Below are positions 1-64,000 of a stretch of DNA of 64,000 nt, piece after piece. This DNA comes from Gammaproteobacteria bacterium. Lineage in GTDB: Bacteria; Pseudomonadota; Gammaproteobacteria; GCA-001735895. The notes beneath the pieces are model-generated. The model was given only the letters and a program-made list of their open reading frames with translations, had not been told where the DNA came from and made no database searches. The stretch spans positions 1-64,000 of the forward strand of contig JAUVCH010000001.1 of assembly GCA_030595795.1 (NCBI GenBank), written 5' to 3'. How positions within the stretch are numbered: the stretch's first letter is position 1; every line of letters starts with the position of its first letter. The translations under genes were made by a program, and so were the position numbers.

Positions 1-192
1 GATTTCTTCAAGAATGGTATCGGCATTGTTTTCGATTAGCTGTAGGCCTGCTTCATCGAGTACTTCGAAATAGGGAATCTTGCGAGTAATATACGGTGCT
101 CTAGGTGCGCTGGCTGCCGCAGCCTCGGCACGACGGCCTTCGCGCCCGCCCCGGCCTCGACGCCCACGGGCTGGTCTCAGTATTTCGCTCAT
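1..192 (-). CDS. Trimethylamine methyltransferase (MttB) family protein, N-terminal part
   Basis: Only the first 64 codons lie in the window; the gene runs off the left edge. It opens with an Arg/Gly-rich stretch (RPARGRRGRGG) followed by APYITRKIPYFEVLDEAG and ADTILEEI, the usual start of MttB-family corrinoid methyltransferases. Members without pyrrolysine act on glycine betaine, proline betaine or related quaternary amines; which substrate cannot be read from this fragment. It is divergent from a GlxA-type AraC regulator about 230 bp away, an arrangement common for betaine-type regulation. A second, full-length family member lies at 29273-30814. Confidence 0.8.
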   Translation of the reverse strand, partial: MSEILRPARGRRGRGGREGRRAEAAAASAPRAPYITRKIPYFEVLDEAGLQLIENNADTILEEI

Positions 193-491
193 TTTAGACT
201 CCAGATTGGGTCAGGCCTCGATAGGCAGTTATTAATTTTAAGCATCAAAGTATGGTTTTTGGGTCGAGGTAAGGCTAATCCAGGTACGACATCAAAATAT
301 TTGCCCGCGCCATATAAAACGAGGGAAATTCGAAATTTCTATGGTCGGCAGATAGTTTTGATTAGAATGTCATTAATCGGATCATTTATCTTTGTAACAG
401 AAACTATAATGCGAGGCTGTTAATCATCAATAAGACAGAAAAAATCGGCATACTGCTCATTGATGGATACCCGTTAATTCCGTTTAGTTGT

Positions 492-1388
492 GTGGTTGAT
501 TCCCTGCGTACCGCGAACCGACTGGCAGAGAGTAAATTATTCGAATGGTATTATTATTCCCCGGATAGCACGCCAGTGTCGGCCAGTTGCGGTATTACCG
601 TTCCAACCGAGCCGCTCTCTAAAGCGGTTGATCTGGAAACACTGGTGGTTTGTGCACCCAATAGCGCGCAGAATTTCAGTAACTCGAAAACACTCAAAAC
701 TCTACAAAACCTGGATAAGCAGGAAGTCAATCTTGGTAGTATTAGCTCGGGCAGCTTTGTACTGGCCAAAGCCGGGTTACTCGACAAAAGCCGCTGCACA
801 ATCCATTGGGAAAATATCCCTGTATTCAAAGAGTTATATCCGCACATCGAAGTCGCTTTCACGCTATACGAAATAAACCAGCGGCGGTTTACCTGTTCGG
901 GCGGCACGGCGGCACTCGACATGATGCTCAAACTCATCGAAAACCAGTATGGGCGTGCACTGGCGCAGGGAATTTCGCAGCAATTTCAACACGACCGTAT
1001 TCGGACCGATATCGATTCGCAGCAAATGGCCGATAGAATAGACCTGGCCATGAGCGCACCGAAATTAATCGATGTCATCAACCTAATGGAATCGAATATT
1101 GAAACGCCGTTGGCACTGCCAGCAATTGCTGCAAGCTGCAACTTGTCGTTACGTCAGATTGAAAGGCTGTTTCACAAATACCGAAGCGTAACGCCGAGCC
1201 AGTACTACCTGTCGATACGCCTGTCGCACGCGAAACAATTATTACTGAATACCAATCGCAGTGTGATCGACATATCGATCGCCACCGGTTTCGAAACACA
1301 GTCTTATTTTACGGCCTGCTATCGAAAGTTTTTTGGCAGTTCACCGCGTAGTCATCGTATTCAGGTAGCGACCGAGCGGAATGGTTAA
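492..1388 (+). CDS. GlxA family (GATase1-like/AraC) transcriptional regulator
   Basis: The N-terminal half is a DJ-1/PfpI-like ligand domain and the C-terminal about 100 residues are an AraC HTH pair (SLRQIERLFHKYRSVTPSQYY, then DISIATGFETQSYFTACYRKFF). GbdR, CdhR and ArgR of Pseudomonas share this architecture and respond to betaine, carnitine or arginine, which suits the setting. The position after SISSG that is often the nucleophile elbow has no Cys. The GTG start used here gives 298 aa but removes the first beta strand. The same frame is open back to base 366 and reads KIGILLIDGYPLIPFSC just upstream, with no ATG, GTG or TTG. The real start may be a rare codon such as ATC at 423, six bases after GAGG (413-416). 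Confidence 0.85.
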   Translation: MVDSLRTANRLAESKLFEWYYYSPDSTPVSASCGITVPTEPLSKAVDLETLVVCAPNSAQNFSNSKTLKTLQNLDKQEVNLGSISSGSFVLAKAGLLDKSRCTIHWENIPVFKELYPHIEVAFTLYEINQRRFTCSGGTAALDMMLKLIENQYGRALAQGISQQFQHDRIRTDIDSQQMADRIDLAMSAPKLIDVINLMESNIETPLALPAIAASCNLSLRQIERLFHKYRSVTPSQYYLSIRLSHAKQLLLNTNRSVIDISIATGFETQSYFTACYRKFFGSSPRSHRIQVATERNG

Positions 1389-1410
1389 TTATATCCTGTC
1401 GTAGAAACAG

Positions 1411-2325
1411 TTATTTAAACTTCGATAAAAAACGCACACCCGTAGACCGTTCAACCTGCTCGCGGAACTTCGCCGCATTATCCCGTATCTCTTTGGTCTG
1501 CTTTTCCACCGAAACCTGAAACTCTGGGGATTTCAATAGCTCGATATATTTATCGATAACTTTGTCGGCCGGTTCGTAAGGTTGCTCGCAGGCGTGGTAA
1601 TACCTGAGATTGGCTTCTTTGGTAATCTGGTCGGCATTCGGTGTTCTATCGAGCAAATCAATCGCGATGTGCAAGCTGTAGTCGGCCGCTGTATGGCATC
1701 GGTGGGGCACTCCGGCGCGCAAATATAGAGCATCTCCGGGTTTCATAGTGATCTGCTGTAGCACAGGACCAAGCTGGTATTCGTTCTGGTTATCGTTACC
1801 CAGATAGCGTCTTTGCTGGGGTTCGAATATATCCCATATTTTTTTACCACCTAGTTGTATGACTAACACATCATCCGAATCGGCGTGTCCGCCGTAGGCT
1901 TCGCTTTGAGTCTGGGAGAAAAAAGCCACGCTGTTAGTCAGGCTGCAGGGTAAGGCTTCCTCAATTTTGGCGCAGAAGGCGTTGATATTCGGGTCGAGAA
2001 TATCCAGCCCTTCGAGCACCAGGGCCCCGCCTTTGCGTAACTCACGCTCGATGATATTTTTGTCCATAAATTTCAGGAAACGACGTTGTACGTTTTTTTC
2101 GATCACCGATGAATCGGTGGATACGTTACTTCCATCTGTTTTCAAATGTACCCATTCGGGTTTAAGCAGTGGGTTATTGAGGTGCTGCTGTAACTCACGA
2201 GTGGTAAAGAAACTGGGTTTACTGATCAGGCCAGGTTTGAAGGTGAACTCTTCGGGCGGATTGCTTCTCTGTTTTTTGAAGAAATCAAAGAGTAAAGCCA
2301 GGTCTTTGTGGAGTTTTTGATTCAT
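1411..2325 (-). CDS. JmjC/cupin-domain 2-oxoglutarate-dependent oxygenase-like protein
   Basis: 304 aa. The centre carries a cupin iron site of the JmjC type: GGHADSDDVLVIQL gives the HxD pair, followed by GGKKIWDIFEP, and GDALYLRAGVPHRC supplies the distal His. This pattern matches the Cupin_4/ROXA-like group, whose known members hydroxylate ribosomal proteins using Fe(II) and 2-oxoglutarate. The C-terminal third is helical and charged. A real hydroxylase is likely; its protein target is not known from the sequence. The ATG is preceded by GAGG. It is convergent with the GlxA regulator, 22 bp apart. Confidence 0.7.
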   Translation of the reverse strand: MNQKLHKDLALLFDFFKKQRSNPPEEFTFKPGLISKPSFFTTRELQQHLNNPLLKPEWVHLKTDGSNVSTDSSVIEKNVQRRFLKFMDKNIIERELRKGGALVLEGLDILDPNINAFCAKIEEALPCSLTNSVAFFSQTQSEAYGGHADSDDVLVIQLGGKKIWDIFEPQQRRYLGNDNQNEYQLGPVLQQITMKPGDALYLRAGVPHRCHTAADYSLHIAIDLLDRTPNADQITKEANLRYYHACEQPYEPADKVIDKYIELLKSPEFQVSVEKQTKEIRDNAAKFREQVERSTGVRFLSKFK

Positions 2326-2376
2326 GCCTTTACCTCAAAATCGAAAAAGGATTATCTAATAAATTGAGTGTTGTCT

Positions 2377-2615
2377 CAAATTGATTCGGATAATAAATTC
2401 ACCGTGAAACGGCTGCGTCCTTGACAGGAGTTTTTCTGGGCCAACAATTTTATCAAGAAGGGATTGGGACTATCTGGTTTAACCCTGAACTGAATTCAAT
2501 TCTGGAGCCACTATTAATCGATTGCTTAATCACACTCGCCCAAACCCATCATGGCGACCATTTTTTACCCAGAAAAACACCTGTCAAGGATGAATTTATT
2601 ATCCGAATCAATTTG
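2377..2615. repeat. Long interrupted inverted repeat
   Basis: The left arm consists of 2377-2401 plus 2419-2440; the right arm is 2568-2615. The reverse complement of the right arm reads the same as the left arm (25 bp, then 22 bp with one mismatch), except that the left arm has a 17-bp insertion at 2402-2418 where the right arm has a single T. A 127-bp spacer separates the arms. The intergenic region 2326-2757 (432 bp) holds nothing else recognisable; an 89-codon open frame across the repeat has no protein-like character. It could be a MITE-like element or remains of an insertion. Confidence 0.75.
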
Positions 2616-2757
2616 TTATTAGGCTATTGTATAATCAAGCCATACCATTTCTGGGAGAGTTTACTCAATGTTCCATCCCTATGTATCTAGCTGATAATTT
2701 CGTTCGATGCGGCCAATCTTTGTACAATATCGAATTTGAAAGTGCAAGATAAGAAAT

Positions 2758-4002
2758 ATGAGTAGACCTACCGTGACTGTGCTCGGTGCCGGGATTGTCG
2801 GCATTTGCTGTGCGATTGAATTACAGCGCTCGGGTTATCAGGTTGATTTAATCGACCGGAGTGAGCCTGCATCCGAAACTTCCTATGGCAATGCCGGTGT
2901 ATTTAGCCTGGGGTCGATTGCGCCGCTGGCTTCTCCGGCATTGTTACCGAGGTTGCCAGGTCTGATTGCTAACCGATACACAGATTTTCGCCTGCATTAT
3001 CCGCACTTCCTGCAGTTACTGCCCTGGTTGCTGGCTTTTTTAAAACGCTGTAATCGCGACACGTATTTCAGCGATGGAGAGATAATAAATCGGTTGACCG
3101 TGGCATCGGTAAAGCGGCATGAGGAGCTGATTAAACAAAGTGGAGCAGAGCACCTAACGCTTCGTAATGGCGGCTTACGCCTGTATCGGCATGAAAAAAC
3201 TTTCGAAAAGGATGCGTTGGAACGCGAACTGTTTCGGCGCTGCGAGGTGGAATACGAAGTATTGGACAGAGACGGCATTAAAAAACTGGAGCCCGATATA
3301 CACGACAGATTCGTTAAAGGAGTCTGGGTTAATCAGACGATATCGATTAAAGATCCGCAAGCGCTTTGTAAACATTATGTACGCTACTTTGAATCGTTAG
3401 GCGGGGAAATCAAACAACTGGAAGTGAAGGGCATTCAACAGGTCGGTAATAGCTGGCAACTGCAATGCGAGCCGATGGACTTGCAGACACCGAAACTGGT
3501 GGTCTGTCTCGGTGCCTGGACACCTGAATTGCTTAAGCCACTGGGTTATAAAAATGTCATTGCTATTGAGCGCGGTTATCACAGCATGCTGGCAGCTCAG
3601 GCTGGTAAGGTGTTGAACCGCCCGATTTTTGATGTCGACAGTAATTACGTCATGCTTCCCATGTCGGCGGGTTTGCGGGTGACTTCGGGTACGAACCTGA
3701 CTTATCGAGAAACACCACCAACCCCTGTACAAATTGAACAGGTGTTGCCGCGTGCCTACGAAGCTTTTCCGTTAGGCGAAAAATTAATCGATGAACCCTG
3801 GATGGGGCGTCGTCCGAGCACTGCCGATTCTAAGCCAATCATCGGCCCGGCACCCCGGCATCAAAATCTCTGGTTAGCCTACGCACACGCGCATATGGGG
3901 TTGGGCATGGGGCCGATTACGGGACAAATAATTGCCAGTCAGGTTGCAGGGAAGGAGCCGCCACTCGATGTTGCTGCCTGCTCGCCGAACCGGTATTTTT
4001 GA
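2758..4002 (+). CDS. FAD-dependent D-amino-acid dehydrogenase-like oxidoreductase (DadA family)
   Basis: 414 aa. The N-terminus has the Rossmann FAD motif VTVLGAGIVGICCAIELQ with the acidic end of strand 2 (LIDRS), followed by the DadA-typical SETSYGNAGVFS. The C-terminal WMGRRPSTADSKPIIGPAP and AHAHMGLGMGPITG are characteristic of the DAO/DadA fold. Such enzymes oxidise D-amino acids or secondary amines to imino acids at the membrane. It is first in a five-gene run to 7548, with 24 bp to the next gene. The cluster partners suggest a non-standard amino acid as substrate; this is inference. Confidence 0.8.
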   Translation: MSRPTVTVLGAGIVGICCAIELQRSGYQVDLIDRSEPASETSYGNAGVFSLGSIAPLASPALLPRLPGLIANRYTDFRLHYPHFLQLLPWLLAFLKRCNRDTYFSDGEIINRLTVASVKRHEELIKQSGAEHLTLRNGGLRLYRHEKTFEKDALERELFRRCEVEYEVLDRDGIKKLEPDIHDRFVKGVWVNQTISIKDPQALCKHYVRYFESLGGEIKQLEVKGIQQVGNSWQLQCEPMDLQTPKLVVCLGAWTPELLKPLGYKNVIAIERGYHSMLAAQAGKVLNRPIFDVDSNYVMLPMSAGLRVTSGTNLTYRETPPTPVQIEQVLPRAYEAFPLGEKLIDEPWMGRRPSTADSKPIIGPAPRHQNLWLAYAHAHMGLGMGPITGQIIASQVAGKEPPLDVAACSPNRYF

Positions 4003-4026
4003 TAAATTATACGATGAGCCATATCT

Positions 4027-5193
4027 ATGAATGAATTTTCCAAATTTGATCGTTGCTTAAATCGAGAAAACACTAACTCGGTAAAGCATGACCGCTATCG
4101 TGATAGCGAGATTTTACCAATGTGGGTAGCCGACATGGATTTTTCTGTCGCGCCTGAAATTACCGAGGCCATCAGGTCGCGCCTTGATCACGATGTATAC
4201 GGCTACACTCATGCTCCCGAAAGCCTAAACAAATTGATCGTTGAACGAATGCAGCGCCTGTACCAGTGGTCGATTAAACCCGAATGGCTAGTCTGGATAC
4301 CGGGTGTGGTAGCTGCTGTGAATATTGCCTGTCGTTCGATTGGTGATGCTAATTCACAAATGTTAAGCCCCGCCGTGGTTTATCCGTATATTGCCCACGC
4401 GGCGGAGTTGAGTAATCGATATTTACAGAAAGTACCCATGGTATCGCGACAGCAACGGTGGGTGATGGATAGCGAATGGCTGGCTGGCCGAAATGATGCT
4501 AACGACGAAATATTATTGCTTTGTAATCCGCATAATCCTGGTGGCAGTGTTTATAGCCGTGAAGAGCTGTCCGAATTGGCCTCTATTGCCGAAGCTCGGG
4601 ACTGGGTAGTGGTATCCGATGAAGTGCACTGCGATTTAATTTTTGAGCGGAATTTAAAACACATTCCTATCGCGTCGTTAAACCCGACTATTGAGCAACA
4701 AAGCATCACACTCATGGCAGCGAGCAAGACTTTCAACCTGGCGGGACTTGGTTGTTCGTTTGCGATCATCCCGAATCAACAGTTGCGACGAAACTTTAGG
4801 CAGGCGAGCACAGGCATTGTTTCGCATGTTAATCTGTTTGGTTATATTTCGACCCAGGCGGCTTATCAGCAAGGCGAAAAATGGCACCAACAATTACTCG
4901 ACTATTTGCGTGGAAACCGCGATTATCTGCGGGAAGAAATTAACCAGATTCGAGGTTTAAAGCTGGACCCGGTCGAGGCCACTTACCTTGCCTGGATCGA
5001 TGTGTCCGGATTAGGCCTTGATAATCCACATCGGTTTTTTGAACAGGCGGGTGTCGGCATGTCTCCGGGAAGAGAATTTGGTGATAATGGTTTTATGCGT
5101 TTAAACTTCGGCTGCTCGTTAACTACTTTAAAAGAGGCTGTGTTGCGTATGCGAACGGCTGTTGACAATCATTGGGACCAAAAAAATGTTTAA
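4027..5193 (+). CDS. PatB/MalY-type PLP-dependent aminotransferase/C-S lyase
   Basis: 388 aa, fold type I class II. Diagnostic segments are LPMWVADMDF near the N-terminus, YGYTHAPESL, LLLCNPHNPGG, the PLP phenol-binding SDEVHCDLIF, and the Schiff-base lysine in MAASKTFNLAGLGCS. PatB/MalY proteins cleave cystathionine or other S-conjugates; relatives in amino-acid clusters act as aminotransferases. The end overlaps the next gene by 8 bp, so translation is probably coupled. Confidence 0.8.
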   Translation: MNEFSKFDRCLNRENTNSVKHDRYRDSEILPMWVADMDFSVAPEITEAIRSRLDHDVYGYTHAPESLNKLIVERMQRLYQWSIKPEWLVWIPGVVAAVNIACRSIGDANSQMLSPAVVYPYIAHAAELSNRYLQKVPMVSRQQRWVMDSEWLAGRNDANDEILLLCNPHNPGGSVYSREELSELASIAEARDWVVVSDEVHCDLIFERNLKHIPIASLNPTIEQQSITLMAASKTFNLAGLGCSFAIIPNQQLRRNFRQASTGIVSHVNLFGYISTQAAYQQGEKWHQQLLDYLRGNRDYLREEINQIRGLKLDPVEATYLAWIDVSGLGLDNPHRFFEQAGVGMSPGREFGDNGFMRLNFGCSLTTLKEAVLRMRTAVDNHWDQKNV

Positions 5194-5947
5194 TCAAGCC
5201 ATTGTACGTAGACCGGGTGAAAGTCTGGTAAATGGGATCACTACCGCAGGACTGGGGCAACCCGATTATCAGCTGGCGTTAAAACAACACGACGCTTATA
5301 TCCAGGCGCTGGAAAGCTGTGGTCTCACAGTCACGGTGATGGAAGCCGAAGAAGATTATCCGGATGGTATGTTTGTCGAAGATGTCGCCTTACTCAAGGA
5401 ACGATGCGCCATTGTCACACGCCCCGGAGCCGACGCGCGCAAGGGCGAAACCGAAAGTATGGCGCGGCAGCTAGCTGAGTTTTTTGATCAAATCCATACC
5501 GTCGAAGCACCGGGCACAGTTGATGCGGGCGACATTAAAATGGCGGGCAAGCATTTCTATATCGGCCTGTCAGAGCGCACGAATGCTGCTGGCGCTGAAC
5601 AGGTGATCGGGTTTTTACGTGAGCATGGATACGACGGTTCCACCATTATGATTAGCCAGGGTCTACACCTGAAATCATCAGTGTCCTATCTCGAAAATAA
5701 CAAAATAGTCGTCACCGGCGAACTGTGTAGTAAGCCAGAACTGGCACGTTTCAAGGCCATTGAAATAGAGCCCGAAGATGCTTATTCGGCAAACAGCGTC
5801 TGGGTGAATGATCGTGTGCTAGTGCCAGCGGGTTATCCTGTTACCAGTGAAAAAATCAAAGCCGCTGGGTATGAAATTATCGAGCTCGATGTTTCCGAAT
5901 TTAAAAAGCTCGACGGTGGCTTGAGTTGCCTGTCGCTGAGGTTTTAA
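5186..5947 (+). CDS. Dimethylarginine dimethylaminohydrolase (DDAH)-like hydrolase
   Basis: 253 aa from the ATG at 5186, the usual DDAH length; a TTG at 5162 would add eight unlikely residues. Family motifs are visible: DGMFVEDVAL (Asp/Glu binding loop), DAGDIKMAGKHFYIG, the catalytic His in QGLHLKSSVSYLENN, and the nucleophilic Cys close to the C-terminus in GGLSCLSLRF. DDAH hydrolyses N-methylated arginines to citrulline plus methylamine or dimethylamine. The small C-terminus after the Cys is normal. In this cluster the substrate might be another N-substituted guanidine. Confidence 0.8.
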   Translation: MFNQAIVRRPGESLVNGITTAGLGQPDYQLALKQHDAYIQALESCGLTVTVMEAEEDYPDGMFVEDVALLKERCAIVTRPGADARKGETESMARQLAEFFDQIHTVEAPGTVDAGDIKMAGKHFYIGLSERTNAAGAEQVIGFLREHGYDGSTIMISQGLHLKSSVSYLENNKIVVTGELCSKPELARFKAIEIEPEDAYSANSVWVNDRVLVPAGYPVTSEKIKAAGYEIIELDVSEFKKLDGGLSCLSLRF

Positions 5948-5953
5948 TCATTT

Positions 5954-6412
5954 ATGGAAATAAAACCAATCGTAGAACTGGATGATGATGTTGATGCTTT
6001 GATTCAGATGTCACGGGATTATCAGGCGAGTCTGTATCCGAGTGAAAGCATCAATCAGGATGATCCAGAATATTTGACCAATGGTGGCATGTATTTTATC
6101 GGAGCCTATCAGAGCAAAAAATTGTGCGGTATTGGTGGTGTGAAGATAATGCAGGATACTCCCGACTATGGGGAAATCAAAAACCTATTTGTCGATCCTG
6201 ATTGCCGAGGACGTGGCGTTTCGAAGATTATCATGAGCTCACTGGAAAACCATTTAATCAAAAATAAAATTGGCCTTTGTCGGTTGGAAACGGGTATCAG
6301 TCAACCTGAGTCCGTTGGTCTGTATCACAGTCTTGGCTATCAGGATTGTGATGCCTATGGTTCTTATCAGGCTGACCCCATGAGCATATTCATGGAGAGA
6401 GAAATCAAATGA
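5954..6412 (+). CDS. GNAT family N-acetyltransferase
   Basis: 152 aa. The acetyl-CoA binding motif A is clear: EIKNLFVDPDCRGRGVSKIIM, followed by the typical LCRLETGISQPESVGLYHSLGY beta4-alpha4 segment. It overlaps the next gene at ATGA (6409-6412). Next to a deacylase of the aspartoacylase family it may acetylate a pathway intermediate that the deacylase later frees; the sequence alone does not show the substrate. Confidence 0.8.
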   Translation: MEIKPIVELDDDVDALIQMSRDYQASLYPSESINQDDPEYLTNGGMYFIGAYQSKKLCGIGGVKIMQDTPDYGEIKNLFVDPDCRGRGVSKIIMSSLENHLIKNKIGLCRLETGISQPESVGLYHSLGYQDCDAYGSYQADPMSIFMEREIK

Positions 6413-7548
6413 GTTTCGAAAAGATAAGCAAAACATTAGTAGGCGACTCTCCCGGGAAAACCACCGAGCTGACTTATTTTCGTATCGGCCCGGCTAACGC
6501 GGAGAAGAAGGTCTATTTGCATGCCGCGCTGCATGCCGATGAGCAGCCTGGAATTATGGTTTTGCATCATATGCTCGAACTTTTAAAAGCAGCGGATCAG
6601 GCCGGTGAATTAAGCGCACAATTTGTTTTATTCCCGATGGTGAACCCTTTGGGTATGGGGGATATTGAATTCGGCCAGCATCAGGGTCGTTATGATCGCG
6701 ACACCGGGATCAATCATAATCGACAGTGGCCCGATCTTTTTTCGGCGGTCGATCAAAGCCTCGGTGAGTGGCTTGGTTCGGACGAGAAAGAAAATATTCG
6801 TCTGGTGCGTGAAGCGGTATCGAACTGGCTGCAAGACTATCCGCAGGTGAAAGCACGCGACCAATGGCGTCATGCTGTGATGAGTGAAGCCTACGATGCC
6901 GATTATGTGTTCGACTTACATTGCGACGATGAATCGTTGCTCTATATTTACTCCTTGCCCCAGCAACGGGAAACTATGCGGGTGTTGGCCAACTACACAG
7001 GCGCAGCAGCGACTATGCTCGCCGAAGACGGCGGTGGAAACTCCTTCGACGAAGTCTGGCCTGCGATTTGGCTAAAACTGGCAAAAGAATATCCTGACAA
7101 GGCAATCCCCATGATGCGGGCATCCTGTACGCTGGAGTATCGCGGACAGATCGATACCTTCGACGCGTTGAACTCAAAGGACGCTGAAAATCTTTACGGG
7201 TATTTTCAGGCCGAAGGTTTGATTGGCGGTGAAGCGAAAGGCAGCCCAATTGAAGTCCCGGTCGCTACCGATTTGAAGGCTATGGAGATAATTCGTGCAG
7301 AGCACGCCGGTTTATTAGCTTATTGTGTTGAGCTTGGTGAAGAAGTAGCTAAGGGCCAGAAGATTGCTGATTTGATACATCTCGATGGTGAGCAGGCATT
7401 CCTGGGCCGAACACCTGTTATTGCGGGTACCTCTGGAATTATTTTATCGCGTAATACTAATAAATATGTTTGGCGGGGTGCTGGTATTACCAAGATTGTT
7501 GGTAGTGATATTTTGGAGTCTCGTGGGGAGTTTTTGCTGGAGGATTAG
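6409..7548 (+). CDS. Succinylglutamate desuccinylase/aspartoacylase family zinc deacylase
   Basis: 379 aa. The zinc site shows as LHADEQPG near residue 45 (His and Glu) and the later DLHCD; MVNPLGMGDIEFGQHQGRYDRDTGINHNRQWPDL is the substrate-binding region of the AstE/AspA/DoeB group. The C-terminal part carries the beta-rich lid (ELGEEVAKGQKIADLI, resembling a biotinyl-like barrel). Known relatives remove N-acyl groups from aspartate, glutamate or N-acetyl-diaminobutyrate. Last gene of the cluster; the next gene, tex, converges 10 bp downstream. Confidence 0.8.
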   Translation: MSFEKISKTLVGDSPGKTTELTYFRIGPANAEKKVYLHAALHADEQPGIMVLHHMLELLKAADQAGELSAQFVLFPMVNPLGMGDIEFGQHQGRYDRDTGINHNRQWPDLFSAVDQSLGEWLGSDEKENIRLVREAVSNWLQDYPQVKARDQWRHAVMSEAYDADYVFDLHCDDESLLYIYSLPQQRETMRVLANYTGAAATMLAEDGGGNSFDEVWPAIWLKLAKEYPDKAIPMMRASCTLEYRGQIDTFDALNSKDAENLYGYFQAEGLIGGEAKGSPIEVPVATDLKAMEIIRAEHAGLLAYCVELGEEVAKGQKIADLIHLDGEQAFLGRTPVIAGTSGIILSRNTNKYVWRGAGITKIVGSDILESRGEFLLED

Positions 7549-7558
7549 GCTCGGTTCC

Positions 7559-9880
7559 TCACTTCGACCTCGCCTTCGCGAAGGCAGCCGCAAAAGCACT
7601 CTCAGGCTGATTTTCTGACCTGTTCGATTGTTTTACCTGTGCACGCGCTGGCTTAATTGGCCGCTTTGCCTGTCCATCATCGGCTGCCTGGTCTCTGGCA
7701 GAATCGCCAGGGCGCATACTCAATGCGATGCGTTTGCGTTTTACGTCAACCGACATCACTTTGACCTTGACGATATCGCCTGTCTTGACTACCTCGCGGG
7801 GGTCTTTAATAAATTTATCGGCCATTGCCGAGATATGTACTAGCCCATCCTGGTGTACGCCTATATCGACAAAGGCACCGAAATTAGTGATATTGGTGAC
7901 ATTGCCTTCGAGTAACATATCGGGAATCAGGTCGGTTAGTTTTTCGACGCCTTCCTTAAACCGCACTGCCTGGAATTCGGGGCGAGGGTCACGACCGGGT
8001 TTATCCAGCTCGGTAATAATATCCTGCACCGTGGGTAGACCGACTTCGTCACTGATGAAATCTTTAGCGTTGATTTTAGCCAGCAGCGTTTTATTACCCA
8101 ACAGGTCGACAACTTCACATTGGTTTTTCGTCGCGATATTCTGCACCAGGGCGTAGGATTCGGGATGGACTGCGGAGGCGTCTAGCGCGACATCACCATT
8201 TTGAATGCGTAAAAATCCGGCAGCCTGTTCGAAAGTCTTGGCACCCAGGCGCGGTATCTTCTTCAATTGTTGCCGGCTTGCTATGCGGCCATTGGCATTA
8301 CGCCATTCGACGATATTGCTCGCCTGTGTCTCGCTTAAACCCGAAACCCGGTTAAGCAACGCAACCGATGCGGTATTGACTTCGACACCGACCGCATTCA
8401 CACAGTCTTCGACCACCGCATCGAGCGACCTGGAGAGTTTAAACTGACTAACATCGTGCTGGTACTGACCAACGCCAATCGATTGAGGGTCGATCTTAAC
8501 CAGCTCGGCGAGCGGATCCTGCAATCGGCGCGCGATAGAAATGGCACCGCGTACGGTGACGTCCAGATCGGGGAATTCATTCGAGGCAAATTCCGAGGCT
8601 GAATAAACCGATGCGCCTGCTTCGCTCACTACAACCTTGGTCATCTTCAGTTCTGGGTGTTTCTGGATTAATTCAGCCGCGAGCTTTTCGGTTTCTCGCG
8701 ATGCCGTGCCGTTACCAATTGCGATTAACTCGACGTCATATTTTTTAGCCAGCTTTGCCAGCGTGGCGATCGATTCATCCCATTGGTTTTTCGGCACATG
8801 CGGAAATATAGCGGTGTTATCGACGTATTGTCCGGTGCCATCGACGACGGCGACCTTGACGCCGGTGCGCAGACCAGGATCGAGCCCGATAGTCGCGCGT
8901 TGGCCCGCTGGGGATGCTAGCAGGAGGTCTTTTAAGTTATCGGCAAACACCTTAATCGCTTCGGTTTCGGCCGCTTCACGTAAATTGCCGAGTAGGTCGT
9001 TTTCGATCTGCATCAACAACTTAACACGCCAGGTCCATCGCACGACCTCGGTAAGCCATTGGCTTGCGGCGGGTTTACCAACCCAGTCTGAGCCAGGAAA
9101 ATAAGGTGTCCCGAAGGTTTGTGCAATCGCAAGCTCGCAAGGATGGGTATCATTATGTTCGAGGTCAGGGATATCGAGTTTAAGTGATAACACAGCTTCC
9201 TTTCGGCCCCTGAACAAAGCCAGTGCCCGGTGCGGCGGCACCTTGCCAATGGGCTCGCGGTAATCAAAATAATCGAGGTATTTCTCACCCTTCGCTTCCA
9301 TGTCCTTGCTAACACTACTCATCAACTGACCTTTGTCAGTAATCAGACCTCGTAAGCGCGCGAGCAAATCAGCATCCTCGGCGAATCGCTCCATCAGGAT
9401 AAACCTGGCGCCGTCCAGAGCCGCTTTGGGATCGGCAACCTGATCGTTGATATATTCAACGGCCAGCTTTTGAGGGTCGAGATTAAAATCCTGCATGATG
9501 GCGTCGGCAAGCGGTTCCAGACCTGCTTCAATTGCGATCGCAGCTTTGGTACGACGTTTTTTCTTGTAGGGTAAATACAGATCTTCGAGTCGAGTCTTGG
9601 TATCTGCCTGTTCGATTGAGGTGCGCAACTCTGGCGTCAGCTTGCCTTGTTCCTCGATGCTAGCGAGTACGCTTGTACGGCGCTCACCAAGCTCTCGCAA
9701 GTAGATCAGGCGTTCGTTAAGCTGACGTAATTGACTGTCATCAAGTCCACCGGTGACTTCTTTACGATAACGCGAGATGAACGGCACTGTGGCACCTTCA
9801 TCGAGCAAAGCCATCGCGGCATCAACCTGCGACAATTTAACATTGAGTTCCTGGGCAATAATTTGAGTAATAGCGGGCAT
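7559..9880 (-). CDS. tex: Tex family RNA-binding transcription accessory protein
   Basis: 773 aa, full length. The order is standard: N-terminal helical Tex domain ([36 protein letters not shown]), a YqgF-like domain ([21 protein letters not shown]), helix-hairpin-helix repeats ([22 protein letters not shown] and [12 protein letters not shown]), and a C-terminal S1 domain ([26 protein letters not shown]). A basic low-complexity tail follows, as in many gammaproteobacterial Tex proteins. It associates with RNA polymerase and nucleic acids. Monocistronic here, convergent with the upstream cluster. Confidence 0.95.
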
Positions 9881-10070
9881 AGGTTAAGACTTGTCGCCTT
9901 TATTTATGGTGGTGAAATTAAGGAGTTATCGATATCGGCGAGGATTGATGAAGGGGATTCTAAGCGAAAAACAGGGGCTTGCAAGTTTATTTAAACTTCC
10001 GGCATGCCGCATCCAGCCCGCGCAATGTCACTTCCATATTCTCCGGGGAAGCCCATGCTAATTTTCGATG

Positions 10071-10076
10071 TATAAT
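10071..10076 (+). promoter_or_regulatory. Candidate -10 box for the CMD-like gene
   Basis: A perfect TATAAT lies 36 bp before the ATG at 10113. No good -35 hexamer is seen at the expected distance, so this is a partial match only. Confidence 0.4.
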
Positions 10077-10112
10077 TCTGCTTTTAACAAAACAAAATTA
10101 GAGAATATAACA

Positions 10113-10493
10113 ATGGATAAAGATCTTTTCGAAACCGGTCTGGCGCAACGCAAGGCAACCCTCGGTGCCGAGTACGTCGAAAAAAACCTGGCCGCCGCCG
10201 ATGACTTCACCCGCCCATTTCAGGAGGCGATGACTGCCTGGTGCTGGGGTTTTGGCTGGGGCGACGATGTTATCGATGCGAAAACACGTTCGATGATGAA
10301 TCTGTCCATGATTGGCGCGTTGGGTAAGATGCACGAATGGGAAATTCACTGTCGTGGAGCGATTAGTAACGGCGTCAGCAAGGAAGAAATTCGTGCCATT
10401 ATTCATGTCGTCGGTATTTATTGTGGAGTGCCGCAATCTCTGGAATGTTTCCGAGTAGCGCGTAAGGTGCTGGAAGAGGATGGGCAGCTCTAG
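10113..10493 (+). CDS. Carboxymuconolactone decarboxylase family protein (PcaC-like)
   Basis: 126 aa, start at the ATG followed by GATAAAGAT. The family core is present: DAKTRSMMNLSMIGALGKMHEWEIHCRGAISNGVSKEEIRAIIHVVGIYCGVPQSLECFRVA. PcaC opens the ring-derived lactone in the protocatechuate branch of the beta-ketoadipate pathway, but no other pca gene is near and many stand-alone homologues have unknown substrates. The AhpD-type CxxC is not present. Monocistronic. Confidence 0.8.
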   Translation: MDKDLFETGLAQRKATLGAEYVEKNLAAADDFTRPFQEAMTAWCWGFGWGDDVIDAKTRSMMNLSMIGALGKMHEWEIHCRGAISNGVSKEEIRAIIHVVGIYCGVPQSLECFRVARKVLEEDGQL

Positions 10494-10527
10494 CCTCCGC
10501 CAGGGTGAGTACAGGCCAGGGAGGCCG

Positions 10528-10872
10528 CTACTGCTGCAAACCGGGTATTGGACACATCTTGTTAGTGAGTTCCAGTACCTGGCTTTTTAGCTCGTCACTT
10601 TGGTCGATCTCAGGATAATTGCTCGATAAGTCGGCGAAGCATTTCGCCGAGGCCTGGAGGATCGCCATCATTTGCTGACGACTTTCCTGTAGCAGCGACA
10701 TGTCCCCGGCTTTCTGCGCCGTTTTCATTGTTTTTGATATTACAGCCAGTTTAGCATTAGGCCCTTCGAGGCATTTGCAGGCATCCGCGGCGGCTTTATC
10801 TAAATTGGGTGCGGCGCTTAAATTTGCACTGGTTAGAATAGCCAGACAAGTGATTAGAATGATACGATTCAT
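10528..10872 (-). CDS. Small exported helical protein, unknown function
   Basis: 114 aa. A clear Sec signal peptide (MNRIILITCLAILTSANLSAAP) is followed by an acidic helical domain with four Cys (DACKCLEG, KCFADL, NKMCPIPG), likely paired in the periplasm. No family was recognised. It faces the CMD-like gene across 34 bp that contain a weak GCCTCC/GGAGGC stem. Confidence 0.65.
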   Translation of the reverse strand: MNRIILITCLAILTSANLSAAPNLDKAAADACKCLEGPNAKLAVISKTMKTAQKAGDMSLLQESRQQMMAILQASAKCFADLSSNYPEIDQSDELKSQVLELTNKMCPIPGLQQ

Positions 10873-10974
10873 GTCTTAGACCCTTGAGTAAAGCATTATT
10901 TTGACCTGCTGATCGACAACAGGAAGACCGTTATAACTACGGTTTATTCAAATAGCATAACACGCAGCCAGTAC

Positions 10975-11838
10975 TCAACGCTTAAATCGCCCGGTAAAGT
11001 CAAAAATATCTTCCAGTTCTTTAAGACGAGAACTAGTCTCTGGCCAGAGTATTTCTTCCATTGCAGCGATTAGCGATTCGATTAGAAATAAAGTGACCAC
11101 GCCAGAATCCCAGCCTGAAGGCGCTTCGATACGGCAGCTAAAATAATGGGTCGTATAGCTAGTGATCGGTGATAGCCACTGATCGGTAAACAAAACAATT
11201 TTTACGTTTCTTTCATTTGCCAGTTTGGCCAGTTCGAGCAGGTCGGCTTCGTAGCGACGCACATCGAAAATCACCAGTACGTCGCCTTCTTGAACGTTGA
11301 GTAGATGATGGGGCCACAAACCCGATGATGCGGGCAGCATGTGGATATCTTTACGAATCACCTGAAGGTGGGTTTGCAGGTAATCAGCGAAAGCGTGGGT
11401 GATTCGACCGCCGACAATATGGACGCTGCGCTGTTTTTCGGTGAGCAGGGTGACGACTTCATCGAAGGTTTTATGGTCAAGCTGCTTTAGCGACTGACGC
11501 AGATTACTGGTGATCGAAGTCGCGAATTGATTGAGAATATGTTCGGCGGGTACATCGTTCGCCCAGTGGTCGTGCTTGTCGATTGGGGCGGAAAGCGTTT
11601 GTTTTAGCTCTTCGTGTAATGCGTTTTGAAATAACGGAAAACCTTTAAACCCCAGTTTCTTGACCGTACGCATCACTGTAGGTGTGGAGACTTTTGCTGA
11701 ATTAGCCAGTTCCATAATGGTTCCTAGCCCCGCCATTGGATAATTGGCAATTAAGGTATTCGCAAGCTGGCGCTCAGCGGGCGTAAACAGCTCAAACTGG
11801 GTTCGTATCTTTTCGGCAACAGTCACGGTTAGCACCAT
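10975..11838 (-). CDS. MurR/RpiR family transcriptional regulator
   Basis: 287 aa. The N-terminal HTH_6 domain shows SAKVSTPTVMRTVKKLGFKGFPLFQ, and the C-terminal SIS sugar-isomerase-like domain covers SVHIVGGRITHAFADYLQTHL to about residue 250. RpiR regulators bind phosphosugars or small metabolites in the SIS domain. It is divergent from the amidohydrolase-TRAP-ligase operon starting at 11940, so it probably controls that operon. Confidence 0.85.
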   Translation of the reverse strand: MVLTVTVAEKIRTQFELFTPAERQLANTLIANYPMAGLGTIMELANSAKVSTPTVMRTVKKLGFKGFPLFQNALHEELKQTLSAPIDKHDHWANDVPAEHILNQFATSITSNLRQSLKQLDHKTFDEVVTLLTEKQRSVHIVGGRITHAFADYLQTHLQVIRKDIHMLPASSGLWPHHLLNVQEGDVLVIFDVRRYEADLLELAKLANERNVKIVLFTDQWLSPITSYTTHYFSCRIEAPSGWDSGVVTLFLIESLIAAMEEILWPETSSRLKELEDIFDFTGRFKR

Positions 11839-11860
11839 AGGTGTTCGACTTGTAATAAAT

Positions 11861-11896
11861 TTGACATAATTATTAATGTTTGTAAAGATTGTTACA
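11861..11896 (+). promoter_or_regulatory. Promoter/operator region of the TRAP operon (candidate)
   Basis: TTGACA at 11861-11866 fits a -35 box. An inverted repeat TGTAA-N6-TTACA lies at 11881-11896, where it would cover the -10 area (TAAAGA, 11883-11888). This is a plausible operator for the divergent RpiR regulator, about 45 bp before each start codon. Confidence 0.4.
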
Positions 11897-11939
11897 GAGC
11901 TTGAGGTGGTAACACCGTCTTCCGGAATAAAATCATACT

Positions 11940-12716
11940 ATGATCACATTGGCAGAGTCGCTGGTTTCTGATGAACCCGCTGCATTGGTTCAAAATGCCG
12001 GTGGCAATAGTGATGTAATATTGATTTGTGAGCATGCTGGTCGTCTATTACCTGGATTTATAGGGTCTTTGGGGGTCGATGATGAAGCCATGTCGTCGCA
12101 TATTGCCTGGGATCTTGGGGCTGCGGAGTTATCTCTGTTGTTGTCGAAATTACTCGATGCGCCACTGGTAATGCAACGCTATTCCCGATTGGTATACGAC
12201 TGTAATCGCAGCTTTGAAGCAAAAGATGCAATAGTTGAAGGAAGTGATGATGTTTTTATTCCCGAAAATTCTAGTTTGTCAGCATCCCAGCGGCAGAAGC
12301 GCCATGACATGGTGTACCAGCCATTTTTTGAGGCGATTAGAGAAATTATCGAACACCGCATCGCGGCTAAACGCCAGCCAGTCATCGTCACCATACATAG
12401 TTTTACCCCGATGTATAAAGGGCAGCGGCGTACCATCGATCTCGGTATTTTGCACGATTCGGACTCCCGATTGGCGGACAACCTTTTATCGCTTACTCAG
12501 GAAGCCGATGACTATCGTGCTGCCAGAAACGAGCCTTATTCCGCCGAAGATGGCGTGACGCATACGTTGATAACACACGGTATAAAAAATAAATTAGCCA
12601 ACGTCATGTTCGAGATACGGAATGATCTTTTGAGCGATGAAAATGCTCAGGAAACATGGGCGAAGCGACTCGGTAGCCTGATCAATCATGCGCTTGAGTC
12701 GATGGGGAGTAAGTAG
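11940..12716 (+). CDS. N-formylglutamate amidohydrolase family protein
   Basis: 258 aa. Family signatures: ICEHAGRLLPGF (metal-site Glu-His), HIAWDLGAAELSLLLS, RYSRLVYDCNR, IHSFTPMYKGQRRTIDLGILHD and MFEIRNDLL near the C-terminus. HutG-type members release formate and glutamate from N-formylglutamate in histidine breakdown, but no hut gene is present here. With a glutamine-synthetase-like ligase downstream it could instead cleave a glutamyl conjugate; that is inference. It shares one base with the next gene. Confidence 0.8.
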   Translation: MITLAESLVSDEPAALVQNAGGNSDVILICEHAGRLLPGFIGSLGVDDEAMSSHIAWDLGAAELSLLLSKLLDAPLVMQRYSRLVYDCNRSFEAKDAIVEGSDDVFIPENSSLSASQRQKRHDMVYQPFFEAIREIIEHRIAAKRQPVIVTIHSFTPMYKGQRRTIDLGILHDSDSRLADNLLSLTQEADDYRAARNEPYSAEDGVTHTLITHGIKNKLANVMFEIRNDLLSDENAQETWAKRLGSLINHALESMGSK

Positions 12717-13222
12717 TGCCACGATTTTTAATACAGTATGTAGCCTTTGTCGAAGCGATAAATTATCGAGTTGGGCGATTTGTCATGTACGGTATTTTTC
12801 TAATGGTTGGCATATTGTTGTGGTCATCCATTTCGAAAACTTTCTTCCTGCCATCACTGTGGACTCTAGAAGCAGCGCAGTTTTCGATGGTGGGCTATTA
12901 TATTTTGGGCGGGGCCTACTCAATTCAGCTGGGTTCTAATGTGCGCATGGATTTATTTTATTCGAACTGGTCGGATAGAAAAAAGGCATGTGTTGATTCA
13001 ATCACTGTGCTGTTTTTGATTTTCTTTCTTGGCACCCTGCTTTGGGGTGGTATCGATAGCACTCAATATGCACTTCAATACAACGAACGCAGCAATACCG
13101 TCTGGCGACCGCTCATGTGGCCGATAAAAAGCATCATGTGCCTCGGAATTTTGCTCATGCTACTACAGGCATCCTGTGAATTAATTAAAGATATCGCGAA
13201 GATTCGTGGAGTAAAACTCTGA
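12716..13222 (+). CDS. TRAP transporter small permease (DctQ)
   Basis: 168 aa with four predicted membrane helices (FVMYGIFLMVGILLW, FSMVGYYILGGAYSI, VLFLIFFLGTLLW, SIMCLGILLMLLQ), the DctQ pattern. It begins at a GTG that overlaps the TAG of the amidohydrolase gene and ends overlapping the ATG of dctM. It forms the membrane complex with DctM and receives substrate from the binding protein encoded at 14604. Confidence 0.85.
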   Translation: MPRFLIQYVAFVEAINYRVGRFVMYGIFLMVGILLWSSISKTFFLPSLWTLEAAQFSMVGYYILGGAYSIQLGSNVRMDLFYSNWSDRKKACVDSITVLFLIFFLGTLLWGGIDSTQYALQYNERSNTVWRPLMWPIKSIMCLGILLMLLQASCELIKDIAKIRGVKL

Positions 13223-14544
13223 TGTCCTACGAAATGATCGCGCTGTTAATGTTCTCTTCGATGATGCTGATGATGTTCACCGGTCAGCGCGTATTTGGCG
13301 CGATTGGGTGTGTAGCTGCAATCGCAGCAATAACCCTATGGGGCACTGGTGGTTCGGATATCCCATTCTCATCGGCGATGAAATTAATGAAATGGTATCC
13401 ACTTTTGACGTTACCGATGTTTATTTTCATGGGTTATATATTGTCAGAGTCAAAGATAGCAGATGATCTGTATAAGATGTTTCATGTCTGGATGGGTGGT
13501 GTTCATGGAGGCCTGGCCATCGGCACCATTGGACTGATGGTGCTAGTGTCGGCGATGAACGGATTGTCAGTTGCAGGCATGGCGATTGGTGCGACTATTG
13601 CGCTACCCGAATTACTGCGTAGGGGGTACGACAAACGTATGGTGACGGGGGTTGTCCAGGCTGGCTCGTCGTTAGGCATTCTGGTGCCGCCCTCTGTCGT
13701 CCTGGTGCTTTACGCAATGATCGCCCGTCAGCCTGTAGGCCAATTATGGCTGGCTGGTGTTGTGCCGGGTCTGTTGATGGCAGCTCTTTTTGTTATTTAT
13801 ATTGTTGTTCGTTGTCGACTACAGCCGGAACTGGGGCCTGTTCTGCCGAAGGAAGAGCGCAATGTACCGATGGCAGAAAAATTGGGCCTGCTAAGAGCTG
13901 GCCTGTTACCGATTCTGATATTTGCAGCAATGATGGTGCCTTTCGTCAAAGGCTGGACCAGTTTAGTTGAAAGCTCTGCGATAGGTGCGATGACGGCATT
14001 CATGGTGGCAGTTTTCAAAGGTCGAATGACGCGTCATGTATTCGAAACGTCGGTACGACAAACACTGGCGATCTCCTGCATGTTCATGTGGATTATTCTG
14101 GCAGCACTCGGATTTGGTGCGGTATTCGATGGCCTGGGTGCGGTGAAAGCCATTTCTTATTTATTTACGGATCAATTTGGATTGAGTCCCTGGACCATTT
14201 TAATCTTAATGCAATTGTCATTTATTTTGATGGGTACGTTTTTGGACGATACGGCGATGCTGGTCATTGTCGCGCCGCTTTATGTGCCTTTGGTTGGTGT
14301 ACTGGGATTTGACCTAATTTGGTACGGTATTTTGTACACCATTACTACTCAGATAGCCTATATGACACCACCTTTTGGTTATAACCTGTTTTTGATGCGT
14401 GCGATGGCACCGTCTGAAATTTCACTACAGGATATTTACCGCTCGATAATTCCTTTTGTTCTCATAATGGTAGTTGCGTTGGCACTGGTGATGGTGTTCC
14501 CGCAAATAGCATTATGGTTACCCGAGTCTATCTACGCTCGTTAA
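13222..14544 (+). CDS. TRAP transporter large permease (DctM)
   Basis: 440 aa, highly hydrophobic with about 12 membrane segments. The DctM core is recognisable: LPMFIFMGYILSESKIADDLYKMFHVWMGGVHGGLA, MAIGATIALPELLRRGYDKRMVTGVVQAGSSLGILVPPSVVLVLYAMIARQ and FLDDTAMLVIVAPLYVPL. It is the ion-coupled transport subunit. Homologues for mandelate, pyruvate or branched acids have this length; the ligand cannot be told. Confidence 0.9.
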   Translation: MSYEMIALLMFSSMMLMMFTGQRVFGAIGCVAAIAAITLWGTGGSDIPFSSAMKLMKWYPLLTLPMFIFMGYILSESKIADDLYKMFHVWMGGVHGGLAIGTIGLMVLVSAMNGLSVAGMAIGATIALPELLRRGYDKRMVTGVVQAGSSLGILVPPSVVLVLYAMIARQPVGQLWLAGVVPGLLMAALFVIYIVVRCRLQPELGPVLPKEERNVPMAEKLGLLRAGLLPILIFAAMMVPFVKGWTSLVESSAIGAMTAFMVAVFKGRMTRHVFETSVRQTLAISCMFMWIILAALGFGAVFDGLGAVKAISYLFTDQFGLSPWTILILMQLSFILMGTFLDDTAMLVIVAPLYVPLVGVLGFDLIWYGILYTITTQIAYMTPPFGYNLFLMRAMAPSEISLQDIYRSIIPFVLIMVVALALVMVFPQIALWLPESIYAR

Positions 14545-14603
14545 GACAATTAATGGCGAATAGAAGTTGTACCCAACCAATAACTAACGACTGGAGAAAA
14601 CTA

Positions 14604-15665
14604 ATGTCAGAAGATCAGAAAAACAAGAGAAGAGACTTTCTAAAAACAGCGGGGGCAGGATTAGCAGGTGCTGCCGTACTGAGTGCGCCAGCGGTACATG
14701 CTGCAAGCAAAACCACCATTAAATGGCGTATGCAAACTTATGCTGGTGCATCTTTAGCAGCGCATGTTATCAAACCCGCGATTGACTCATTTAACAAGGT
14801 CGCTGGTAGCGATATGCAGATCGAACTGTTTTATGGTGACCAACTAGTACCAACCGGTGAACTTTTCCGTGCCATGCAAAAAGGCACTATCGATGCTGTG
14901 CAGTCGGACGACGATTCGATGGCATCACCTACAGAGGTGACAGTTTTCGGTGGATATTTTCCGTTTGGTAGTCGTTACTCGCTCGATGTGCCGGTTTTAT
15001 TCAATCAATACGGTTTGAATGAAATCTGGGATGAAGAATATTCCAAAGTTGGTGTTAAGCACCTGTCGGCGGGTGCCTGGGATCCCTGTCATTTCGCTAC
15101 TAAGACCCCGATAAATAGTCTCGCGGATTTAAAAGGTAAGCGCGTATTTACCTTCCCGACGGCGGGTCGTTTCCTCACGCAGTTCGGTGTAGTGCCCGTG
15201 ACACTTCCCTGGGAAGATATCGAAGTCGCAGTACAAACCGGTGAGCTTGATGGTGTTGCCTGGTCAGGTATTACCGAAGACTACACGGTCGGATGGGCAG
15301 ATGTGACTGATTACTTCCTGACCAATAATATCTCGGGTGCCTGGGCTGGATCATTTTTTGCCAACATGGATCAGCACAACAAATTACCGGATCGCCTGAA
15401 AGAACTACTCAAGCTGGCTATGGATAGTTCGCACTATTATCGCCAATGGTGGTACTGGGGTGGTGAGGCTGCGTTACGGGTGAATGGTACCAAAATGAAG
15501 CTAACGACTATTCCCGATGAAGAATGGGCAACCGTCGAAGCGGCGGGTATTAAGTTCTGGGATGAAATTGCCAGTGAATCGCCAACCAAGAAGAAGGTGG
15601 TTGATGTCTTTAAAAAGTATAACTCCGATATGCAAAAAGCCGGTCGGCCGTATCGTTACAGTTAG
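14604..15665 (+). CDS. TRAP transporter substrate-binding protein (DctP family)
   Basis: 353 aa from the ATG after CTGGAG. The N-terminus is a Tat signal (KRRDFLKTAGAGLAGAAVLS, cleavage after AVHA). DctP features follow: ELFYGDQLVPTGELFRAMQKGTIDAVQ, DLKGKRVFTFP, VQTGELDGVAWSG and KLAMDSSHYYRQWWYWGGEAA. The WWYWGGEAALRVNG segment places it with the TRAP proteins for alpha-keto or hydroxy acids and related amides. Immediately followed by a terminator-like hairpin. Confidence 0.9.
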   Translation: MSEDQKNKRRDFLKTAGAGLAGAAVLSAPAVHAASKTTIKWRMQTYAGASLAAHVIKPAIDSFNKVAGSDMQIELFYGDQLVPTGELFRAMQKGTIDAVQSDDDSMASPTEVTVFGGYFPFGSRYSLDVPVLFNQYGLNEIWDEEYSKVGVKHLSAGAWDPCHFATKTPINSLADLKGKRVFTFPTAGRFLTQFGVVPVTLPWEDIEVAVQTGELDGVAWSGITEDYTVGWADVTDYFLTNNISGAWAGSFFANMDQHNKLPDRLKELLKLAMDSSHYYRQWWYWGGEAALRVNGTKMKLTTIPDEEWATVEAAGIKFWDEIASESPTKKKVVDVFKKYNSDMQKAGRPYRYS

Positions 15666-15673
15666 GCACACTG

Positions 15674-15708
15674 ACTCCGACGCCGGTGGCGTCGGAGTAT
15701 TTTATTCT
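15674..15708 (+). terminator. Hairpin after dctP
   Basis: An 11-bp perfect stem (ACTCCGACGCC with its complement, loop GGT) is followed by TATTTTATTCT. The T-run is broken, so it may attenuate rather than stop transcription into the ligase gene 27 bp later, giving more binding protein than enzymes. Confidence 0.7.
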
Positions 15709-15734
15709 ACATATTTACGAACAGGATCAATTAA

Positions 15735-17105
15735 ATGACAGGTATGCTCACACTGGATCATCTGCGACAGGAAGTTGAGTCGGGTCACATCGACACGGTA
15801 CTCGCCTGCCTGGTAGATATGCAGGGGCGGTTAATGGGTAAGCGCTTCCACGCGCAGTTTTTTATCGACACGGCCTGGCAGGAAACCCACAGTTGTAATT
15901 ATCTACTGGCCACCGATATGGAGATGGAAACCGTCGAGGGTTACCAATCGACGAGTTGGGAAGCGGGCTACGGCGACTATGTGATGAAACCTGATTTGAC
16001 GACCTTGCGTCGAACACCCTGGTTAGAAGGTACCGCTTTGGTTTTATGCGACGTACTTGATCATAAAACTCATGAAGCGGTTCCTCATTCTCCTCGGGCG
16101 ATTTTACAAAAGCAAATTGCGCGCCTCGAAGCGCTCGGAATGAAGCCCTTAATGGCGAGTGAATTAGAATACTATTTGTTTAATGAAAGCTTCGAAGCAG
16201 CACAGGCGAAGGCTTATCGTGATATGAGTACCGTAGGTACTTATAACGAGGATTACCACATATTGCAGACCACGAAAGAAGAAGATGTGACTCGTGCTAT
16301 TCGTAATGGACTTTATGGTGCCGGTATTCCTGTTGAATGTTCAAAGGGTGAGGCTTCTGCGGGGCAAGGCGAAATCAATGTTAAATACGACGAAGCATTG
16401 GTGATGGCAGATCGACATTCGATCACCAAAAATGCCTGCAAGGAAATCGCCTGGGCAAAGGGGCGTTCGCTGACCTTTATGTCCAAATGGTCTTATGATC
16501 ATGCTGGTAATTCATCTCATGTGCATCAGTCACTGTGGAATATAGATGGCTCCGAATCATTGTTTTTTGATCCTGATAAGCAATATGGAATGTCTGATCT
16601 CATGTGTCAGTACATGGCAGGGTTACTCGCCCATGCAAGTGAAATCACTTATTTCCTCGCACCTTATATCAATTCCTATAAACGCTTTGCCGAAGGCACA
16701 TTTGCGCCAACTAAAGCTATTTGGAGCCTGGATAATCGTACTGCTGGATATCGCTTATGTGGTGATAATAGCAAGGGGATTCGGGTTGAATGTCGGGTCG
16801 GTGGTGGCGATTTAAATCCCTATCTGGCTTTCGCTGCATTACTCGCGGCAGGAATAGACGGTATCGAAAATAAAATGGAGCTCGAACCTGAATTTAAAGG
16901 CAATGCATACGGGGGCGACAATCTACGTGAGATTCCTACTACGTTAAGAGCGGCAACCGTGGCTTTGGATGAATCAGCATTTTTACGTCAGGCATTCGGT
17001 GATGATGTCATCGATCATTATGTACATGCTGCAAAATATGAACAATTTGAATATGACCGCCGTGTGACGGATTGGGAAGTCGCGCGTGGTTTTGAACGGG
17101 CCTGA
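15735..17105 (+). CDS. Glutamine synthetase-like gamma-glutamyl ligase
   Basis: 456 aa. The GS fold is evident: ACLVDMQGRLMGKRF, MASELEYYLFN (metal Glu), GQGEINVKYDEAL, SFMSK-like FMSKWSYDHAGNSSHVHQSLWN, and NRTAGYRLCG/RVECRVGGGDLNPYLAFAALLAAG at the C-terminus. The adenylylation Tyr region of GlnA is missing, so it is not the housekeeping enzyme. Relatives glutamylate methylamine, ethanolamine, isopropylamine or putrescine. In an operon with alcohol and aldehyde dehydrogenases, an amino alcohol is a reasonable guess. Confidence 0.85.
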   Translation: MTGMLTLDHLRQEVESGHIDTVLACLVDMQGRLMGKRFHAQFFIDTAWQETHSCNYLLATDMEMETVEGYQSTSWEAGYGDYVMKPDLTTLRRTPWLEGTALVLCDVLDHKTHEAVPHSPRAILQKQIARLEALGMKPLMASELEYYLFNESFEAAQAKAYRDMSTVGTYNEDYHILQTTKEEDVTRAIRNGLYGAGIPVECSKGEASAGQGEINVKYDEALVMADRHSITKNACKEIAWAKGRSLTFMSKWSYDHAGNSSHVHQSLWNIDGSESLFFDPDKQYGMSDLMCQYMAGLLAHASEITYFLAPYINSYKRFAEGTFAPTKAIWSLDNRTAGYRLCGDNSKGIRVECRVGGGDLNPYLAFAALLAAGIDGIENKMELEPEFKGNAYGGDNLREIPTTLRAATVALDESAFLRQAFGDDVIDHYVHAAKYEQFEYDRRVTDWEVARGFERA

Positions 17106-17140
17106 GTTTTTGTAACAATTTTAATGAGTAACGATAAGTA

Positions 17141-18526
17141 ATGAGCACAATACAATGTATTTCACCCGTCGATGGTAGCGTTTACGTCGAGCGCGAGACG
17201 GCCAGTTCCAGCGAAATTCAGCAAGCTTTAGACAGTGCTGTCTCGGCACAGAAGCTATGGAAGAATGTTTCCATTGCCGAACGACAAGTGCTATGTGGCA
17301 AGGCGGTCGATGCTTTCCTCTCACATAAAGATGAAATTTCGCAGGAACTGAGCTGGCAAATGGGTCGCCCAATATCACAAGCACCAGGCGAAGTGGGTGG
17401 GTTCGAGGAACGCGCACGATATATGATCTCGATAGCCGATACGGCGCTGGCAGATATTAACCCCGGTGATAAAGAAGGCTTTAAGCGATATATCAAACGA
17501 GAAGCCCTTGGCGTTGTTTTTGTTATCGCGCCCTGGAATTTTCCCTACATGACTGCTGTAAACGCGATCATGCCTGCACTACTCGCCGGTAACACCGTGG
17601 TACTCAAGCACTCGGCTCAGACACCTTTATGTGCCGAGCGACTGCATCAGGCCTTTACCGAAGCGGGGCTACCTGACGGTGTATTCCAGTACTTACATTT
17701 GACCCATAGTGACACCGAAAAAGTAATTCAGGCACCCGAAGTTAACTTCATCGCTTTCACCGGTTCAGTGCCGGGTGGTGAGATGGTCGAGCGTGCCAGT
17801 ATTGGCCGGTTCGTTGGTGTCGGGTTAGAGCTAGGCGGAAAAGACCCTGCTTATGTGCGCAAAGACGCCAACCTGCAATATGCTATCGAAACTGTCACCG
17901 ATGGTGCGATATTTAACTCGGGCCAGTCTTGCTGTGGCATCGAACGAGTCTATGTAGACGAAGCCGTATACGATGAATTTGTCGCAGGCGTTGTGGCTAT
18001 TTGCAATGGTTATCAGCTCGGTCGCTCGGATGACTCAGCATCTAACCTGGGCCCAATGGTAAAAGCCAGTGCCGCCGATTTTGTCCGTGATCAAATTGAT
18101 GAAGCCATTGCAGCTGGCGCGAAAGCATTAGTTGACTCAACTAAGTTCGAAGCAGACGCAAAAGGCACGCCATATCTGGCACCTCAGGTATTGGTTGATG
18201 TTGATCATACTATGCGCGTAATGACCGAAGAAACCTTCGGGCCGGTGATTGGTATTATGTCAGTGAGCGGTGACGACGAAGCTATACGTTTAATGAACGA
18301 TAGCGAATTTGGATTGACCGCTGCCGTATTTACTCAGGACGAAGCCGCAGCCATTGAGATTGGAGAGCAGGTCGAAACTGGCACCTGGTTTATGAATCGT
18401 TGCGATTACCTCGACCCGGCACTGGCCTGGACCGGGGTTAAAAATTCGGGTCGCGGCTGTACACTTTCTTCGGTAGGATTCGAGCACATGACACGACCAA
18501 AATCTTATCATTTGAAGCAAATTTAA
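17141..18526 (+). CDS. NAD(P)-dependent aldehyde dehydrogenase
   Basis: 461 aa. Catalytic motifs: APWNFPYMTAVNAIMPALLAGN (cofactor loop), ELGGKDPAYV (general-base Glu), and GQSCCGIERVYV with the nucleophilic Cys. EETFGPVIGIM and GVKNSGRGCTLSSVGFEHMTRPKSYH complete the fold. The sequence is closest in style to succinate-semialdehyde/GabD-like enzymes. It should oxidise the aldehyde made by the alcohol dehydrogenase encoded next. Confidence 0.9.
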   Translation: MSTIQCISPVDGSVYVERETASSSEIQQALDSAVSAQKLWKNVSIAERQVLCGKAVDAFLSHKDEISQELSWQMGRPISQAPGEVGGFEERARYMISIADTALADINPGDKEGFKRYIKREALGVVFVIAPWNFPYMTAVNAIMPALLAGNTVVLKHSAQTPLCAERLHQAFTEAGLPDGVFQYLHLTHSDTEKVIQAPEVNFIAFTGSVPGGEMVERASIGRFVGVGLELGGKDPAYVRKDANLQYAIETVTDGAIFNSGQSCCGIERVYVDEAVYDEFVAGVVAICNGYQLGRSDDSASNLGPMVKASAADFVRDQIDEAIAAGAKALVDSTKFEADAKGTPYLAPQVLVDVDHTMRVMTEETFGPVIGIMSVSGDDEAIRLMNDSEFGLTAAVFTQDEAAAIEIGEQVETGTWFMNRCDYLDPALAWTGVKNSGRGCTLSSVGFEHMTRPKSYHLKQI

Positions 18527-18547
18527 TATCTACAAGGTTTAACAATT

Positions 18548-19699
18548 ATGAATGCAAACTGGAATTATCCGACGGCGGTACGTACCGGTGCCGGCCGAAT
18601 TAGTGAGCTGGCGGAAGTCTGCCGCGATCTGGGTATGGACTCTCCTTTGCTGGTCACCGATCCGGGCCTGGCCGGATTACCGATGGTGGTCGATGCGGTT
18701 GCTCAATGCGAGCAGGCCGGGCTGCGAATTGGGTTATTTAGCGATATCAAATCGAATCCTACCGGTGGCAATGTGAACGACGGTATCGAGGTTTATCGTG
18801 TTGGTAATCACGATGGGGTCATCGCCTTTGGTGGTGGTAGTGGTCTCGATGCCGGGAAAGCAATCGCGGTAGCGGCGAATCAAAGCTGCTCACTTTGGGA
18901 TCTGGAAGACGTGGGTGACAACTGGTTAAATGCCGACGTGGACAAAATTCCACCGATTATCGGTGTGCCGACCACGGCCGGAACCGGCTCAGAAGTTGGA
19001 CGAGCTTCGGTCATCGTGAATGAAACCGAGCATAAAAAGGCGATTATCTTTCATCCGAAGATGCTACCCGAATGTGTCATTCTCGACTCGGAGCTAACTG
19101 TTGGTTTACCCGCGGGTTTAACCGCGGCAACCGGTATGGATGCCCTGTCGCATAACCTCGAAGCTTATTGTTCACCGGGTTATCATCCGATGGCGGAAGG
19201 TATTGCTGTGGAAGGTATTCGTTTGATTAAGGACTTCCTGCCGACAGCGGTCGCCGATGGCTCAAATATCGAAGCCCGGACGCAGATGATTGTAGCGTCG
19301 TCGATGGGTGCCACCGCATTCCAGCGCGGTCTCGGTGCTATGCATGCACTCGCGCATCCACTCGGTGCCATCTACGATGCCCATCACGGTATGCTTAATG
19401 CGATTTTGATGCCTTATGTGTTGAAGGCGAATTACAGTGCTATCAAAGATCGTATTCCGCGGTTAGCGCGTTATCTCGATCTGGAACCTGATTTTGATGC
19501 TTTCCTCAACTGGGTTTTGGCGATACGTGAGGAAATAGGTATTCATCACCAACTGTCGGCGATTATCCCCGAAGATAGTGGGTTGGCTGAAATTGGTGAA
19601 ATGGCCGTGGTTGACGGTGCTGCCGGTACTAACCCGATTTTGCACGACGCGAAGGCTTATGCCGAAATCGCCAGGAATGCCTATAACGGTAATTTGTAA
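18548..19699 (+). CDS. Iron-containing (group III) alcohol dehydrogenase
   Basis: 383 aa. NAD-binding GGGSGLDAGKAIAV, the TTAGTGSEVGRASVI loop, and the metal site D...H...H in ATGMDALSHNLEAY and GLGAMHALAHPLGAIYDAHHGMLNAILMP are all intact. Such enzymes oxidise primary alcohols or reduce aldehydes in the cytoplasm. Its TAA overlaps the ATG of the following PhzF gene by one base. Confidence 0.9.
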   Translation: MNANWNYPTAVRTGAGRISELAEVCRDLGMDSPLLVTDPGLAGLPMVVDAVAQCEQAGLRIGLFSDIKSNPTGGNVNDGIEVYRVGNHDGVIAFGGGSGLDAGKAIAVAANQSCSLWDLEDVGDNWLNADVDKIPPIIGVPTTAGTGSEVGRASVIVNETEHKKAIIFHPKMLPECVILDSELTVGLPAGLTAATGMDALSHNLEAYCSPGYHPMAEGIAVEGIRLIKDFLPTAVADGSNIEARTQMIVASSMGATAFQRGLGAMHALAHPLGAIYDAHHGMLNAILMPYVLKANYSAIKDRIPRLARYLDLEPDFDAFLNWVLAIREEIGIHHQLSAIIPEDSGLAEIGEMAVVDGAAGTNPILHDAKAYAEIARNAYNGNL

Positions 19700-20535
19700 T
19701 GGAAAACAGGCGGTTTATCCAGTGCGATGTTTTCAGTCCGATACCGACTAGCGGTAATGGACTGGCAGTAGTTGTCGATGGTGACGGGCTGTCGGATGAG
19801 CAGATGCAGACATTCGCAGCCTGGACTAATCTTGCAGAGACTACTTTTATATTGCCGCCGACCGAGCCATTGGCCGATTATCATTTGAAGATTTTTACCA
19901 CTAGCCGAGAAATGCTATTCGCCGGTCATCCAACCCTGGGTAGTTGTGCGGCCTGGTTGCATGCAGGTGGGGTGCCAAAGGAGAAAGGTCTGGTTCGACA
20001 GGAATGTGGCGTCGGCATTGTCGATATTGATGTGAGTAACCGACTGTTCGCCTTTGTTGCGCCACCGACCAAAATCGAAGCCATGCCCGAATTACAGTTA
20101 AAGGGAATTTTAGATACTCTGGATATTCCTGTCGGTCAGGTTTTACATGCAGCCATTCTGGACAATGGGCCGGTTTGGCAGGTTCTACAGATGGAGAATG
20201 CGGATCAGGTTCTGGCGGTTGATTCTTCGTTGGTAAAATGGCCCGAAGACAAACCAGTTGGACTGATTGGTGCACATGGCTCAGATCACGAGTGCGATTA
20301 CGAAGTGAGAATGTTGGCTCCATCCAGCGGTATGAGTGAAGATCCAATCACCGGTTCGTTAAATGCAGCGTTAGCGCACTGGTTAACATCGGATGGTCGG
20401 ATCAATGCATCAGTTACTATCGCGCAGGGCACCAGGATAAACCGTCACGGGCGCGTGTCGGTGCAATTGCGAAGCGACGATGTGCTGATCGGTGGTGATA
20501 CCCATGTACTTATTGATGGGCTGGTAAATTTGTGA
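19699..20535 (+). CDS. PhzF family isomerase/epimerase-like protein
   Basis: 278 aa. PhzF signatures: CDVFSPIPTSGNGLAVVVDGDGLSDEQMQTFAAWTNLAETTFILPP (catalytic Glu), FTTSREMLFAGHPTLGSCAAWL, and EDPITGSLNAALAHWL near the C-terminus. The fold resembles diaminopimelate epimerase. No phenazine gene is near, so it is probably a catabolic isomerase; the reaction is unknown. Confidence 0.85.
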   Translation: MENRRFIQCDVFSPIPTSGNGLAVVVDGDGLSDEQMQTFAAWTNLAETTFILPPTEPLADYHLKIFTTSREMLFAGHPTLGSCAAWLHAGGVPKEKGLVRQECGVGIVDIDVSNRLFAFVAPPTKIEAMPELQLKGILDTLDIPVGQVLHAAILDNGPVWQVLQMENADQVLAVDSSLVKWPEDKPVGLIGAHGSDHECDYEVRMLAPSSGMSEDPITGSLNAALAHWLTSDGRINASVTIAQGTRINRHGRVSVQLRSDDVLIGGDTHVLIDGLVNL

Positions 20536-20613
20536 TGTTAAGGCTTACCAGTTAAACCGTAGCTGATCGAGGACAAGAGCTGACCGGCCTGATTTGCTAC
20601 CTTAGTTCCCATC

Positions 20614-21642
20614 ATGAAAGCTTGGCAAATTCAACAACTCCACCCGGTCAATGGGGATAGTGAAGCTCTTGTCGCGGTCGATGTCCCCATTCCAATGCCC
20701 GCGCCGGACGAAGTACTGATCAGGGTGTCGGTCTGCGCGGTGTGCCACACCGAACTCGATGAAATCGAAGGCAGAACCGCACCGCCCCTATTACCAGTCA
20801 TCCCTGGCCATCAGGTAGTGGGTCGAATCGAAAGCCTGCCGGTCGGAGAGAGCCGCTTTAGCATCGGTGAGCGGGTCGGCGTGGCCTGGATTTACTCGGC
20901 CTGCGGTGACTGCGAGTTTTGCCTGGCAGGGCTACCCAATCTCTGTGACGATTTTGTCGCTACCGGCCGCGATCGCGATGGTGGCTACGCGGAATATATG
21001 AACGCGCACCATGACTATATTTATCGCATACCGGATATTTTCAGCGATGAAGAAGCCGCGCCGCTACTTTGTGCCGGGGCAATCGGTTACCGGTCGTTAA
21101 AACTGGCCCAGTTGAAAAATGGGCAAAATCTCGGCCTCACCGGTTTTGGCGCCTCTGGCCACCAGGTGTTGAAAATGTCGTCTTATCTCTATCCTGATTC
21201 GCCCATATATGTATTCGCGCGCAGTGAAAGGGAACGGGCTTTCGCGCTAGAAATTGGAGCCCGTTGGGCGGGTGATGTCTCCGATCATGCGCCTGCCGCT
21301 TTGCATGCCATCATAGATACCACACCGGTGTGGAAACCGGTCATTGAAGCTTTGAATAATCTGGAGAAAGGTGGGCGCCTGGTGATCAACGCAATTCGAA
21401 AAGAGGATGTGGACAAAGAGGAATGGATGAAGCTTTCCTATACTGAGCATTTGTGGATGGAGAAGGAAATCAAGTCCGTCGCCAATATCACCGATGTCGA
21501 CGTATTCGAATTCCTCGAACTAGCCGCGAAAATAAAACTGACACCCGAATACCAGGTGTACCAGATGGATGAGGCAAACCAGGCGCTACGCGAACTGAAG
21601 CAGGGTAAGATTCGTGGTGCAAAGGTGTTGAGGGTTCAGTAA
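20614..21642 (+). CDS. Zinc-dependent alcohol dehydrogenase (AdhP-like)
   Basis: 342 aa MDR protein. Catalytic zinc ligands appear in CAVCHTELDEIEG and GHQVVGRI, and the structural zinc in CGDCEFCLAGLPNLC. The nucleotide-binding loop is LGLTGFGASGHQVLK. A 78-bp gap separates it from phzF, so it may be the operon end or a unit of its own. It converges on the class V aminotransferase gene with only 8 bp between. Confidence 0.9.
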   Translation: MKAWQIQQLHPVNGDSEALVAVDVPIPMPAPDEVLIRVSVCAVCHTELDEIEGRTAPPLLPVIPGHQVVGRIESLPVGESRFSIGERVGVAWIYSACGDCEFCLAGLPNLCDDFVATGRDRDGGYAEYMNAHHDYIYRIPDIFSDEEAAPLLCAGAIGYRSLKLAQLKNGQNLGLTGFGASGHQVLKMSSYLYPDSPIYVFARSERERAFALEIGARWAGDVSDHAPAALHAIIDTTPVWKPVIEALNNLEKGGRLVINAIRKEDVDKEEWMKLSYTEHLWMEKEIKSVANITDVDVFEFLELAAKIKLTPEYQVYQMDEANQALRELKQGKIRGAKVLRVQ

Positions 21643-21650
21643 TTCTGATT

Positions 21651-23108
21651 TTATCCTTGCAGTGCCTTTTCCAGCGCGACCAGCGGGTCAAAAATAGCGG
21701 ACTTGTCAGGCGCATAATCACGATGCCGGTAGCCGTTCGATCCCTCGGGCACATAACTGCTGTGAATTTCATCTTTGCGCGCAATCAAATCCTTTATCGC
21801 CTCGACTAGTGCCAGTAAATCATCCTCGGTGGTGTAGAGCCCCAGGCTGGCACGAGCCATGCCGCGTTTACGTTCGATATCGGCTTCGGCATTCAGGGCA
21901 TTGGGGTCTATATCCATATCCCAAAGTTCACGTTTGAGCATTTCACGAACGTATGGGTGAGCGCAGAAACAGCCGTTGCGTACCTGGATGTTGTGGTAAT
22001 CGTTTAGTGCCGCCGCTGTCAGGCCGTGGTCGAAGCCTTTGATATTAAAAGTCATGGTGCCGGTTCTCGGAACATCATCCGGCGCCGGGCCGTAGAGATT
22101 GACCTCCTCGATTGCGGATAACTCCTTCCACAGCATATCGATGAGCGGGATTTCCTTTTCTCGGATAGCATCCATGCCGATGCGCATGAGCACCTCGAGT
22201 ACCGCGCCGAGCGTGATAGCGCCGACGATGTTTGGCGTACCTGCTTCTTCGCGGTCGGGCAACACCTCTGACATCATATATTTCTCCAGATAAACATCAG
22301 TCACCATGCCGCCGCCAAGTTCGCAGGGCGATGTACTTTCCAGCAAGCTACTTTTAGCGATTACGGCTCCAGGAGAGCCTGGCGCATATATTTTATGGCC
22401 CGAGAAAACCAGAGCATCGATATCGGAATCGTCAAAGGTGGCATTTATCATACTAACTGGCGCATGCGCGATCATTTGTGAGGCATCGACCAGGATATAA
22501 GCGCCGACCGAATGAGCTAGCTGTGCAATTTCGTGAATCGGTGTCAGCGCTCCGGTGACATTGCTGGCACCGGTGACGGCGATATAGTTGATGTTTTCGC
22601 CGTGTTGATCAATTAGCGAACGCACTACTTCGATATCGATGCCGCCGTAGGCTGCACCTTCACCCATCGCGGGAATATGCACTACTTCGCTATGTGCTCG
22701 GTGTGGCAGGTCGTTGGAATGGTGTTCCATTTCAGAGACCAGTACGATATTGCGATCGGGGCGTTGATTGGCGAGCTCAGTAGATATACGGTTGAAACCG
22801 GCGGTAGCACCACTACCGGTAAAATAGCAGTTGTAACTATCATCAGCACCTACAAATTTAAGTACGCTTTGGTGTGCCCAGTCATAGGCCTCGCTAGCAC
22901 CTTTGGCTGCATAATGTAATTTGCTGTGGGTGCTGGCGTAATGGCTGAGGAATTCCCGAGCGACTTCGAAAGCGGGCCCCATCATTAGTGTTGACGCAGC
23001 GGAGTCAAGATATCGGCGTGGGCCGATATTACCATCCAGCGTTGGGTAGTCAGTGTCCTTACCGATAAAGCTGTGCTGGATTTTCTGAAGTAGTTGATTA
23101 TTGCTCAT
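21651..23108 (-). CDS. Class V aminotransferase/cysteine desulfurase-like protein
   Basis: 485 aa. PLP signatures: LDSAASTLMMGPAFEVAREF, SEMEHHSNDLPHR, ILVDASQMIAHAPV, and the Schiff-base Lys in LVFSGHKIYAPGSPGAV. NGCFCAHPYV supplies Cys at the position used for sulfur transfer in SufS-like enzymes. The protein is about 80 residues longer than SufS, with an extra C-terminal extension (SSYVPEGSNGYRHRDYAPD). No suf or isc genes are next to it, so it may act on another substrate. Confidence 0.8.
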   Translation of the reverse strand: MSNNQLLQKIQHSFIGKDTDYPTLDGNIGPRRYLDSAASTLMMGPAFEVAREFLSHYASTHSKLHYAAKGASEAYDWAHQSVLKFVGADDSYNCYFTGSGATAGFNRISTELANQRPDRNIVLVSEMEHHSNDLPHRAHSEVVHIPAMGEGAAYGGIDIEVVRSLIDQHGENINYIAVTGASNVTGALTPIHEIAQLAHSVGAYILVDASQMIAHAPVSMINATFDDSDIDALVFSGHKIYAPGSPGAVIAKSSLLESTSPCELGGGMVTDVYLEKYMMSEVLPDREEAGTPNIVGAITLGAVLEVLMRIGMDAIREKEIPLIDMLWKELSAIEEVNLYGPAPDDVPRTGTMTFNIKGFDHGLTAAALNDYHNIQVRNGCFCAHPYVREMLKRELWDMDIDPNALNAEADIERKRGMARASLGLYTTEDDLLALVEAIKDLIARKDEIHSSYVPEGSNGYRHRDYAPDKSAIFDPLVALEKALQG

Positions 23109-23241
23109 TGTGTTGAATTCGATAGATCAAAACCGCATTTTTACACAGGGCGAGGCAGGAAAGCAAAAAGCGATTTAAACATGTCGAGAGTCTTTCATAT
23201 TAGTTAAGATGCCGACTTTGTCTGCGTAATAGGGGGTTCCA

Positions 23242-23955
23242 GTGGTATACAGTCGGCGCCTGTTGTTTTCTTCGATACTTATGCTTTTATTACCGGCCTG
23301 CGCCAATAAGAACCTCGAACCCTATCTTGATAGTTATGACAGCTATCAGCACCGTGTTTATGTGATCGATCACGGTATTCACACTGGCCTTGTTATTGAA
23401 ACCAGGCATATTCTGCAAAAGCTGGGATTGCAAAACAGTGTTTATCAAGACTATCGTTTTATCGAATTCGGTCGGGGTGATGCCGGATTTTATCAGGATG
23501 AGCAAGAGAATTTATCGACCACGCTTGCGGCGTTATTCCTTTCGACACCAGCGGTGCTGCATCTGCGCGGCTATAACAGGCTTCCTTATCAGCGTTATCC
23601 GCTAAGTCATACCCGGGAGGTTCGACTGTCGAGGGTGGCTTTGCAAAAGTTGGTAGCTGCGGTTGCCGGAAGCTTCACCATGGATGAAGGCAAGGCCATT
23701 GAAATCGGCAAGGGGGGTGATGAACGAAGTGGCTTTTTTCAGGCCAATGGGAATTATCATTTGTTTTATACCTGTAATAACTGGACAGCAGAAATGGTGC
23801 AACAGGCCGATTATCCGATCGGTTACAAAAGCGCCTTTTTTGCGAGTTCTGTCATGAAACAAATCGAAGCAGTGCAAATTCGCCTGGGTCTGGCCTGTGG
23901 GGATACAGGCGGCTATCAGTGCATCGCTAAGCCGGAAATTGAGACGATGCGTTGA
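23242..23955 (+). CDS. DUF2459 family putative lipoprotein
   Basis: 237 aa with a GTG start. The N-terminal hydrophobic stretch ends in LLPAC, a possible lipobox. The rest matches the DUF2459/TIGR02117 type: HRVYVIDHGIHTGLVIETRHI, FIEFGRGDAGFY and FYTCNNWTAEMVQQADYPI. The conserved His and Cys-Asn suggest an NlpC/papain-like hydrolase site, but no activity is established. It converges on the flavoprotein gene. Confidence 0.75.
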   Translation: MVYSRRLLFSSILMLLLPACANKNLEPYLDSYDSYQHRVYVIDHGIHTGLVIETRHILQKLGLQNSVYQDYRFIEFGRGDAGFYQDEQENLSTTLAALFLSTPAVLHLRGYNRLPYQRYPLSHTREVRLSRVALQKLVAAVAGSFTMDEGKAIEIGKGGDERSGFFQANGNYHLFYTCNNWTAEMVQQADYPIGYKSAFFASSVMKQIEAVQIRLGLACGDTGGYQCIAKPEIETMR

Positions 23956-23981
23956 TGGTTTTATTTGTCGTAGGGCCTTTA

Positions 23982-25181
23982 TTAAACCACCTGTCCAGCC
24001 GCAAACCCGGACGACCAGGCCCACTGGAAATTGAAACCGCCAAGATGACCTGTAACATCGACGACCTCACCGATAAAATACAGGTCATCGACCTTATTGC
24101 TCATCATTGTCTTCGATGACAGTTCGTCGGTATCGATGCCACCAAGGGTCACTTCCGCCGTTCGATAACCTTCGGTGCCTGCGGGCTTTAGTTGCCAGGT
24201 ATTCAATTTTTCGCCTAGTTGACGAAGCGGTGGGTCATTAATTTCAGCTAATGGCTTTTCGGCCAACTTGGACCACCAGAGAGCTTCCAGTTCGAGCACC
24301 AGGTTTCTTGGGAGTTGTTGGCTGAGAATGCTACGTAATAATACTTTTGGCTGAGCGCTTTTTTTAGACAACAGGTATTCACTAGCATCAAAGTCCGGCA
24401 GTAAGTCAACAACCACTGTTTGACCTTCTTTCCAGTAACTCGAAATTTGTAAGACCGCCGGGCCACTCAAACCACGGTGTGAAAATAGAATGTTTTCGGT
24501 GAAACTTTGATTACCCGTGGAGATTTTCGCAGGTACTGATACGCCCGATAATTTTTCCGATATTAATTTGAATCCATCGGTAAAAGTAAAAGGTACCAGC
24601 CCGGCGCGTAAGGGCAAAACACAGTGACCAAACTGTTTGGCAATTTGATATCCAAAATCGGAACCACCGAGGCTCGGAATCGATAAGCCGCCGGTAGCAA
24701 TTACCAGACTGTCGCAAATTAGTTCTACTGCAGCGTTTGCAATTTCGCCTTTTAACGAAAATTTAGCGTCCTTGTCGATTTCAGTTATATTGGCGCGAGT
24801 TCTAATCTCGACGTTGGCGGTATCGCATTCATTAGTCAACATGTTGAGTATGTCTTTAGAAGTGTTATCACAAAATAGCTGACCGAGTGTTTTTTCGTGA
24901 TAGGCAATACCATGCTTGTTAACCAACGCAAGAAAATCCCATTGGGTGTAACGACTTAAAGCAGACTTGCTGAAATGAGGGTTCTGCGAGAGAAAGTTAT
25001 CCGGCTCGGTGTATAAATTAGTGAAATTACATCGCCCACCACCGGACATAAGAATCTTCTTACCGATCTTGTTGGATTTTTCCAACACCAGTACTCGACG
25101 ACCGCGATTAGCGGCGGTTAGCGCACACATTAACCCGGCGGCGCCTGCGCCGAGGATGATGACATCCCAGGAATTTGACAA
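23982..25181 (-). CDS. HI0933-type (BaiN/YhiN) NAD(P)/FAD-dependent oxidoreductase
   Basis: 399 aa. The FAD site VIILGAGAAGLMCALTAANRGRRVLVLEKSNKIGKKILMSGGGRCNFTN is diagnostic, as are ATGGLSIPSLGGSDFGY, FTENILFSHRGLSGPAVLQIS and the C-terminal EVVDVTGHLGGFNFQWAWSSG. The start codon is TTG with no strong ribosome site; no in-frame ATG lies upstream. Function in vivo is unclear; one relative reduces bile-acid intermediates. Confidence 0.85.
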   Translation of the reverse strand: MSNSWDVIILGAGAAGLMCALTAANRGRRVLVLEKSNKIGKKILMSGGGRCNFTNLYTEPDNFLSQNPHFSKSALSRYTQWDFLALVNKHGIAYHEKTLGQLFCDNTSKDILNMLTNECDTANVEIRTRANITEIDKDAKFSLKGEIANAAVELICDSLVIATGGLSIPSLGGSDFGYQIAKQFGHCVLPLRAGLVPFTFTDGFKLISEKLSGVSVPAKISTGNQSFTENILFSHRGLSGPAVLQISSYWKEGQTVVVDLLPDFDASEYLLSKKSAQPKVLLRSILSQQLPRNLVLELEALWWSKLAEKPLAEINDPPLRQLGEKLNTWQLKPAGTEGYRTAEVTLGGIDTDELSSKTMMSNKVDDLYFIGEVVDVTGHLGGFNFQWAWSSGFAAGQVV

Positions 25182-25239
25182 AGTAGTTTTATGATATCGG
25201 AAAAAGCGCAGTGTATCGTGGGTGTTAATAGTTTGCTGA

Positions 25240-25274
25240 AAAAAGTAGCCAGGCGTGGGGCCTGGCTACTTTTT
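25240..25274. terminator. Bidirectional rho-independent terminator
   Basis: Perfect 15-bp stem AAAAAGTAGCCAGGC with a GTGGG loop, flanked by A-run and T-run, so it can act on both strands. It separates the HI0933-type gene from the insertion remnant. Rightward there is no plus-strand gene feeding it, so it may have arrived with, or protect against, transcription from the remnant. Confidence 0.85.
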
Positions 25275-25299
25275 GATGGTGGGTGGGGTTTTAATTTTA

Positions 25300-25722
25300 G
25301 GTGATTAGCAAGGATGTTCAGCAGATCTAATCCAGTCCAGACTTCGAGGCCTATTTTGCGCGCAGGCATAAAGCAATCTTGGGACTAAATCTTCGAGTTG
25401 AAATCGTCGATTAAACCGGTACTGAACCTCTGCTAAGTATCCTCGATCATATTTGGCTACTTTAAAACCATGAGTAGGTACCCTGGATTGAGTTCCTGGT
25501 GTTTCCAATGACAGTATTCACCCAGCGAAAACAATCCAGTTCACTCGACTTTCCAGGACTCACCACGACAGCCTCATTGATCAATAAACTCATCGAGTGG
25601 CATTCCTCTTTGGAACTGTATCGGATTCTGCGGCATCATTTTCCCTCACTGTGATCTTGTGAAGATTATGCGCCTACTACTAGCTCGCCACATGAGCTTG
25701 CTGAGATTTCTTGCTAATCACC
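25300..25722 (-). mobile_element. Decayed IS1595-family insertion sequence remnant
   Basis: Imperfect terminal inverted repeats bound the element: GGTGATTAGCAAGGATGTTC at 25300-25319 and its partner ending TTGCTAATCACC at 25722. The outer 12 bp match exactly and the next 11 partly. Inside is a broken transposase frame with IS1595-type start and end. At about 423 bp it is roughly half the size of an intact member, so the middle (including the DDNK/E core) has been deleted. No target duplication is apparent in the flanks. Confidence 0.75.
25305..25639 (-). pseudogene. IS1595-family transposase, internally deleted and frameshifted
   Basis: The start reads MPQNPIQFQRGMPLDEFIDQ, the usual N-terminus of IS1595 transposases, then stops. 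In other frames follow CFRWVNTVIGNTRNSIQGTY and then, after another shift, KVAKYDRGYLAEVQYRFNRR and LEDLVPRLLYACAQ, the family C-terminus. About 200 central residues are missing and at least two frame breaks are present. The stop codon lies inside the right terminal repeat. Confidence 0.75.
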
Positions 25723-25732
25723 ATACCTAATA

Positions 25733-25882
25733 ATACCAAAAATTGGTATAAAATTCATATCAAGTCAAGCAATTCGGGCGGCGTAAACGCCGTGATCTGA
25801 TACCACTTTAGCTTGTAGGCTGGGCAAAACAAAGTGAACCCCAACATTGATTACATTAGATAGGTTGGGTTACGCTCCCGCC
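25733..25882. repeat. Small palindromes and REP-like sequence
   Basis: ATACCAA-AAA-TTGGTAT occupies 25733-25749. Further on, AACCCCAAC (25837-25845) and GTTGGGTT (25864-25871) form a stem inside GTAGGCTGGGC...GGTTGGGTTACGC, resembling dispersed intergenic repeats of gammaproteobacteria. The 738-bp gap 25182-25919 holds only the terminator, the insertion remnant and these repeats. Confidence 0.5.
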
Positions 25883-25919
25883 AATCAAATCTACTTGTTA
25901 ATTTATTCAGGCGCAAAAA

Positions 25920-26207
25920 ATGGCATATGTACTGGCAGTATCCTGGGTTGCTAAAGAGGGTTACGAAGCGAAAATAAGGGAATTTCTACAAATTCTCGGC
26001 GAAGCTTCACGGCAAGAGCCTGGGGTGATTACTTACACGACGCATGTCGATCCCGACAATCCACGTGAGTTCTTTATCTACGAAAAATACCACGACCTTA
26101 GTGGCCTTGAGGCGCACCAGGAAACTGCCCATTTTAAGGAGTATGTGCTTGAGAAGGCGATACCATTGCTTGAGTCGCGAATGAGAAGGACTTACGCCGA
26201 TTTTTGA
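25920..26207 (+). CDS. Antibiotic biosynthesis monooxygenase (ABM) domain protein
   Basis: 95 aa, single ferredoxin-like ABM domain: YVLAVSWVAKEGYEAKIREFLQILGEASRQEPGVITYTTHVDPDNPREFFIYEKYHDLSGLEAHQ, with the family HF-x-EYV motif (AHFKEYVLEKAIPLL). Homologues such as YgiN are quinol monooxygenases; others only bind small aromatic molecules. It stands alone. The 274 bp after it, up to selB, show no gene. Confidence 0.8.
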   Translation: MAYVLAVSWVAKEGYEAKIREFLQILGEASRQEPGVITYTTHVDPDNPREFFIYEKYHDLSGLEAHQETAHFKEYVLEKAIPLLESRMRRTYADF

Positions 26208-26481
26208 AACATAGTAAACCTGCCAAGGTGCTATCGCAAACTGTCGTGGCTGCTATAAAACATTGGCTAGAACTCTTAATCACCAGATATAACTAATATG
26301 AACTTACCCGTTTTCAGCGCAAACCATCGCTAAACTAGCCAGCCTTTATGCAGGCCTGATCTGGCGCGCGTGAACTGGCGGGAGTGTTGATGATTATCTT
26401 TGCTGCGTTGATCGAGCAGGTGCGAGATTTGGTTCGGAATCGAACCAGAAATAATTGAGTAATGCGAGAACTGACTATTTC

Positions 26482-28410
26482 ATGATCATCGCTACGGCAG
26501 GGCACGTGGATCACGGCAAGACCGAACTCATCAAAGCATTGACGGGTACGGATACTGATCGCCTGCCCGAGGAGAAGGCTCGAGGTCTGTCGATTGATCT
26601 CGGATTTGCTTATCTATCTGGGCCTGACAATACGACTTTAGGATTCGTCGATGTGCCGGGGCACGAGAAGTTCATCCGCAATATGTTGGCCGGTGTTGGC
26701 GGCATCGATCTGGGTTTGCTAGTGGTCGCGGCCGATGATGGTGTAATGCCGCAGACCCGCGAGCATTTTGCGATTCTCGACTTGTTGGGAATCGATCAAT
26801 ATGCCGTGGCGATCACCAAAATCGATCGAGTCGACGATGATCGTATTCTGCAAGTCCAGGATCAAATTGAGTCCTTGCTCGCCAATGCCGGGCACAAAGA
26901 CATTGTTGTGTATCTCGTCTGTGCACCCGACAATGAGGGCGTTGATGTGCTGAAGAATGCTTTGCATAAGCGAGCACAAAGCGTGAGCCACCGTCATACC
27001 GATGGATATTTCCGTATGGCGGTAGACCGGGCGTTTACTCTCAAAGGAGTCGGCCTGGTCGTGACAGGCATGGTGTTTTCCGGTGCGGCCACCATCGATG
27101 ACAAACTGCTTGTGTCTTCCGGTGGATCACAGGTGCGGATACGCGGGATTCATGCGCATAACCAGGTAAGTGATCGGGCACAGGCTGGCCAGCGTTGCGC
27201 GATAAACATTGTTGGACGTGGTGTGGGCGAAGGCTCGGTGAATCGCGGTGACTGGTTAATGCATTCAAGTTTGTATGCGCCGACCAGAAGAATAGACGTC
27301 GATTTGCGCGTGCTCGAGTCCGAGACCAGATCTTTGAAACATTGGACCTCGACGCATTTGCATATTGCTGCGGATCATCTAGCGGCACGCGCAGCGGTTC
27401 TTTCTGGAGGTGCCATTGCTGCGGGTGACCGGGGTTTAGTGCAGTTAGTGTTGGAGCAAGATGCCTTCGTCGTTCACGGGGATTATTTCGTACTGCGTGA
27501 CCAGTCCGCCCAACGCACGATTGCCGGTGGGTATGTGATCGATCCTTTCTCACCGAAGCGTGGGCGGTCACGACCAACCCGGATTGCCACATTGAATGCC
27601 ATGAATCACCGTGATCCAGGCGACGTGCTCGCTGCATTGATCGAGATAAGTGACGTTGGGGTGCCGTTAACAGCTTTCTCCGTCTCTCAAAATCTTCCTC
27701 GATTTCGAACTGATACCATCATCGAATCTTTTTCGATAAAGCGAGTTGGTCGTCAACCACAGGAGTGGGTCTTCGGCGAAAAGCAATGGCAGGACTTACT
27801 CAAGCGCATCGAAAAGGCTGTTGGACAATTTCACGAGTCCAGGCCAGGGCTCCTCGGAGCCAGTCTAAAAGATATCCAGTTAGCGTTAAAACTCCATGTC
27901 GAGACGGCTATACTCGAGGAAGCCACCGGGTATCTGGTGAGCGAAAAGCGGCTGGCTGGTCGGGGTACGCAGTTTCATTTACCGTCGCACCTGATAAAGG
28001 TCTCCGAAAGCGACCGACAACTTTGGAGGCAAGCAGCACCAAAGCTGGTACCGAATTCGGGTAGCCCGCAGAGCCTCTACCAGGCGGCGGAGGCGTTGGG
28101 GATCGATAAAGAGGTTCTCGAAACGTCTCTTAAGAACGCGGTCAAGGTCGGGGAGATGGTGTTGGTGGCAAAGAACCGTTACCTACCGACATCTTATATT
28201 GTGCGACTAGGGAGCGCCGCCGAAGTGTTAGCAGAGGGATCTGACGAGGGCTTCTTCACCGTAGCAGAGTATTGCGAACAGACCAAAACAGGTAGAAACT
28301 TTGCCATTGATTTACTAGAGTACTTTGATGGCCGGGGGTTTACAGAACGGGTCGGCAACAACCGCCGAATCAAAAGGCCCGCTGCGACTATTTTTGAGGT
28401 TAAAGGTTAA
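26482..28410 (+). CDS. selB: Selenocysteine-specific translation elongation factor
   Basis: 642 aa from the ATG reading [20 protein letters not shown]; a TTG at 26455 would add nine residues. G motifs are intact: GHVDHGKT (P-loop), [12 protein letters not shown]. After domains II and III come the C-terminal winged-helix repeats that bind the SECIS RNA ([32 protein letters not shown] and [41 protein letters not shown]). SelB brings Sec-tRNA to UGA codons. The stop is three bases before the tRNA-Sec gene. selA and selD are not in the window. Confidence 0.95.
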
Positions 28411-28413
28411 TGA

Positions 28414-28509
28414 GGAAGAGGATCGCACCCCGGTGGGGCGCCCGGACTTCAAATTCGGTGAGGGGCGTACCACGTCCCTGGTGGGTTCGACTCCTACGCT
28501 CTTCCGCCA
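28414..28509 (+). tRNA. selC: tRNA-Sec (anticodon TCA)
   Basis: 96 nt including encoded CCA. The sequence begins GGAAGAGG and ends CTCTTCCGCCA; the anticodon loop CTTCAAA carries TCA; GGTTCGACTCC is the T-loop region. The long variable arm pairs GGGGCGT with ACGTCCC (7 bp), typical of tRNA-Sec. The eighth acceptor pair seems to be G opposite G, where Escherichia coli has a Watson-Crick pair. It lies directly behind selB and is probably co-transcribed with it. Confidence 0.95.
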
Positions 28510-28634
28510 CATTTTGGCAATAAGGCGATGCAGTATTATAGGACAACCGGCGTGTATTGCATGCAGGAACATCTTATGATGTCGAGCATAGTCGCGTTAC
28601 TGCGTCTACAAATATCAACACAAAGGGGCGAGGA

Positions 28635-29180
28635 ATGAAAATCAGGCAGGCACTAAAAATTTTACCACTTGCAATATTGATCCCCACTTCGTCAACTGGA
28701 GTAGAGCCCACCGAGACAATCTACAAACTTGATAGAGGTGTCACTCATATTGAACGCACATACAATGACTGGACTACTAGAAAGATAACCGATCCACTTG
28801 AAAATGACCTAATGGTCTTGATCTGTTCACGGTTAACAATGGAAGTGCTAGACAAAGGCCGCGCTCGTTTTTGCTTTAGAATATTAAGCCCTCAATCTAT
28901 TATGGTGGAGCCGCACAATGCAAGAAGCAGAGGTTACTGGCCACACTGTAACCACGATCAAATAAAATACATAATCGACGAACAGCCCCCAGGTGTCATC
29001 CCTAAATTAAAATCTAAAGGGGATTTATGCGAGAATATGCTAGACGCAAATAACACAAAGTTTCTATCGGAACTGGAAAACGGTAAATCATTAAAACTAA
29101 AAATACATTCTTCGAGAGGGTTCGTAAGCTTGAACGGTTATTCGGACGCCTGGGTCTATGCTCTGCAACAGTTTAAATAA
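28635..29180 (+). CDS. Exported protein of unknown function
   Basis: 181 aa from the ATG after GGGGCGAGGA. A signal peptide (MKIRQALKILPLAILIPTSS) precedes a mature domain with four Cys (LICSRL, ARFCFRIL, WPHCNHD, GDLCENM) and no recognisable family. The DNA is clearly more A/T-rich than the neighbouring genes, and the position right behind a tRNA gene is a usual integration spot, so it may be acquired. No integrase or tRNA 3'-end duplication was seen. Confidence 0.6.
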   Translation: MKIRQALKILPLAILIPTSSTGVEPTETIYKLDRGVTHIERTYNDWTTRKITDPLENDLMVLICSRLTMEVLDKGRARFCFRILSPQSIMVEPHNARSRGYWPHCNHDQIKYIIDEQPPGVIPKLKSKGDLCENMLDANNTKFLSELENGKSLKLKIHSSRGFVSLNGYSDAWVYALQQFK

Positions 29181-29272
29181 CCTAAAAGGATTCCCCGTAC
29201 TTCCCAATACTCTCATTACCAAAACCGGTTCCGTCATAATCACACTAGCTTCTATGCCCGGCTTCGAAATTT

Positions 29273-30814
29273 TCAGTGTATTTCTTCATTCGCTATTTCT
29301 TTTTTTCGGCGATCCATGTAAGCCTGAAGCTCCTCTTCAACTGCCGGATCGATTGGTGGTTTTTCGTACTCGCGAAGGATTCGTTTCCAGACTTCGTTGG
29401 CACGTTGCGTTGCTGTTTTAGAACCATCGTCTCGCCAGGTTTCGAAGTTACGCCAGTCCGACAGAATCGGCTGGTAAAAAGCATTTTCGTAACGCTCCAG
29501 CGTATGTGCGGAACCAAAGAAATGTCCGCCTGGCCCGACTTCGGCAATCGCTTCGATACCTAGACTATCGTTTCCAATGTCAACCGGTTGTAAAAATGCT
29601 GCCTGCATTTGTAAAAACTCTGCGTCGAGGATTAGCTTTTCGAACGAGCAGGTTAAGCCACCTTCGAGCCAGCCCCCCGCGTGCATGACATTATTCACAT
29701 GGGCCTGAATACAGGCGTTGATCGACATGTCGCTTTCATAGGTTGCCTGTAGATCGACACAACTAGATGCGGTAGTACTGGAAGACCGTAGCGGCAGGTT
29801 ATAGCGCCGCGCCAGTTGTCCTGACATGATGACCGACTGGGCGTATTCTGGCGTGCCAAATGCGGGTGATCCGGTGCGCATGTCGACGTTCGAAGTAAAG
29901 TGTCCGTAGAAGGTCGGTGCCCCACGAACCGCCGCTTGGGTCAGCGCGATACAACCGAGTGCCTCGGCATTTTGCAGGGTGACAGCGCCTGCCACGGTGG
30001 CGGGTGCCATCGCTCCAGCGAGCGTAAACGGCGTAATATGAACTGGTTGACCAGCCTCTGCGAAGATGCGCATACCGTCGGCCTGACCTTCATCGAATGA
30101 CAGTGGCGAGTTGGTGTTCAAACCACCGATAATACCTGGATTTTGCTTAAGGCCTGCATCGTCGGTTTGTAATGCTATTTTCGCCATCTCGATACAGTCT
30201 CTCGCGCGTTTCCCGGTATTCAACCAGTTGGGTTGCCAGCCTTTGTCGGTGAGCGTGATCTGTGCGTACATCATGTCGAGATGGCGTGTGTCTGGTGGTA
30301 AATCCAGAGGCTCCAGACCGCTGCCGCCTTCGTGATGAAAGATATTTAGCGAGCCGACCAGTTTGACGAAATTTTCCATGTCGTGTTGGGTGCCCGCACG
30401 CCGACCCTGGTCGAGATCGGAAACGAAGGAAGGCCCGCAGACACTGGCGAAGATGATTGAGTTGCCGCCGAGGCGCACGGTCTTTTCCGGGTTCCTCGCG
30501 TGTATGGTGAACTCGGACGGAATCCCCTGCATGAGCTCTTCGATTAAAGCCGGGTCGAAGCGGACCTGACCGCTGGCATGATCGACATCGGCTCTGATGT
30601 CGGTTAACAATTTAAGTGCTGCTTTGCTTTCGATGCGTAGACCAATTTCGCTGAGGATTTTCAAACTAGCCTGATGGATAGTTTCCACCTGATCGGCAGA
30701 AATAATTTCCATCGGCTTATATGGATTGCTTAAGGCCTTAAACGGCAGCTGCGCGAAAGATTGACTGCGGCTGGCCTTGAGTTTAGCTCGGGAATTGTTG
30801 CGACGACGTGACAT
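29273..30814 (-). CDS. Trimethylamine methyltransferase (MttB) family protein, non-pyrrolysine
   Basis: 513 aa, full length, no in-frame TAG. Basic N-terminus (SRRRNNSRAKLKASRSQ), then the MttB TIM-barrel: ADQVETIHQASLKILSEIGLRI, FASVCGPSFVSDLDQGRRAGT, FTLAGAMAPATVAGAVTLQNAEALGCIALTQ and SSSTTASSCVDLQATYESDMS where pyrrolysine enzymes carry the Pyl residue. Non-Pyl relatives demethylate glycine betaine, proline betaine or carnitine to a corrinoid protein; no corrinoid protein gene is next to it. It is last of the minus-strand operon, 11 bp after the dehydrogenase gene. Confidence 0.85.
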   Translation of the reverse strand: MSRRRNNSRAKLKASRSQSFAQLPFKALSNPYKPMEIISADQVETIHQASLKILSEIGLRIESKAALKLLTDIRADVDHASGQVRFDPALIEELMQGIPSEFTIHARNPEKTVRLGGNSIIFASVCGPSFVSDLDQGRRAGTQHDMENFVKLVGSLNIFHHEGGSGLEPLDLPPDTRHLDMMYAQITLTDKGWQPNWLNTGKRARDCIEMAKIALQTDDAGLKQNPGIIGGLNTNSPLSFDEGQADGMRIFAEAGQPVHITPFTLAGAMAPATVAGAVTLQNAEALGCIALTQAAVRGAPTFYGHFTSNVDMRTGSPAFGTPEYAQSVIMSGQLARRYNLPLRSSSTTASSCVDLQATYESDMSINACIQAHVNNVMHAGGWLEGGLTCSFEKLILDAEFLQMQAAFLQPVDIGNDSLGIEAIAEVGPGGHFFGSAHTLERYENAFYQPILSDWRNFETWRDDGSKTATQRANEVWKRILREYEKPPIDPAVEEELQAYMDRRKKEIANEEIH

Positions 30815-30825
30815 GGATGGACTCC

Positions 30826-33237
30826 TCAGGCTCGCATTTTTGACCCGGTTGGGTCGTATAAAATTTCAGTTTGAAGTACTGCAGGTTTGAGTTTTCCCAA
30901 TACCTCGACTTCGTATCTGCCACCGGGTTGGCAGACTTCGTGATCTACATAACCCAGCGTAATATGTGCTTCGGTAACTGGCCCGAAGCCACCCGATGTT
31001 ACATAACCGACTGCTTCGCCGTCGAGGAAAATAGCTTCATCGCCCCAGATTGCGCAATCACCGGCATCGACAGTCAGGGTGATGTATTTTTCTCGCGGTT
31101 TCGGATAAGCAAGTACTGCGTCGCGCCCGATAAAGTCGGTCTTGTCGAGGTTGACGAATCGATCCATGTCAGCTTCCACTGCGGTGTAATCGAGCGACAA
31201 TTCCAGACCCCAGGCCGGGAAGCTTTTTTCCAGACGAGTTTGCATTAATGCTCGCGTTCCTACCAGGCCTAGTCCAAAATCTTTTCCCTCTTGAGTGAGT
31301 AAATCAAACAGCGCTAATTGCTGGCTCTTCGGTAAATACATTTCGTAGCCGGTTTCGCCGGTAAACGACACGCGTAATACCTTCACTCCTGGAATTTTTC
31401 CTAGCGTCATCTCCCTGGCGGACATGAAAGGGAAGGAACTGCTATTCATGTCATGTTCGGCTATACACGAAATAAGCGCCTGCGCGTTTGGCCCGCAAAT
31501 ATGTAGTCCATCATATTGGTTAGACAGGTTTTTCAATTCGACGCCTTGATCGGGCAAAGACTGGCTGAAATGCCGCATAAAAGACAACTGCATGTAGTCC
31601 GCACCGAGTAGCAGAAATCGATCCTGATCGAGGCGTGAAATCGAAAAATCACCAGCGAGACGTCCATTCTGCGATAGCATCGGCGACAGTGTCATGCGTC
31701 CCAGCCTGGGCATCTTGTTGGCCATCACGTAGTTAAGCCAGTCTTCGGCCCCTGGTCCCGAGACTTCAAATTTCGCCATGGCAGAGAATTCCATCAAACC
31801 AAGTTCGTTACGAATCCGTTTGCCTTCGTCGATGACCGGCTCCCACCAGTTGGGCTGACGATAGGTCAGGCTATCCCGTGGCTCGATACCATTGGGAGCA
31901 AACCAGTTGGCGTGCTCCTGACCAAAAGATGATCCAAATACAGCATTGGCCTGCTTAAGCCGATAATAGATCGCAGGTTTATGAATCGGTCGACCGACTT
32001 CGAACTCCTGATAGGGGAAGATTTTCTCAGATCGATTTTCGTAAAAATAGCGTGTGGTTTTTTCGGTATAGGCTTTATCGGCCCAGTCACCGAAACGCGC
32101 AACATCCCAGCAGAAAACATCGACTTCGGGTTCGCCCTGAATGATCCATTCGGCGAGTACGCGGCCGATGCCGGCACCTTGATTGAAGCCCGCCATCACA
32201 CCATTCGCGCAGAAATAATTGCGCAGTGCCGGGTGCGGGCCAATCAGTGGTCCGAGGTCGGGTGAGAAAATCATCGGGCCATTGATGATGCGCTTGATAC
32301 CAGCTTCGGCCAGGCAGGGCATAAGCTCGACTGATTTTTCGAAGTTCCATTCCATGCGCGACAGGTCATCGGGCAGCAATTCGTGACCGAAGTCGAGGGG
32401 TGTACCGTCTTTCGCCCAGTGCGTGCAGGTTTTTTCATAGGCGCCGAGTAATAAACTCATGCCTTCCTGACGGGCGTAGCAACCGGTTTCGTTATCGTTA
32501 ATCTGCGGCAATTCGAAGCCCAGGTTCTCGATGATGGGCAGGGTATCAGTCACCAGATAATGGTGCTCGACCGGGATCAGGGGTAAATCGATGCCAGCCA
32601 TGGCACCGACTTCGCGTCCCCATAAACCAGCGGCATTGACCACGTACTCGGCGTGTATCGAATTTTTTTCGGTATCGACATCCCATGAGCCATCGGGCCG
32701 CTGACGGGTCGCTGTAACCGGTGTATGGCGATAGATTTCGGCACCGAGTTTTCGCGCCGCTGCCGCAAAGGCCTGAGTCGCGGAAGCCGGGTCGACATGG
32801 CCACCTTCTTCTTCCCAAAGCGCGCCCTTGATGTGAGTGGTATCGAGTAAAGGCGCTTTTTCTTTCACTTCATCGAGCGAAATGAAATGACTTTCGATGC
32901 CTAACCGCCGACAGGCGCTTTGCATCATTGCGTTGCTATCGATCTCATCCTGAGTACGACAAATATTGATACCGCCGGTTTCATGGAAACCACAGGATTG
33001 GCCACTTTCTTTTTCTAGCTCTCGATATATTTGAAACGTATATCGATGAATTTCGGCAGCAGTATTAGGGCGGGTGATGGTAAACAGGCCACCCGCCGCA
33101 TGCCAACTGGAGCCCGAAGTCAGTTCGGTTCGCTCGATTAATACGACATCGTCCCAGCCATTTTTCGCCAGGTGGTAAAGTATCGAGCAGCCGACGACAC
33201 CTCCGCCAATAACGACGACACGAGAAGAAGATTTCAT
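30826..33237 (-). CDS. Dimethylglycine/sarcosine dehydrogenase-like FAD-GcvT fusion protein
   Basis: 803 aa in two parts. Residues 1 to about 380 form a DAO-type flavoprotein (VVVIGGGVVGCSILYHLAKNG, SSWHAAGG, GGHVDPASATQAFAAAARKLGAEI, NGPMIFSPDLGPLIG). From about 430 comes a GcvT-like folate domain (EFSAMAKFEVSGPGAEDWLN, SFTGETGYEMYLP, GTRALMQTRLEKSFPAWGLEL, and a C-terminal TSGGFGP barrel). The fusion oxidises N-methyl groups and passes formaldehyde to tetrahydrofolate. Substrate could be dimethylglycine, sarcosine or another N-methyl amino acid. The ATGA overlap with the GntR gene supports coupling. Confidence 0.85.
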   Translation of the reverse strand: MKSSSRVVVIGGGVVGCSILYHLAKNGWDDVVLIERTELTSGSSWHAAGGLFTITRPNTAAEIHRYTFQIYRELEKESGQSCGFHETGGINICRTQDEIDSNAMMQSACRRLGIESHFISLDEVKEKAPLLDTTHIKGALWEEEGGHVDPASATQAFAAAARKLGAEIYRHTPVTATRQRPDGSWDVDTEKNSIHAEYVVNAAGLWGREVGAMAGIDLPLIPVEHHYLVTDTLPIIENLGFELPQINDNETGCYARQEGMSLLLGAYEKTCTHWAKDGTPLDFGHELLPDDLSRMEWNFEKSVELMPCLAEAGIKRIINGPMIFSPDLGPLIGPHPALRNYFCANGVMAGFNQGAGIGRVLAEWIIQGEPEVDVFCWDVARFGDWADKAYTEKTTRYFYENRSEKIFPYQEFEVGRPIHKPAIYYRLKQANAVFGSSFGQEHANWFAPNGIEPRDSLTYRQPNWWEPVIDEGKRIRNELGLMEFSAMAKFEVSGPGAEDWLNYVMANKMPRLGRMTLSPMLSQNGRLAGDFSISRLDQDRFLLLGADYMQLSFMRHFSQSLPDQGVELKNLSNQYDGLHICGPNAQALISCIAEHDMNSSSFPFMSAREMTLGKIPGVKVLRVSFTGETGYEMYLPKSQQLALFDLLTQEGKDFGLGLVGTRALMQTRLEKSFPAWGLELSLDYTAVEADMDRFVNLDKTDFIGRDAVLAYPKPREKYITLTVDAGDCAIWGDEAIFLDGEAVGYVTSGGFGPVTEAHITLGYVDHEVCQPGGRYEVEVLGKLKPAVLQTEILYDPTGSKMRA

Positions 33238-33914
33238 TTTGAAGCACCTGAATTAGTGAAAGCCTCGAAAGTCTCAACGCCCCAGCTAATATCTTTCTCG
33301 ATTAACTGGGCGGCAAGGTCAGCGTTACGGGACTTGATTGCTTTGGCGATGTTGCTATGTAAAACCTGCCATTCATCGGGCATGGTCTGGTTACGAACTA
33401 CCTGTGCCAGATAAGGGCCGGTTTGTGCCCACAGACGCTCAATCGACCAGAACAGTTCTTCATTCTGACTGGCGGCATAAATCGAAAAATGAAAGTTATA
33501 ATTACGTACGATGTAATTCTCGTTACTGCCGCCTTCGATATCTTTGTCCATCATGCTGGCAAGAGTTTCCAGTTCAGCAATCTGCTCGGTGGTCAGATTC
33601 GGCACCGCCAACCTGGTGGCAATGCCTTCCAGTCGTGCGCGTAGAAAAAATTGATCGGCTACGCGCTTGGGATCAAGCTCGGCTACCTTGTAGGATCGTT
33701 TAACCGAAGACAGCAGCAACCGCTCGGATGCCAACCGGGTTAGCGCCTCGCGCACGGGCATGGTACTGGTGCCCATTTTCTTCGCCAGTGAGCGGATGGA
33801 TAAGTCGCTTCCGGGAAAATATTCACCGATAATTAGCGACCATTTCAGGCTTTGATAAATACGATCACTCATCGGCGGCTGAGCGATGCTCTTACTGGCT
33901 GGGGAAGCTTTCAT
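33234..33914 (-). CDS. GntR family transcriptional regulator (FCD subgroup)
   Basis: 226 aa. Winged HTH: LSIRSLAKKMGTSTMPVREALTRLASERLLLSSVKRSYKVAEL. The FCD ligand domain follows, with metal-binding positions in NYNFHFSIYAAS and VLHSNIAKAIKSRNADLAAQL. It is embedded in the operon between soxG and the dehydrogenase gene, an unusual place that would give feedback control. It is a candidate for binding the GTGATCAC palindromes at 40.3, 52.7 and 59.7 kb. Confidence 0.85.
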   Translation of the reverse strand: MKASPASKSIAQPPMSDRIYQSLKWSLIIGEYFPGSDLSIRSLAKKMGTSTMPVREALTRLASERLLLSSVKRSYKVAELDPKRVADQFFLRARLEGIATRLAVPNLTTEQIAELETLASMMDKDIEGGSNENYIVRNYNFHFSIYAASQNEELFWSIERLWAQTGPYLAQVVRNQTMPDEWQVLHSNIAKAIKSRNADLAAQLIEKDISWGVETFEAFTNSGASK

Positions 33915-33915
33915 A

Positions 33916-34398
33916 TTAGTTTCTATGCGCCAAAGCGCCTAAGTAGTCGGTCAATGAATGGGCATAACTTCTGTCAACCAAAAGCTGTACCTCATCGCTG
34001 TTATTCCACCAGATGAGTATCTGGTAGTGGCCGAGGCTGGTTCGCAGGCATTGATTGGTAATGTCTGACTGTGCAAGATCGGCTGAACAATAATTATTCA
34101 CAAATGTTAACGCATTTTCACCGGTTAGTTTTATCGTGCAAAAACCGTGACTGATGTCGGTGATCATGTTTTCGAATTCGTTGGTTATAGGGGGTAATTC
34201 TGCTTGCTCTGAAAAAAGGTAAGCGGCATCTGGCCAGAGCTGGATTAGTCTCAGTTTGTCGTTTGCAAGCATTTCACCAAATTGGATACCCTGGTTAAAT
34301 AGGCCTTTGCTAACACTATTTAGATCGTGACTCGCATTGGCGCGAATCGACCAGAGGCCGTTCATATTTTGCTGACTGATCTGTAGAGGATTACTCAT
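33916..34398 (-). CDS. soxG: Sarcosine oxidase gamma subunit family protein
   Basis: 160 aa from the ATG reading MSNPLQISQQN; a start seven codons earlier is less likely. Weakly conserved SoxG features: LRLIQLWPDAAYLFSE, DISHGFCTIKLTGENALTFVNNYCSADL and LRTSLGHYQILIWW. It overlaps the end of soxA by eight bases. The gamma subunit stabilises the heterotetrameric oxidase. Slightly shorter than the usual 180-200 residues. Confidence 0.8.
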   Translation of the reverse strand: MSNPLQISQQNMNGLWSIRANASHDLNSVSKGLFNQGIQFGEMLANDKLRLIQLWPDAAYLFSEQAELPPITNEFENMITDISHGFCTIKLTGENALTFVNNYCSADLAQSDITNQCLRTSLGHYQILIWWNNSDEVQLLVDRSYAHSLTDYLGALAHRN

Positions 34399-37072
34399 GC
34401 AAGCGACTCCCCTCCACATCGTAAAAGCAATTGCCTACCACCAACACTTCTACCGACTTATCCTCAACAGGCGATACCGCCCATAGTTTTTGGTTGATTC
34501 GTTGAGGACCGCGCTCTAACAGGGCCAGAGCAATCGAATGACCCAGTGTCGGACTATGCACCGTTGCGGTTAATCGGCCAAGCGGCGTTTGAGTTTTACC
34601 GACTTGCCAGGGTGCGTCGGTTAAATGCGCAGCTGCGGGGATAGTCGAGCTACCATCGGCAGGAATCAAACCGACCAGTTGCATGCGATCCGGCTGTTGC
34701 AAGACCGGTCGCTGTAACAGGCTGGAGCCGATGAATGCCTTGCGTGTCGATACCATTTTACCGAGACCCAGATCGGCGGCTGTGGTTCGCCCATCGATTT
34801 CGGTACCGACCGAAATATGACCTTTTTCGATTCGTAATGCATCAAGTGTTTCGAGCCCGTAAGGGCTGATGTCGTAGGCTGCACCTTTATCGAGAACGCG
34901 TTTGAATAATTGATCGGCGAAGCCAGCAGGCACGTTGATCTCGTAGCTAAGTTCCCCGGAGAAGCTGACCGTAAACACGCGACATGGTGTGTCATCATCG
35001 AGTAAGCCCTGTTTCACTGACGCGAATGGGAAGCTTGTTTTATCGATCTCGAAATTCGGGTTTAAATCAGCCAGCAGGTTTCTTGATTGCGGACCGGCGA
35101 TGGCGAGTGATGCCCAGTGATCGCTAACCGGCGTAAGTTGCACGTCGAGGTCGGGCCACGGCAGTTGCAGTAATTTATTTAGCCAGCGCCAACTTTGGCC
35201 AGCGTTCGCACTTGTGAGAGTGACCAGGAAGTGGTTGTCGGCAAGCTGGGCGACGGTGCCGTCATCGTAGAGGATACCGTCCTCGCGTAACATCAAAACA
35301 TAGCGAAGTCGACCGGGTTTGATGCCGTCGATATTGTTGCAATAAACGCGCGAGAGAAACTCGAGTGCATCACGGCCTTTGACATCGACCTTGCCCAGGG
35401 TAGACATATCGACGCAGCCGACTGATGTTCTCACCGCACTGACCTCGCGTAGAATCGCATCGTTCATGCTTTCTTTACCGACTCTGAAATAACGCGAGTA
35501 GAGCCAGTCGCCCGTGGTTTGAAAAACACATCCGGCTTTTTCGAAGGCATTGTGGAAAGGTGTGCGCCTAATCGGCACCATGCGTTGGCCAGTTTCTACA
35601 CCCACTAGTGCGCCAAAGCTAACTGGCGAGACGGGTGGTCGAAAAGTAGTCAGGCCGACACGGCTGCTGTCCTGGGCTGATAACCGCTCCAGTTCGACGA
35701 TAGCGTTTGGCCAGCTGGTTTTTCCCTGGTCGGTACCCATACCCACAGTGGTATAGCGTTTCGCGAGTTCGATATGTGAGTAGCCTTCGCGGACTGCGAG
35801 TGCCAGGTCGTCTCGGGTAACGTCGTTTTGTAAATCGACGAAAGCTTTTGCGCTGCCGGTATGTTGTTGGGGGTTTGGTCGTTGTTCAAGCGATGTCGCA
35901 AATGTCTGTTTATCGCCCATTTGTGCGGATAACTGAGCGTTCGATATCCAGCCGTTTGATACACAGATCAGATCGCAGGAGATAGATTTTTTATTAAGTA
36001 GATGTACCTTGCGCAATCGATGCCAGCCACTAGTACCAGTAATCTGATCACCTTCACCCAGACTTCCGACTATTTCGACACCTGCGACCTGTAATGCCTT
36101 TTCAGTCAACTCACGTTCTTGCTGGTCGGCAATGGCAAGAAAGGCACGCTTGCCCGGAATCACCGCGTAGCGATAAATATACTGTCGCACTGCGGCTGCA
36201 AGCATGATGCCGGGGCGGTCGTTACCAGGGAATACCAAAGGCTGCTCGGTAGCACCGGTGGCGAACACAATACTCTTCGCCCGAATGCGCCAGAATATCG
36301 ATTCGACATTTTTTTTATTTTGTTCGACTGCGAGAATTAATCCGTGATCGTATTGACCAAAGGCCAAAGTATTAACCATGAACCGGAGATTTTTATATTG
36401 TTTAAGTTTGATAGTGGTCAACGAATCGGTGCTTGTTTTTTCCCATAGAACGCTACCACCAATTACACAATCCTGCTCGATTAAAATCACCGAAACACCC
36501 GATTCGGCAGCCGATAAAGCGGCTTCAATACCCGTCGGACCAGAGCCGATAACCAACGTATCGCAGTGAGCATATTTTTTGTCATAAAGCCTTTTATCAG
36601 CATCATAAGTTACTCGTCCCTGTCCTGCGGCACGACGAATGAATTTTTCGTAGACACGATGCCACCAGTCCTTTGGCCACATGAAAGTCTTATAATAAAA
36701 ACCGACAGCTAGTAAGGCTGACCCCATTTGTAATAAAGCACCAATATCGAGTTCGACAAATGGCCAGCAATTTTGACTGCGAGCCGTCAGTCCTTTGTTC
36801 AGGCGAGCTTCGGTGGTTTTCAGGTTAGGTATCATCATGCCATGCTCGTCGGCACAGGCAACTAACGCACAGGGCTCTTCGAGACCGGCGGAGATAATAC
36901 CGCGTGGACGATGATATTTGATCGAACGTGCCACCAGGCTAACATTGTTAGCAAGCAAAGCTGACGCCAATGTATCGCCCTCATATCCGTCCAGTAATCG
37001 ATTATTAAAGCTGAAGTAAATCGGCTTGCTACGATCTATACATCCACCCGTTTTTAATCGCCGAATCTGCAT
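34391..37072 (-). CDS. soxA: Sarcosine oxidase alpha subunit family protein
   Basis: 893 aa against about 965-1005 for typical SoxA. N-terminal 2Fe-2S-like fold (FSFNNRLLDGYEGDTLASALLANNV, KYHRPRGIISAGLEEPCALV), NAD-binding region (DTLVIGSGPTGIEAALSAAESG), and a C-terminal GcvT-like folate domain (SVGCVDMSTLGKVDVKGRDALEFLSRVY, SFSGELSYEINVPAGF, LETLDALRIEKGHISVGTEIDGRTTAADLGLG). Together with SoxB, D and G it converts sarcosine to glycine, hydrogen peroxide and methylene-tetrahydrofolate. An N-methyl amino acid other than sarcosine is possible. Confidence 0.9.
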   Translation of the reverse strand: MQIRRLKTGGCIDRSKPIYFSFNNRLLDGYEGDTLASALLANNVSLVARSIKYHRPRGIISAGLEEPCALVACADEHGMMIPNLKTTEARLNKGLTARSQNCWPFVELDIGALLQMGSALLAVGFYYKTFMWPKDWWHRVYEKFIRRAAGQGRVTYDADKRLYDKKYAHCDTLVIGSGPTGIEAALSAAESGVSVILIEQDCVIGGSVLWEKTSTDSLTTIKLKQYKNLRFMVNTLAFGQYDHGLILAVEQNKKNVESIFWRIRAKSIVFATGATEQPLVFPGNDRPGIMLAAAVRQYIYRYAVIPGKRAFLAIADQQERELTEKALQVAGVEIVGSLGEGDQITGTSGWHRLRKVHLLNKKSISCDLICVSNGWISNAQLSAQMGDKQTFATSLEQRPNPQQHTGSAKAFVDLQNDVTRDDLALAVREGYSHIELAKRYTTVGMGTDQGKTSWPNAIVELERLSAQDSSRVGLTTFRPPVSPVSFGALVGVETGQRMVPIRRTPFHNAFEKAGCVFQTTGDWLYSRYFRVGKESMNDAILREVSAVRTSVGCVDMSTLGKVDVKGRDALEFLSRVYCNNIDGIKPGRLRYVLMLREDGILYDDGTVAQLADNHFLVTLTSANAGQSWRWLNKLLQLPWPDLDVQLTPVSDHWASLAIAGPQSRNLLADLNPNFEIDKTSFPFASVKQGLLDDDTPCRVFTVSFSGELSYEINVPAGFADQLFKRVLDKGAAYDISPYGLETLDALRIEKGHISVGTEIDGRTTAADLGLGKMVSTRKAFIGSSLLQRPVLQQPDRMQLVGLIPADGSSTIPAAAHLTDAPWQVGKTQTPLGRLTATVHSPTLGHSIALALLERGPQRINQKLWAVSPVEDKSVEVLVVGNCFYDVEGSRLHE

Positions 37073-37305
37073 CAGCTTTCGAACTCGTGGGTGTTTAAAT
37101 TACGCGTGACTTTAAACCAGCACTCGCAGCCGCTCTGGTGATACCAGAATTCTTCGATAGTCTCTGTTGAGTTGTCGCGTTGATGCAAAACCATATGCCA
37201 GTCTGACATCGAATTATTGAGTGCAGGATATTGAATCGCTCTGCCGCCATAATCGAATTCGATCTCGTCGCGTTCACCACAGTTTGGGCAGGGGATTAAT
37301 AACAC
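37072..37305 (-). CDS. soxD: Sarcosine oxidase delta subunit family protein
   Basis: 77 aa, GTG start after an AGGAG in the soxB tail. It has the zinc-binding pattern of SoxD: LIPCPNCGERDEIEF at the N-terminus and YHQSGCECWFKVTRNL at the C-terminus (Cys, Cys, His, Cys). Family members are commonly 85-110 residues, so this is a compact version. The stop shares one base with the soxA start. Confidence 0.88.
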   Translation of the reverse strand: MLLIPCPNCGERDEIEFDYGGRAIQYPALNNSMSDWHMVLHQRDNSTETIEEFWYHQSGCECWFKVTRNLNTHEFES

Positions 37306-37317
37306 GGCATCGGTCTC

Positions 37318-38571
37318 CTAGTGCAACCAGGGATAGGGGCCTATACCCGCATCGTCGATTAATGCGCCACTTTTGAATCGATCCAGCGCGAAGGGTTGCA
37401 ATAGCTGAGGTAATTGTTCGGTTGCGAGTAGTTCGGCCATGCTCCAGCCAACTGCCGGAGTAGCCTTGAAACCGGCATAGCCCCAGCCACAATTTAGATA
37501 TAAATTTTCGACCGGTGATCTGCCCACGATGGCGTTGCCATCCATCGGAATGTCGGCAGTGCCAGACCAGTGTCGCATTAATCTTAAGCGCGAGATGAAA
37601 GGGAACATTTGTGTGGCTCGTGCCAGAGTATCTTCAATACTGGAAAAAGAACCCCGCCGCGCTAACGATTCATAACCATCGGTAGCGCCCCCCATGACTA
37701 ATTCGCCCTTATCGGTTTGACTGATGTAAGCGAGACCCGCGTTGTAATTAACAACCGAATCAAGTATTGGTTTAACTGGCTCCGAGACGAAGGCCTGCAC
37801 ATTGATCAAATCCATTGGCAATTTGATATCTACCATGCTGGCTAACTTTGAAGATGCACTAGCGGCGGATATCAAAACCTTATTGCACTCGATATTTCCG
37901 CGGGTAGTGCTGATCCCTGTAATGTGGTTATCTTTGGCTGTGAATCCCGTCACAGGGCAATTTTGTAAGATGTGAACTCCTGCTGTACTCGCTGAACGGG
38001 CAAATCCCCAGGCCACCGCATCGTGCCGAACCACGCCGCCATCTGGTTGGTATAAGGCACCACAAACCGGGAAGCGGGCATTATCACTGACATCAATACC
38101 CGGAACTCGATCGGCAACTTGCTGGCTCGAAAGGATTTCCACATTGGCACCACCGAGACGCATCGCATTAGCACGCGAGAGAAAATGTTCGAGTTCGCCA
38201 TCGGAATGCGCCAGATCGATATAGCCTCGGGGCGAATACATCAGGTTGAAATTTAATTCCTGACTCAACGCCTGCCACAATTGCAGCGCAAAATCCTTCA
38301 ATTTAAAACTGGCGTTCAACAAATAATCCGAGCGCACTATTGTAGTATTCCGCCCGGTGTTACCGCCGCCTATCCAGCCGCTGTCGATGACCAGTACATC
38401 GGTAATTTGATGGTTTTTTGCGAGATAATGCGCGGTGGCGAGACCGTGTCCGCCAGCGCCGACAATGATAATGTCATAGCGAGATTTCGGTTCGATATCA
38501 GCCGCGATATTGGGCCAGTGTTTGTGGCCGCTGAAGGAATTTTTGAGTAGAGAAAAGCCTGAGTACTTCAT
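37318..38571 (-). CDS. soxB: Sarcosine oxidase beta subunit family protein
   Basis: 417 aa, normal length. FAD motif IIIVGAGGHGLATAHYLAKNHQITDVLVIDSGWIGGGNTGRNTTIVRSDYL is typical of SoxB, as are ALYQPDGGVVRHDAVAWGFAR, LAYISQTDKGELVMGGATDGYES and LYLNCGWGYAGFKATPAVGWSMAELLAT. It carries the amine-oxidising active site. Four-base ATGA overlap with the upstream decarboxylase gene. Confidence 0.92.
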   Translation of the reverse strand: MKYSGFSLLKNSFSGHKHWPNIAADIEPKSRYDIIIVGAGGHGLATAHYLAKNHQITDVLVIDSGWIGGGNTGRNTTIVRSDYLLNASFKLKDFALQLWQALSQELNFNLMYSPRGYIDLAHSDGELEHFLSRANAMRLGGANVEILSSQQVADRVPGIDVSDNARFPVCGALYQPDGGVVRHDAVAWGFARSASTAGVHILQNCPVTGFTAKDNHITGISTTRGNIECNKVLISAASASSKLASMVDIKLPMDLINVQAFVSEPVKPILDSVVNYNAGLAYISQTDKGELVMGGATDGYESLARRGSFSSIEDTLARATQMFPFISRLRLMRHWSGTADIPMDGNAIVGRSPVENLYLNCGWGYAGFKATPAVGWSMAELLATEQLPQLLQPFALDRFKSGALIDDAGIGPYPWLH

Positions 38572-40172
38572 GCACTCAGCCAGGCATCGTTTTCCATCGC
38601 TAGAATAATGCTCGGACCAGTGTGCTGAAATGCATCGTCCATGGCCTGCTTGAAAGACGCCTCGCTATCAACCTGTACACCGGGGCAGCCGAAAGCATCG
38701 GCCAGCTTCAAAAAGTCGGGTGCTTTTGGGTTGACACCAATTTCGGGGATGCCGCGTTTTACCATGCCATCGCGAATCATCGCGTAGCTGTGGTTGTGCC
38801 AGATGATAATCGGGATGGAGAGTTCCTCCTCGACTGCCGTAGCTAGTTCATTTACCGTGAACATGAAGCCGCCGTCACCGACCAGCGCGACGACTTTGCG
38901 CTCGGGCAGTGCCAGTTTGGCACCGATGGCATCGGGTAGTGCACAACCGAGAGTGCCGAATCCGGCCGGATAAAACCAGGTTCGTGGCAGCAGGATTTTC
39001 ATCGCGGCGGTACCGGTATAAACCAGTTGCGCGATATCGCCCATGATTATCGCATCGTCGGGTAAAATCTGACGTAGCGCATTGAGCAGGGTAATGTGCT
39101 GTCTTTCTACCGACGTATAGTCTTCGAATTGTTGGGCTTTGACTGCTTCGAGCTGCGACAGGATGCTGGCTTTTGCTGTTTCGATACTTCTATCTGCCAG
39201 TGCATCGACCAGTTGAGCGCAGGCCGAGCGAGCATCACCCTGTATGGCAATGGTGGCCGGGAAGGCATCATTAAATCTTGTAGGATCGATATCGATTCGG
39301 ATAACCTTGCCGTTCACTGGTAGGTCGTAAATGAAACTGTCGGCTTCGGCGAGTTCAGTGCCTATCGCGAGCACGACTTCGGCGCTGGCCAGGTGAGCCT
39401 GAATGGCAGGGCTAATGACACCGCCACCGAGGCTTAACGGGTTGGTATCGGCAACAATACCTTTGCCCGCGTTTGAGGCGATAACGCCGACATTCAGTCG
39501 CTCGGCGAGCTGTGTTATCTCTTCACTAGCGTGCTGTGCGCCACCGCCCACCATGATCACCGTTTGCCTGGAAGTAGAAAGCAAATCGGCCGCAGCGGCG
39601 ATGGGTTCCGCCGCCGGGATAGGTAATGCCGGGGTTTGCTGTGGTGCCCAGTTGACGTTAACCGGCATTTCCATTACATCGATTGGAATAGCGATGTGTA
39701 CCGGGCGCGGGCGTCGTGAACGAAATACGGTAAAGGCTTGCGCGATAAGCTCGGGTATTTCCGATGGGTCGTGAACCATCGTACTGAATGCTGTGATTGG
39801 TCGGGTAATCGCGCACAGGTCGGTAGTCTCGTGTAATCGCCCCCAGCCCTTGCCGAGTGACGGGCTGTCGTTTGCGCTCGAAATCACCAGCATCGGAATC
39901 GAATCGGCGTAGGCCTGCCCGATGCCGGTGGCGGCGTTGGTAACACCGGGGCCGGTGATAATCGTGCAAACGCCTGGATTGCCAGTGACTCTGGCATAGC
40001 CATCGGCCATGAAGCTCGCGCCCTGTTCGTTGCGCGGTGTTACCGCTCGCACGTTACTTTTTTCGATGCCCCGGTAAAGCTCCAGAGTGTGTTCACCTGG
40101 TATGCCAAATACAGTGGTTACCCCGTAGGCTTCGAGTAAATGCATTAAGGCTTCGCCACATGATTTGGTCAT
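38568..40172 (-). CDS. ThDP-dependent decarboxylase, 5-guanidino-2-oxopentanoate decarboxylase (AruI)-like
   Basis: 534 aa of the acetolactate synthase fold. TPP Glu lies in TPRNEQGASFMADGYARVTG, and the Mg-ThDP motif in VALVGDGGFMFTVNELATAVEEELSIPIIIWHNHS. It lacks a regulatory subunit partner, so it is not IlvB. Proteins beginning CGEALMHLLEAYGVTTVFGIPGEH are often assigned to AruI, which decarboxylates the 2-oxo acid of arginine to 4-guanidinobutyraldehyde. The divergent aminotransferase at 40384 and nearby guanidine hydrolases agree with that. First gene of an eight-gene minus-strand operon. Confidence 0.75.
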   Translation of the reverse strand: MTKSCGEALMHLLEAYGVTTVFGIPGEHTLELYRGIEKSNVRAVTPRNEQGASFMADGYARVTGNPGVCTIITGPGVTNAATGIGQAYADSIPMLVISSANDSPSLGKGWGRLHETTDLCAITRPITAFSTMVHDPSEIPELIAQAFTVFRSRRPRPVHIAIPIDVMEMPVNVNWAPQQTPALPIPAAEPIAAAADLLSTSRQTVIMVGGGAQHASEEITQLAERLNVGVIASNAGKGIVADTNPLSLGGGVISPAIQAHLASAEVVLAIGTELAEADSFIYDLPVNGKVIRIDIDPTRFNDAFPATIAIQGDARSACAQLVDALADRSIETAKASILSQLEAVKAQQFEDYTSVERQHITLLNALRQILPDDAIIMGDIAQLVYTGTAAMKILLPRTWFYPAGFGTLGCALPDAIGAKLALPERKVVALVGDGGFMFTVNELATAVEEELSIPIIIWHNHSYAMIRDGMVKRGIPEIGVNPKAPDFLKLADAFGCPGVQVDSEASFKQAMDDAFQHTGPSIILAMENDAWLSA

Positions 40173-40260
40173 TGTTGCATGGCTCCTGTAATTTTAGCGG
40201 ACGAGATCGATTATATTTGTAGCCTGAATGCTACTCTGTATTGGCGATACTCGTCAATAT

Positions 40261-40272
40261 CTGTGATCACTA
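40261..40272. promoter_or_regulatory. Operator-like palindrome, copy 1
   Basis: CTGTGATCACTA, core GTGATCAC, in the divergent region between the AruI-like and HisC-like genes. It lies 88 bp from the minus-strand ATG and its centre is 78 bp from that of copy 2. Same core as sites at 40339, 52681 and 59683. Confidence 0.6.
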
Positions 40273-40338
40273 ATACATTGAACAATAAATTAATAAAACT
40301 AAATACTATTGATGGAAATAGTAGGAGGGATTAATATG

Positions 40339-40350
40339 CTGTGATCACAG
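40339..40350. promoter_or_regulatory. Operator-like palindrome, copy 2
   Basis: CTGTGATCACAG, a perfect 12-bp palindrome 33 bp before the plus-strand start. In that position it would block or overlap the promoter of the HisC-like gene. The half-sites abut without spacer, so this is not a CRP site (TGTGA-N6-TCACA). Confidence 0.65.
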
Positions 40351-40383
40351 AATAATTAAATCATTACCAATACAGGATTGCGC

Positions 40384-41469
40384 ATGCCGATTTCACCAAA
40401 GGAAGCTCTAGCTGTTGTCGACTATTATATGGTTGGCATTTCAAAACTACCCGGTTTCGACGAGCCAGTAAAGCTGTCTTCAAACGAGTCGGCGCTTGGC
40501 ATGAGCCCAGCAGCAGTCGAGGCAGCGCAGCAGGCTATTGCGAATAGCCATCTCTACCCAGAAATCGATACCGAAACTCTGGCGCAGGTTATTGCCAGCC
40601 GATATGCCCTGGCCCCCGAACGAATGGCCTTCGGCCCTGGTTCGGATGAAATTCTACAGCGCATTGTGAATACATTTGCGGGATCTGGTGAAGAGCTGAT
40701 TCACAGTAAAAACGCTTATATGCAGTTTCCCATATATGCGAAGCTGGCCGGTGCTACACCGGTTGCGGCGGATGACGACGATTTTCATTACGATGTAGAT
40801 TCGATCTTAAGCCGTGTCAATTCGAAAACACGCGTTGTACTAATTGCTAACCCCGACAATCCCTCGGGCACCCATTTGTCATCGCAGGAAATCCGTCGTT
40901 TACACGCCGGTCTGGCCGATAATGTATTGTTAATTGTCGATGCTGCCTACGAAGAATTTGCCTTTGCGGACAATTACGAGTCAGCAACCAACCTGGTTCA
41001 TGAATTTGATAACGTCATAGTGACGCGAACTTTCTCCAAGGTTTATGGTTTGGCCGGGCTACGACTCGGCTGGTGTTATGGCCCTGCCTGGGCTGTCGAT
41101 ATTCTGACTAAAATCGGGCCATCGTTCCCGGTCAACACAGCGTCGTATGCCGCTGGCATTGCTGCGGTGAAAGATACTGCCCATGTCGAGCGGGTGTTAG
41201 CGCATAACCGGAAGTGGATTGACGAAATGGCCCGACAGTTTTCCGGTTTTGGGCTTAAGGTTTATCCGAGCCAGACTAATTTTATTCTTGTCGAGTTTCC
41301 AGAAGATGGTAATAAAACCGCCCATCAGGCGAATGCTTATTTAAATGGAAACGGGATTATTCCACGCCAATTTGCGGTCGACGATTTTAATAATAAACTA
41401 CGTTTCACTGTTGGTGATGAACGTGGCATGGAGAAAACGATTGACGTCATGCGTCGCTTTATGAAGTAA
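40384..41469 (+). CDS. Histidinol-phosphate aminotransferase-like class I/II aminotransferase
   Basis: 361 aa from the ATG; a TTG two codons earlier is possible. HisC-like motifs: VKLSSNESALGMSPAAVEAA, YPEIDTETLAQVIASRY, FGPGSDEILQRIV, NPDNPSGTHLSS, IVDAAYEEFA, and the PLP Lys in TRTFSKVYGLAGLRLGW. No histidine biosynthesis genes are near. Beside an AruI-like decarboxylase it may transaminate arginine or a methylated arginine; this is inference. Confidence 0.85.
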   Translation: MPISPKEALAVVDYYMVGISKLPGFDEPVKLSSNESALGMSPAAVEAAQQAIANSHLYPEIDTETLAQVIASRYALAPERMAFGPGSDEILQRIVNTFAGSGEELIHSKNAYMQFPIYAKLAGATPVAADDDDFHYDVDSILSRVNSKTRVVLIANPDNPSGTHLSSQEIRRLHAGLADNVLLIVDAAYEEFAFADNYESATNLVHEFDNVIVTRTFSKVYGLAGLRLGWCYGPAWAVDILTKIGPSFPVNTASYAAGIAAVKDTAHVERVLAHNRKWIDEMARQFSGFGLKVYPSQTNFILVEFPEDGNKTAHQANAYLNGNGIIPRQFAVDDFNNKLRFTVGDERGMEKTIDVMRRFMK

Positions 41470-41501
41470 TTGCGGTACTCGATTGCAATGGATACAGTTC
41501 T

Positions 41502-42890
41502 ATGTCAACACTGGTAAGCCAGCTGACCGAAGTGGTCGGCGATGCTGGAATCCTCACGGGTAAGGCGCTGGCAGGGCGTAGCGCCGGAATCTGGTCGGGC
41601 GAGGCATTAAAAGCACTGGCGCTAGTACGTCCGAAATCAACTGAAGAAGTCTCAGCCGTTTTGAAAATCTGTCATCAGGCCAGGCAGAGCGTTATCCCAG
41701 CTGGTGGCATGACCGGGCTGGTCGGTGGCCATGAATCCGGCGATACTGATATCGTATTATCGCTTGAACGAATGAACAGTATAGAAAGCTGCGATCCGCG
41801 CTCGCGTACCATGGTGGTTGAGGCGGGTACGATACTGCAGACGATTCAGGAAAAAGCCAGTGACGCGGGGTTAATGTTTCCGCTAGACCTGGGAGCCAGA
41901 GCTTCTTGTACCATCGGCGGCAATATCGCAACCAATGCCGGCGGTGTACGCGTATTGCGCTATGGCATGACACGCGACCTGGTGCTTGGTCTCGAAGTAG
42001 TACTCGCCGACGGTACTGTGGTTTCCTCAATGTTCGACATGCTAAAAAACAATACTGGCTACGATTTGAAACAGTGGTTTGTCGGTTCCGAAGGGACCCT
42101 CGGTGTGGTCACTCGCGCGGTACTTCGTCTCTATGAAGCGCCTATTGCAACCGAGACAGCCTTACTTGCAGTGCCCTCCTGGGAAGACGTAATGGGTTTA
42201 CTGCGCCATTTTGACGGTGTATTGGCTGGTGGATTAGTCGCTTTCGAAGTACTGTGGCGAAATCACTACGAGCTGAATACCGGGCCTTATTCTGAGCTTG
42301 AACCGCCGCTATCTGAGTCCGCCCCCTATTATGTTTTAATCGATGTCTTTATTTCAGACGCGAAGCAAGGCAGGGAAAATCTGGAAGCTCTGTTAATGCA
42401 ATGTCTGGAAGAAAATAAAATTGTCGATGGCGCACTCGCAAGTTCTGAAACCGAGCGCTTAAAGTTCTGGCAAATACGCGAAAACTTTGAACCGGAACAA
42501 AACAAATTCGATACCATTTGTGGCTACGACGTGAGCCTGCCGATAGAGGCCATGGAGAAATATGTCGAAGCGGTAGAAACCAATCTTATCAGCCAGTTCC
42601 CCGATGCTGAATTATACGCCTACGGACACATCGGCGATGGTAATTTACATTTTTCAATTTACCCCGGTGTTGCGAAAGACTTCGATGTCGTGAATAAAAT
42701 TATCTACGGCCCGCTAAAAGATTTGAACGGATCGGTATCCGCCGAACATGGTATTGGTTTGGAAAAGAAAGCTTATCTGAGCCTGACTCGAAGTGAGACC
42801 GAAATTGATTTAATGCGGCGTATGAAAATGATGATGGATCCGAATGGAATTTTGAATCCCGGGAAATTGTTTGATCTGGTTGAGGATTAA
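41502..42890 (+). CDS. FAD-linked 2-hydroxyacid oxidase/dehydrogenase (GlcD-like)
   Basis: 462 aa. FAD PCMH domain: VRPKSTEEVSAVLKICHQARQSVIPAGGMTGLVGG, DLGARASCTIGGNIATNAGGVRVLRYGMTRDLVLGLEVVLADGTVV and GYDLKQWFVGSEGTLGVVTRAVLRL. The C-terminal metal site is AYGHIGDGNLHFSIYP and GSVSAEHGIGLEKKAYL. Relatives oxidise D-lactate, D-2-hydroxyglutarate or glycolate. In this unit it may handle a 2-hydroxy acid derived from the transaminated product. Confidence 0.88.
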   Translation: MSTLVSQLTEVVGDAGILTGKALAGRSAGIWSGEALKALALVRPKSTEEVSAVLKICHQARQSVIPAGGMTGLVGGHESGDTDIVLSLERMNSIESCDPRSRTMVVEAGTILQTIQEKASDAGLMFPLDLGARASCTIGGNIATNAGGVRVLRYGMTRDLVLGLEVVLADGTVVSSMFDMLKNNTGYDLKQWFVGSEGTLGVVTRAVLRLYEAPIATETALLAVPSWEDVMGLLRHFDGVLAGGLVAFEVLWRNHYELNTGPYSELEPPLSESAPYYVLIDVFISDAKQGRENLEALLMQCLEENKIVDGALASSETERLKFWQIRENFEPEQNKFDTICGYDVSLPIEAMEKYVEAVETNLISQFPDAELYAYGHIGDGNLHFSIYPGVAKDFDVVNKIIYGPLKDLNGSVSAEHGIGLEKKAYLSLTRSETEIDLMRRMKMMMDPNGILNPGKLFDLVED

Positions 42891-42935
42891 TATAGGTTAA
42901 TCAATATTATACAAAGTGATAGAGGGCGATTTAAA

Positions 42936-43826
42936 ATGAATGAGTCGAACAACGATGATGCAGTTCAATGTGATATCAGGGCACAAACTGGCGTGTTAAC
43001 CGATGTCCTGTTAGGGAAACCCGATCATTTTCGCTGGGTGCCACTTAATTCGATTTCTGCTGTCAATCAAGCAAATCAGGAGCAGTTGGGTTATCGCTTT
43101 GATAAAGAAAAAGCCATGCGACAACACCAGCATATGGTCGAAGTCTACGAAGCTAACGGGGTTTCCTGCCATTTTGTGGAAGCCGATGAGGGCCTCCCCA
43201 GCAGTGTCTTTACCCGTGATTCCAGTTTTATGACACCCTGGGGCGCGGTTATCACCAGCATACAGACTCCGCCACGACGGCAAGACTATTCTGTCGTCTC
43301 CGAGTTTTATCACAATGCCGGAATCCCCATCTGGAAATGGGTGACTGCCGATCACTTCGAGGGTGGAGACTTCGTCATCATCAAACCGGGCGTCGCTTTA
43401 CTGGGTTGGGCAGGTGACCGATCTACTCAGGTTGGCGCCGAACAGGTTGCTAGCTGGTTGGAGGGCAAGGGTTGGGAGGCTTTTGTCGTTCCGATCCCAC
43501 CGCAGTTTGTCCATATGGATGCGGTAGTGGTAATGCTGGAAGAAAATCTGGCTCTGGTATGCGAAGACGCTTTGCCGTCTTACGCAATCGACTGGCTCGA
43601 CCAGCATCATATCGAACGGATTGTTGTACCCTATGCGGACTGCGTGAAGCTCGGTGGCAATGTCGTAAGCCTGGGTGACATGCGGGTATTATCCATGAGC
43701 CACAATGTAAATATTAATGCGCGTCTGAAAGCGGAAGGCTTTGAAGTTACCGCAGTTGACTACGACATGTTCGCGATCGGTGGCGGTGGTGTTCACTGCT
43801 CCTGCCACGAACTCAGACGAGAGTAA
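42936..43826 (+). CDS. Amidinotransferase/arginine deiminase superfamily hydrolase
   Basis: 296 aa of the guanidino-group modifying fold. Motifs: VFTRDSSFMTPWGAVI, DHFEGGDFVIIKPGVALLGW (acidic catalytic residues), PPQFVHMDAVVVML (catalytic His) and GGGGVHCSCHELRRE with the C-terminal Cys nucleophile. The same plan is found at 52828-53748, and the two are clearly homologous to each other. Exact substrate is unknown; a guanidino acid or agmatine-like compound is likely. Last gene of the plus-strand unit. Confidence 0.8.
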   Translation: MNESNNDDAVQCDIRAQTGVLTDVLLGKPDHFRWVPLNSISAVNQANQEQLGYRFDKEKAMRQHQHMVEVYEANGVSCHFVEADEGLPSSVFTRDSSFMTPWGAVITSIQTPPRRQDYSVVSEFYHNAGIPIWKWVTADHFEGGDFVIIKPGVALLGWAGDRSTQVGAEQVASWLEGKGWEAFVVPIPPQFVHMDAVVVMLEENLALVCEDALPSYAIDWLDQHHIERIVVPYADCVKLGGNVVSLGDMRVLSMSHNVNINARLKAEGFEVTAVDYDMFAIGGGGVHCSCHELRRE

Positions 43827-43961
43827 AAAGGCAGCGTGGATTATCCAGATTTTTGCCTACGGTAAGAAATTTTTGCGATATAGTTCAAATTCAAGGATAA
43901 TTCCCACGATTTTTTCTGCCCGTCTATAGTTAAGACTAATCAATATTTCTGGAGATCTCGA

Positions 43962-44444
43962 GTGAGTTCAGCACAAGACGACACATTTTCGCCGCGCAAC
44001 CTGGCAGTTTTAGGTGGTTTGCTATTTTTTGCTTTATTCCTGGGTGAAGCGGTATTTCCACGTCAGGGCGGTATTTTTAGCGATTCCATAGATCCCAGCA
44101 TGAGTATTGGCAGCATGGACGATATCGCTATGCGAATTAGACCGGTAGTAATGCTGGACGATATCCTCGCCAACGCCAGTAGTAGTTCGGCCGGTGGCGG
44201 TGAAAAATCACCGAAGCAATTATACGAAGGCGCCTGTCTGGCCTGTCACGCTTCTGGTGTGGCTGGAGCGCCCAAGCTTGGCGATAGTGCTGCCTGGGAA
44301 TCACGACTGGCTAACGGTATCGACGGTATAACCACTTCAGCCATTAATGGTAAGGGTGCTATGCCACCGAACGGCGGTTCGGCTTACAGCGCGGATCAGA
44401 TTCGTGCCGTGGTTGAATATATGTTGGCCGAGTCTGGTTTGTAA
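43962..44444 (+). CDS. Cytochrome c5-like membrane-anchored cytochrome c
   Basis: 160 aa, GTG start after CTGGAGATCT. One N-terminal transmembrane anchor (NLAVLGGLLFFALFLGEAVF), a linker, then a single heme c domain: GACLACHASGVAGAPKLGDSAAW with CxxCH, and the axial Met in KGAMPPNGGSAYSADQIRAVVEYML. Class IE cytochromes carry electrons to terminal oxidases in the periplasm. A TATAGT box about 40 bp upstream may be its -10. Confidence 0.85.
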   Translation: MSSAQDDTFSPRNLAVLGGLLFFALFLGEAVFPRQGGIFSDSIDPSMSIGSMDDIAMRIRPVVMLDDILANASSSSAGGGEKSPKQLYEGACLACHASGVAGAPKLGDSAAWESRLANGIDGITTSAINGKGAMPPNGGSAYSADQIRAVVEYMLAESGL

Positions 44445-44468
44445 AACTCTCGCGATAATCAGGTTAAA

Positions 44469-44494
44469 GAAGCGGAGCTTGCTCCGCTTTTTTA
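44469..44494. terminator. Rho-independent terminator between cytochrome and comM genes
   Basis: Stem AAGCGGAG/CTCCGCTT with a CTTG loop followed by six T. It ends the cytochrome transcript; the stem lies just past the comM stop, so it may serve both strands. Confidence 0.85.
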
Positions 44495-45997
44495 TTGCCA
44501 GCGTCTTTCCTGTTTCCGATAGGTGATCGCTTCGGCTATATGGGCCTGGGTAATGTTTTCGATATCGGCCATATCGGCTATGGTGCGCGCCAGTTTTAGT
44601 AGTTTGTGGTAAGACCTGGCGGTAAGTTTGAGCTTATCGATAGATTTCATCAGCAATTGTTCACAGGCATCATCCAGTCGACAAAATTTTTCGATTTGTT
44701 TATTGCTGAGTTGGCCATTCAGACAACCCTGCCGAGAGAGCTGATGTACTCGCGCACTTGCCACTCGCTCGCGGACTTCCGCGCTGGATTCACGTTTACG
44801 CGGGTCTCGTCCCAGTAACTCTTCTTTCTCCAGCCGTGGTAATTCAATTTGAATATCGATGCGATCCATTAATGGCGCCGACAATTTATTACGATAGCGA
44901 TTGAGTTGTTCTGGGCTGCAATGACAGCTGAGTATCGAATCGCAGCCGCTGGGACAGGGATTCATCGCTGCAACGAGCTGGAACTCGGCTGGGAATTCGG
45001 CCTGCCGCGCGGCGCGCGAGATGTGTATTTTCCCGGTTTCCAGCGGCTCTCGGAGTACTTCGATGGATTTGCGGTCGAATTCGGTGAGTTCGTCGAGGAA
45101 TAACACGCCATGGTGCGCGAGTGAAATTTCACCGGGTTTCGGATTGCTACCGCCGCCGACCAGGGCGACTCCTGAGACGGTGTGGTGCGGTGACTGGAAG
45201 GGTCGTTGCAACCAGTTTTTGGCGGTAACCGGTTTATGACAGATCGAACGGATGCTGGCACTGCTCATGGCTTCGGATTCGGTCATCAGTGGCAATATCG
45301 TATTCAACCGCTGTGCGAGCATGCTTTTGCCGGTGCCGGGAGGCCCCATCATAATAATATGATGCGAGCCAGCGGCGGCGATTTCGAGCGCTCGCCGGGC
45401 CTGGTGCTGTCCGTAGACATCCTCAAGGTCGAGTTCAAAGACGGTTTCTACTGGCATGTCGATGTCTTCAAGGCCGGGTAATGCCGTGCCGCCATTTAAA
45501 CTGGAACAGACTTCTACCAGCGACTGAGCGGTGTAAATCGGTAAGTCTTTCACCAGCCGTGCTTCGAGATGATTGTCTAAGGGTATGATGACCTGTTTCT
45601 GTGCGCGCTTACTGGCGATTAATGCGGGTAGCAGGCCAGCAACGGCACGACATTCTCCACTGAGCGCAAGCTCGCCGTAGCAGTCGAATTGATCTAGCGT
45701 GGCCGGGTTGATCTGTTCTGAAGCGGCAAGGATGCCTAGCGCGATAGCGAGGTCGTAACGGCCGCCTTCCTTGGGTAAATCGGCGGGTGCCAGGTTAACG
45801 GTAATTCTGCGCGATGGAAATTCAAAACCCGAATTAATGATCGCCGAGCGCACTCGGTCGCGGGCTTCGCGTACTGCAGCTTCCGGTAGGCCGACGATGG
45901 TAAAGGCAGGCAAACCGTTTGATATATGCACTTCGACACTAACTTCGGGGGCTTGAATACCTTCCTGTGCGCGAGTGGTGAGTTGGGTGAGTGACAT
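44492..45997 (-). CDS. comM: YifB/ComM family Mg-chelatase-like AAA+ ATPase
   Basis: 501 aa from the ATG reading MSLTQLTTRAQ; an in-frame start 19 codons earlier overlaps ubiK sequence and is unlikely. Features: N-terminal Lon-like fold (VEVHISNGLPAFTIVGLPEAAVREARDRVRSAI), Walker A GPPGTGKSMLAQRL, Walker B GVLFLDELTEF, and the zinc-like Cys cluster MNPCPSGCDSILSCHCS. ComM is a hexameric helicase that promotes branch migration during natural transformation. Confidence 0.93.
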   Translation of the reverse strand: MSLTQLTTRAQEGIQAPEVSVEVHISNGLPAFTIVGLPEAAVREARDRVRSAIINSGFEFPSRRITVNLAPADLPKEGGRYDLAIALGILAASEQINPATLDQFDCYGELALSGECRAVAGLLPALIASKRAQKQVIIPLDNHLEARLVKDLPIYTAQSLVEVCSSLNGGTALPGLEDIDMPVETVFELDLEDVYGQHQARRALEIAAAGSHHIIMMGPPGTGKSMLAQRLNTILPLMTESEAMSSASIRSICHKPVTAKNWLQRPFQSPHHTVSGVALVGGGSNPKPGEISLAHHGVLFLDELTEFDRKSIEVLREPLETGKIHISRAARQAEFPAEFQLVAAMNPCPSGCDSILSCHCSPEQLNRYRNKLSAPLMDRIDIQIELPRLEKEELLGRDPRKRESSAEVRERVASARVHQLSRQGCLNGQLSNKQIEKFCRLDDACEQLLMKSIDKLKLTARSYHKLLKLARTIADMADIENITQAHIAEAITYRKQERRWQ

Positions 45998-46022
45998 GGA
46001 TTCCTTTCCGTTTAGTTTGAAG

Positions 46023-46271
46023 CTACTGGTCGAGCTTCTGTTCCATTTCGTCAAGCCGAGCTTCGAGTGTTTCTAGCTTCGCTCGCGTTCTCTGTAAAAC
46101 CCTGGTCTGGATATCGAACTCCTCGCGACTGACAAATTCCAGTTCGCTTAATTGCTGTTGTAGCAGTGTTTTCAACTGCGTGTCGAAGTCTGATTTCACC
46201 TGCTGTAACTGTGGCGGCAGCAATTGATAGATGCGCTCAGAGAGTCGATTAATAGTCTGATTGTCCAGCAT
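46023..46271 (-). CDS. ubiK: Ubiquinone biosynthesis accessory factor UbiK (BMFP domain)
   Basis: 82 aa, nearly all helix with a C-terminal coiled coil (TRVLQRTRAKLETLEARLDEMEQKL) and the amphipathic membrane-binding N-terminus (LSERIYQLLPPQLQQVKSDF). This is the YqiC/UbiK pattern. It assists the Ubi metabolon with UbiJ under oxygen. Linked to comM as in many gammaproteobacteria. Confidence 0.88.
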   Translation of the reverse strand: MLDNQTINRLSERIYQLLPPQLQQVKSDFDTQLKTLLQQQLSELEFVSREEFDIQTRVLQRTRAKLETLEARLDEMEQKLDQ

Positions 46272-46308
46272 TATTGCGCCCTATATCGGTGCATTGATTC
46301 GGATTTAA

Positions 46309-46323
46309 GCACCATTACAGTGC
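46309..46323. promoter_or_regulatory. NtrC-like binding site upstream of glnK
   Basis: GCACCATTACAGTGC fits the NtrC half-site pattern GCACC-N5-GGTGC with one change. It lies about 155 bp before glnK, a usual enhancer distance. A looser GCGCC...GGTGC pair precedes it at about 46276-46292. No clear sigma-54 -24/-12 element could be picked out by eye. Confidence 0.4.
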
Positions 46324-46478
46324 AAAAGTGGTCGGATTAACCCCTATGTTAACGCCAAATTGCGTCTATTCCCAGCTTTCTGCTTAAGTGTTGCCAATCG
46401 TGATCTCGATGTTCTGCCAGCTTTGGTTGAACAGCCGATGATCATTTTTATTTTTTAGCAACTTTGTAGGAGTGAATG

Positions 46479-46817
46479 ATGAAAATGGTGACTGCCATTA
46501 TTAAGCCTTTCAAGCTTGATGATGTTCGCGAGGCTCTCTCAGAAATTGGGGTACAGGGTCTAACGGTATCAGAAGTTAAAGGTTTTGGTCGACAAAAAGG
46601 GCATACCGAACTTTATCGGGGCGCAGAGTACACGGTAGATTTTCTACCGAAAACCAAACTCGAGCTTGCGATTGATGATGATCTACTCGATGTGACTATC
46701 GAGGCGATTACTGCGACTGCTAATACCGGGAAAATCGGTGACGGCAAAATTTTTATTACCAATCTCGAACAGGCTGTCCGTATCCGTACGGGTGATTCTG
46801 GTTCTCAGGCGCTATAG
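46479..46817 (+). CDS. glnK: Nitrogen regulatory protein P-II (GlnK type)
   Basis: 112 aa, the exact family length, when started at the second of two adjacent ATGs (AGGAG seven bases upstream); the first would add a Met. T-loop KGHTELYRGAEYTVDFLPK holds the uridylylated Tyr; the C-terminal signature NTGKIGDGKIFI is present. It senses 2-oxoglutarate and ATP/ADP and blocks AmtB, encoded immediately downstream. Confidence 0.95.
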   Translation: MKMVTAIIKPFKLDDVREALSEIGVQGLTVSEVKGFGRQKGHTELYRGAEYTVDFLPKTKLELAIDDDLLDVTIEAITATANTGKIGDGKIFITNLEQAVRIRTGDSGSQAL

Positions 46818-46827
46818 GGGGCGAATC

Positions 46828-48111
46828 ATGGACAATGAAATTATAACTAACCAAATCTTTCAATTGCAATATGCAATCGATACTTTTTATTTTCTGGTTT
46901 GCGGTGCGCTGGTCATGTGGATGGCGGCTGGTTTCTCGATGCTCGAAGCCGGTCTGGTGCGATCTAAAAATACGACCGAAATCCTCACCAAAAATGTATT
47001 GCTATACGCTATCGCCAGTATTATGTACATGCTTTACGGCTATGACCTTATGTATGGTGGCGGGGCGTTTCTGTCTGGCATTAGCGGTGGCGAAACCCTG
47101 GTAGCCGATGCATTGACTGCTTCCGCAGAAAATGGCTTTGAAGGCGATTCGGTCTATTCTGGCGCATCCGACTTTTTCTTCCAGGTGGTGTTTGTCGGCG
47201 CCGCGATGTCGATAGTCTCCGGTGCAGTGGCCGAGCGCATGAAGCTCTGGGCTTTCGGATTATTCGCCGTGGTTATGACCGGTTTTATCTATCCCATGGA
47301 AGGTTACTGGACCTGGGGTGGTGGAAGTGTATTTGGTTTATACAGCCTCGGCGATGACTTCGGTTTTTCAGATTTCGCTGGTTCGGGGATCGTACATATG
47401 GCTGGTGCTGCAGCCGCTTTGGCGGGTGTATTGCTGCTCGGAGCACGCAAAGGCAAATATGGTAAAGACGGTCAGGTCTATGCAATTCCTGGTGCTAATT
47501 TACCACTGGCGACGCTGGGTACCTTCATCCTGTGGATGGGCTGGTTCGGCTTCAATGGCGGTTCAGTATTAAAACTGGGTGATATAGCCAGCGCCAACTC
47601 TGTCGCGATGGTGTTCGTTAACACCAATGCGGCAGCAGCTGGTGGTGTCGTCGTCGCCCTGTTAATCGCTCGCCTGATGTTCGGTAAGGCCGATCTGACT
47701 ATGGCGCTAAACGGTGCACTAGCTGGACTGGTTGCGATAACTGCCGAGCCATCTACGCCATCCGTGTTGTCTGCGACCTTAATCGGTGCCGTGGGTGGTG
47801 CTATTGTTGTCTTTTCGATAGTTACACTCGATAAGCTCAGAATCGACGATCCGGTCGGTGCCATTTCGGTACACGGCGTAGTCGGCTTGTGGGGCTTAAT
47901 GGCAGTGCCTTTGACGAATGATGGCGCGAGCTTTATCGGTCAGCTAGTTGGCGCAGCAACCATATTCGGCTGGGTATTCGGCGCCAGCCTGATAGTCTGG
48001 TTTGTAATCAAGTCGATCATGGGAATACGCGTCAGCGCCGAGGAAGAATACGAAGGTGTGGATATTGCCGAATGCGGCATGGAGGCTTATCCTGAATTTA
48101 CAGGTAAGTAA
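46828..48111 (+). CDS. amtB: Ammonium transporter
   Basis: 427 aa from the ATG after AGGGGGCG; earlier in-frame codons overlap glnK. About 11 membrane helices. Pore residues are visible: GSGIVHMAGAAAALAG and GAISVHGVVGLWGLMAVP with the twin His, and FFFQVVFVGAAMSIVSGAVAERM. The short cytoplasmic tail (EYEGVDIAECGMEAYPEF) is of the GlnK-regulated type. Followed by a strong terminator. Confidence 0.95.
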   Translation: MDNEIITNQIFQLQYAIDTFYFLVCGALVMWMAAGFSMLEAGLVRSKNTTEILTKNVLLYAIASIMYMLYGYDLMYGGGAFLSGISGGETLVADALTASAENGFEGDSVYSGASDFFFQVVFVGAAMSIVSGAVAERMKLWAFGLFAVVMTGFIYPMEGYWTWGGGSVFGLYSLGDDFGFSDFAGSGIVHMAGAAAALAGVLLLGARKGKYGKDGQVYAIPGANLPLATLGTFILWMGWFGFNGGSVLKLGDIASANSVAMVFVNTNAAAAGGVVVALLIARLMFGKADLTMALNGALAGLVAITAEPSTPSVLSATLIGAVGGAIVVFSIVTLDKLRIDDPVGAISVHGVVGLWGLMAVPLTNDGASFIGQLVGAATIFGWVFGASLIVWFVIKSIMGIRVSAEEEYEGVDIAECGMEAYPEFTGK

Positions 48112-48119
48112 ATAACTGA

Positions 48120-48148
48120 AGGGGCGCGAATTATCGCGCCCTTTTTTA
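48120..48148 (+). terminator. Rho-independent terminator after amtB
   Basis: Stem GGGCGCGA/TCGCGCCC, loop ATTA, then six T. A preceding AAG extends it slightly. Clear end of the glnK-amtB transcript. Confidence 0.92.
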
Positions 48149-48196
48149 TTGATTTTGATATCATCCCCGGCTATCTAAGCCATTCCTAAATTTCCC

Positions 48197-48466
48197 ATGT
48201 TTTGTTACATCTATCGTAGTAACCGGAAACCAGATACCTTCTTATATTTAGCTGCTAAGGACGATTTTTCCGAAATTCCCGAGGAGCTATTAACCGTTTT
48301 TGGTGAGCCAGAATTTAGTTTTAGTTTTAACCTGAAAGCCGAGCGAAAGCTTGCGAAAGAAGACACTGCCGAGGTTCTGAAAAACCTGGAAGAGCAGGGC
48401 TACCACCTGCAATTGCAGAAGGATGTTCTGGTGGAGCAGATGCTGGCTTTGAAGGGGGTTAATTAG
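48197..48466 (+). CDS. YcgL domain-containing protein
   Basis: 89 aa matching the whole YcgL domain: CYIYRSNRKPDTFLYLAAKDDFSEIPEELLTVFGEPEFSFSFNL, then KEDTAEVLKNLEEQGYHLQLQ. The family is nearly confined to gammaproteobacteria, has a small alpha/beta fold and no established function. It supports the taxonomic placement. Confidence 0.9.
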   Translation: MFCYIYRSNRKPDTFLYLAAKDDFSEIPEELLTVFGEPEFSFSFNLKAERKLAKEDTAEVLKNLEEQGYHLQLQKDVLVEQMLALKGVN

Positions 48467-48481
48467 TCCCGAGTGATATGA

Positions 48482-49792
48482 TTAAAACCTATCCCGCAAA
48501 GCAAAATAAGTCATTCCCAACACCAGCCCTGGATAGCGAAGCCAGGCTCCCCCGGGAAAAGATCGAGTAGGTAGTTTCCCAAACAAATCCAGTTTTTCGC
48601 TTTCTCCGGCAACCGCATCGGCCATGATTTTACCGCCGAGTGTGGCCATTGCGACACCGTGTCCCGAATAACCCTGGGCGAAATAAATACCACTATTATC
48701 GAGTCGACCGAAGTGTGGCATGCGATTGAGGGTGACAGCGAGTGTGCCGCCCCAGGCGTAGTCGATTTGTTTATCGGCTAGCTGAGGATAAATTTCTAGC
48801 ATCGGTTTACGCACGAAACTTTTTATATCCGCCGGGAAGTTACGGCCATAATTTTCCCCGCCGCCGAAGAGCAGGCGTTTGTCGGCTGAGAGTCGGTAGT
48901 AATTTATGACGAAGCGCGAGTCGGCGATGGCGACGTCATTTGGGTTGATCGAATTAGCAGTGGCTTCATCGAGTGGTTCGGTAGCGATGATGAAGTTGTT
49001 AATGGGCATGATCTTTCCGGCCATGCGCTTTTCGAGGTTGCCCAGATAGCCGTTGCAGGCGAGGATAACGGCATCTGCTTCGACCGTGCCGTGGTTAGTG
49101 ACGACTCGATTCGGTTTACCCCGTTGGTAGCTTTCGACAATGGTTGACTCATGCAGTATCGCGCCACTATTCCTGGCGGCATCGGCGAGTCCGAGCGCGT
49201 AATTCAGTGGGTGTAAATGGCCAGCACTCATATCCATGCTGCCACCGAAATAAGTATCACTACCGGTGACCTCTGCCATTGCCTCCTGGCTCAGGTATTC
49301 GATTTGGTCGTGTCGATATTGCTTTTGCAGGTGCTCGACATATTCGCGCGATTCTTTGGCGTATCCGGCTTTATGGTCGGGGTGTGCAACGCCGGGTTTG
49401 AGATCGCACTGAATGTCATTTTCGCTGATAATTTGCCGTGCCAGGTTTTTAGCCTCTTCCGCAAGCTGCCAAAGTTTGGTCGCATCGGATAGACCCAGAC
49501 GCTTTTCCAGATACCATTGATCTTTGCGTTGACCACTACCAAGCTGGCCACCATTTCTACCCGAAGCACCCCAGCCCATTTTTCGGGCTTCCAGCAATAC
49601 CACTTTATAACCGCGTTTGGACAGGTGTAGTGCGGCCGATAACCCGGTATAACCGCCACCGACGATGCAAACATCGGTTCGACAGGAGCCATCTAGTGGC
49701 GTCAGGTCGAGCTGTCGGTTTTGCGAGGCATGATAATAGGATGCCGGGTAGCTTTCGGTATCGCTGCGATCCTGGGAAAGTGTAAAACTCAT
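48482..49792 (-). CDS. puuB: Gamma-glutamylputrescine oxidoreductase-like FAD protein
   Basis: 436 aa. Start PASYYHASQNRQLDLTPLDGSCRTDVCIVGGGYTGLSAALHLSKRG and ARKMGWGASGRNGGQLGSGQR are the PuuB/OrdL signature; INNFIIATEPL, ADSRFVINYYRLSADKRLLFGGGENY and YFAQGYSGHGVAMATLGGKIMADA follow. It oxidises gamma-glutamylputrescine to the aldehyde, or directly another amine. The ATGA overlap with spuC and the puuA-like gene upstream form a three-gene putrescine unit. Confidence 0.88.
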   Translation of the reverse strand: MSFTLSQDRSDTESYPASYYHASQNRQLDLTPLDGSCRTDVCIVGGGYTGLSAALHLSKRGYKVVLLEARKMGWGASGRNGGQLGSGQRKDQWYLEKRLGLSDATKLWQLAEEAKNLARQIISENDIQCDLKPGVAHPDHKAGYAKESREYVEHLQKQYRHDQIEYLSQEAMAEVTGSDTYFGGSMDMSAGHLHPLNYALGLADAARNSGAILHESTIVESYQRGKPNRVVTNHGTVEADAVILACNGYLGNLEKRMAGKIMPINNFIIATEPLDEATANSINPNDVAIADSRFVINYYRLSADKRLLFGGGENYGRNFPADIKSFVRKPMLEIYPQLADKQIDYAWGGTLAVTLNRMPHFGRLDNSGIYFAQGYSGHGVAMATLGGKIMADAVAGESEKLDLFGKLPTRSFPGGAWLRYPGLVLGMTYFALRDRF

Positions 49793-51177
49793 TTTGTTTT
49801 TTTAACGTCTTGCTGGGTTAAATCCAGGCATTTCCAGGTGCGTTCGATAAATAGATCGATTTCTGTTTTTTGCAGAATTAAGGGCGGCGATATGATCATC
49901 GCATCGCCAACCGCTCGCATAATTAAATTATTATCAAAACTATGAGTGCGGCAAATAGAACCCACGCCGTCGTCTTTATCGAACTTGATAAAGTTTTCCT
50001 TGTCTTTAACCAGTTCCAGGGCGCCGAGCATGCCGACACCTCTAACCTGGCCTACCAGTGGATGATCGCCGAGTTCGCGCAGGCGCTTTTGCAGGTAGGG
50101 CGCGGTTTCGTCGTGAACTTTTTGCACGATGTTTTCCTTCTGCATCAACCTGATATTGGCTACCGCTGCGGCTGCGCACACGGGGTGTCCTGAATAGGTG
50201 TAACCGTGGTTAAATTCGCCGCCCTGGTTGATGAGTACATCGGCGACGCGATCCCCTACCATCACTCCGCCGATGGGTAAATAACCCGATGACAGGCCCT
50301 TGGCGATAGGCATTAAATCGGGCTTGAGGTCGTAGTAGTCGGTGCCGAACCAGTGACCAGTTCGACCAAAGCCACAGATGACTTCGTCCGCCACCAGCAA
50401 GATACCGTAGTGGTCGCAAATTTTCTTTACTTCTGGCCAGTAGGTCTCGGGTGGCACGATGACGCCACCTGCTCCCTGGATGGGTTCGGCGATGAATGCG
50501 GCGACTTTGTCGACGCCGAGCTCTTCGATTTTATCGGCGATCGATTGTGCGACTTCGAGACCGAATTCGTTAGCGTCCAGGTCATGGCCGAGTTCACAGC
50601 GTTTGGCGAACCAGTGTGGCTGCTCGACGTGTACGATATCGGGGATGATGCCACCCTGCTTGTGCATGTCTTCCATGCCGCCAAGGCTGGAGGCTGCGAT
50701 AGTGCTACCGTGGTAGGCATTTTTGCGGCTGATAATAACGCGCTTTTCGGGCTTGCCGAGAATATCCCAGTAGCGCCAGGCCATGCGGATAACGGTGTCG
50801 TTGGCTTCCGAACCCGAGCTGGTGAAGAAAGTGTGGTTCATGTGATCCGGAGTCACTTCTGCGAGTAATCCAGATAGCTCTGCGGCGGGTGGGTGCGAAG
50901 TCTTGAAGAATGCGTTGTAGTAGGGTAGTTGTTCGATTTGAGTGCTAACTGCTGCAATGATATCTTTTTGACCATAACCCATGTTGACGCACCACAGGCC
51001 AGCCATCATATCGAGATAATCGTTGCCTTCAGAATCGGTGAGGTAAACGCCGTGTGCCGACTCGATAATGCGAGCGGCCTGCTCTTTTAATTCCTTAGGG
51101 TCGGTAAATGGATGAAGATGATGGGCACCATCCAGGCTTTGCCATTTTTCGGTATTGACTGCGTTAGTTTGTGACAT
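49789..51177 (-). CDS. spuC: Putrescine/polyamine-pyruvate aminotransferase (class III, SpuC-like)
   Basis: 462 aa. SLDGAHHLHPFTDPKELKEQAARIIESAHGVYLTDSEGNDYLDMMAGLWCVNMGYGQ at the start is typical of SpuC. PLP motifs: TSSGSEANDTVIRMAWRYWDILGKPEKRVIISRKNAYHGST, LVADEVICGFGRTGHWFG and the Schiff-base Lys in MPIAKGLSSGYLPIGG. It moves an amino group from putrescine, cadaverine or spermidine to pyruvate. Other omega-aminotransferases look alike. Confidence 0.85.
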   Translation of the reverse strand: MSQTNAVNTEKWQSLDGAHHLHPFTDPKELKEQAARIIESAHGVYLTDSEGNDYLDMMAGLWCVNMGYGQKDIIAAVSTQIEQLPYYNAFFKTSHPPAAELSGLLAEVTPDHMNHTFFTSSGSEANDTVIRMAWRYWDILGKPEKRVIISRKNAYHGSTIAASSLGGMEDMHKQGGIIPDIVHVEQPHWFAKRCELGHDLDANEFGLEVAQSIADKIEELGVDKVAAFIAEPIQGAGGVIVPPETYWPEVKKICDHYGILLVADEVICGFGRTGHWFGTDYYDLKPDLMPIAKGLSSGYLPIGGVMVGDRVADVLINQGGEFNHGYTYSGHPVCAAAAVANIRLMQKENIVQKVHDETAPYLQKRLRELGDHPLVGQVRGVGMLGALELVKDKENFIKFDKDDGVGSICRTHSFDNNLIMRAVGDAMIISPPLILQKTEIDLFIERTWKCLDLTQQDVKKTK

Positions 51178-51252
51178 GCTGTGCTCCTGACTTGGTGCAG
51201 GCTCTATCGTCCTGCTTAAGTAAATTAAGGCTAAATAGTCTTGCTGGAAAAA

Positions 51253-52578
51253 TTAAACTTTGAGCAATAAATGCTCGCGTTCCCAGGGTGTAATGGTATT
51301 CAAAAATTCCTCAAACTCGACTTCTTTAATGGCGACATAGAGATCGATAAATTCGTCGCCGAGTACCTCCCGAAGTGCCTGACTGTCGGACAGCCGCTGC
51401 AACGCCTGATACCAGTTGCGTGATAATTCAAATGGCTTATTAAAGGCGTTTTCCAGCATTGGCTGGCTTGCCTTCATCGACTGCTTCATGCCGACATAAC
51501 CGCAGGCCAGAGAAGTCGCGATAGCGATGTAGGGGTTTACATCGGCAGAGGCGATTCGGTTTTCTATCCGCATCGAGTCTGGATTGTTGTCGGGCACGCG
51601 AAATCCAACGGTACGATTGTCGAAACCCCAATGTGCATTAATCGGCGCGGACATGTCACGTACAAAGCGTCGGTACGAATTTACGTAAGGTGCCATCAGA
51701 GCCTGAGCCTGTGGCAGGAGCTTTTGCAGACCGCCTATATGGCTAAGAAATAGCTTATTGGGCTCGCCATCAGGGGTGGAAAACAGGTTTTTCCGGCTTT
51801 CCAGGCCGACTACACTCTGGTGAATATGCATCGCGCTACCGGGTTGGTGTTCGACCGGCTTGGCCATAAAGGTCGCGTAAATCTCATTATGCAAAGCCGC
51901 TTCTTTAACCGTGCGTTTTAATAAAAAGGCCTGATCTGCTAGTTCCACCGGGTCGCCATGGAGTAGATTGATCTCCATTTGTGCTTTACCTTCTTCGTGG
52001 AGAAAGCTGTCGATCTGTAGTTGTTGTGCTTCAGCATAAGCATACATATCGTCTAGCACTGGTTGGTATTCATAGTTTGCTGCGATATTAAACGACTGTC
52101 CGTTTGACTCTGCGCGACCATTGCGACCTTTCGGTGGTTGCAATGGTTGATTTGGGTCTAAATTTGGCTTTACCAGATAAAATTCGAGTTCTGGCGCGAT
52201 CACTGGATCCCAGCCTTCGTTACGATACAACTCGACTACCTGGCGCAATACCTGGCGTGGAGCAATTTTGACTGGCTGCCCCTGTTTATCGAAGCAATCG
52301 TGAATTACCTGGGCCGAGTTGCCTTTCGCCCAGGGCAATCGGCGAATCGAGCCTGGGTCAGGCTGTAGTATCATATCCCTATCAAGAGGATTGATATCAC
52401 TTTGTAGATCAGGGTAACTACCCGCTAACGACTGCATGAAAATTGATTCGGGTAGTCGCAGCACGGAGGCATCATTAAATTTTGACGCGGACATTAGCTT
52501 GCCGCGAGCGGCACCAGCCATGTCAGAGACAACGCATTCGATTTCGGTGACCTGGTTTTTTTCGATCCAGTCTTGCAT
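51253..52578 (-). CDS. puuA: Glutamine synthetase family protein, gamma-glutamylputrescine synthetase-like
   Basis: 441 aa. GS motifs: VVSDMAGAARGKLMSASKF, PVIAPELEFYLVKP, EEGKAQMEINLLHGDPVELADQAFLLKRTVKEAAL, FMAKPVEHQPGSAMHIHQSV and NRTVGFRVPDNNPDSMRIENRIASADVNPYIAIATSLACGYVG. The HIHQS and missing adenylylation loop fit PuuA/SpuI rather than GlnA. First gene of the puuA-spuC-puuB unit; the GTGATCAC palindrome lies about 100 bp upstream. Confidence 0.88.
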   Translation of the reverse strand: MQDWIEKNQVTEIECVVSDMAGAARGKLMSASKFNDASVLRLPESIFMQSLAGSYPDLQSDINPLDRDMILQPDPGSIRRLPWAKGNSAQVIHDCFDKQGQPVKIAPRQVLRQVVELYRNEGWDPVIAPELEFYLVKPNLDPNQPLQPPKGRNGRAESNGQSFNIAANYEYQPVLDDMYAYAEAQQLQIDSFLHEEGKAQMEINLLHGDPVELADQAFLLKRTVKEAALHNEIYATFMAKPVEHQPGSAMHIHQSVVGLESRKNLFSTPDGEPNKLFLSHIGGLQKLLPQAQALMAPYVNSYRRFVRDMSAPINAHWGFDNRTVGFRVPDNNPDSMRIENRIASADVNPYIAIATSLACGYVGMKQSMKASQPMLENAFNKPFELSRNWYQALQRLSDSQALREVLGDEFIDLYVAIKEVEFEEFLNTITPWEREHLLLKV

Positions 52579-52680
52579 AAACTGCTACTCGTATTTAATG
52601 TAAATTTATTTCAGGCCGGATCTTGATCGGCTTGTGATAAAACCTGCTGCTTCCAGACATTGTATGCAACCATTCGGATA

Positions 52681-52692
52681 TTGTGATCACAA
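52681..52692. promoter_or_regulatory. Operator-like palindrome, copy 3
   Basis: TTGTGATCACAA, the best copy: a perfect 12-bp palindrome. It lies between the divergent puuA-like gene and the amidinotransferase-type gene at 52828, in an otherwise A/T-rich 249-bp stretch. Confidence 0.65.
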
Positions 52693-52827
52693 AATTAATA
52701 TAAGTCAACAAACCTGTTACTCTCTGATTATAGAAGAGTAATTGACAGTCTAAGTGACGGCGTGATAGCTTTTTCGCTCCATTTAAAGGGGCGGTTCCGA
52801 TAGCCCAACTATTTAGCAGGATTAATT

Positions 52828-53748
52828 ATGAATTCCGAATTTAAATTACGTGCAAGGAATGAGGGTGGTGGTACGCCAGCTCTCGATAACTGGGGCGCCG
52901 ATTGTGAATATGGCGTATTAAGAGACATCCTGTTAGGTCCTGCAGACCATTATCAGTGGTTAGAGACCAGTTCGGTTTCGAAGAAAAGTATTCGTCGCAA
53001 TTATCAATTCGATGCAAAGATCGCTCAGTCTCAACATGCCGAAATGGTTTCAGCTTACGAGTCTGCAGGCGTAAAAGTACACATGCACGCCGCCGACCCA
53101 GAATTGCCTTATCAGATTTTTGCCCGGGATTCGTCGGTTATGACGCCATTCGGGGCGATTATTACCAGCATGGCTAACTGGTGGCGTCGTGGCGAGAACT
53201 TTCGCGCCATCGAAACCTATGAGCGCCTGGGTATTCCGATTTATGATTATGTTACCGCAGGCACTTTCGAAGGTGGTGATTTCAATGTCGTCGAACCGGG
53301 CACGGTATTAATTGGCTGGGAAGGCGACGAGGGTCGTAGCCAACAGCAGTCCGCCGTGCAGTTGAAGAACTGGTTTGAGGCCGAAGGTTGGGAAGTCATG
53401 CTCACTGACCTTGATCCTTTCTATGTTCATATCGACTTAATGGTCGTTATGTTAGCGCCCAAGCTTGCGGCTGTGTGCCTGGAGTCAACCGACGCCGACG
53501 TGGTCGACTGGCTCAAGTCGAAACAAATCGAAATCATCAGCGTGCCGTTTAAAGACACGCTTGATCTTGGCTGTAATGTCGTGGCACTGGGTAATGATCG
53601 GGTGTTACTGCCAGAGAAAAGTCTGGTGCTCAAGGAGAAAATCAAAGCTCATGGTTTAGAGATTTACGACCCGGACGTGTCGATGATTACGCCCGGTGGT
53701 GGTGGAGTGCATTGTATGTGTCAGGCTTTGCGACGGGATCCGGGCTAA
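52828..53748 (+). CDS. Amidinotransferase/arginine deiminase superfamily hydrolase (paralogue)
   Basis: 306 aa. Same plan as the protein at 42936-43826: IFARDSSVMTPFGAII, GTFEGGDFNVVEPGTVLIGW, DPFYVHIDLMVVMLAPKL (His) and the C-terminal GGGGVHCMCQALRRD with the Cys nucleophile. The catalytic triad of guanidine hydrolases is complete. It is divergent from the polyamine unit across the TTGTGATCACAA site, so agmatine or another guanidino-polyamine is a possible substrate. Confidence 0.8.
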   Translation: MNSEFKLRARNEGGGTPALDNWGADCEYGVLRDILLGPADHYQWLETSSVSKKSIRRNYQFDAKIAQSQHAEMVSAYESAGVKVHMHAADPELPYQIFARDSSVMTPFGAIITSMANWWRRGENFRAIETYERLGIPIYDYVTAGTFEGGDFNVVEPGTVLIGWEGDEGRSQQQSAVQLKNWFEAEGWEVMLTDLDPFYVHIDLMVVMLAPKLAAVCLESTDADVVDWLKSKQIEIISVPFKDTLDLGCNVVALGNDRVLLPEKSLVLKEKIKAHGLEIYDPDVSMITPGGGGVHCMCQALRRDPG

Positions 53749-53801
53749 AAGAGTTACCCGGATAGTGAATTTATTCCTGTAGATTATTTTTGTTTTTCGC
53801 T

Positions 53802-53830
53802 TATACTTGATTATGGGAAATTTATCCCAT
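53802..53830 (+). promoter_or_regulatory. Promoter and inverted repeat before the Gly/Ser-rich protein gene
   Basis: TATACT at 53802-53807 is a good -10 box; the -35 is not obvious. ATGGGA and TCCCAT at 53813-53818 and 53825-53830 form an inverted repeat where the transcript would start, so it could be an operator or a 5' stem. GAGG lies about 10 bp before the ATG at 53855. Confidence 0.4.
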
Positions 53831-53854
53831 TTAATTTAAGTCGAGGCAATTCTA

Positions 53855-54178
53855 ATGACAAATGATATTAAAAAGCCTGAATTGGGCGATGAAACAGTAG
53901 ATACCAGCCGACGAAACGCGCTTTCGCGTCTTGGTCTGGTAGCGACGGCGGCCTATGCGGCTCCAGTATTAATGACATTAAGTCAATCGGCACATGCTTC
54001 TGGTGGTTCTGGCGGAGGTGGAGGCTCTGGAAACGGTGGAGGCTCTGGGAACGGCGGAGGTTCCGGTGGCTCTGGAAACGGCGGAGGTTCCGGTGGCTCT
54101 GGTGGCTCCGGCGGAGACTCAGATGGCGATACTGGTTCCTCAGGTGGATCGCTCGATGAAGACCAAACCACTGATTAA
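53855..54178 (+). CDS. Tat-signal Gly/Ser-rich small protein, putative modified-peptide precursor
   Basis: 107 aa in three parts: an acidic leader (1-18), a twin-arginine signal (SRRNALSRLGLVATAAYAAP, Arg19-Arg20, cleavage after AHA at about residue 48), and a mature tail of about 60 residues of Gly, Ser and Asn repeats ending in acidic SLDEDQTTD. No cofactor site or family domain is present. It sits directly upstream of an HprK-like/PqqD fusion gene. Similar small Tat proteins near PqqD-type proteins are known as unexplained neighbours; a substrate for Ser modification is inference. Confidence 0.75.
   Translation: MTNDIKKPELGDETVDTSRRNALSRLGLVATAAYAAPVLMTLSQSAHASGGSGGGGGSGNGGGSGNGGGSGGSGNGGGSGGSGGSGGDSDGDTGSSGGSLDEDQTTD
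54000..54117 (+). repeat. Gly-Ser-Asn codon repeats
   Basis: Tandem, imperfect units based on GGNGGAGGCTCTGGAAACGG and GGTTCCGGTGGCTCTGG encode the low-complexity tail. Codons vary between GGT, GGA, GGC, TCT and TCC, so the repeat is maintained at the protein level and is not a simple microsatellite. Repeat number is likely to vary between strains. Confidence 0.8.
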
Positions 54179-54220
54179 GACGCCCAATCTGACCGCTTTT
54201 TAATTATTTATGATTTACAC

Positions 54221-54252
54221 ACCGGACAGATATTTTGTCCGGTTTTTTTTTG
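54221..54252 (+). terminator. Rho-independent terminator between the two cassette genes
   Basis: Stem ACCGGACA/TGTCCGGT with a 7-nt loop and nine T following. It stands between the small-protein gene and the kinase-like gene (stop 54178, start 54292). Placed there it would give far more precursor than enzyme transcript, as often seen in peptide-modification loci. Confidence 0.85.
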
Positions 54253-54291
54253 CCCGTATTATTGAGTCAGATTTTAAACAGGAGTGGATGA

Positions 54292-55482
54292 ATGCCCGAC
54301 AGCATCGTGCATCTAAAGTTCGATGATATGTCGAAACTGGTTAAGTTTGTTGATTGCGGCGAACTGATTGAGTGTCTTGAAAGTGTTTTCCCGACCTGGA
54401 ATATTATTGAGGTCTCACCAGAAGATTCTGGCGAGGCTCCGATACTTTGTATTACCAGAGAAGATAATGCTTATTGCATCGATGGATTTTGGCTAGGAAA
54501 GCAGATGCATCGCGTAGACATAGTCGATGCCGCCTGTGGTCTGGTCGCCGAGCTGATTCGAGCTTATGTGCGGGAAGATCCTCAATTACTGTGTTTACAC
54601 GGTGCATCCGCAGAATTTGCTGGCAAACTGGTAATATTTCCTAGTCAATACAGGTCGGGTAAAAGTGTTTTATCGGCCTGTTTGGCATCCGCTGGAATTC
54701 AGTTGTACGGCGATGATGTTTTGCCTCTTAGTTTGTCGGAAGGCAAGGGGATTGCACCGGGTTTGGCGTTACGTTTGAGGCGGCCTTTACCTGAAAACTT
54801 AACCACAGAATCGTCAGAGTTTATCCGGGAGCACACTGGCCTAACCGGCAAAAATTATCAATATCTTGATCTTAGCAATGAACAATTAGCGCAAAAAGGA
54901 GCGCAAGCATCAATTGGTGCGTTTGTTTTGCTGGAACGCGAGGAAAATACGGTAGCGACATTCGAGGAAACCTCGGAGGCAGAAGTATTGCGGCAAGTTG
55001 TCTGGCAAAATTTCGCTCGTGAGGCAGAGGCCCCACATATCCTGGATGTGTTGAGTCAGTTAGTGGCGAATTCACAGTTCTATCGGCTCCGTTTCGACCG
55101 AGCTGAAGATGCGGTTAAGTTGCTTAAAGAAAAGTTTAAAACCTGGCCTGGTAGAGTAGACCATCTCAACAGGAAGCTGAAGCAGTCTGAAGTCAATAAT
55201 AAGCAAGCCTTACAACCAGAATATTTTATAAGAAAACCTGATACTAGCGTTATCCAGGTTGGCGATGATAGTTTTATAGCAGACAAACAGGGTGCTGCAA
55301 TACACCATTTGAATACCGTTGGAACTGCTATCTGGACACTGCTTGCCGAACCAGTGCGGGTCGAAGATATGACCGATTTATTGCTGACTGCCTTTCCTGA
55401 GATCGATGCCGATTCGACAACAGAGGATGTAAAGGAATTGATTAACGAACTAGTAGATAAGGGATTATTGCTAAGCGGCTAA
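54292..55482 (+). CDS. HPr kinase-like/PqqD fusion protein
   Basis: 396 aa. Residues about 95-150 resemble the HPr-kinase core: LLCLHGASAEFAGKLVIFPS, GKS at 123-125 inside SQYRSGKSVLSACLASAG (first P-loop Gly replaced), and LYGDDVLPLS. Residues about 310-395 are a PqqD/RRE-like domain: IQVGDDSFIADKQGAAIHHLNTVGTAIWTLLAEPVRVEDMTDLLL. HprK-related and PqqD proteins occur as separate partners in peptide-modifying systems (HPr-rel-A); here they are fused. The partner is probably the Gly/Ser-rich protein just upstream. Activity is not shown. Confidence 0.8.
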   Translation: MPDSIVHLKFDDMSKLVKFVDCGELIECLESVFPTWNIIEVSPEDSGEAPILCITREDNAYCIDGFWLGKQMHRVDIVDAACGLVAELIRAYVREDPQLLCLHGASAEFAGKLVIFPSQYRSGKSVLSACLASAGIQLYGDDVLPLSLSEGKGIAPGLALRLRRPLPENLTTESSEFIREHTGLTGKNYQYLDLSNEQLAQKGAQASIGAFVLLEREENTVATFEETSEAEVLRQVVWQNFAREAEAPHILDVLSQLVANSQFYRLRFDRAEDAVKLLKEKFKTWPGRVDHLNRKLKQSEVNNKQALQPEYFIRKPDTSVIQVGDDSFIADKQGAAIHHLNTVGTAIWTLLAEPVRVEDMTDLLLTAFPEIDADSTTEDVKELINELVDKGLLLSG

Positions 55483-55487
55483 GACGA

Positions 55488-56327
55488 CTAGTCCTCACCA
55501 GACATCTGCAATTCCAGTTGGCGTTGTTTTTGCTGCCGCAGCATTATCCAGGCAGCTAGTAGTACACCGATGGCGACTACTAAAATTATAATGGTCGCAA
55601 GTGCATTTATATCCGGCCGAAGACCCAGTCGCACCCGGGAGTAAATCAACATTGGCAGCGTGACCGCACCGGGGCCTGAAACAAAACTGGCAATAATTAA
55701 ATCATCCAGCGACAGTGTGAATGATAATAACCAGCCAGCGAGCATACCGGGCGCGATTAGAGGCAGGGTAATGTCGGTAAGCACTCGAAATGGTTTCGCG
55801 CCCAAATCCTGCGCGGCTTCTTCCAGGTCTTGCGCCATGCCAGCGAGTCTTGACTGGATGATGACCGCGACATAGGCCATGGAAAATGTGATATGGGCGA
55901 TGGTGATGGTGGTGAATCCACGCTTGTCCGGCCATCCGATAAATTCTTTTAGCGTAATAAACAACAAGAGCAGGGATAAGCCGGTGATGACCTCTGGCAT
56001 GACCAGTGGTGCGGTAATCATGCCGCTGAATAAGGTGCGCCCTTTGAATTGACCGAAACGCACCAGGGCCAGGCCCGCCAAGGTACCGAGTATGGTAGCA
56101 AAGCAGGCATTCACAGTGGCAATTTTCAAACTCAGAGTTACTGCGCGCCAAACTTCTTCACTTTCGAATAAAACACCGTACCAGCGCGTAGAAAAACCAC
56201 CCCACACCGGCACCAGTTTGGAATAGTTGAACGAGTATACGATCAACATGAGCATGGGAATATACAGAAAAGCCAGCCCGAAACAGGTGACTGTGAACAG
56301 GAATCGGGATTTCTTGCCGTTATTCAT
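55488..56327 (-). CDS. potI: Polyamine ABC transporter permease (PotI/PotC type)
   Basis: 279 aa, six membrane helices. N-terminal LFTVTCFGLAFLYIPMLMLIVYSFNYSKLVPVWGGFSTRWYGVLF is the PotI/PotC pattern. The EAA loop EEAAQDLGAKPFRVLTDITLPLIAPGMLAG contacts the ATPase. Overlaps the upstream permease gene by four bases (ATGA). Last gene of the minus-strand importer operon. Confidence 0.9.
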   Translation of the reverse strand: MNNGKKSRFLFTVTCFGLAFLYIPMLMLIVYSFNYSKLVPVWGGFSTRWYGVLFESEEVWRAVTLSLKIATVNACFATILGTLAGLALVRFGQFKGRTLFSGMITAPLVMPEVITGLSLLLLFITLKEFIGWPDKRGFTTITIAHITFSMAYVAVIIQSRLAGMAQDLEEAAQDLGAKPFRVLTDITLPLIAPGMLAGWLLSFTLSLDDLIIASFVSGPGAVTLPMLIYSRVRLGLRPDINALATIIILVVAIGVLLAAWIMLRQQKQRQLELQMSGED

Positions 56328-57235
56328 TTCGACTCCGTTTCTTTGCCTTGCACATGCTGATAAAGCATCATCGGCAATACTAGAACTAACAGCAGGGCAA
56401 TTGCGACCGCAGAAGCGACCGGCCAGTCGACATTGGCATTAAATTCGTTGTACAGAATTCGACCGATCATTAAGACGTTACCACCGCCGAGCAGGTCGGG
56501 TATGACGTATTCACCAGTCGCTGGGATAAAAACTAGCAAGGATCCGGCGATGATACCGGGCAGGGTCATCGGAACAGTAACGGTCAGAAATGTCGTTGCC
56601 GGTCGCGCACCGAGATCTTCAGCGGCTTCCAGCAGGGTCCAGTCGAGCTTTTCCATATTGGCGTAAAGCGGCAGTATCATGAACGGTAAATAAGTATAAA
56701 CAATGCCGACATAGACGGCGAAATGCGAATATAAGAGCCGAATCGGCTCATCAATGAGGCCAATTGCTATGAGTAAATTATTGATTGTCCCCTGATCGGC
56801 GAGCAGCCCCATCCAGGCGTAAACCCGAAGTAAAAACGAGGTCCAGAAAGGCAGGATAACCAGCATTAGTAAAATGTTTTTACGGGTCTGGCTGGAACGT
56901 ACGATAGCGTAGGCCATCGGGTAGCCGATGAGCAGGCAAATTAGAGTCGATATCGACGATATTTTTAACGAACTGATGTAGGTCTTAACGTATAAATCGT
57001 CTTCCCAGAGGTAGGCGAAATTGTCGAATACCAGTTTGATATGCATCACACCTTCATCGACCCAGTTGATCATCGGTAAAAATGGGGGGCTGGCTATGGT
57101 GGCTTCGGAGAGGCTTATCTTGAAAACGATGAAAAAAGGCGCGAGAAAGAATATCAGCAGCCAGAAGAAGGGGATGAAGACGACTACTGACTTCCAGTTT
57201 CGTTGCAGCGATCGGGATATCCCCTGCAATGTCAT
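56324..57235 (-). CDS. potH: Polyamine ABC transporter permease (PotH/PotB type)
   Basis: 303 aa. Membrane helices include VVFIPFFWLLIFFLAPFFIVFKISLSE and LLMLVILPFWTSFLLRVYAWMGLL; the EAA loop is EAAEDLGARPATTFLTVTVPMTLPGIIAGSLLVFIPATGEYVIPDLLGGG. YAWMGLLADQGTINN is a typical PotB/PotH segment. Overlaps the ATPase gene by four bases. Confidence 0.9.
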   Translation of the reverse strand: MTLQGISRSLQRNWKSVVVFIPFFWLLIFFLAPFFIVFKISLSEATIASPPFLPMINWVDEGVMHIKLVFDNFAYLWEDDLYVKTYISSLKISSISTLICLLIGYPMAYAIVRSSQTRKNILLMLVILPFWTSFLLRVYAWMGLLADQGTINNLLIAIGLIDEPIRLLYSHFAVYVGIVYTYLPFMILPLYANMEKLDWTLLEAAEDLGARPATTFLTVTVPMTLPGIIAGSLLVFIPATGEYVIPDLLGGGNVLMIGRILYNEFNANVDWPVASAVAIALLLVLVLPMMLYQHVQGKETESK

Positions 57236-58377
57236 TTGCTGAGTACCACCGAGCTGGAAGCTTCCCAGCTGAGATAAACTTCGTCTTCCCAGTCTATGGC
57301 CAGGTTGCCATCTTTGGGTCTGGAGAGGTTTGGTGAGGTGACCTCAATCAGCGTGTCATCGTCTATTTTGACACGATAAATCGAAATTTTCCCGAGGTAA
57401 GCGATATCGTGAACAACCCCTTTAACCTGATTAGCGCGCGCTTCATCCGGTGCCTGCTTTGATATTTTTATCTTCTCCGGGCGCAGTGCAACCCATACTT
57501 TGTGGCCCTCCTGAATTTCAAGTCCGTGGTCGATATAAATTTCACATTCGGGCTGTTTGCTCTGTACAACAACATGATCGGGACCATTCTCAATGATTCT
57601 ACCCTGAAACATATTGGCATTGCCGATGAAATTGGCAACCAGTCGTGATTCGGGGAATTCGTAAATTTCTGTCGGTGTGCCAATTTGCATAAATCGGCCG
57701 GTATCCATCACTGCGATACGCGTGGACAGCGTCATCGCTTCTTCCTGGTCGTGGGTGACGACGACAAAGGTGACGCCGAGTTGTTCCTGGATATTCATGA
57801 GTTCGAACTGAGTCTGCTCGCGTAGGCGTTTATCCAGAGCGGCTAAAGGTTCGTCCAGGAGTAGCACTTTAGGGCTTTTTACCAGGGCTCGGGCTAGCGC
57901 GACACGTTGCTTCTGGCCACCGGATAACTGGTGCGGTTTACGCTTACTAAACTGGGTGAGTTCGACCATGGCCAACATATCATCGACACGTTGTTTGATT
58001 TCGATTTTACCAAAACCTTCACGTTTCAGGCCATAAGCGACATTATTTTCGACCGTCATATGCGGGAATAGCGCGTAGGACTGAAACATCATGTTGACCG
58101 GGCGTTCATAAGGCGGCACATCGTTCATGTTAACGCCGTCGATAAAAATATTGCCGGATGATGGGGTTTCAAATCCTGCCAGCATTCTTAGCAGCGTTGT
58201 TTTGCCGCAGCCGGAACCGCCGAGCAGAGAGAAAAGCTCACCCTTGTAGATATCGAGATCCACATTGTCTACTGCGGTGAAACTACCAAATTGTTTGCTG
58301 ACGCTTTGAACCTTTATGAATGGTTCGGCATCGGAATCCATCCAGGGTCGATCCGTGTATTGAGAAGGGTCAGGCAT
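57232..58377 (-). CDS. potG: Polyamine ABC transporter ATP-binding protein (PotG/PotA type)
   Basis: 381 aa from the ATG reading MPDPSQYTDRPW; a start nine codons earlier lies in the upstream hairpin region. Walker A GGSGCGKTT, signature LSGGQKQRVALARAL, Walker B VLLLDEPLAALD, H-loop VVTHDQEEAM. The C-terminal TOBE domain (IEVTSPNLSRPKDGNLAIDWEDEVYLSW) is present. It powers uptake by the permeases encoded downstream. Confidence 0.93.
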   Translation of the reverse strand: MPDPSQYTDRPWMDSDAEPFIKVQSVSKQFGSFTAVDNVDLDIYKGELFSLLGGSGCGKTTLLRMLAGFETPSSGNIFIDGVNMNDVPPYERPVNMMFQSYALFPHMTVENNVAYGLKREGFGKIEIKQRVDDMLAMVELTQFSKRKPHQLSGGQKQRVALARALVKSPKVLLLDEPLAALDKRLREQTQFELMNIQEQLGVTFVVVTHDQEEAMTLSTRIAVMDTGRFMQIGTPTEIYEFPESRLVANFIGNANMFQGRIIENGPDHVVVQSKQPECEIYIDHGLEIQEGHKVWVALRPEKIKISKQAPDEARANQVKGVVHDIAYLGKISIYRVKIDDDTLIEVTSPNLSRPKDGNLAIDWEDEVYLSWEASSSVVLSK

Positions 58378-58408
58378 TGCGAGTAGCTCCACAACAAATA
58401 TCAATCAT

Positions 58409-58443
58409 AAAAAAACCGGAGTGACATGATATCACTCCGGTTT
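58409..58443 (-). terminator. Intra-operon terminator/attenuator after the binding-protein gene
   Basis: Perfect 12-bp stem AAACCGGAGTGA with a 7-nt loop. On the minus strand it is followed by seven T. It stands 12 bp after the binding-protein stop and before potG, so most transcripts should end here, leaving binding protein in excess over the membrane parts. Confidence 0.85.
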
Positions 58444-58455
58444 CGGGTTGTGGCC

Positions 58456-59559
58456 TTAATTTCCCGCTTTGAAGTTTGTCCAGGTGCGGGTACGGATGCG
58501 CTCGATTTTGGGAGGTACTACTGCCAGCGTGTACATTTTTGCAACCTGATCTGAGGTCGGGAAAGCTGCTGGACTGCCGGTAACCTCCTCATCAATCATT
58601 TTGATCGCTGAATAGTTGGCGGTTGCATACCAGGAGTAGTTGGAGTCGGCTGCTGCTACTTCGGGTCGCATCATATAGTCTAAAAATAAGTGTGCGTTTT
58701 CGATATTTTCCGCGTCAGCCGGAATCACCCAACCATCTACCCAGAGATTAGCTGCCCCGTCCCCAGGTGGCAGGAAGAAATCCAGAACTACACCCGTGTT
58801 GGCCTCTTCTGCACCAGACATCGCCAGTAGGCCATCAGGACCCCAGGTAACCGATACGCAAAATTCGCGTTGAGGCATTCTCTGGTAGGCGTAGTTATCA
58901 AAGGTTTTGATGTAAGGACGTACTTTCTTGAGCATGTCTTCGACTTTCTTGTAGTCTGCCTTGTTGTTTGAGGCTGGATCGAGTCCAAGATAGGCCAGTG
59001 CCATAGGGATGACATCGGTCGGAGAATCGAGGAAAGAAACACCACATTTTGCCAGCTCTTTCATATGCTTCGGGTCAAAGATCATGTCGAGCGAGCCAAT
59101 CGGAGCACCTGGGTGGGTTTTCAATACCAGTTCCTCATTATAGGTAACGCCATGCGTACCCCACATATACGGAATAACATATTGGTTACCAGGATCCCAG
59201 TTCGTCGAAAGCTGTGCCATGATAGATGCATCCATGTGCCTGAGATTAGACAGTTTTGAAATATCAATTTTTTGTAAAATACCACCCGGAATTAAGCGGC
59301 CTATTGCTGAACCTGAGTGGGCGACGACATCGTAACCCGAACTACCAGCTAGCAGCTTGGCGTCGATGGCTTCGACCGAATCGTAGTTATCGTAGATGAC
59401 TTTGATGTCATATTCTTTGGCAAAGTTGGCGATGGTTTCTTCGCCAATATACTCCGCCCAGTTAGTGACGTTAAGTGACCCAGCCGCGCTGACGGCGGAT
59501 GAGCCGACTATCATCACTGTGGCAAGTATGCCGTTAATAGTGTTCTTCGTTGTTTTCAT
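58456..59559 (-). CDS. potF: Polyamine (putrescine-type) periplasmic binding protein
   Basis: 367 aa from the ATG behind GGAGGAAC. Signal peptide MKTTKNTINGILATVMIVGS, cleavage near SAVSAAG. PotD/PotF landmarks: LNVTNWAEYIGEETIANFAKEY, VIYDNYDSVEAIDAKLLAGSSGYDVVAHSG, IPYMWGTHGVTYNEELVL and WVDGWVIPADAENIENAHLFLDYMMRPEVAA. The YMWGTHG pattern is close to PotF. First gene of the importer operon; a GTGATCAC palindrome lies about 125 bp upstream. Confidence 0.92.
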   Translation of the reverse strand: MKTTKNTINGILATVMIVGSSAVSAAGSLNVTNWAEYIGEETIANFAKEYDIKVIYDNYDSVEAIDAKLLAGSSGYDVVAHSGSAIGRLIPGGILQKIDISKLSNLRHMDASIMAQLSTNWDPGNQYVIPYMWGTHGVTYNEELVLKTHPGAPIGSLDMIFDPKHMKELAKCGVSFLDSPTDVIPMALAYLGLDPASNNKADYKKVEDMLKKVRPYIKTFDNYAYQRMPQREFCVSVTWGPDGLLAMSGAEEANTGVVLDFFLPPGDGAANLWVDGWVIPADAENIENAHLFLDYMMRPEVAAADSNYSWYATANYSAIKMIDEEVTGSPAAFPTSDQVAKMYTLAVVPPKIERIRTRTWTNFKAGN

Positions 59560-59682
59560 TAGTGTTCCTCCGGTGGACTGAATTATGATATTGGATGCCG
59601 GTTGCATCCGCAATCTTGTAGAATAGTATAACTTTAAAACTGTACTGAAACTTAATTGAGGCTCTGTTTTCTGCTCGATTAA

Positions 59683-59694
59683 TAGTGATCACAA
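59683..59694. promoter_or_regulatory. Operator-like palindrome, copy 4
   Basis: TAGTGATCACAA, core GTGATCAC, in the 190-bp gap between the potF and TetR-type genes, both on the minus strand. In the right place to control the importer operon. Confidence 0.6.
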
Positions 59695-59749
59695 AAACCA
59701 TGAATGTCAATCGGGTATTGTGGGCTTGTAGGTTTTACTGGTTTATTTT

Positions 59750-60418
59750 TCATGCTTCTTTCATAAACTGCCGAATTGATACCGATTCATTTGGATAAAT
59801 TATTTCGATTAATCGATATATCTCCTGTATTGCCTGCTGGCGCTTAAAGTTTGGCGGGCCGATTAAAAAGTTTTGCCAGAGTCCGTCGATTATGGCCTCA
59901 ATTGTTATAGCAGCAGAGTCGGCAGGAAGGGTGGCGCTGGTATTTTGCTCGATTTTCTGACATACCTGGCTTAAAGCTTCTGAAAAGGCACGGTCCTGTT
60001 CGCCGCAGAGAGACATATAAATAGGGCGTGAACGAGCTTCTCCCCAAAATGCGAACCAGACGCTGATCTTTTTGCGGCTACAGATAGACGCTCGAAATGG
60101 TACGGCAATCAGAGCGCAGAGTTGTTCAATCGGGCTTTTACCGGTCTCGGCTAATACACTCTTCCAGCAGCGTAAATATTCTTCACTGAGGTGACGTAAG
60201 GCCTGTTCCAGTAGTAAATCCTTGCTTTGAAAATGGAATATAACATTACCCTGCGAAACCCCTGCGTGTTTGGCGATATGGGCTAAAGTTGTTTGAGACA
60301 GGCCGAGTTTGTCTATGCAGTCGAAGGTTGCTTCGACTAATTGTTGCTTGCGAAACTCGCTTTGCCTGGCGCGACTTCGGCTGTGCAAATTTTTCTCGGT
60401 GACGCTGATTGCGTTCAA
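59750..60418 (-). CDS. TetR family transcriptional regulator (BetI-like)
   Basis: 222 aa, TTG start with GGAATAG upstream. N-terminal TetR HTH: FRKQQLVEATFDCIDKLGLSQTTLAHIAKHAGVSQGNVIFHFQSKDLLLEQAL. The C-terminal domain has the BetI-type segment ISVWFAFWGEARSRPIYMSLCGEQDRAF. BetI responds to choline and betaine aldehyde; this relative faces an aminotransferase-Rieske-flavoprotein unit, which it probably controls. It could also repress the potF unit downstream. Confidence 0.85.
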   Translation of the reverse strand: MNAISVTEKNLHSRSRARQSEFRKQQLVEATFDCIDKLGLSQTTLAHIAKHAGVSQGNVIFHFQSKDLLLEQALRHLSEEYLRCWKSVLAETGKSPIEQLCALIAVPFRASICSRKKISVWFAFWGEARSRPIYMSLCGEQDRAFSEALSQVCQKIEQNTSATLPADSAAITIEAIIDGLWQNFLIGPPNFKRQQAIQEIYRLIEIIYPNESVSIRQFMKEA

Positions 60419-60424
60419 GTACTA

Positions 60425-60449
60425 TTCCAGCAACTGCTTTTAACTGGAA
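60425..60449. promoter_or_regulatory. Inverted repeat near the TetR/aminotransferase divergent promoters
   Basis: TTCCAG-N13-CTGGAA just upstream of the TetR-type start. A candidate autoregulatory operator; arms are only 6 bp, so the call is tentative. Confidence 0.3.
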
Positions 60450-60561
60450 TTTAATTTAAACTGAGTGTTTAGTCAATGAAAAATTGTATATCGTTGAAAT
60501 ATTTGAATTTAATATATAAATAGTTAGAATACTGGTTACCAAATTGAAAAGCGGGTGTGAC

Positions 60562-61944
60562 ATGTCAGAAAAAACAGCAGAGTTGAGACGAAACGATAAC
60601 CAGTTTATCCATCCCTGGGATGATATTGCTAAACTCGGTGAGAATCAGCGCACCGTGCTTGAGCGTGGCGACGGCGTTTACGTTTATGATAGCGATGGTC
60701 ATCGGTTACTCGATGCGCCGGCTGGTATGTGGTGTGTTAACATTGGTCATGGTCGGGAGGAAATGGCGCAGGTCATTTACGACCAGATCATGCAACTGTC
60801 TTATGCTTCGCCCTGGTCTTTGACTACTGGTCCGGCCGCACAGTTTAGTGCTCAGATTGCAGCAGAAGCGCCCGGTGATATGAATCACGTGTTTTTTACC
60901 ACCTGTGGCTCTACTGCAGTCGATTCGGCATTACGCTTTGTGCAGTTCTATAATAACGTACGCGGTAAGCCGCAAAAAAAGGGCATCATCGCGCATCAAA
61001 AAGGTTATCACGGCAGCACCTATCTTGGCGCTAGCGTTTCTGGAAAGGAAAGAGACAAGAACTACCTCGATTTTGCCGACCAGCTCGTGCATCACATTCC
61101 GGCACCGCATCCGTTACATAAAGACCCCAGCCAGTCTGATGCGGATTTCCTCGAGCAATGCGTCGCTAATTTAGAAAAGAAGATTCTGGACGTTGGGCCG
61201 GATTCGTGCGCGGTTTTTGTGTCTGAGCCAATCCTGGCCTCGGGCGGTGTCATCGTGCCGCCAGAGGGTTACCACGCGCGTTGCCTCGAACTTTGCCGTA
61301 AATATGACATGCTGTATTTATCGGATGAGGTAGTTACCGCCTTTGGCCGACTTGGTCATTGCTTTGCTTCCGAGGCGGTATTTGGCATTCAACCCGATTT
61401 AATTACCACAGCGAAGGGTTTGACCTCCGGTTATATCCCAATGGGAGCCGTACTGGTGTCTGATCGATTACTCGATGAATTACGTGCCTGTGGGGGCGAT
61501 AGTGCGGTATTTTCGAATGGTTTTACCTATTCGGGTCATCCGGTTGCCGCTGCCGCTGGCATTAAAAACCTCGAAATTATGAAGCGTGAGAAACTATTTG
61601 AGAACGCTCAGACAGTCGGGCAGTATTTTCAGCAGCAATTACGAACCCTGAGCGATATTCCGATTGTCAGCGATGTGCGCGGTGTCGGGTTAATGGGTTG
61701 TGTCGAATGCGAATTGAATCAGGGCGCTGGCGATCTTGAGCTGGATTATGATTTAGGTAATCGAATCGACAAACACTGCCAGGAACTTGGTTTGATCGTA
61801 CGCCCAATCATCAATATGTGCGTCATGTCGCCACCTTTAATAATCACCAAAGATCAAATCGACGAAATGGTTTTAATTCTGCGTACCGGCGTCGAACGCG
61901 CTATGCAGGATTGCATCGACGAAGGTATCTGGAAACCTGAATAA
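60562..61944 (+). CDS. Class III aminotransferase (omega-amino acid:pyruvate type)
   Basis: 460 aa from the ATG reading MSEKTAELRRN; a TTG six codons earlier is less likely. RNDNQFIHPWDDIAKLGENQRTVLERGDGVYVYDSDGHRLLDAPAGMWCVNIGHG opens the protein. PLP motifs: TTCGSTAVDSALRFVQFYNNV, QKGYHGSTYLG, LYLSDEVVTAFGRLGHCF and the Lys in ITTAKGLTSGYIPMGAVLV. It differs clearly from the SpuC-like protein at 49789. Adjacent to a Rieske oxygenase gene 14 bp downstream; substrate unknown. Confidence 0.85.
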   Translation: MSEKTAELRRNDNQFIHPWDDIAKLGENQRTVLERGDGVYVYDSDGHRLLDAPAGMWCVNIGHGREEMAQVIYDQIMQLSYASPWSLTTGPAAQFSAQIAAEAPGDMNHVFFTTCGSTAVDSALRFVQFYNNVRGKPQKKGIIAHQKGYHGSTYLGASVSGKERDKNYLDFADQLVHHIPAPHPLHKDPSQSDADFLEQCVANLEKKILDVGPDSCAVFVSEPILASGGVIVPPEGYHARCLELCRKYDMLYLSDEVVTAFGRLGHCFASEAVFGIQPDLITTAKGLTSGYIPMGAVLVSDRLLDELRACGGDSAVFSNGFTYSGHPVAAAAGIKNLEIMKREKLFENAQTVGQYFQQQLRTLSDIPIVSDVRGVGLMGCVECELNQGAGDLELDYDLGNRIDKHCQELGLIVRPIINMCVMSPPLIITKDQIDEMVLILRTGVERAMQDCIDEGIWKPE

Positions 61945-61958
61945 TTAGAGGTGAAAAA

Positions 61959-63179
61959 ATGAAATTCACAAACGCAAAAAAAATATTCGATCAAACCGGC
62001 AATGGCCGTAAAGGCCTGCCCCCCTGGACGTTTAATAACCCAGAACTGTCACAACTCGAGATGGAACAGGTGTTTTTGCGTAACTGGTTCTGGATCGGTC
62101 ATATTTCAGATATTCCGAATACCGGTGACTATAAATGTCAGGAACTGGGCAACGAGCGCGCTGTAGTTATACGTGGTAAAGACGACAATATCCGAGCCTT
62201 TCACAATCTCTGTCGGCATCGTGGCTCACGCGTTGTCGAAGGTAAGGAAGGTAATTGTAAGAATGCTATCGTCTGCCCATTTCATGCCTGGTCTTATCAT
62301 TTGGATGGGCGTTTAAAGACCATACCGCGCGCAGATACCTTCCCCGATATCGACAAGTCTGAATATGGCCTCAAACCACTCGATTGCGAAGTTTGGCATG
62401 GTTTGATTTTCATTCGCTTTGGCGGTGAGGGTTCATCGGTTGCTGAGGCTATGGCAAGCGCCGAAGACGAGGTCAGCCTGTATAAAATGGCTGATATGAA
62501 ACCAATCGATACTTTCTGGGATTTCGAGTTTGATCTGGACTGGAAGGCCGTGCTCGATATCGACAACGAAGGCTATCACGTACCTAAAGGGCACCCTGAA
62601 TTATACGATCTGTTCGGCAATACTTATCGGGATCAGATTACCGAGTGCGGACTATCCCGCGCACATGGTTATCTAAAAGATTCGCCTGCAAAGGGCCCGC
62701 TGGTGCAAAATTACCTCGATACTTTACCCGAAGGCAGCTACCTGCCTGAATCGCACCAGCGAATCTGGATTTACTGGGGCATGTTCCCAGGTTTCGTGGT
62801 CACGTTAATGCCAGACATGATTGAGGTTTACCAGACCTACTCGCTCGGTCATCAAAAAAGTATTATGGCCGGGGCCTGTTACGCGCTTGACGATGAACGC
62901 CCTGATATGCAAAAGGCGCGCGAATACAATCGCAAAATCAACATGACGGTCGGTGAAGAAGACATCAAACTGGTGAAGTATTCGGATCAGGGTATGCGTT
63001 CACAAGTGTATCAGGGAGCATTATTGTCAGACCTGGAGCTTGGTATTGCATCATTTCAGAACCAGTTGCGTGACCTGTTGCCCGTGGTGACGCTGGAGCT
63101 GCCACCCGAAACCGGTAAGCTCGTCGATAAAAACAAAGAGTTGCTCTATGCTCGACCCGCGCTACGCTCAGCTATTTGA
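61959..63179 (+). CDS. Rieske non-heme iron oxygenase, large subunit (quaternary-amine type)
   Basis: 406 aa. Rieske cluster ligands are Cys85/His87 (NLCRHRGSRVV) and Cys106/His109 (VCPFHAWSYHLDGRL). The catalytic domain has the bridging and iron ligands in DWKAVLDIDNEGYHVPKGHPELY (Asp, His, His). Members of this group (GbcA, stachydrine demethylase, carnitine and choline oxygenases) cleave C-N bonds of quaternary amines. The reductase subunit is not in the window. Its 3' end overlaps the next gene by 32 bp. Confidence 0.88.
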   Translation: MKFTNAKKIFDQTGNGRKGLPPWTFNNPELSQLEMEQVFLRNWFWIGHISDIPNTGDYKCQELGNERAVVIRGKDDNIRAFHNLCRHRGSRVVEGKEGNCKNAIVCPFHAWSYHLDGRLKTIPRADTFPDIDKSEYGLKPLDCEVWHGLIFIRFGGEGSSVAEAMASAEDEVSLYKMADMKPIDTFWDFEFDLDWKAVLDIDNEGYHVPKGHPELYDLFGNTYRDQITECGLSRAHGYLKDSPAKGPLVQNYLDTLPEGSYLPESHQRIWIYWGMFPGFVVTLMPDMIEVYQTYSLGHQKSIMAGACYALDDERPDMQKAREYNRKINMTVGEEDIKLVKYSDQGMRSQVYQGALLSDLELGIASFQNQLRDLLPVVTLELPPETGKLVDKNKELLYARPALRSAI

Positions 63180-64000
63180 ACCGATAAAAATCGGCCCGGT
63201 CACCGCGCCGAACCGGTTTTATCAGGTTCCACATTGTAGTGGTATGGGTTACAGCCGCCCGCAAATGCTGGCTAGTATGCGAGGTGTCAAGGCCGAAGGT
63301 GGCTGGGGCGTGGTCTGTACCGAGTACTGCTCGATTAATCCGAGTTCCGACGATATGCCATTTCCGCATGCCTCGATCTGGGATAATGATGATGTCAAAA
63401 ATTTAAAATTGATGACAGACGCAGTGCATCAGCAGGGTTCGCTAGCGGGTGTTGAACTCTGGTACAGCGGACACTCCAGCGCCAACCTCTATAGTCGCGA
63501 AGCTTCTTTCGGTCCGGTTAGTTTGCCGAATAATGCTATGGTAGGTATGCCTGTTCAGACCCAGCCGATGACACTGGATGATATAGTCGAATTACGCGGC
63601 TGGTACCAGGCTGCGACCAGACGAGCTATCGAAGCGGGTTTCGATATCGTTTACGTTTACGCAAATCACGATTATCTGCTGAGCAACTTTCTATCACCTG
63701 AAACGAATACACGTAGTGACGAATACGGTGGTTCGGCCATGAATCGTGTCCGTCTGATTCGAGAGGTTATAGAAGATACGCTCGAAACGGTCAGGGATAA
63801 ATGTGCGGTTGCGGTGCGTTATTCGATTCCGGCTGATGTCGACGATGATCCCCTTGAACTCATCGACATGTTTAAAAGTATCTCTGAGTTACCCGACCTC
63901 TGGGATATTACCGTGACCGATTATGGCCTCGAGATGGGAAGCTCGCGCTTTGTCAAGGAAGCGTCGACCCAGGCCGCAGTCGCCAAAATAAAATCAATGA
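63148..64000 (+). CDS. Trimethylamine/dimethylamine dehydrogenase-like flavoprotein (OYE family), 5' part
   Basis: The gene runs off the right edge after 284 codons. Start MLDPRYAQLFEPIKIGPVTAPNRFYQVPHCSGMGY is typical of trimethylamine dehydrogenase-type enzymes and of DgcA (dimethylglycine catabolism). The FMN barrel shows ELWYSGHSS, VYVYANHDYLLSNFLSPETNTRSDEYGGS and AVRYSIPAD. The later 4Fe-4S and NAD-like domains would lie outside. It begins inside the Rieske gene, so the two are translationally coupled and may work on successive demethylations. Confidence 0.85.
   Translation, partial: MLDPRYAQLFEPIKIGPVTAPNRFYQVPHCSGMGYSRPQMLASMRGVKAEGGWGVVCTEYCSINPSSDDMPFPHASIWDNDDVKNLKLMTDAVHQQGSLAGVELWYSGHSSANLYSREASFGPVSLPNNAMVGMPVQTQPMTLDDIVELRGWYQAATRRAIEAGFDIVYVYANHDYLLSNFLSPETNTRSDEYGGSAMNRVRLIREVIEDTLETVRDKCAVAVRYSIPADVDDDPLELIDMFKSISELPDLWDITVTDYGLEMGSSRFVKEASTQAAVAKIKSM

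Follow-up and report, generated by a model that had tools for sequence, protein, structure and literature searches.

Organization of the Locus

Five tightly packed genes on the forward strand of this gammaproteobacterial contig raise the question of whether an amino-acid oxidase, a C-S lyase, a DDAH-like hydrolase, an acetyltransferase and a deacylase make up one catabolic pathway, and for which substrate. The window, meaning the whole stretch of 64,000 nucleotides analysed here, had been described in an earlier note, which suggested the breakdown of an N-substituted arginine with transient acetylation of the freed amino group, as in ectoine degradation. The locus appears to be a local variation on known arginine and methylated-amine metabolism, not the five-step pathway proposed.

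All five genes were recovered in an ORF check of the window (Table 1). The note had them overlapping or less than 25 bp apart, and the junctions of 24, −8, 6 and −4 bp bear this out: the oxidase stop (4002) precedes the PatB start (4027) by 24 bp, PatB (end 5193) and the DDAH-like gene (ATG at 5186) overlap by 8 bp, 6 bp separate the latter from GNAT (5947 to 5954), and GNAT (end 6412) and the deacylase (start 6409) overlap by 4 bp. A mechanical ORF list placed an earlier TTG start for the DDAH-like gene at 5162, and the alignment with P. aeruginosa DDAH starts at the Met at 5186. The five family calls were also upheld, namely PF01266, TIGR04350, NF045658 (the best family, with a score below its cut-off), PF13673/PF00583 and PF24827.

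Table 1. Features of the cluster and its upstream flank, in window coordinates.
Feature	Position	Strand	Evidence or remark
MttB-family (trimethylamine methyltransferase-like) gene, N-terminal part	1–190	−	cut by window start; divergent from regulator
GATase1-AraC regulator (GbdR/ArgR type)	492–1388	+	NF052371 (GbdR) 308.4 bits; 33% to P. aeruginosa ArgR
JmjC-type cupin, between regulator and operon	1411–2325	−	PF08007 60.5 bits
Long imperfect inverted repeat, 5′ of oxidase	2377–2615		arms 25 nt 100% + 31 nt 87%
FAD amino-acid oxidase/dehydrogenase, DadA-like (accessory)	2758–4002	+	PF01266 (DAO) 192 bits
PatB-family fold-type-I PLP enzyme (C-S beta-lyase family)	4027–5193	+	TIGR04350 418.9 bits
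DDAH-like Nω-methylarginine hydrolase (putative)	5186–5947	+	52% to P. aeruginosa DdaH over 254 columns
GNAT acetyltransferase, YsnE/3lod-like	5954–6412	+	PF13673/PF00583
AstE/AspA-fold zinc deacylase	6409–7548	+	catalytic domain PF24827; related to P. aeruginosa aot-operon M14 protein

Upstream, the MttB fragment was 93% identical over 30 aa (blastx) to the MTTB protein of a related locus (L022), itself a PF06253 member at 738 bits. Homologues of the JmjC cupin occurred at four related loci (L025, L093, L095, L096), and the inverted repeat gave a DNA fold z of −9.1. A Tex gene lies downstream of the cluster on the opposite strand. The ORF and family scan found no transporter genes within positions 2758–7548; an amino-acid ABC transporter flanked the cluster in two of the nine loci described below (L023, L024). 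Gene maps of relatives came from a greedy longest-ORF caller, which sometimes picked antisense ORFs.

Conservation of the Central Genes

Conservation was investigated in a main sample of 95 genomes, the window's own included, 31 of them from its own genus. DDAH was detected in 18 of the 95 (E ≤ 1e−20). The window's class comprised nine genes in eight genomes of the genus, the other eight genes being 62–77% identical to that of the window; a second class, at 38–40% identity, was found in nine genomes of the genus, and one genome of the sample outside the genus carried a DDAH at 50%. Every one of the nine loci with a window-class DDAH, the window itself among them, had the order PatB-DDAH-GNAT, with 56 to 80% identity to the window in PatB. 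Chance is therefore not a reasonable account of this trio. None of the nine loci of the 38–40% class had a PatB or GNAT of the trio's kind in the stretches read, of up to 1.5 kb on each side. The outer two genes are clustered with the trio in only a few genomes of the DDAH class. Literature searches with narrow terms found no paper on a DDAH-PatB-GNAT cluster.

Two wider samples held DDAH in seven of 369 genomes (E ≤ 1e−60; among them two from the genus, one being the window's own) and in 16 of 398 (E ≤ 1e−40; the window's own included). From outside the genus, 23 DDAH loci were examined, 14 of them with 1.5-kb flanks only; near none was a homologue of the window's oxidase, GNAT or deacylase found (E ≤ 1e−6), and the sole PatB match was an aminotransferase at 21% identity on a Ruegeria megaplasmid. 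Neighbours were read at nine outside-genus loci: an amino-acid permease or antiporter adjoined DDAH in five (L029, L079, L080, L140, L143), the remaining four being L020 (Desulfobacteraceae), L081, L082 and L145, and none of the nine placed this GNAT or a close PatB beside DDAH. A scan of six proteins next to the DDAHs of genomes G253 and G404 gave names for no more than an adenylate kinase and a phosphatase domain. Contig ends affected two genus genomes. In G024 a truncated 69% PatB sat at one, and in G012 the contig with a 79% deacylase stopped there, with Tex further along; neither yielded a DDAH, and gaps in the assemblies may account for a few of the absences.

Central Enzymes

The best family of the DDAH-like protein was NF045658 (NCBIfam dimethylargininase), at 343.5 bits against a cut-off of 450, and we call it DDAH-like because that cut-off was missed. 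Its alignment with P. aeruginosa DDAH (PaDDAH) covered the full length. Residues D60, E65, D66, R85, R132, H162 and C249 were kept; two of the named PaDDAH residues tested differed, Glu114 being replaced by Asp and Leu18 by Ile. Cys249, His162 and an acidic third residue (P. aeruginosa numbering) are the catalytic residues of DDAH. The catalytic Cys and His were present in all 22 aligned DDAH rows, and residue 114 was Glu or Asp in every row, with Asp in the window's class and five other DDAHs. Site residues unlike PaDDAH were I18, D114, E131 and S166 (PaDDAH numbering), and the same four occurred in L039, a DDAH from outside the genus that lacks a neighbouring PatB. An Nω-substituted (methylated) arginine fits this protein as a substrate class, and judging from its sequence the enzyme probably splits methylated arginine.

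PatB scored 418.9 bits against TIGR04350, above the subfamily cut-off of 340. The (S/T)K(S/T)FN(I/L)AG lysine motif was kept in its alignments to 5z0q (374 bits), 4dgt and 8juj, and the B. subtilis-type PatB 6qp3 matched it as well. Its best structure match, 5z0q, is presumably OvoB, the record being titled 'Aminotransferase, class I and II'. OvoA (TIGR04344) was over the cut-off in none of the 31 genus genomes, which makes an ovothiol (OvoB) role for PatB unlikely; weaker, mostly C-terminal TIGR04344 matches occurred in 30 of them, and a control of 14 genomes gave matches in three, one over the cut-off. PatB itself was present in 30 of the 31 genus genomes, with or without DDAH. Because proteobacterial MetC was over its cut-off in none of the 31, PatB could be the cystathionine beta-lyase of the genus, a housekeeping enzyme of methionine synthesis; weaker MetC matches, in all 31, were read as MetB/MetZ-like. 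For a C-S lyase there is no obvious step in methylarginine breakdown.

In a PatB tree of 22 rows (21 from part of the genus and one outgroup, with a stop in the L077 row read as X), a single branch with 100/100 support split DDAH-positive from DDAH-negative genomes (20 labelled rows). Since the regulator tree was divided in the same way (100/99), common descent could be enough to account for the PatB split. The OX5 tree (see below) did not resolve it, and together the two trees leave co-inheritance of the cluster and simple species descent indistinguishable.

The acetyl-CoA-binding RGxG loop was invariant in eight of eight aligned GNAT rows. The AlphaFold model of GNAT was good (pLDDT 85.8; best fold match 3lod), but its matches were generic, so the structure suggests no substrate. 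Relatives outside the genus were found in three of 369 genomes (G133, G253 and G370), with no DDAH nearby in the stretch read. In G133 and G253, the GNAT relative (39% in G133) lay about 4–5 kb from a deacylase relative (34–35%), and in G133 a lysine/arginine/ornithine ABC binding protein was near the latter. Both genomes are members of the same genus, and the GNAT and deacylase relatives are separated by several genes.

Regulator and Two Versions of the Locus

The best families and relatives of the regulator were GbdR and ArgR, which are regulators of quaternary amines and arginine, and its NF052371 score (308.4 bits) lay below the cut-off of 480. A different regulator of the genus (L097, 2219–3313) reached 470 bits against the same cut-off. 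In seven of nine loci the regulator and the trio lay no more than about 5 kb apart, and an MttB-family gene was found in that neighbourhood in five of eight relative loci, in addition to the cut gene of the window.

A SoxB-like oxidase, OX5, occurred in 27 of the 31 genus genomes. Of the 23 genus genomes that lack a DDAH of the window's class, 18 had PatB and OX5 side by side, and in the other five PatB and/or OX5 was missing or on cut contigs. In four of the nine DDAH loci (L023, L025, L026, L028), DDAH-GNAT lay between PatB and OX5; in the window's genome, G011, G027 and G008, OX5 was on another contig. In all five loci without a window-class DDAH that were read (L093–L097), an oxidase relative (51–52% identity, or 59% for the visible part in L096) came first, then a choline-dehydrogenase-like gene, then PatB. 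The regulator preceded this oxidase in four of them, the contig of L096 starting inside the oxidase.

Outside the genus, OX5 adjoined genes of the GS-type-III/Mgs-like kind in at least four of 12 regions read (L114, L115, L123, L124). One cluster in the window's own genome holds GMAS-, MgsA-, MgsB- and MgsC-like genes, whose counterparts at locus L100 are 93, 84, 90 and 94% identical; these names rest on gene order and on weak family matches below cut-off. With these genes present, methylamine could be assimilated. Close relatives of the L100 MgsC-like protein (at least 92% identity) were found in 25 of the 31 genus genomes and in five of the eight DDAH-positive ones; G010, G014 and G016 had only matches of 51–53% or weaker.

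Outer Genes

The deacylase was part of the DDAH cluster in three of nine loci (window, G011, G027), and a homologue occurred in 20 of the 31 genus genomes. No homologue (E ≤ 1e−30) was found in five of the eight genomes with DDAH and GNAT (G008, G010, G014, G016, G018; completeness 90–99%). GNAT is thus kept without the deacylase, which speaks against an obligatory cycle of acetylation and deacetylation. Homologues at 60–66% identity were present in 17 genus genomes, including G012 with its additional 79% copy. None of these copies stood beside DDAH in the 10 regions read; in seven of the 10, a 231-aa ORF lay just 5′ of the deacylase, and the one tested (L088) was an SDR. One annotated setting was in arginine transport: in P. 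aeruginosa, an M14 protein that we take to be AotO was 33% identical to the deacylase over 369 columns (3e−65), and its gene lies in the aot operon, flanked by ABC permease genes on one side and aotP on the other, argR following. Other annotated relatives lay in a Paracoccus ABC operon and near a Haematobacter arginine deiminase operon; these settings are the three inspected of 49 matched plasmid records. A DoeB/EutE identity was rejected at 19.6 bits (TIGR02994 cut-off 402.7).

The oxidase scored 180.8 bits against DadA (NF001933), below the cut-off of 383, and its AlphaFold model was discarded (mean pLDDT 47.5). Only at two of the nine loci, those of the window and G011, did it belong to the DDAH cluster, and it also occurred near PatB in loci without DDAH. 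This distribution does not support the single five-gene pathway of the earlier note, and the DoeB score and the missing deacylases do not support transient acetylation as in ectoine degradation. The note's N-substituted arginine agrees with the residues of the DDAH-like protein and with the aot setting of the deacylase. The same note had held that scattering of the genes in relatives would show the clustering to be accidental; the oxidase and deacylase are indeed scattered, but PatB, DDAH and GNAT are not.

Proposed Role and Alternatives

We give an even chance to the reading in which PatB-DDAH-GNAT is a module for methylarginine use within a methylated-amine locus under a GATase1-AraC regulator, with the oxidase and the arginine-type deacylase as extras of the lineage. 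It draws on the constant trio, the kept DDAH catalytic residues, the GbdR/ArgR-like regulator and the MttB neighbour, and further on the PatB-DDAH-GNAT-OX5 order, the genome's own GMAS/Mgs-like genes, the ABC transporter at two of nine loci and the PatB split. Counted against it were the missed NF045658 cut-off, the Asp for Glu114 and the lack of an obvious C-S lyase step, as well as the permease neighbours outside the genus, the close MgsC-like protein in only five of eight DDAH-positive genomes and the regulator's split.

We infer methylarginine hydrolysis to be the core step. From homology and residues, the DDAH-like enzyme would convert free Nω-methyl- or Nω,Nω-dimethylarginine to citrulline and methylamine or dimethylamine, the substrate perhaps coming from protein turnover in other organisms. 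Methylamine would then pass to gamma-glutamylmethylamide and N-methylglutamate by way of the enzymes of the separate GMAS/MgsABC-like cluster, if its genes are correctly named. GNAT might acetylate a product or a surplus amino acid, and PatB might clear a beta-substituted amino acid from the same diet; both are tied to DDAH by the conserved order. The oxidase, by its family, would turn a D- or N-substituted amino acid into a keto acid. Its context suggests that the aot-type deacylase may free acylated arginine-type amino acids as a side input, not as a step of a cycle. If this is true, free methylarginines would be a source of nitrogen and methylamine for the genus, and their use would have a second genetic setting, tied to methylated-amine metabolism instead of DdaR and a permease. 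One genus with two versions of the locus, with and without DDAH-GNAT, would be a clean test case.

A possible but less probable account is a mosaic regulon, in which independent scavenging enzymes are co-expressed behind one quaternary-amine-type regulator and share no substrate. The oxidase and deacylase do come and go independently of DDAH, and PatB, ubiquitous in the genus regardless of DDAH, could even be the cystathionine beta-lyase, given the MetC results. This account leaves out that PatB precedes and GNAT follows every window-class DDAH found, a constancy that, together with the PatB/DDAH overlap in the window, suggests some joint use. Accidental clustering with no functional link would suit the unconserved outer genes, but for the trio it is contradicted by an order held in nine of nine loci despite the divergence of PatB, and we give it hardly any credence.

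The linear pathway, in which GNAT acetylates the freed amino group of an N-substituted arginine and the deacylase later releases it, appears unlikely. The tight operon of the window, the arginine-transport setting of the deacylase family and the nearby GNAT and deacylase relatives in G133 and G253 would agree with it. It is opposed by the five largely complete DDAH- and GNAT-containing genomes without a deacylase homologue, by the 60–66% copies never seen beside DDAH and by the DoeB score, and G133 and G253 are one genus with several intervening genes. We also regard as quite unlikely an undescribed pathway in which PatB and the DDAH-like enzyme, with GNAT and under a quaternary-amine-type regulator, act on the same molecule, a guanidino amino acid with a cleavable beta-substituent such as a methylated arginine-cysteine-type conjugate. 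The DDAH-like enzyme could also have a different guanidino compound as its substrate; if that compound carried, for example, a cysteine-type moiety, PatB would have a direct step. The constant PatB-DDAH pairing and the four site residues unlike PaDDAH favor such a substrate, yet the seven conserved PaDDAH residues and the presence of the same four in L039, away from any PatB, make it distinctly improbable.

Comparison with Known Systems

The methylarginine-use reading is closest to the ddaR-ddaH-antiporter genes of P. aeruginosa, whose DDAH (52%) has the same catalytic Cys and His and the same expected reaction. There, the neighbours of ddaH are DdaR and a basic amino acid/polyamine antiporter, whereas here the gene is accompanied by PatB, GNAT and a GATase1-AraC regulator. 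The aot-argR operon of the same species shares a deacylase homologue, an arginine setting and an ArgR 33% identical to the window's regulator, but the cluster lacks its arginine ABC transporter and the Ast enzymes. The PatB C-S beta-lyases 6qp3 and 5z0q resemble the window's PatB, which is above the TIGR04350 cut-off, the difference being a genus without OvoA over cut-off. DoeB/EutE of ectoine degradation belong to the same AstE/AspA superfamily and prompt the idea of an N-acetyl intermediate, although the window's deacylase is not a DoeB. An arginine cluster on the Ruegeria pomeroyi megaplasmid, with an aminotransferase, a 5-guanidino-2-oxopentanoate decarboxylase, a DDAH-like protein and a FAD oxidoreductase, likewise sets a DDAH-superfamily enzyme by a PLP enzyme and an oxidoreductase, but its DDAH-like protein and PLP enzyme are only 38% and 23% identical to those of the window.

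Related genes in the window and other loci

The AstE/AspA-fold zinc deacylase family was also found in a second setting, in seven loci of related genomes (L084, L087–L090, L092, and L098). In each, a same-family deacylase was preceded by a 231-aa ORF, which was an SDR in L088, the one tested, and ABC-transporter ATPase genes were located nearby in six of the seven. The binding protein of the transporter was SBP_bac_1 in L090, where tested.

The window itself contains a second arginine-type catabolic set, whose 5-guanidino-2-oxopentanoate decarboxylase scored 607 bits against NF005712, above the cut-off of 500. Two further amidinohydrolase-like genes in the window scored far under every dimethylargininase cut-off.

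OX5, the SoxB-like oxidase that directly neighbors PatB in many genomes of the genus, was 82–92% identical across the genus (full-length copies only), and its homologs in other families were 60–76% identical. GS-type-III/Mgs-like genes adjoined OX5 in at least 4 of the 12 regions read from other families. OX5 is possibly an unrecognized methylamine-forming oxidase.

The inverted repeat is either MITE-like or a relic of insertion. The closest relative, L021, lacks a JmjC gene at this position, and only 23 bp separate the regulator from the oxidase downstream of it. A partial FAA gene similar to that of L026 was located upstream of PatB in L027.

Features in the window and related loci
Feature	Location	Details
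Long inverted repeat	window 2377–2615	between JmjC gene and oxidase; arms 25 nt perfect and 31 nt 87%
SoxB-type oxidase adjoining 5-guanidino-2-oxopentanoate decarboxylase	window 37318–40172	
Amidinohydrolase-like gene	window 42936–43826	DDAH superfamily
Amidinohydrolase-like gene	window 52828–53748	DDAH superfamily
OX5 and homologs	L023:7595–8938	SoxB-like oxidase
4-Hydroxyphenylpyruvate dioxygenase and fumarylacetoacetase-like gene	L026:4923–8362 (genome G018)	between regulator and PatB

Follow-up and report, generated by a model that had tools for sequence, protein, structure and literature searches.

The linear polyphosphorylated peptides (LPPs) of Bacillota derive from loci (LppA/K/B/S/D/N) in which the HprK-like kinase LppK phosphorylates Ser of the precursor core (PMC13381572). 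In this system a variable core stands behind a conserved leader that is removed by signal-peptidase-like cleavage, and the loci, often envelope-linked, include a discrete RRE gene of the lasso-B1 type, a dedicated SpI peptidase, an NTP transferase and an MsbA exporter (PMC13381572). Lasso and LPP leaders dock on RREs through a demonstrated YxxPx[hydrophobic] motif, and this docking has been described by crystal structures (9x8z, 9x90) and by the mutants Y-16A and P-13A (PMC13381572). Modification by the kinases known from LPP and paeninodin systems is confined to a single Ser, and the S3T variant is left unmodified by LppK (PMC13381572). Paeninodin-type lasso peptides likewise rely on an RRE and an HprK-like kinase acting on Ser of a leader-guided precursor with a [W/Y]xxP motif. 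Related arrangements are found in the HprK_rel_A cassette (TIGR04352, TIGR04353 PqqD, NTP_transf_5), where an HprK-like kinase and a PqqD-like protein accompany an upstream Tat-signal protein, in SynChlorMet ScmC/ScmD (TIGR04249, TIGR04248), where an HprK-like protein is encoded beside a PqqD-like one, and in HPr kinase/phosphorylase (HprK/P), which has a P-loop Ser-kinase fold with His, GKS and DD.

The window analyzed here, a stretch of 64,000 nucleotides of gammaproteobacterial DNA, contains a two-gene cassette consisting, in this order, of a small Tat-signal precursor, a hairpin/terminator and an HprK-like/PqqD fusion; all coordinates below refer to its forward (+) strand. The cassette has the HprK-like kinase, the lasso-B1-type RRE, the YxxPxV/L leader, the variable core and the predicted leader cleavage of LPPs. 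Unlike in LPPs, the RRE is fused to the kinase (as in most relatives), a Tat signal doubles as the leader, and Ser-rich repeats make up the core; the carriers are proteobacteria, whereas LPPs have been reported from Bacillota only. Furthermore, no SipW-like peptidase, NTP transferase or MsbA-like exporter was seen by eye among the ORFs at 49000-60000 of the window, and none recurs next to its relatives. The lasso cyclase, B2 protease and short lasso core of the paeninodin type have no counterpart in the cassette; with neither cyclase nor protease among the neighboring ORFs inspected by eye or among the recurrent neighbors of relatives, a lasso-peptide reading was rejected. An identity with the canonical HprK_rel_A cassette was also rejected, as the kinase part matches TIGR04352 with E 3.9e-9 and 36 bits against a curated cut-off of 200, and the upstream protein of that cassette is different (about 200 aa, a conserved Cys-SG..SGNLS, no YxxP and no repeat tail). 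About 19 of the 21 canonical TIGR04352 loci (L077-L097) encode that protein, which carries APVIMTLASRP and a conserved CTxSG..SGNLS, upstream of PqqD; it is a likely substrate of the uncharacterized HprK_rel_A system. Profile similarity to ScmC/ScmD is weak, and the fusion differs from HprK/P by an extra N-terminal part, a C-terminal RRE and an exported repeat protein as its presumed substrate, with no HPr substrate in view. A defense-system reading found no PADLOC match. By analogy, the cassette is best described as a variant of RRE/HprK-guided peptide phosphorylation, LPP-like in its presumed working and not classed as LPP. Neither a description of it nor any joining of PqqD/RRE with Tat or twin-arginine export was found in the limited literature collection searched, where the RRE-Finder papers do not mention kinases.

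The precursor gene (53855..54178) encodes 107 aa comprising a Tat signal/leader and a Gly/Ser-rich tail. Its N-terminus is DTSRRNALSRLGLVATAAYAAPVLMTLSQSAHA; the stretch MTNDIKKPELGDETVDTSRRNALSRLGLVATAAYAAPVLMTLSQSAHA precedes the remaining 59 residues, which are largely Gly and Ser. The second gene (54292..55482) encodes a 396-aa HprK-like kinase with a C-terminal PqqD/RRE domain, and the ORF list contains both ORFs as the first-pass annotation had described them. The strong terminator that it placed after the precursor gene was likewise located as an intrinsic terminator/attenuator with a stem of 10 bp and a run of 8 T after it (54221..54251). A hairpin recurs in the precursor-kinase gap of relatives: over 27 gaps the folding z averages -3.06, and in 25 of them the perfect stem reaches 8 bp or more, versus a shuffled mean of 6.9. 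A conserved T-run terminator was rejected, the hairpin alone being conserved and a T-run following it in 5 of 37 loci. The hairpin probably yields an excess of precursor over kinase transcript, which would be expected for a precursor/enzyme pair. The cassette is flanked upstream by a DDAH/arginine-deiminase-like enzyme and downstream by convergent polyamine-type ABC permeases, neither of which recurs beside its relatives.

Directly upstream of the fusion, or of the kinase and PqqD genes where these are split, a small Tat protein is encoded in 37/37 testable loci. These are the non-redundant pairs whose upstream sequence could be read, and they come from alpha-, beta-, gamma- and deltaproteobacteria; the pairing is therefore more than chance. 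A homologous fusion lacking a small Tat protein nearby had been named beforehand as the observation that would tell against the pairing; this was looked for, and none occurred in the 37 loci. Neighborhoods are otherwise unrelated between relatives, though the pair is constant. Within the window's order the kinase is present in 11 of 41 genomes, with the small protein upstream at each locus inspected, and a leader HMM run over the same 41 genomes matched exactly these 11. In a 369-genome sample of the class, the leader HMM yielded no genome with a leader and no kinase, and the class-wide sample added five further full kinase loci, all with the small protein. The 33 loci obtained from a scan of GTDB contigs belong to gamma-, alpha-, beta- and deltaproteobacteria, among them Kiloniellales, Dongia deserti, Desulfobacterales and the Solemya velesiana symbiont; the small protein is present at every locus with enough upstream sequence, while L016, L035 and L042 reach contig edges. 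Four Shinella/Paracoccus plasmid records were also inspected, and an intact adjacent small ORF was present in three. In P. marcusii CP157 (L181 3351-4085) the leader is intact to YAAP, after which the frame departs from that of its relatives, and this precursor is possibly broken.

Kinase and PqqD form one protein in most loci and are separate adjacent genes in ten (L014, L037, L039, L043-L048, L070), where the partner small protein is the same as for fusions. In L067-L070 the kinase gene overlaps or directly adjoins the precursor gene. Among recurrent neighbors, no gene other than the pair was common to most loci, and a third dedicated gene common to all was rejected since the candidates, a beta-barrel and a lipoprotein, are lineage-specific. 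The proposal of a minimal system with no other linked gene thus holds for the window and fails for the family, in which some lineages add genes. A predicted outer-membrane beta-barrel adjoins the cassette downstream of the kinase in L022, L024, L025, L028 and L040; its gene is carried by the genomes with acidic SEP/SEM tails and, barring a contig-edge fragment in G025, by no others, and the barrel prediction rests on a sequence pattern, the protein having no Pfam match. In deltaproteobacterial and symbiont loci (L037, L039, L043, L044, L046, L047, L048) the operon includes a lipoprotein gene, which stops 32-68 bp short of the precursor gene and whose product has a 17-kDa-antigen-like C-terminus. 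The lipoprotein model (pLDDT 85.8) resembles E. coli YmcC and, weakly, RseB/MucB. The E. coli gene for YmcC lies in the group 4 capsule operon. In alphaproteobacterial loci the cassette is accompanied by genes for a sigma and an anti-sigma factor. The setting of the cassette is the cell envelope.

The leader is also found on larger proteins. Plasmid-borne subtilases of Shinella and Paracoccus (L180 2040-3377, L182 1245-2513) share their Tat-YxxP leader and Ser/Gly linker with the small precursor encoded next to them, and downstream of the kinase fusion in L035 (1296-2063) a leader precedes a Gly/Ser/Arg protein ending in a PepSY-like domain. The occurrence of leader and tail on such proteins indicates that leader-plus-tail is a module.

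The kinase part of the fusion (residues 1-281; 54292..55134) has an HprK/PEPCK-like fold. An AlphaFold2 model of the whole protein (pLDDT 90.1, pTM 0.87) retrieved PEPCK 1ayl (E 1.4e-6) and HprK 3tqf (E 5.2e-4) with Foldseek, the two folds being related. The GKS at residues 123-125 and GDDV at 140-143 matched the earlier claim exactly. Of these, the P-loop GKS (54658..54666) aligns with that of Coxiella HprK, and D141-D142 (54712..54717) is equivalent to, and aligns with, the HprK DD motif; both are invariant in 27 fusions, as is H103 (54598..54600), a His 21 residues before the P-loop Lys. The fusion thereby combines the fold, P-loop, His and DD of an HprK-like Ser kinase, and on the basis of the modeled fold and these invariant residues catalysis is plausible.

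The C-terminal domain (residues 311-396; 55222..55479), PqqD-like as the first-pass annotation had it, matches PF05402 with E 1.2e-10 and has the PqqD/lasso-B1 winged-helix fold of a peptide-binding RRE. Its profile matches include TbiB1 (E 1.1e-10), LppB 9x8z (E 4.8e-9) and PbaB1 (9x90), and Foldseek aligned it with the lasso RRE TbiB1 (5v1v) at TMt 0.87 and rmsd 1.5. D379 (55426..55428) is invariant in 27 fusions and, in an alignment to 9x8z, corresponds to LppB Asp70, which hydrogen-bonds the leader Tyr (PMC13381572); the match is consistent rather than specific because this Asp is common in other PqqD-like proteins. By analogy with these structures, the RRE domain of the fusion would bind its cognate leader.

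The leader has the features of a Tat substrate. Twin arginines R19-R20 (TSRRNALSRLGL; 53909..53914), invariant in 13/13 precursors of the order and 25/25 diverse leaders, are followed by a hydrophobic region and a predicted signal-peptidase site, AHA (residues 46-48; 53990..53998), with a probable cut after the nearly invariant A48. Most homologous precursors have an AxA-type site, and TatC is encoded in the window's genome; export of the precursor would proceed through Tat. Within the hydrophobic region lies YAAPVL (residues 34-39; 53954..53971), a YxxPx[L/V/I/F/A] sequence proposed as the PqqD/RRE docking site, in which Y and P are invariant. Residues 1-25 had been put forward as the PqqD-binding part; the motif instead falls at 34-39. 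Aligned leaders give the consensus RRxALxRLGLxxxxAYxxPxLxTLSxAxA with R, R, Y and P invariant, and the YxxP motif typical of LPP leaders is present in 37/37 kinase-adjacent leaders at a constant distance from RR. The full LPP consensus YxxPxVLxHQxIxFETxxS is not matched by the window leader, which reads YAAPVLMTLSQSAHAS.

Several comparisons indicate that YxxP is not a general property of Tat signals. [YW]xxP was found in 0/21 other twin-arginine-plus-hydrophobic N-termini across about 460 kb of three genomes, and both YxxP and the Tyr itself are absent from about 19 Tat proteins of canonical TIGR04352 cassettes. YxxP is also absent from the two paralogous Tat leaders with no kinase alongside, L062 and L063, which have AIAAP and AVTAP at the motif position. 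These Tyr-less paralogues were located at L063 1477-1752 (in the window genome, contig C142 near 84190) and L062 1351-1668, and one of the tails ends in CIGDVCI. Conversely, proteins of Kiloniellales-type loci (L020 8596-9267, L021 8669-9277, L023 8596-9285) contain an internal leader copy and a Gly/Ser tail, in which RR..RLGL and YxSPVLLTLSQAQAAS are kept and EDGTP replaces the hydrophobic run; the motif is therefore retained where Tat function is lost. By analogy with the lasso and LPP leaders, YxxP provides an independent argument that the leader may be bound by PqqD. In L109 (499-819) a WxxP variant (GWAIPVI) adjoins an HprK-like kinase and NTP_transf_5, recalling the W/Y split of lasso leaders.

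The mature Gly/Ser-rich tail (53999..54175) is the proposed phospho-acceptor array. Tail repeats of relatives are wholly different (GGS, SEP, SEM/SEA, KTRKSE, SAPSVS, VPS, GSSGSS, DAS, SRPSY, FHGGSRGGS), and Ser alone stays among the four commonest residues in every kinase-adjacent tail while the other residues turn over; the L047, L068 and L069 tails have few Ser. The commonest Ser/Thr spacing in many tails is a three-residue step. Retention of Ser as the sole constant residue through full tail turnover fits a Ser kinase, and the mixing of both Ser codon families within most tails argues against pure DNA slippage, so that the tail may be read from its composition as a Ser-kinase substrate array. 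Distant short relatives of the form SRRxF..YxAPxxLTLxA..A..GS (L102, L110, L113, L114, L123-L149) keep just Gly-Ser after the signal and adjoin HprK-like kinases in most genomes checked. Two or three short SRRxF..YxAP Gly-Ser precursors were observed per locus in L123, L142, L131, L144 and L148 (G141, G323), near HprK-like kinases that score under the TIGR04352 cut-off. Shared motifs at the extreme tail end, SGIxGGIxxGV and HPSRW/PHRW (deltaproteobacterial L037, L043, L048; L067-L069), could be sorting or anchoring signals.

Considering these results, we regard as probable an RRE-guided phosphorylation of the tail of the Ser-repeat protein, followed by Tat export and signal-peptidase cleavage. 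The first-pass reading, in which the fusion binds the leader and modifies tail Ser before Tat export, is supported. On its best reading the cassette would be a proteobacterial, Tat-exported counterpart of the Bacillota LPPs, one signal peptide serving as both RRE leader and export tag and the core being a Ser array. Within the cytoplasm, YxxPx[L/V] inside the precursor's Tat signal would be held by the PqqD/RRE domain, and the low-complexity tail would thereby be presented to the active site of the HprK-type kinase, which would phosphorylate tail Ser residues with ATP. The bound motif and Tat hydrophobic region would be covered and export delayed until the kinase lets go; since the RRE site lies inside the hydrophobic region, binding should exclude the translocase, and export would be gated by the fusion. 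Direct precedent for an RRE covering a Tat h-region was not found. The freed precursor would cross the Tat pore, the general signal peptidase would cut after AxA, and the polyanionic Ser-phosphate tail would stay periplasmic or reach the cell surface. An array of phosphoserines may nevertheless be too much, given the single-Ser modification by LPP and paeninodin kinases, and low-complexity Gly/Ser tails can drift Ser-rich via repeat slippage.

A real alternative to the array, although we consider it unlikely, is phosphorylation of one essential Ser close to the cleavage site, acting as a processing or export checkpoint; the long tail would then serve passively, as a structural or adhesive polymer. 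This alternative draws on the precedent of LppK (core Ser3) and the paeninodin kinases acting on one Ser, and on the poor cleavage of the unphosphorylated LPP precursor (PMC13381572). Gly-Ser right after AxA is kept in the short relatives (GSA, GGS, NGS; L110, L113, L123-L149), and window-type tails begin S-G-G-S. However, the constancy of Ser along the whole length of otherwise changing tails would be left unexplained.

Less probable still is that phosphate is an intermediate, with another enzyme converting the Ser-phosphate, by transfer of a nucleotidyl or sugar group, into some other final decoration. Such chemistry would agree with the NTP_transf_5 genes (PF14907) adjoining distant Tat-YxxP/HprK cassettes and with the NTP transferases adjoining LPP and paeninodin clusters (PMC13381572), but the window cassette has no linked gene of this type, and none recurs among its 37 close relatives. 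The YxxP site inside the Tat hydrophobic region would also suit a PqqD acting solely as a Tat proofreading chaperone, with the kinase-like domain as a nucleotide-driven release switch and the tail unmodified. Binding of signal peptides is a property of Tat proofreading chaperones, DmsD and NapD among them. This account appears very improbable in view of the His, GKS and DD invariant in 27 fusions, the separate kinase gene kept in ten split loci, and the NTP_transf_5 genes downstream in relatives L103 and L109, which suggest chemistry on the product. A chance neighborhood, in which the small ORF is a repeat-driven artifact (the low-complexity tail DNA of the window does open antisense ORFs too) and the kinase has another substrate, has a negligible probability and is refuted by protein-level conservation of the leader, the invariant RR, Y and P, and recurrence in 37/37 loci.

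Beyond the favored reading of RRE-guided tail phosphorylation before Tat export, a wider proposal is possible and is advanced only tentatively. The cassettes may represent an undescribed and widespread class of proteobacterial Tat-exported phosphoproteins, in which one short peptide unites the roles of RRE leader and Tat signal, the RRE functions as a Tat proofreading chaperone permitting export only of kinase-processed precursor, and leader plus Ser-tail forms a portable module, carried by enzymes too (the subtilase of Shinella/Paracoccus, the PepSY protein of L035), that makes exported poly-phosphoserine segments.

If the reading is true, leader-guided peptide modification and Tat export, hitherto separate fields, would be joined, and the double use of one peptide as Tat signal and RRE leader would show how export of an intact protein can be coupled to, and made conditional on, its modification. 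Such HprK-type RiPP kinases would then extend to the proteobacteria, with a repeat array as substrate, and tails in which only Ser is constant would provide a natural substrate set for finding the requirements of the kinase. Culturable carriers, namely Dongia deserti, Paracoccus marcusii and Shinella sp., make the proposal directly testable. For the cells that carry the cassette, exported tails bearing several phosphates could serve in metal binding or have a role in the cell envelope.
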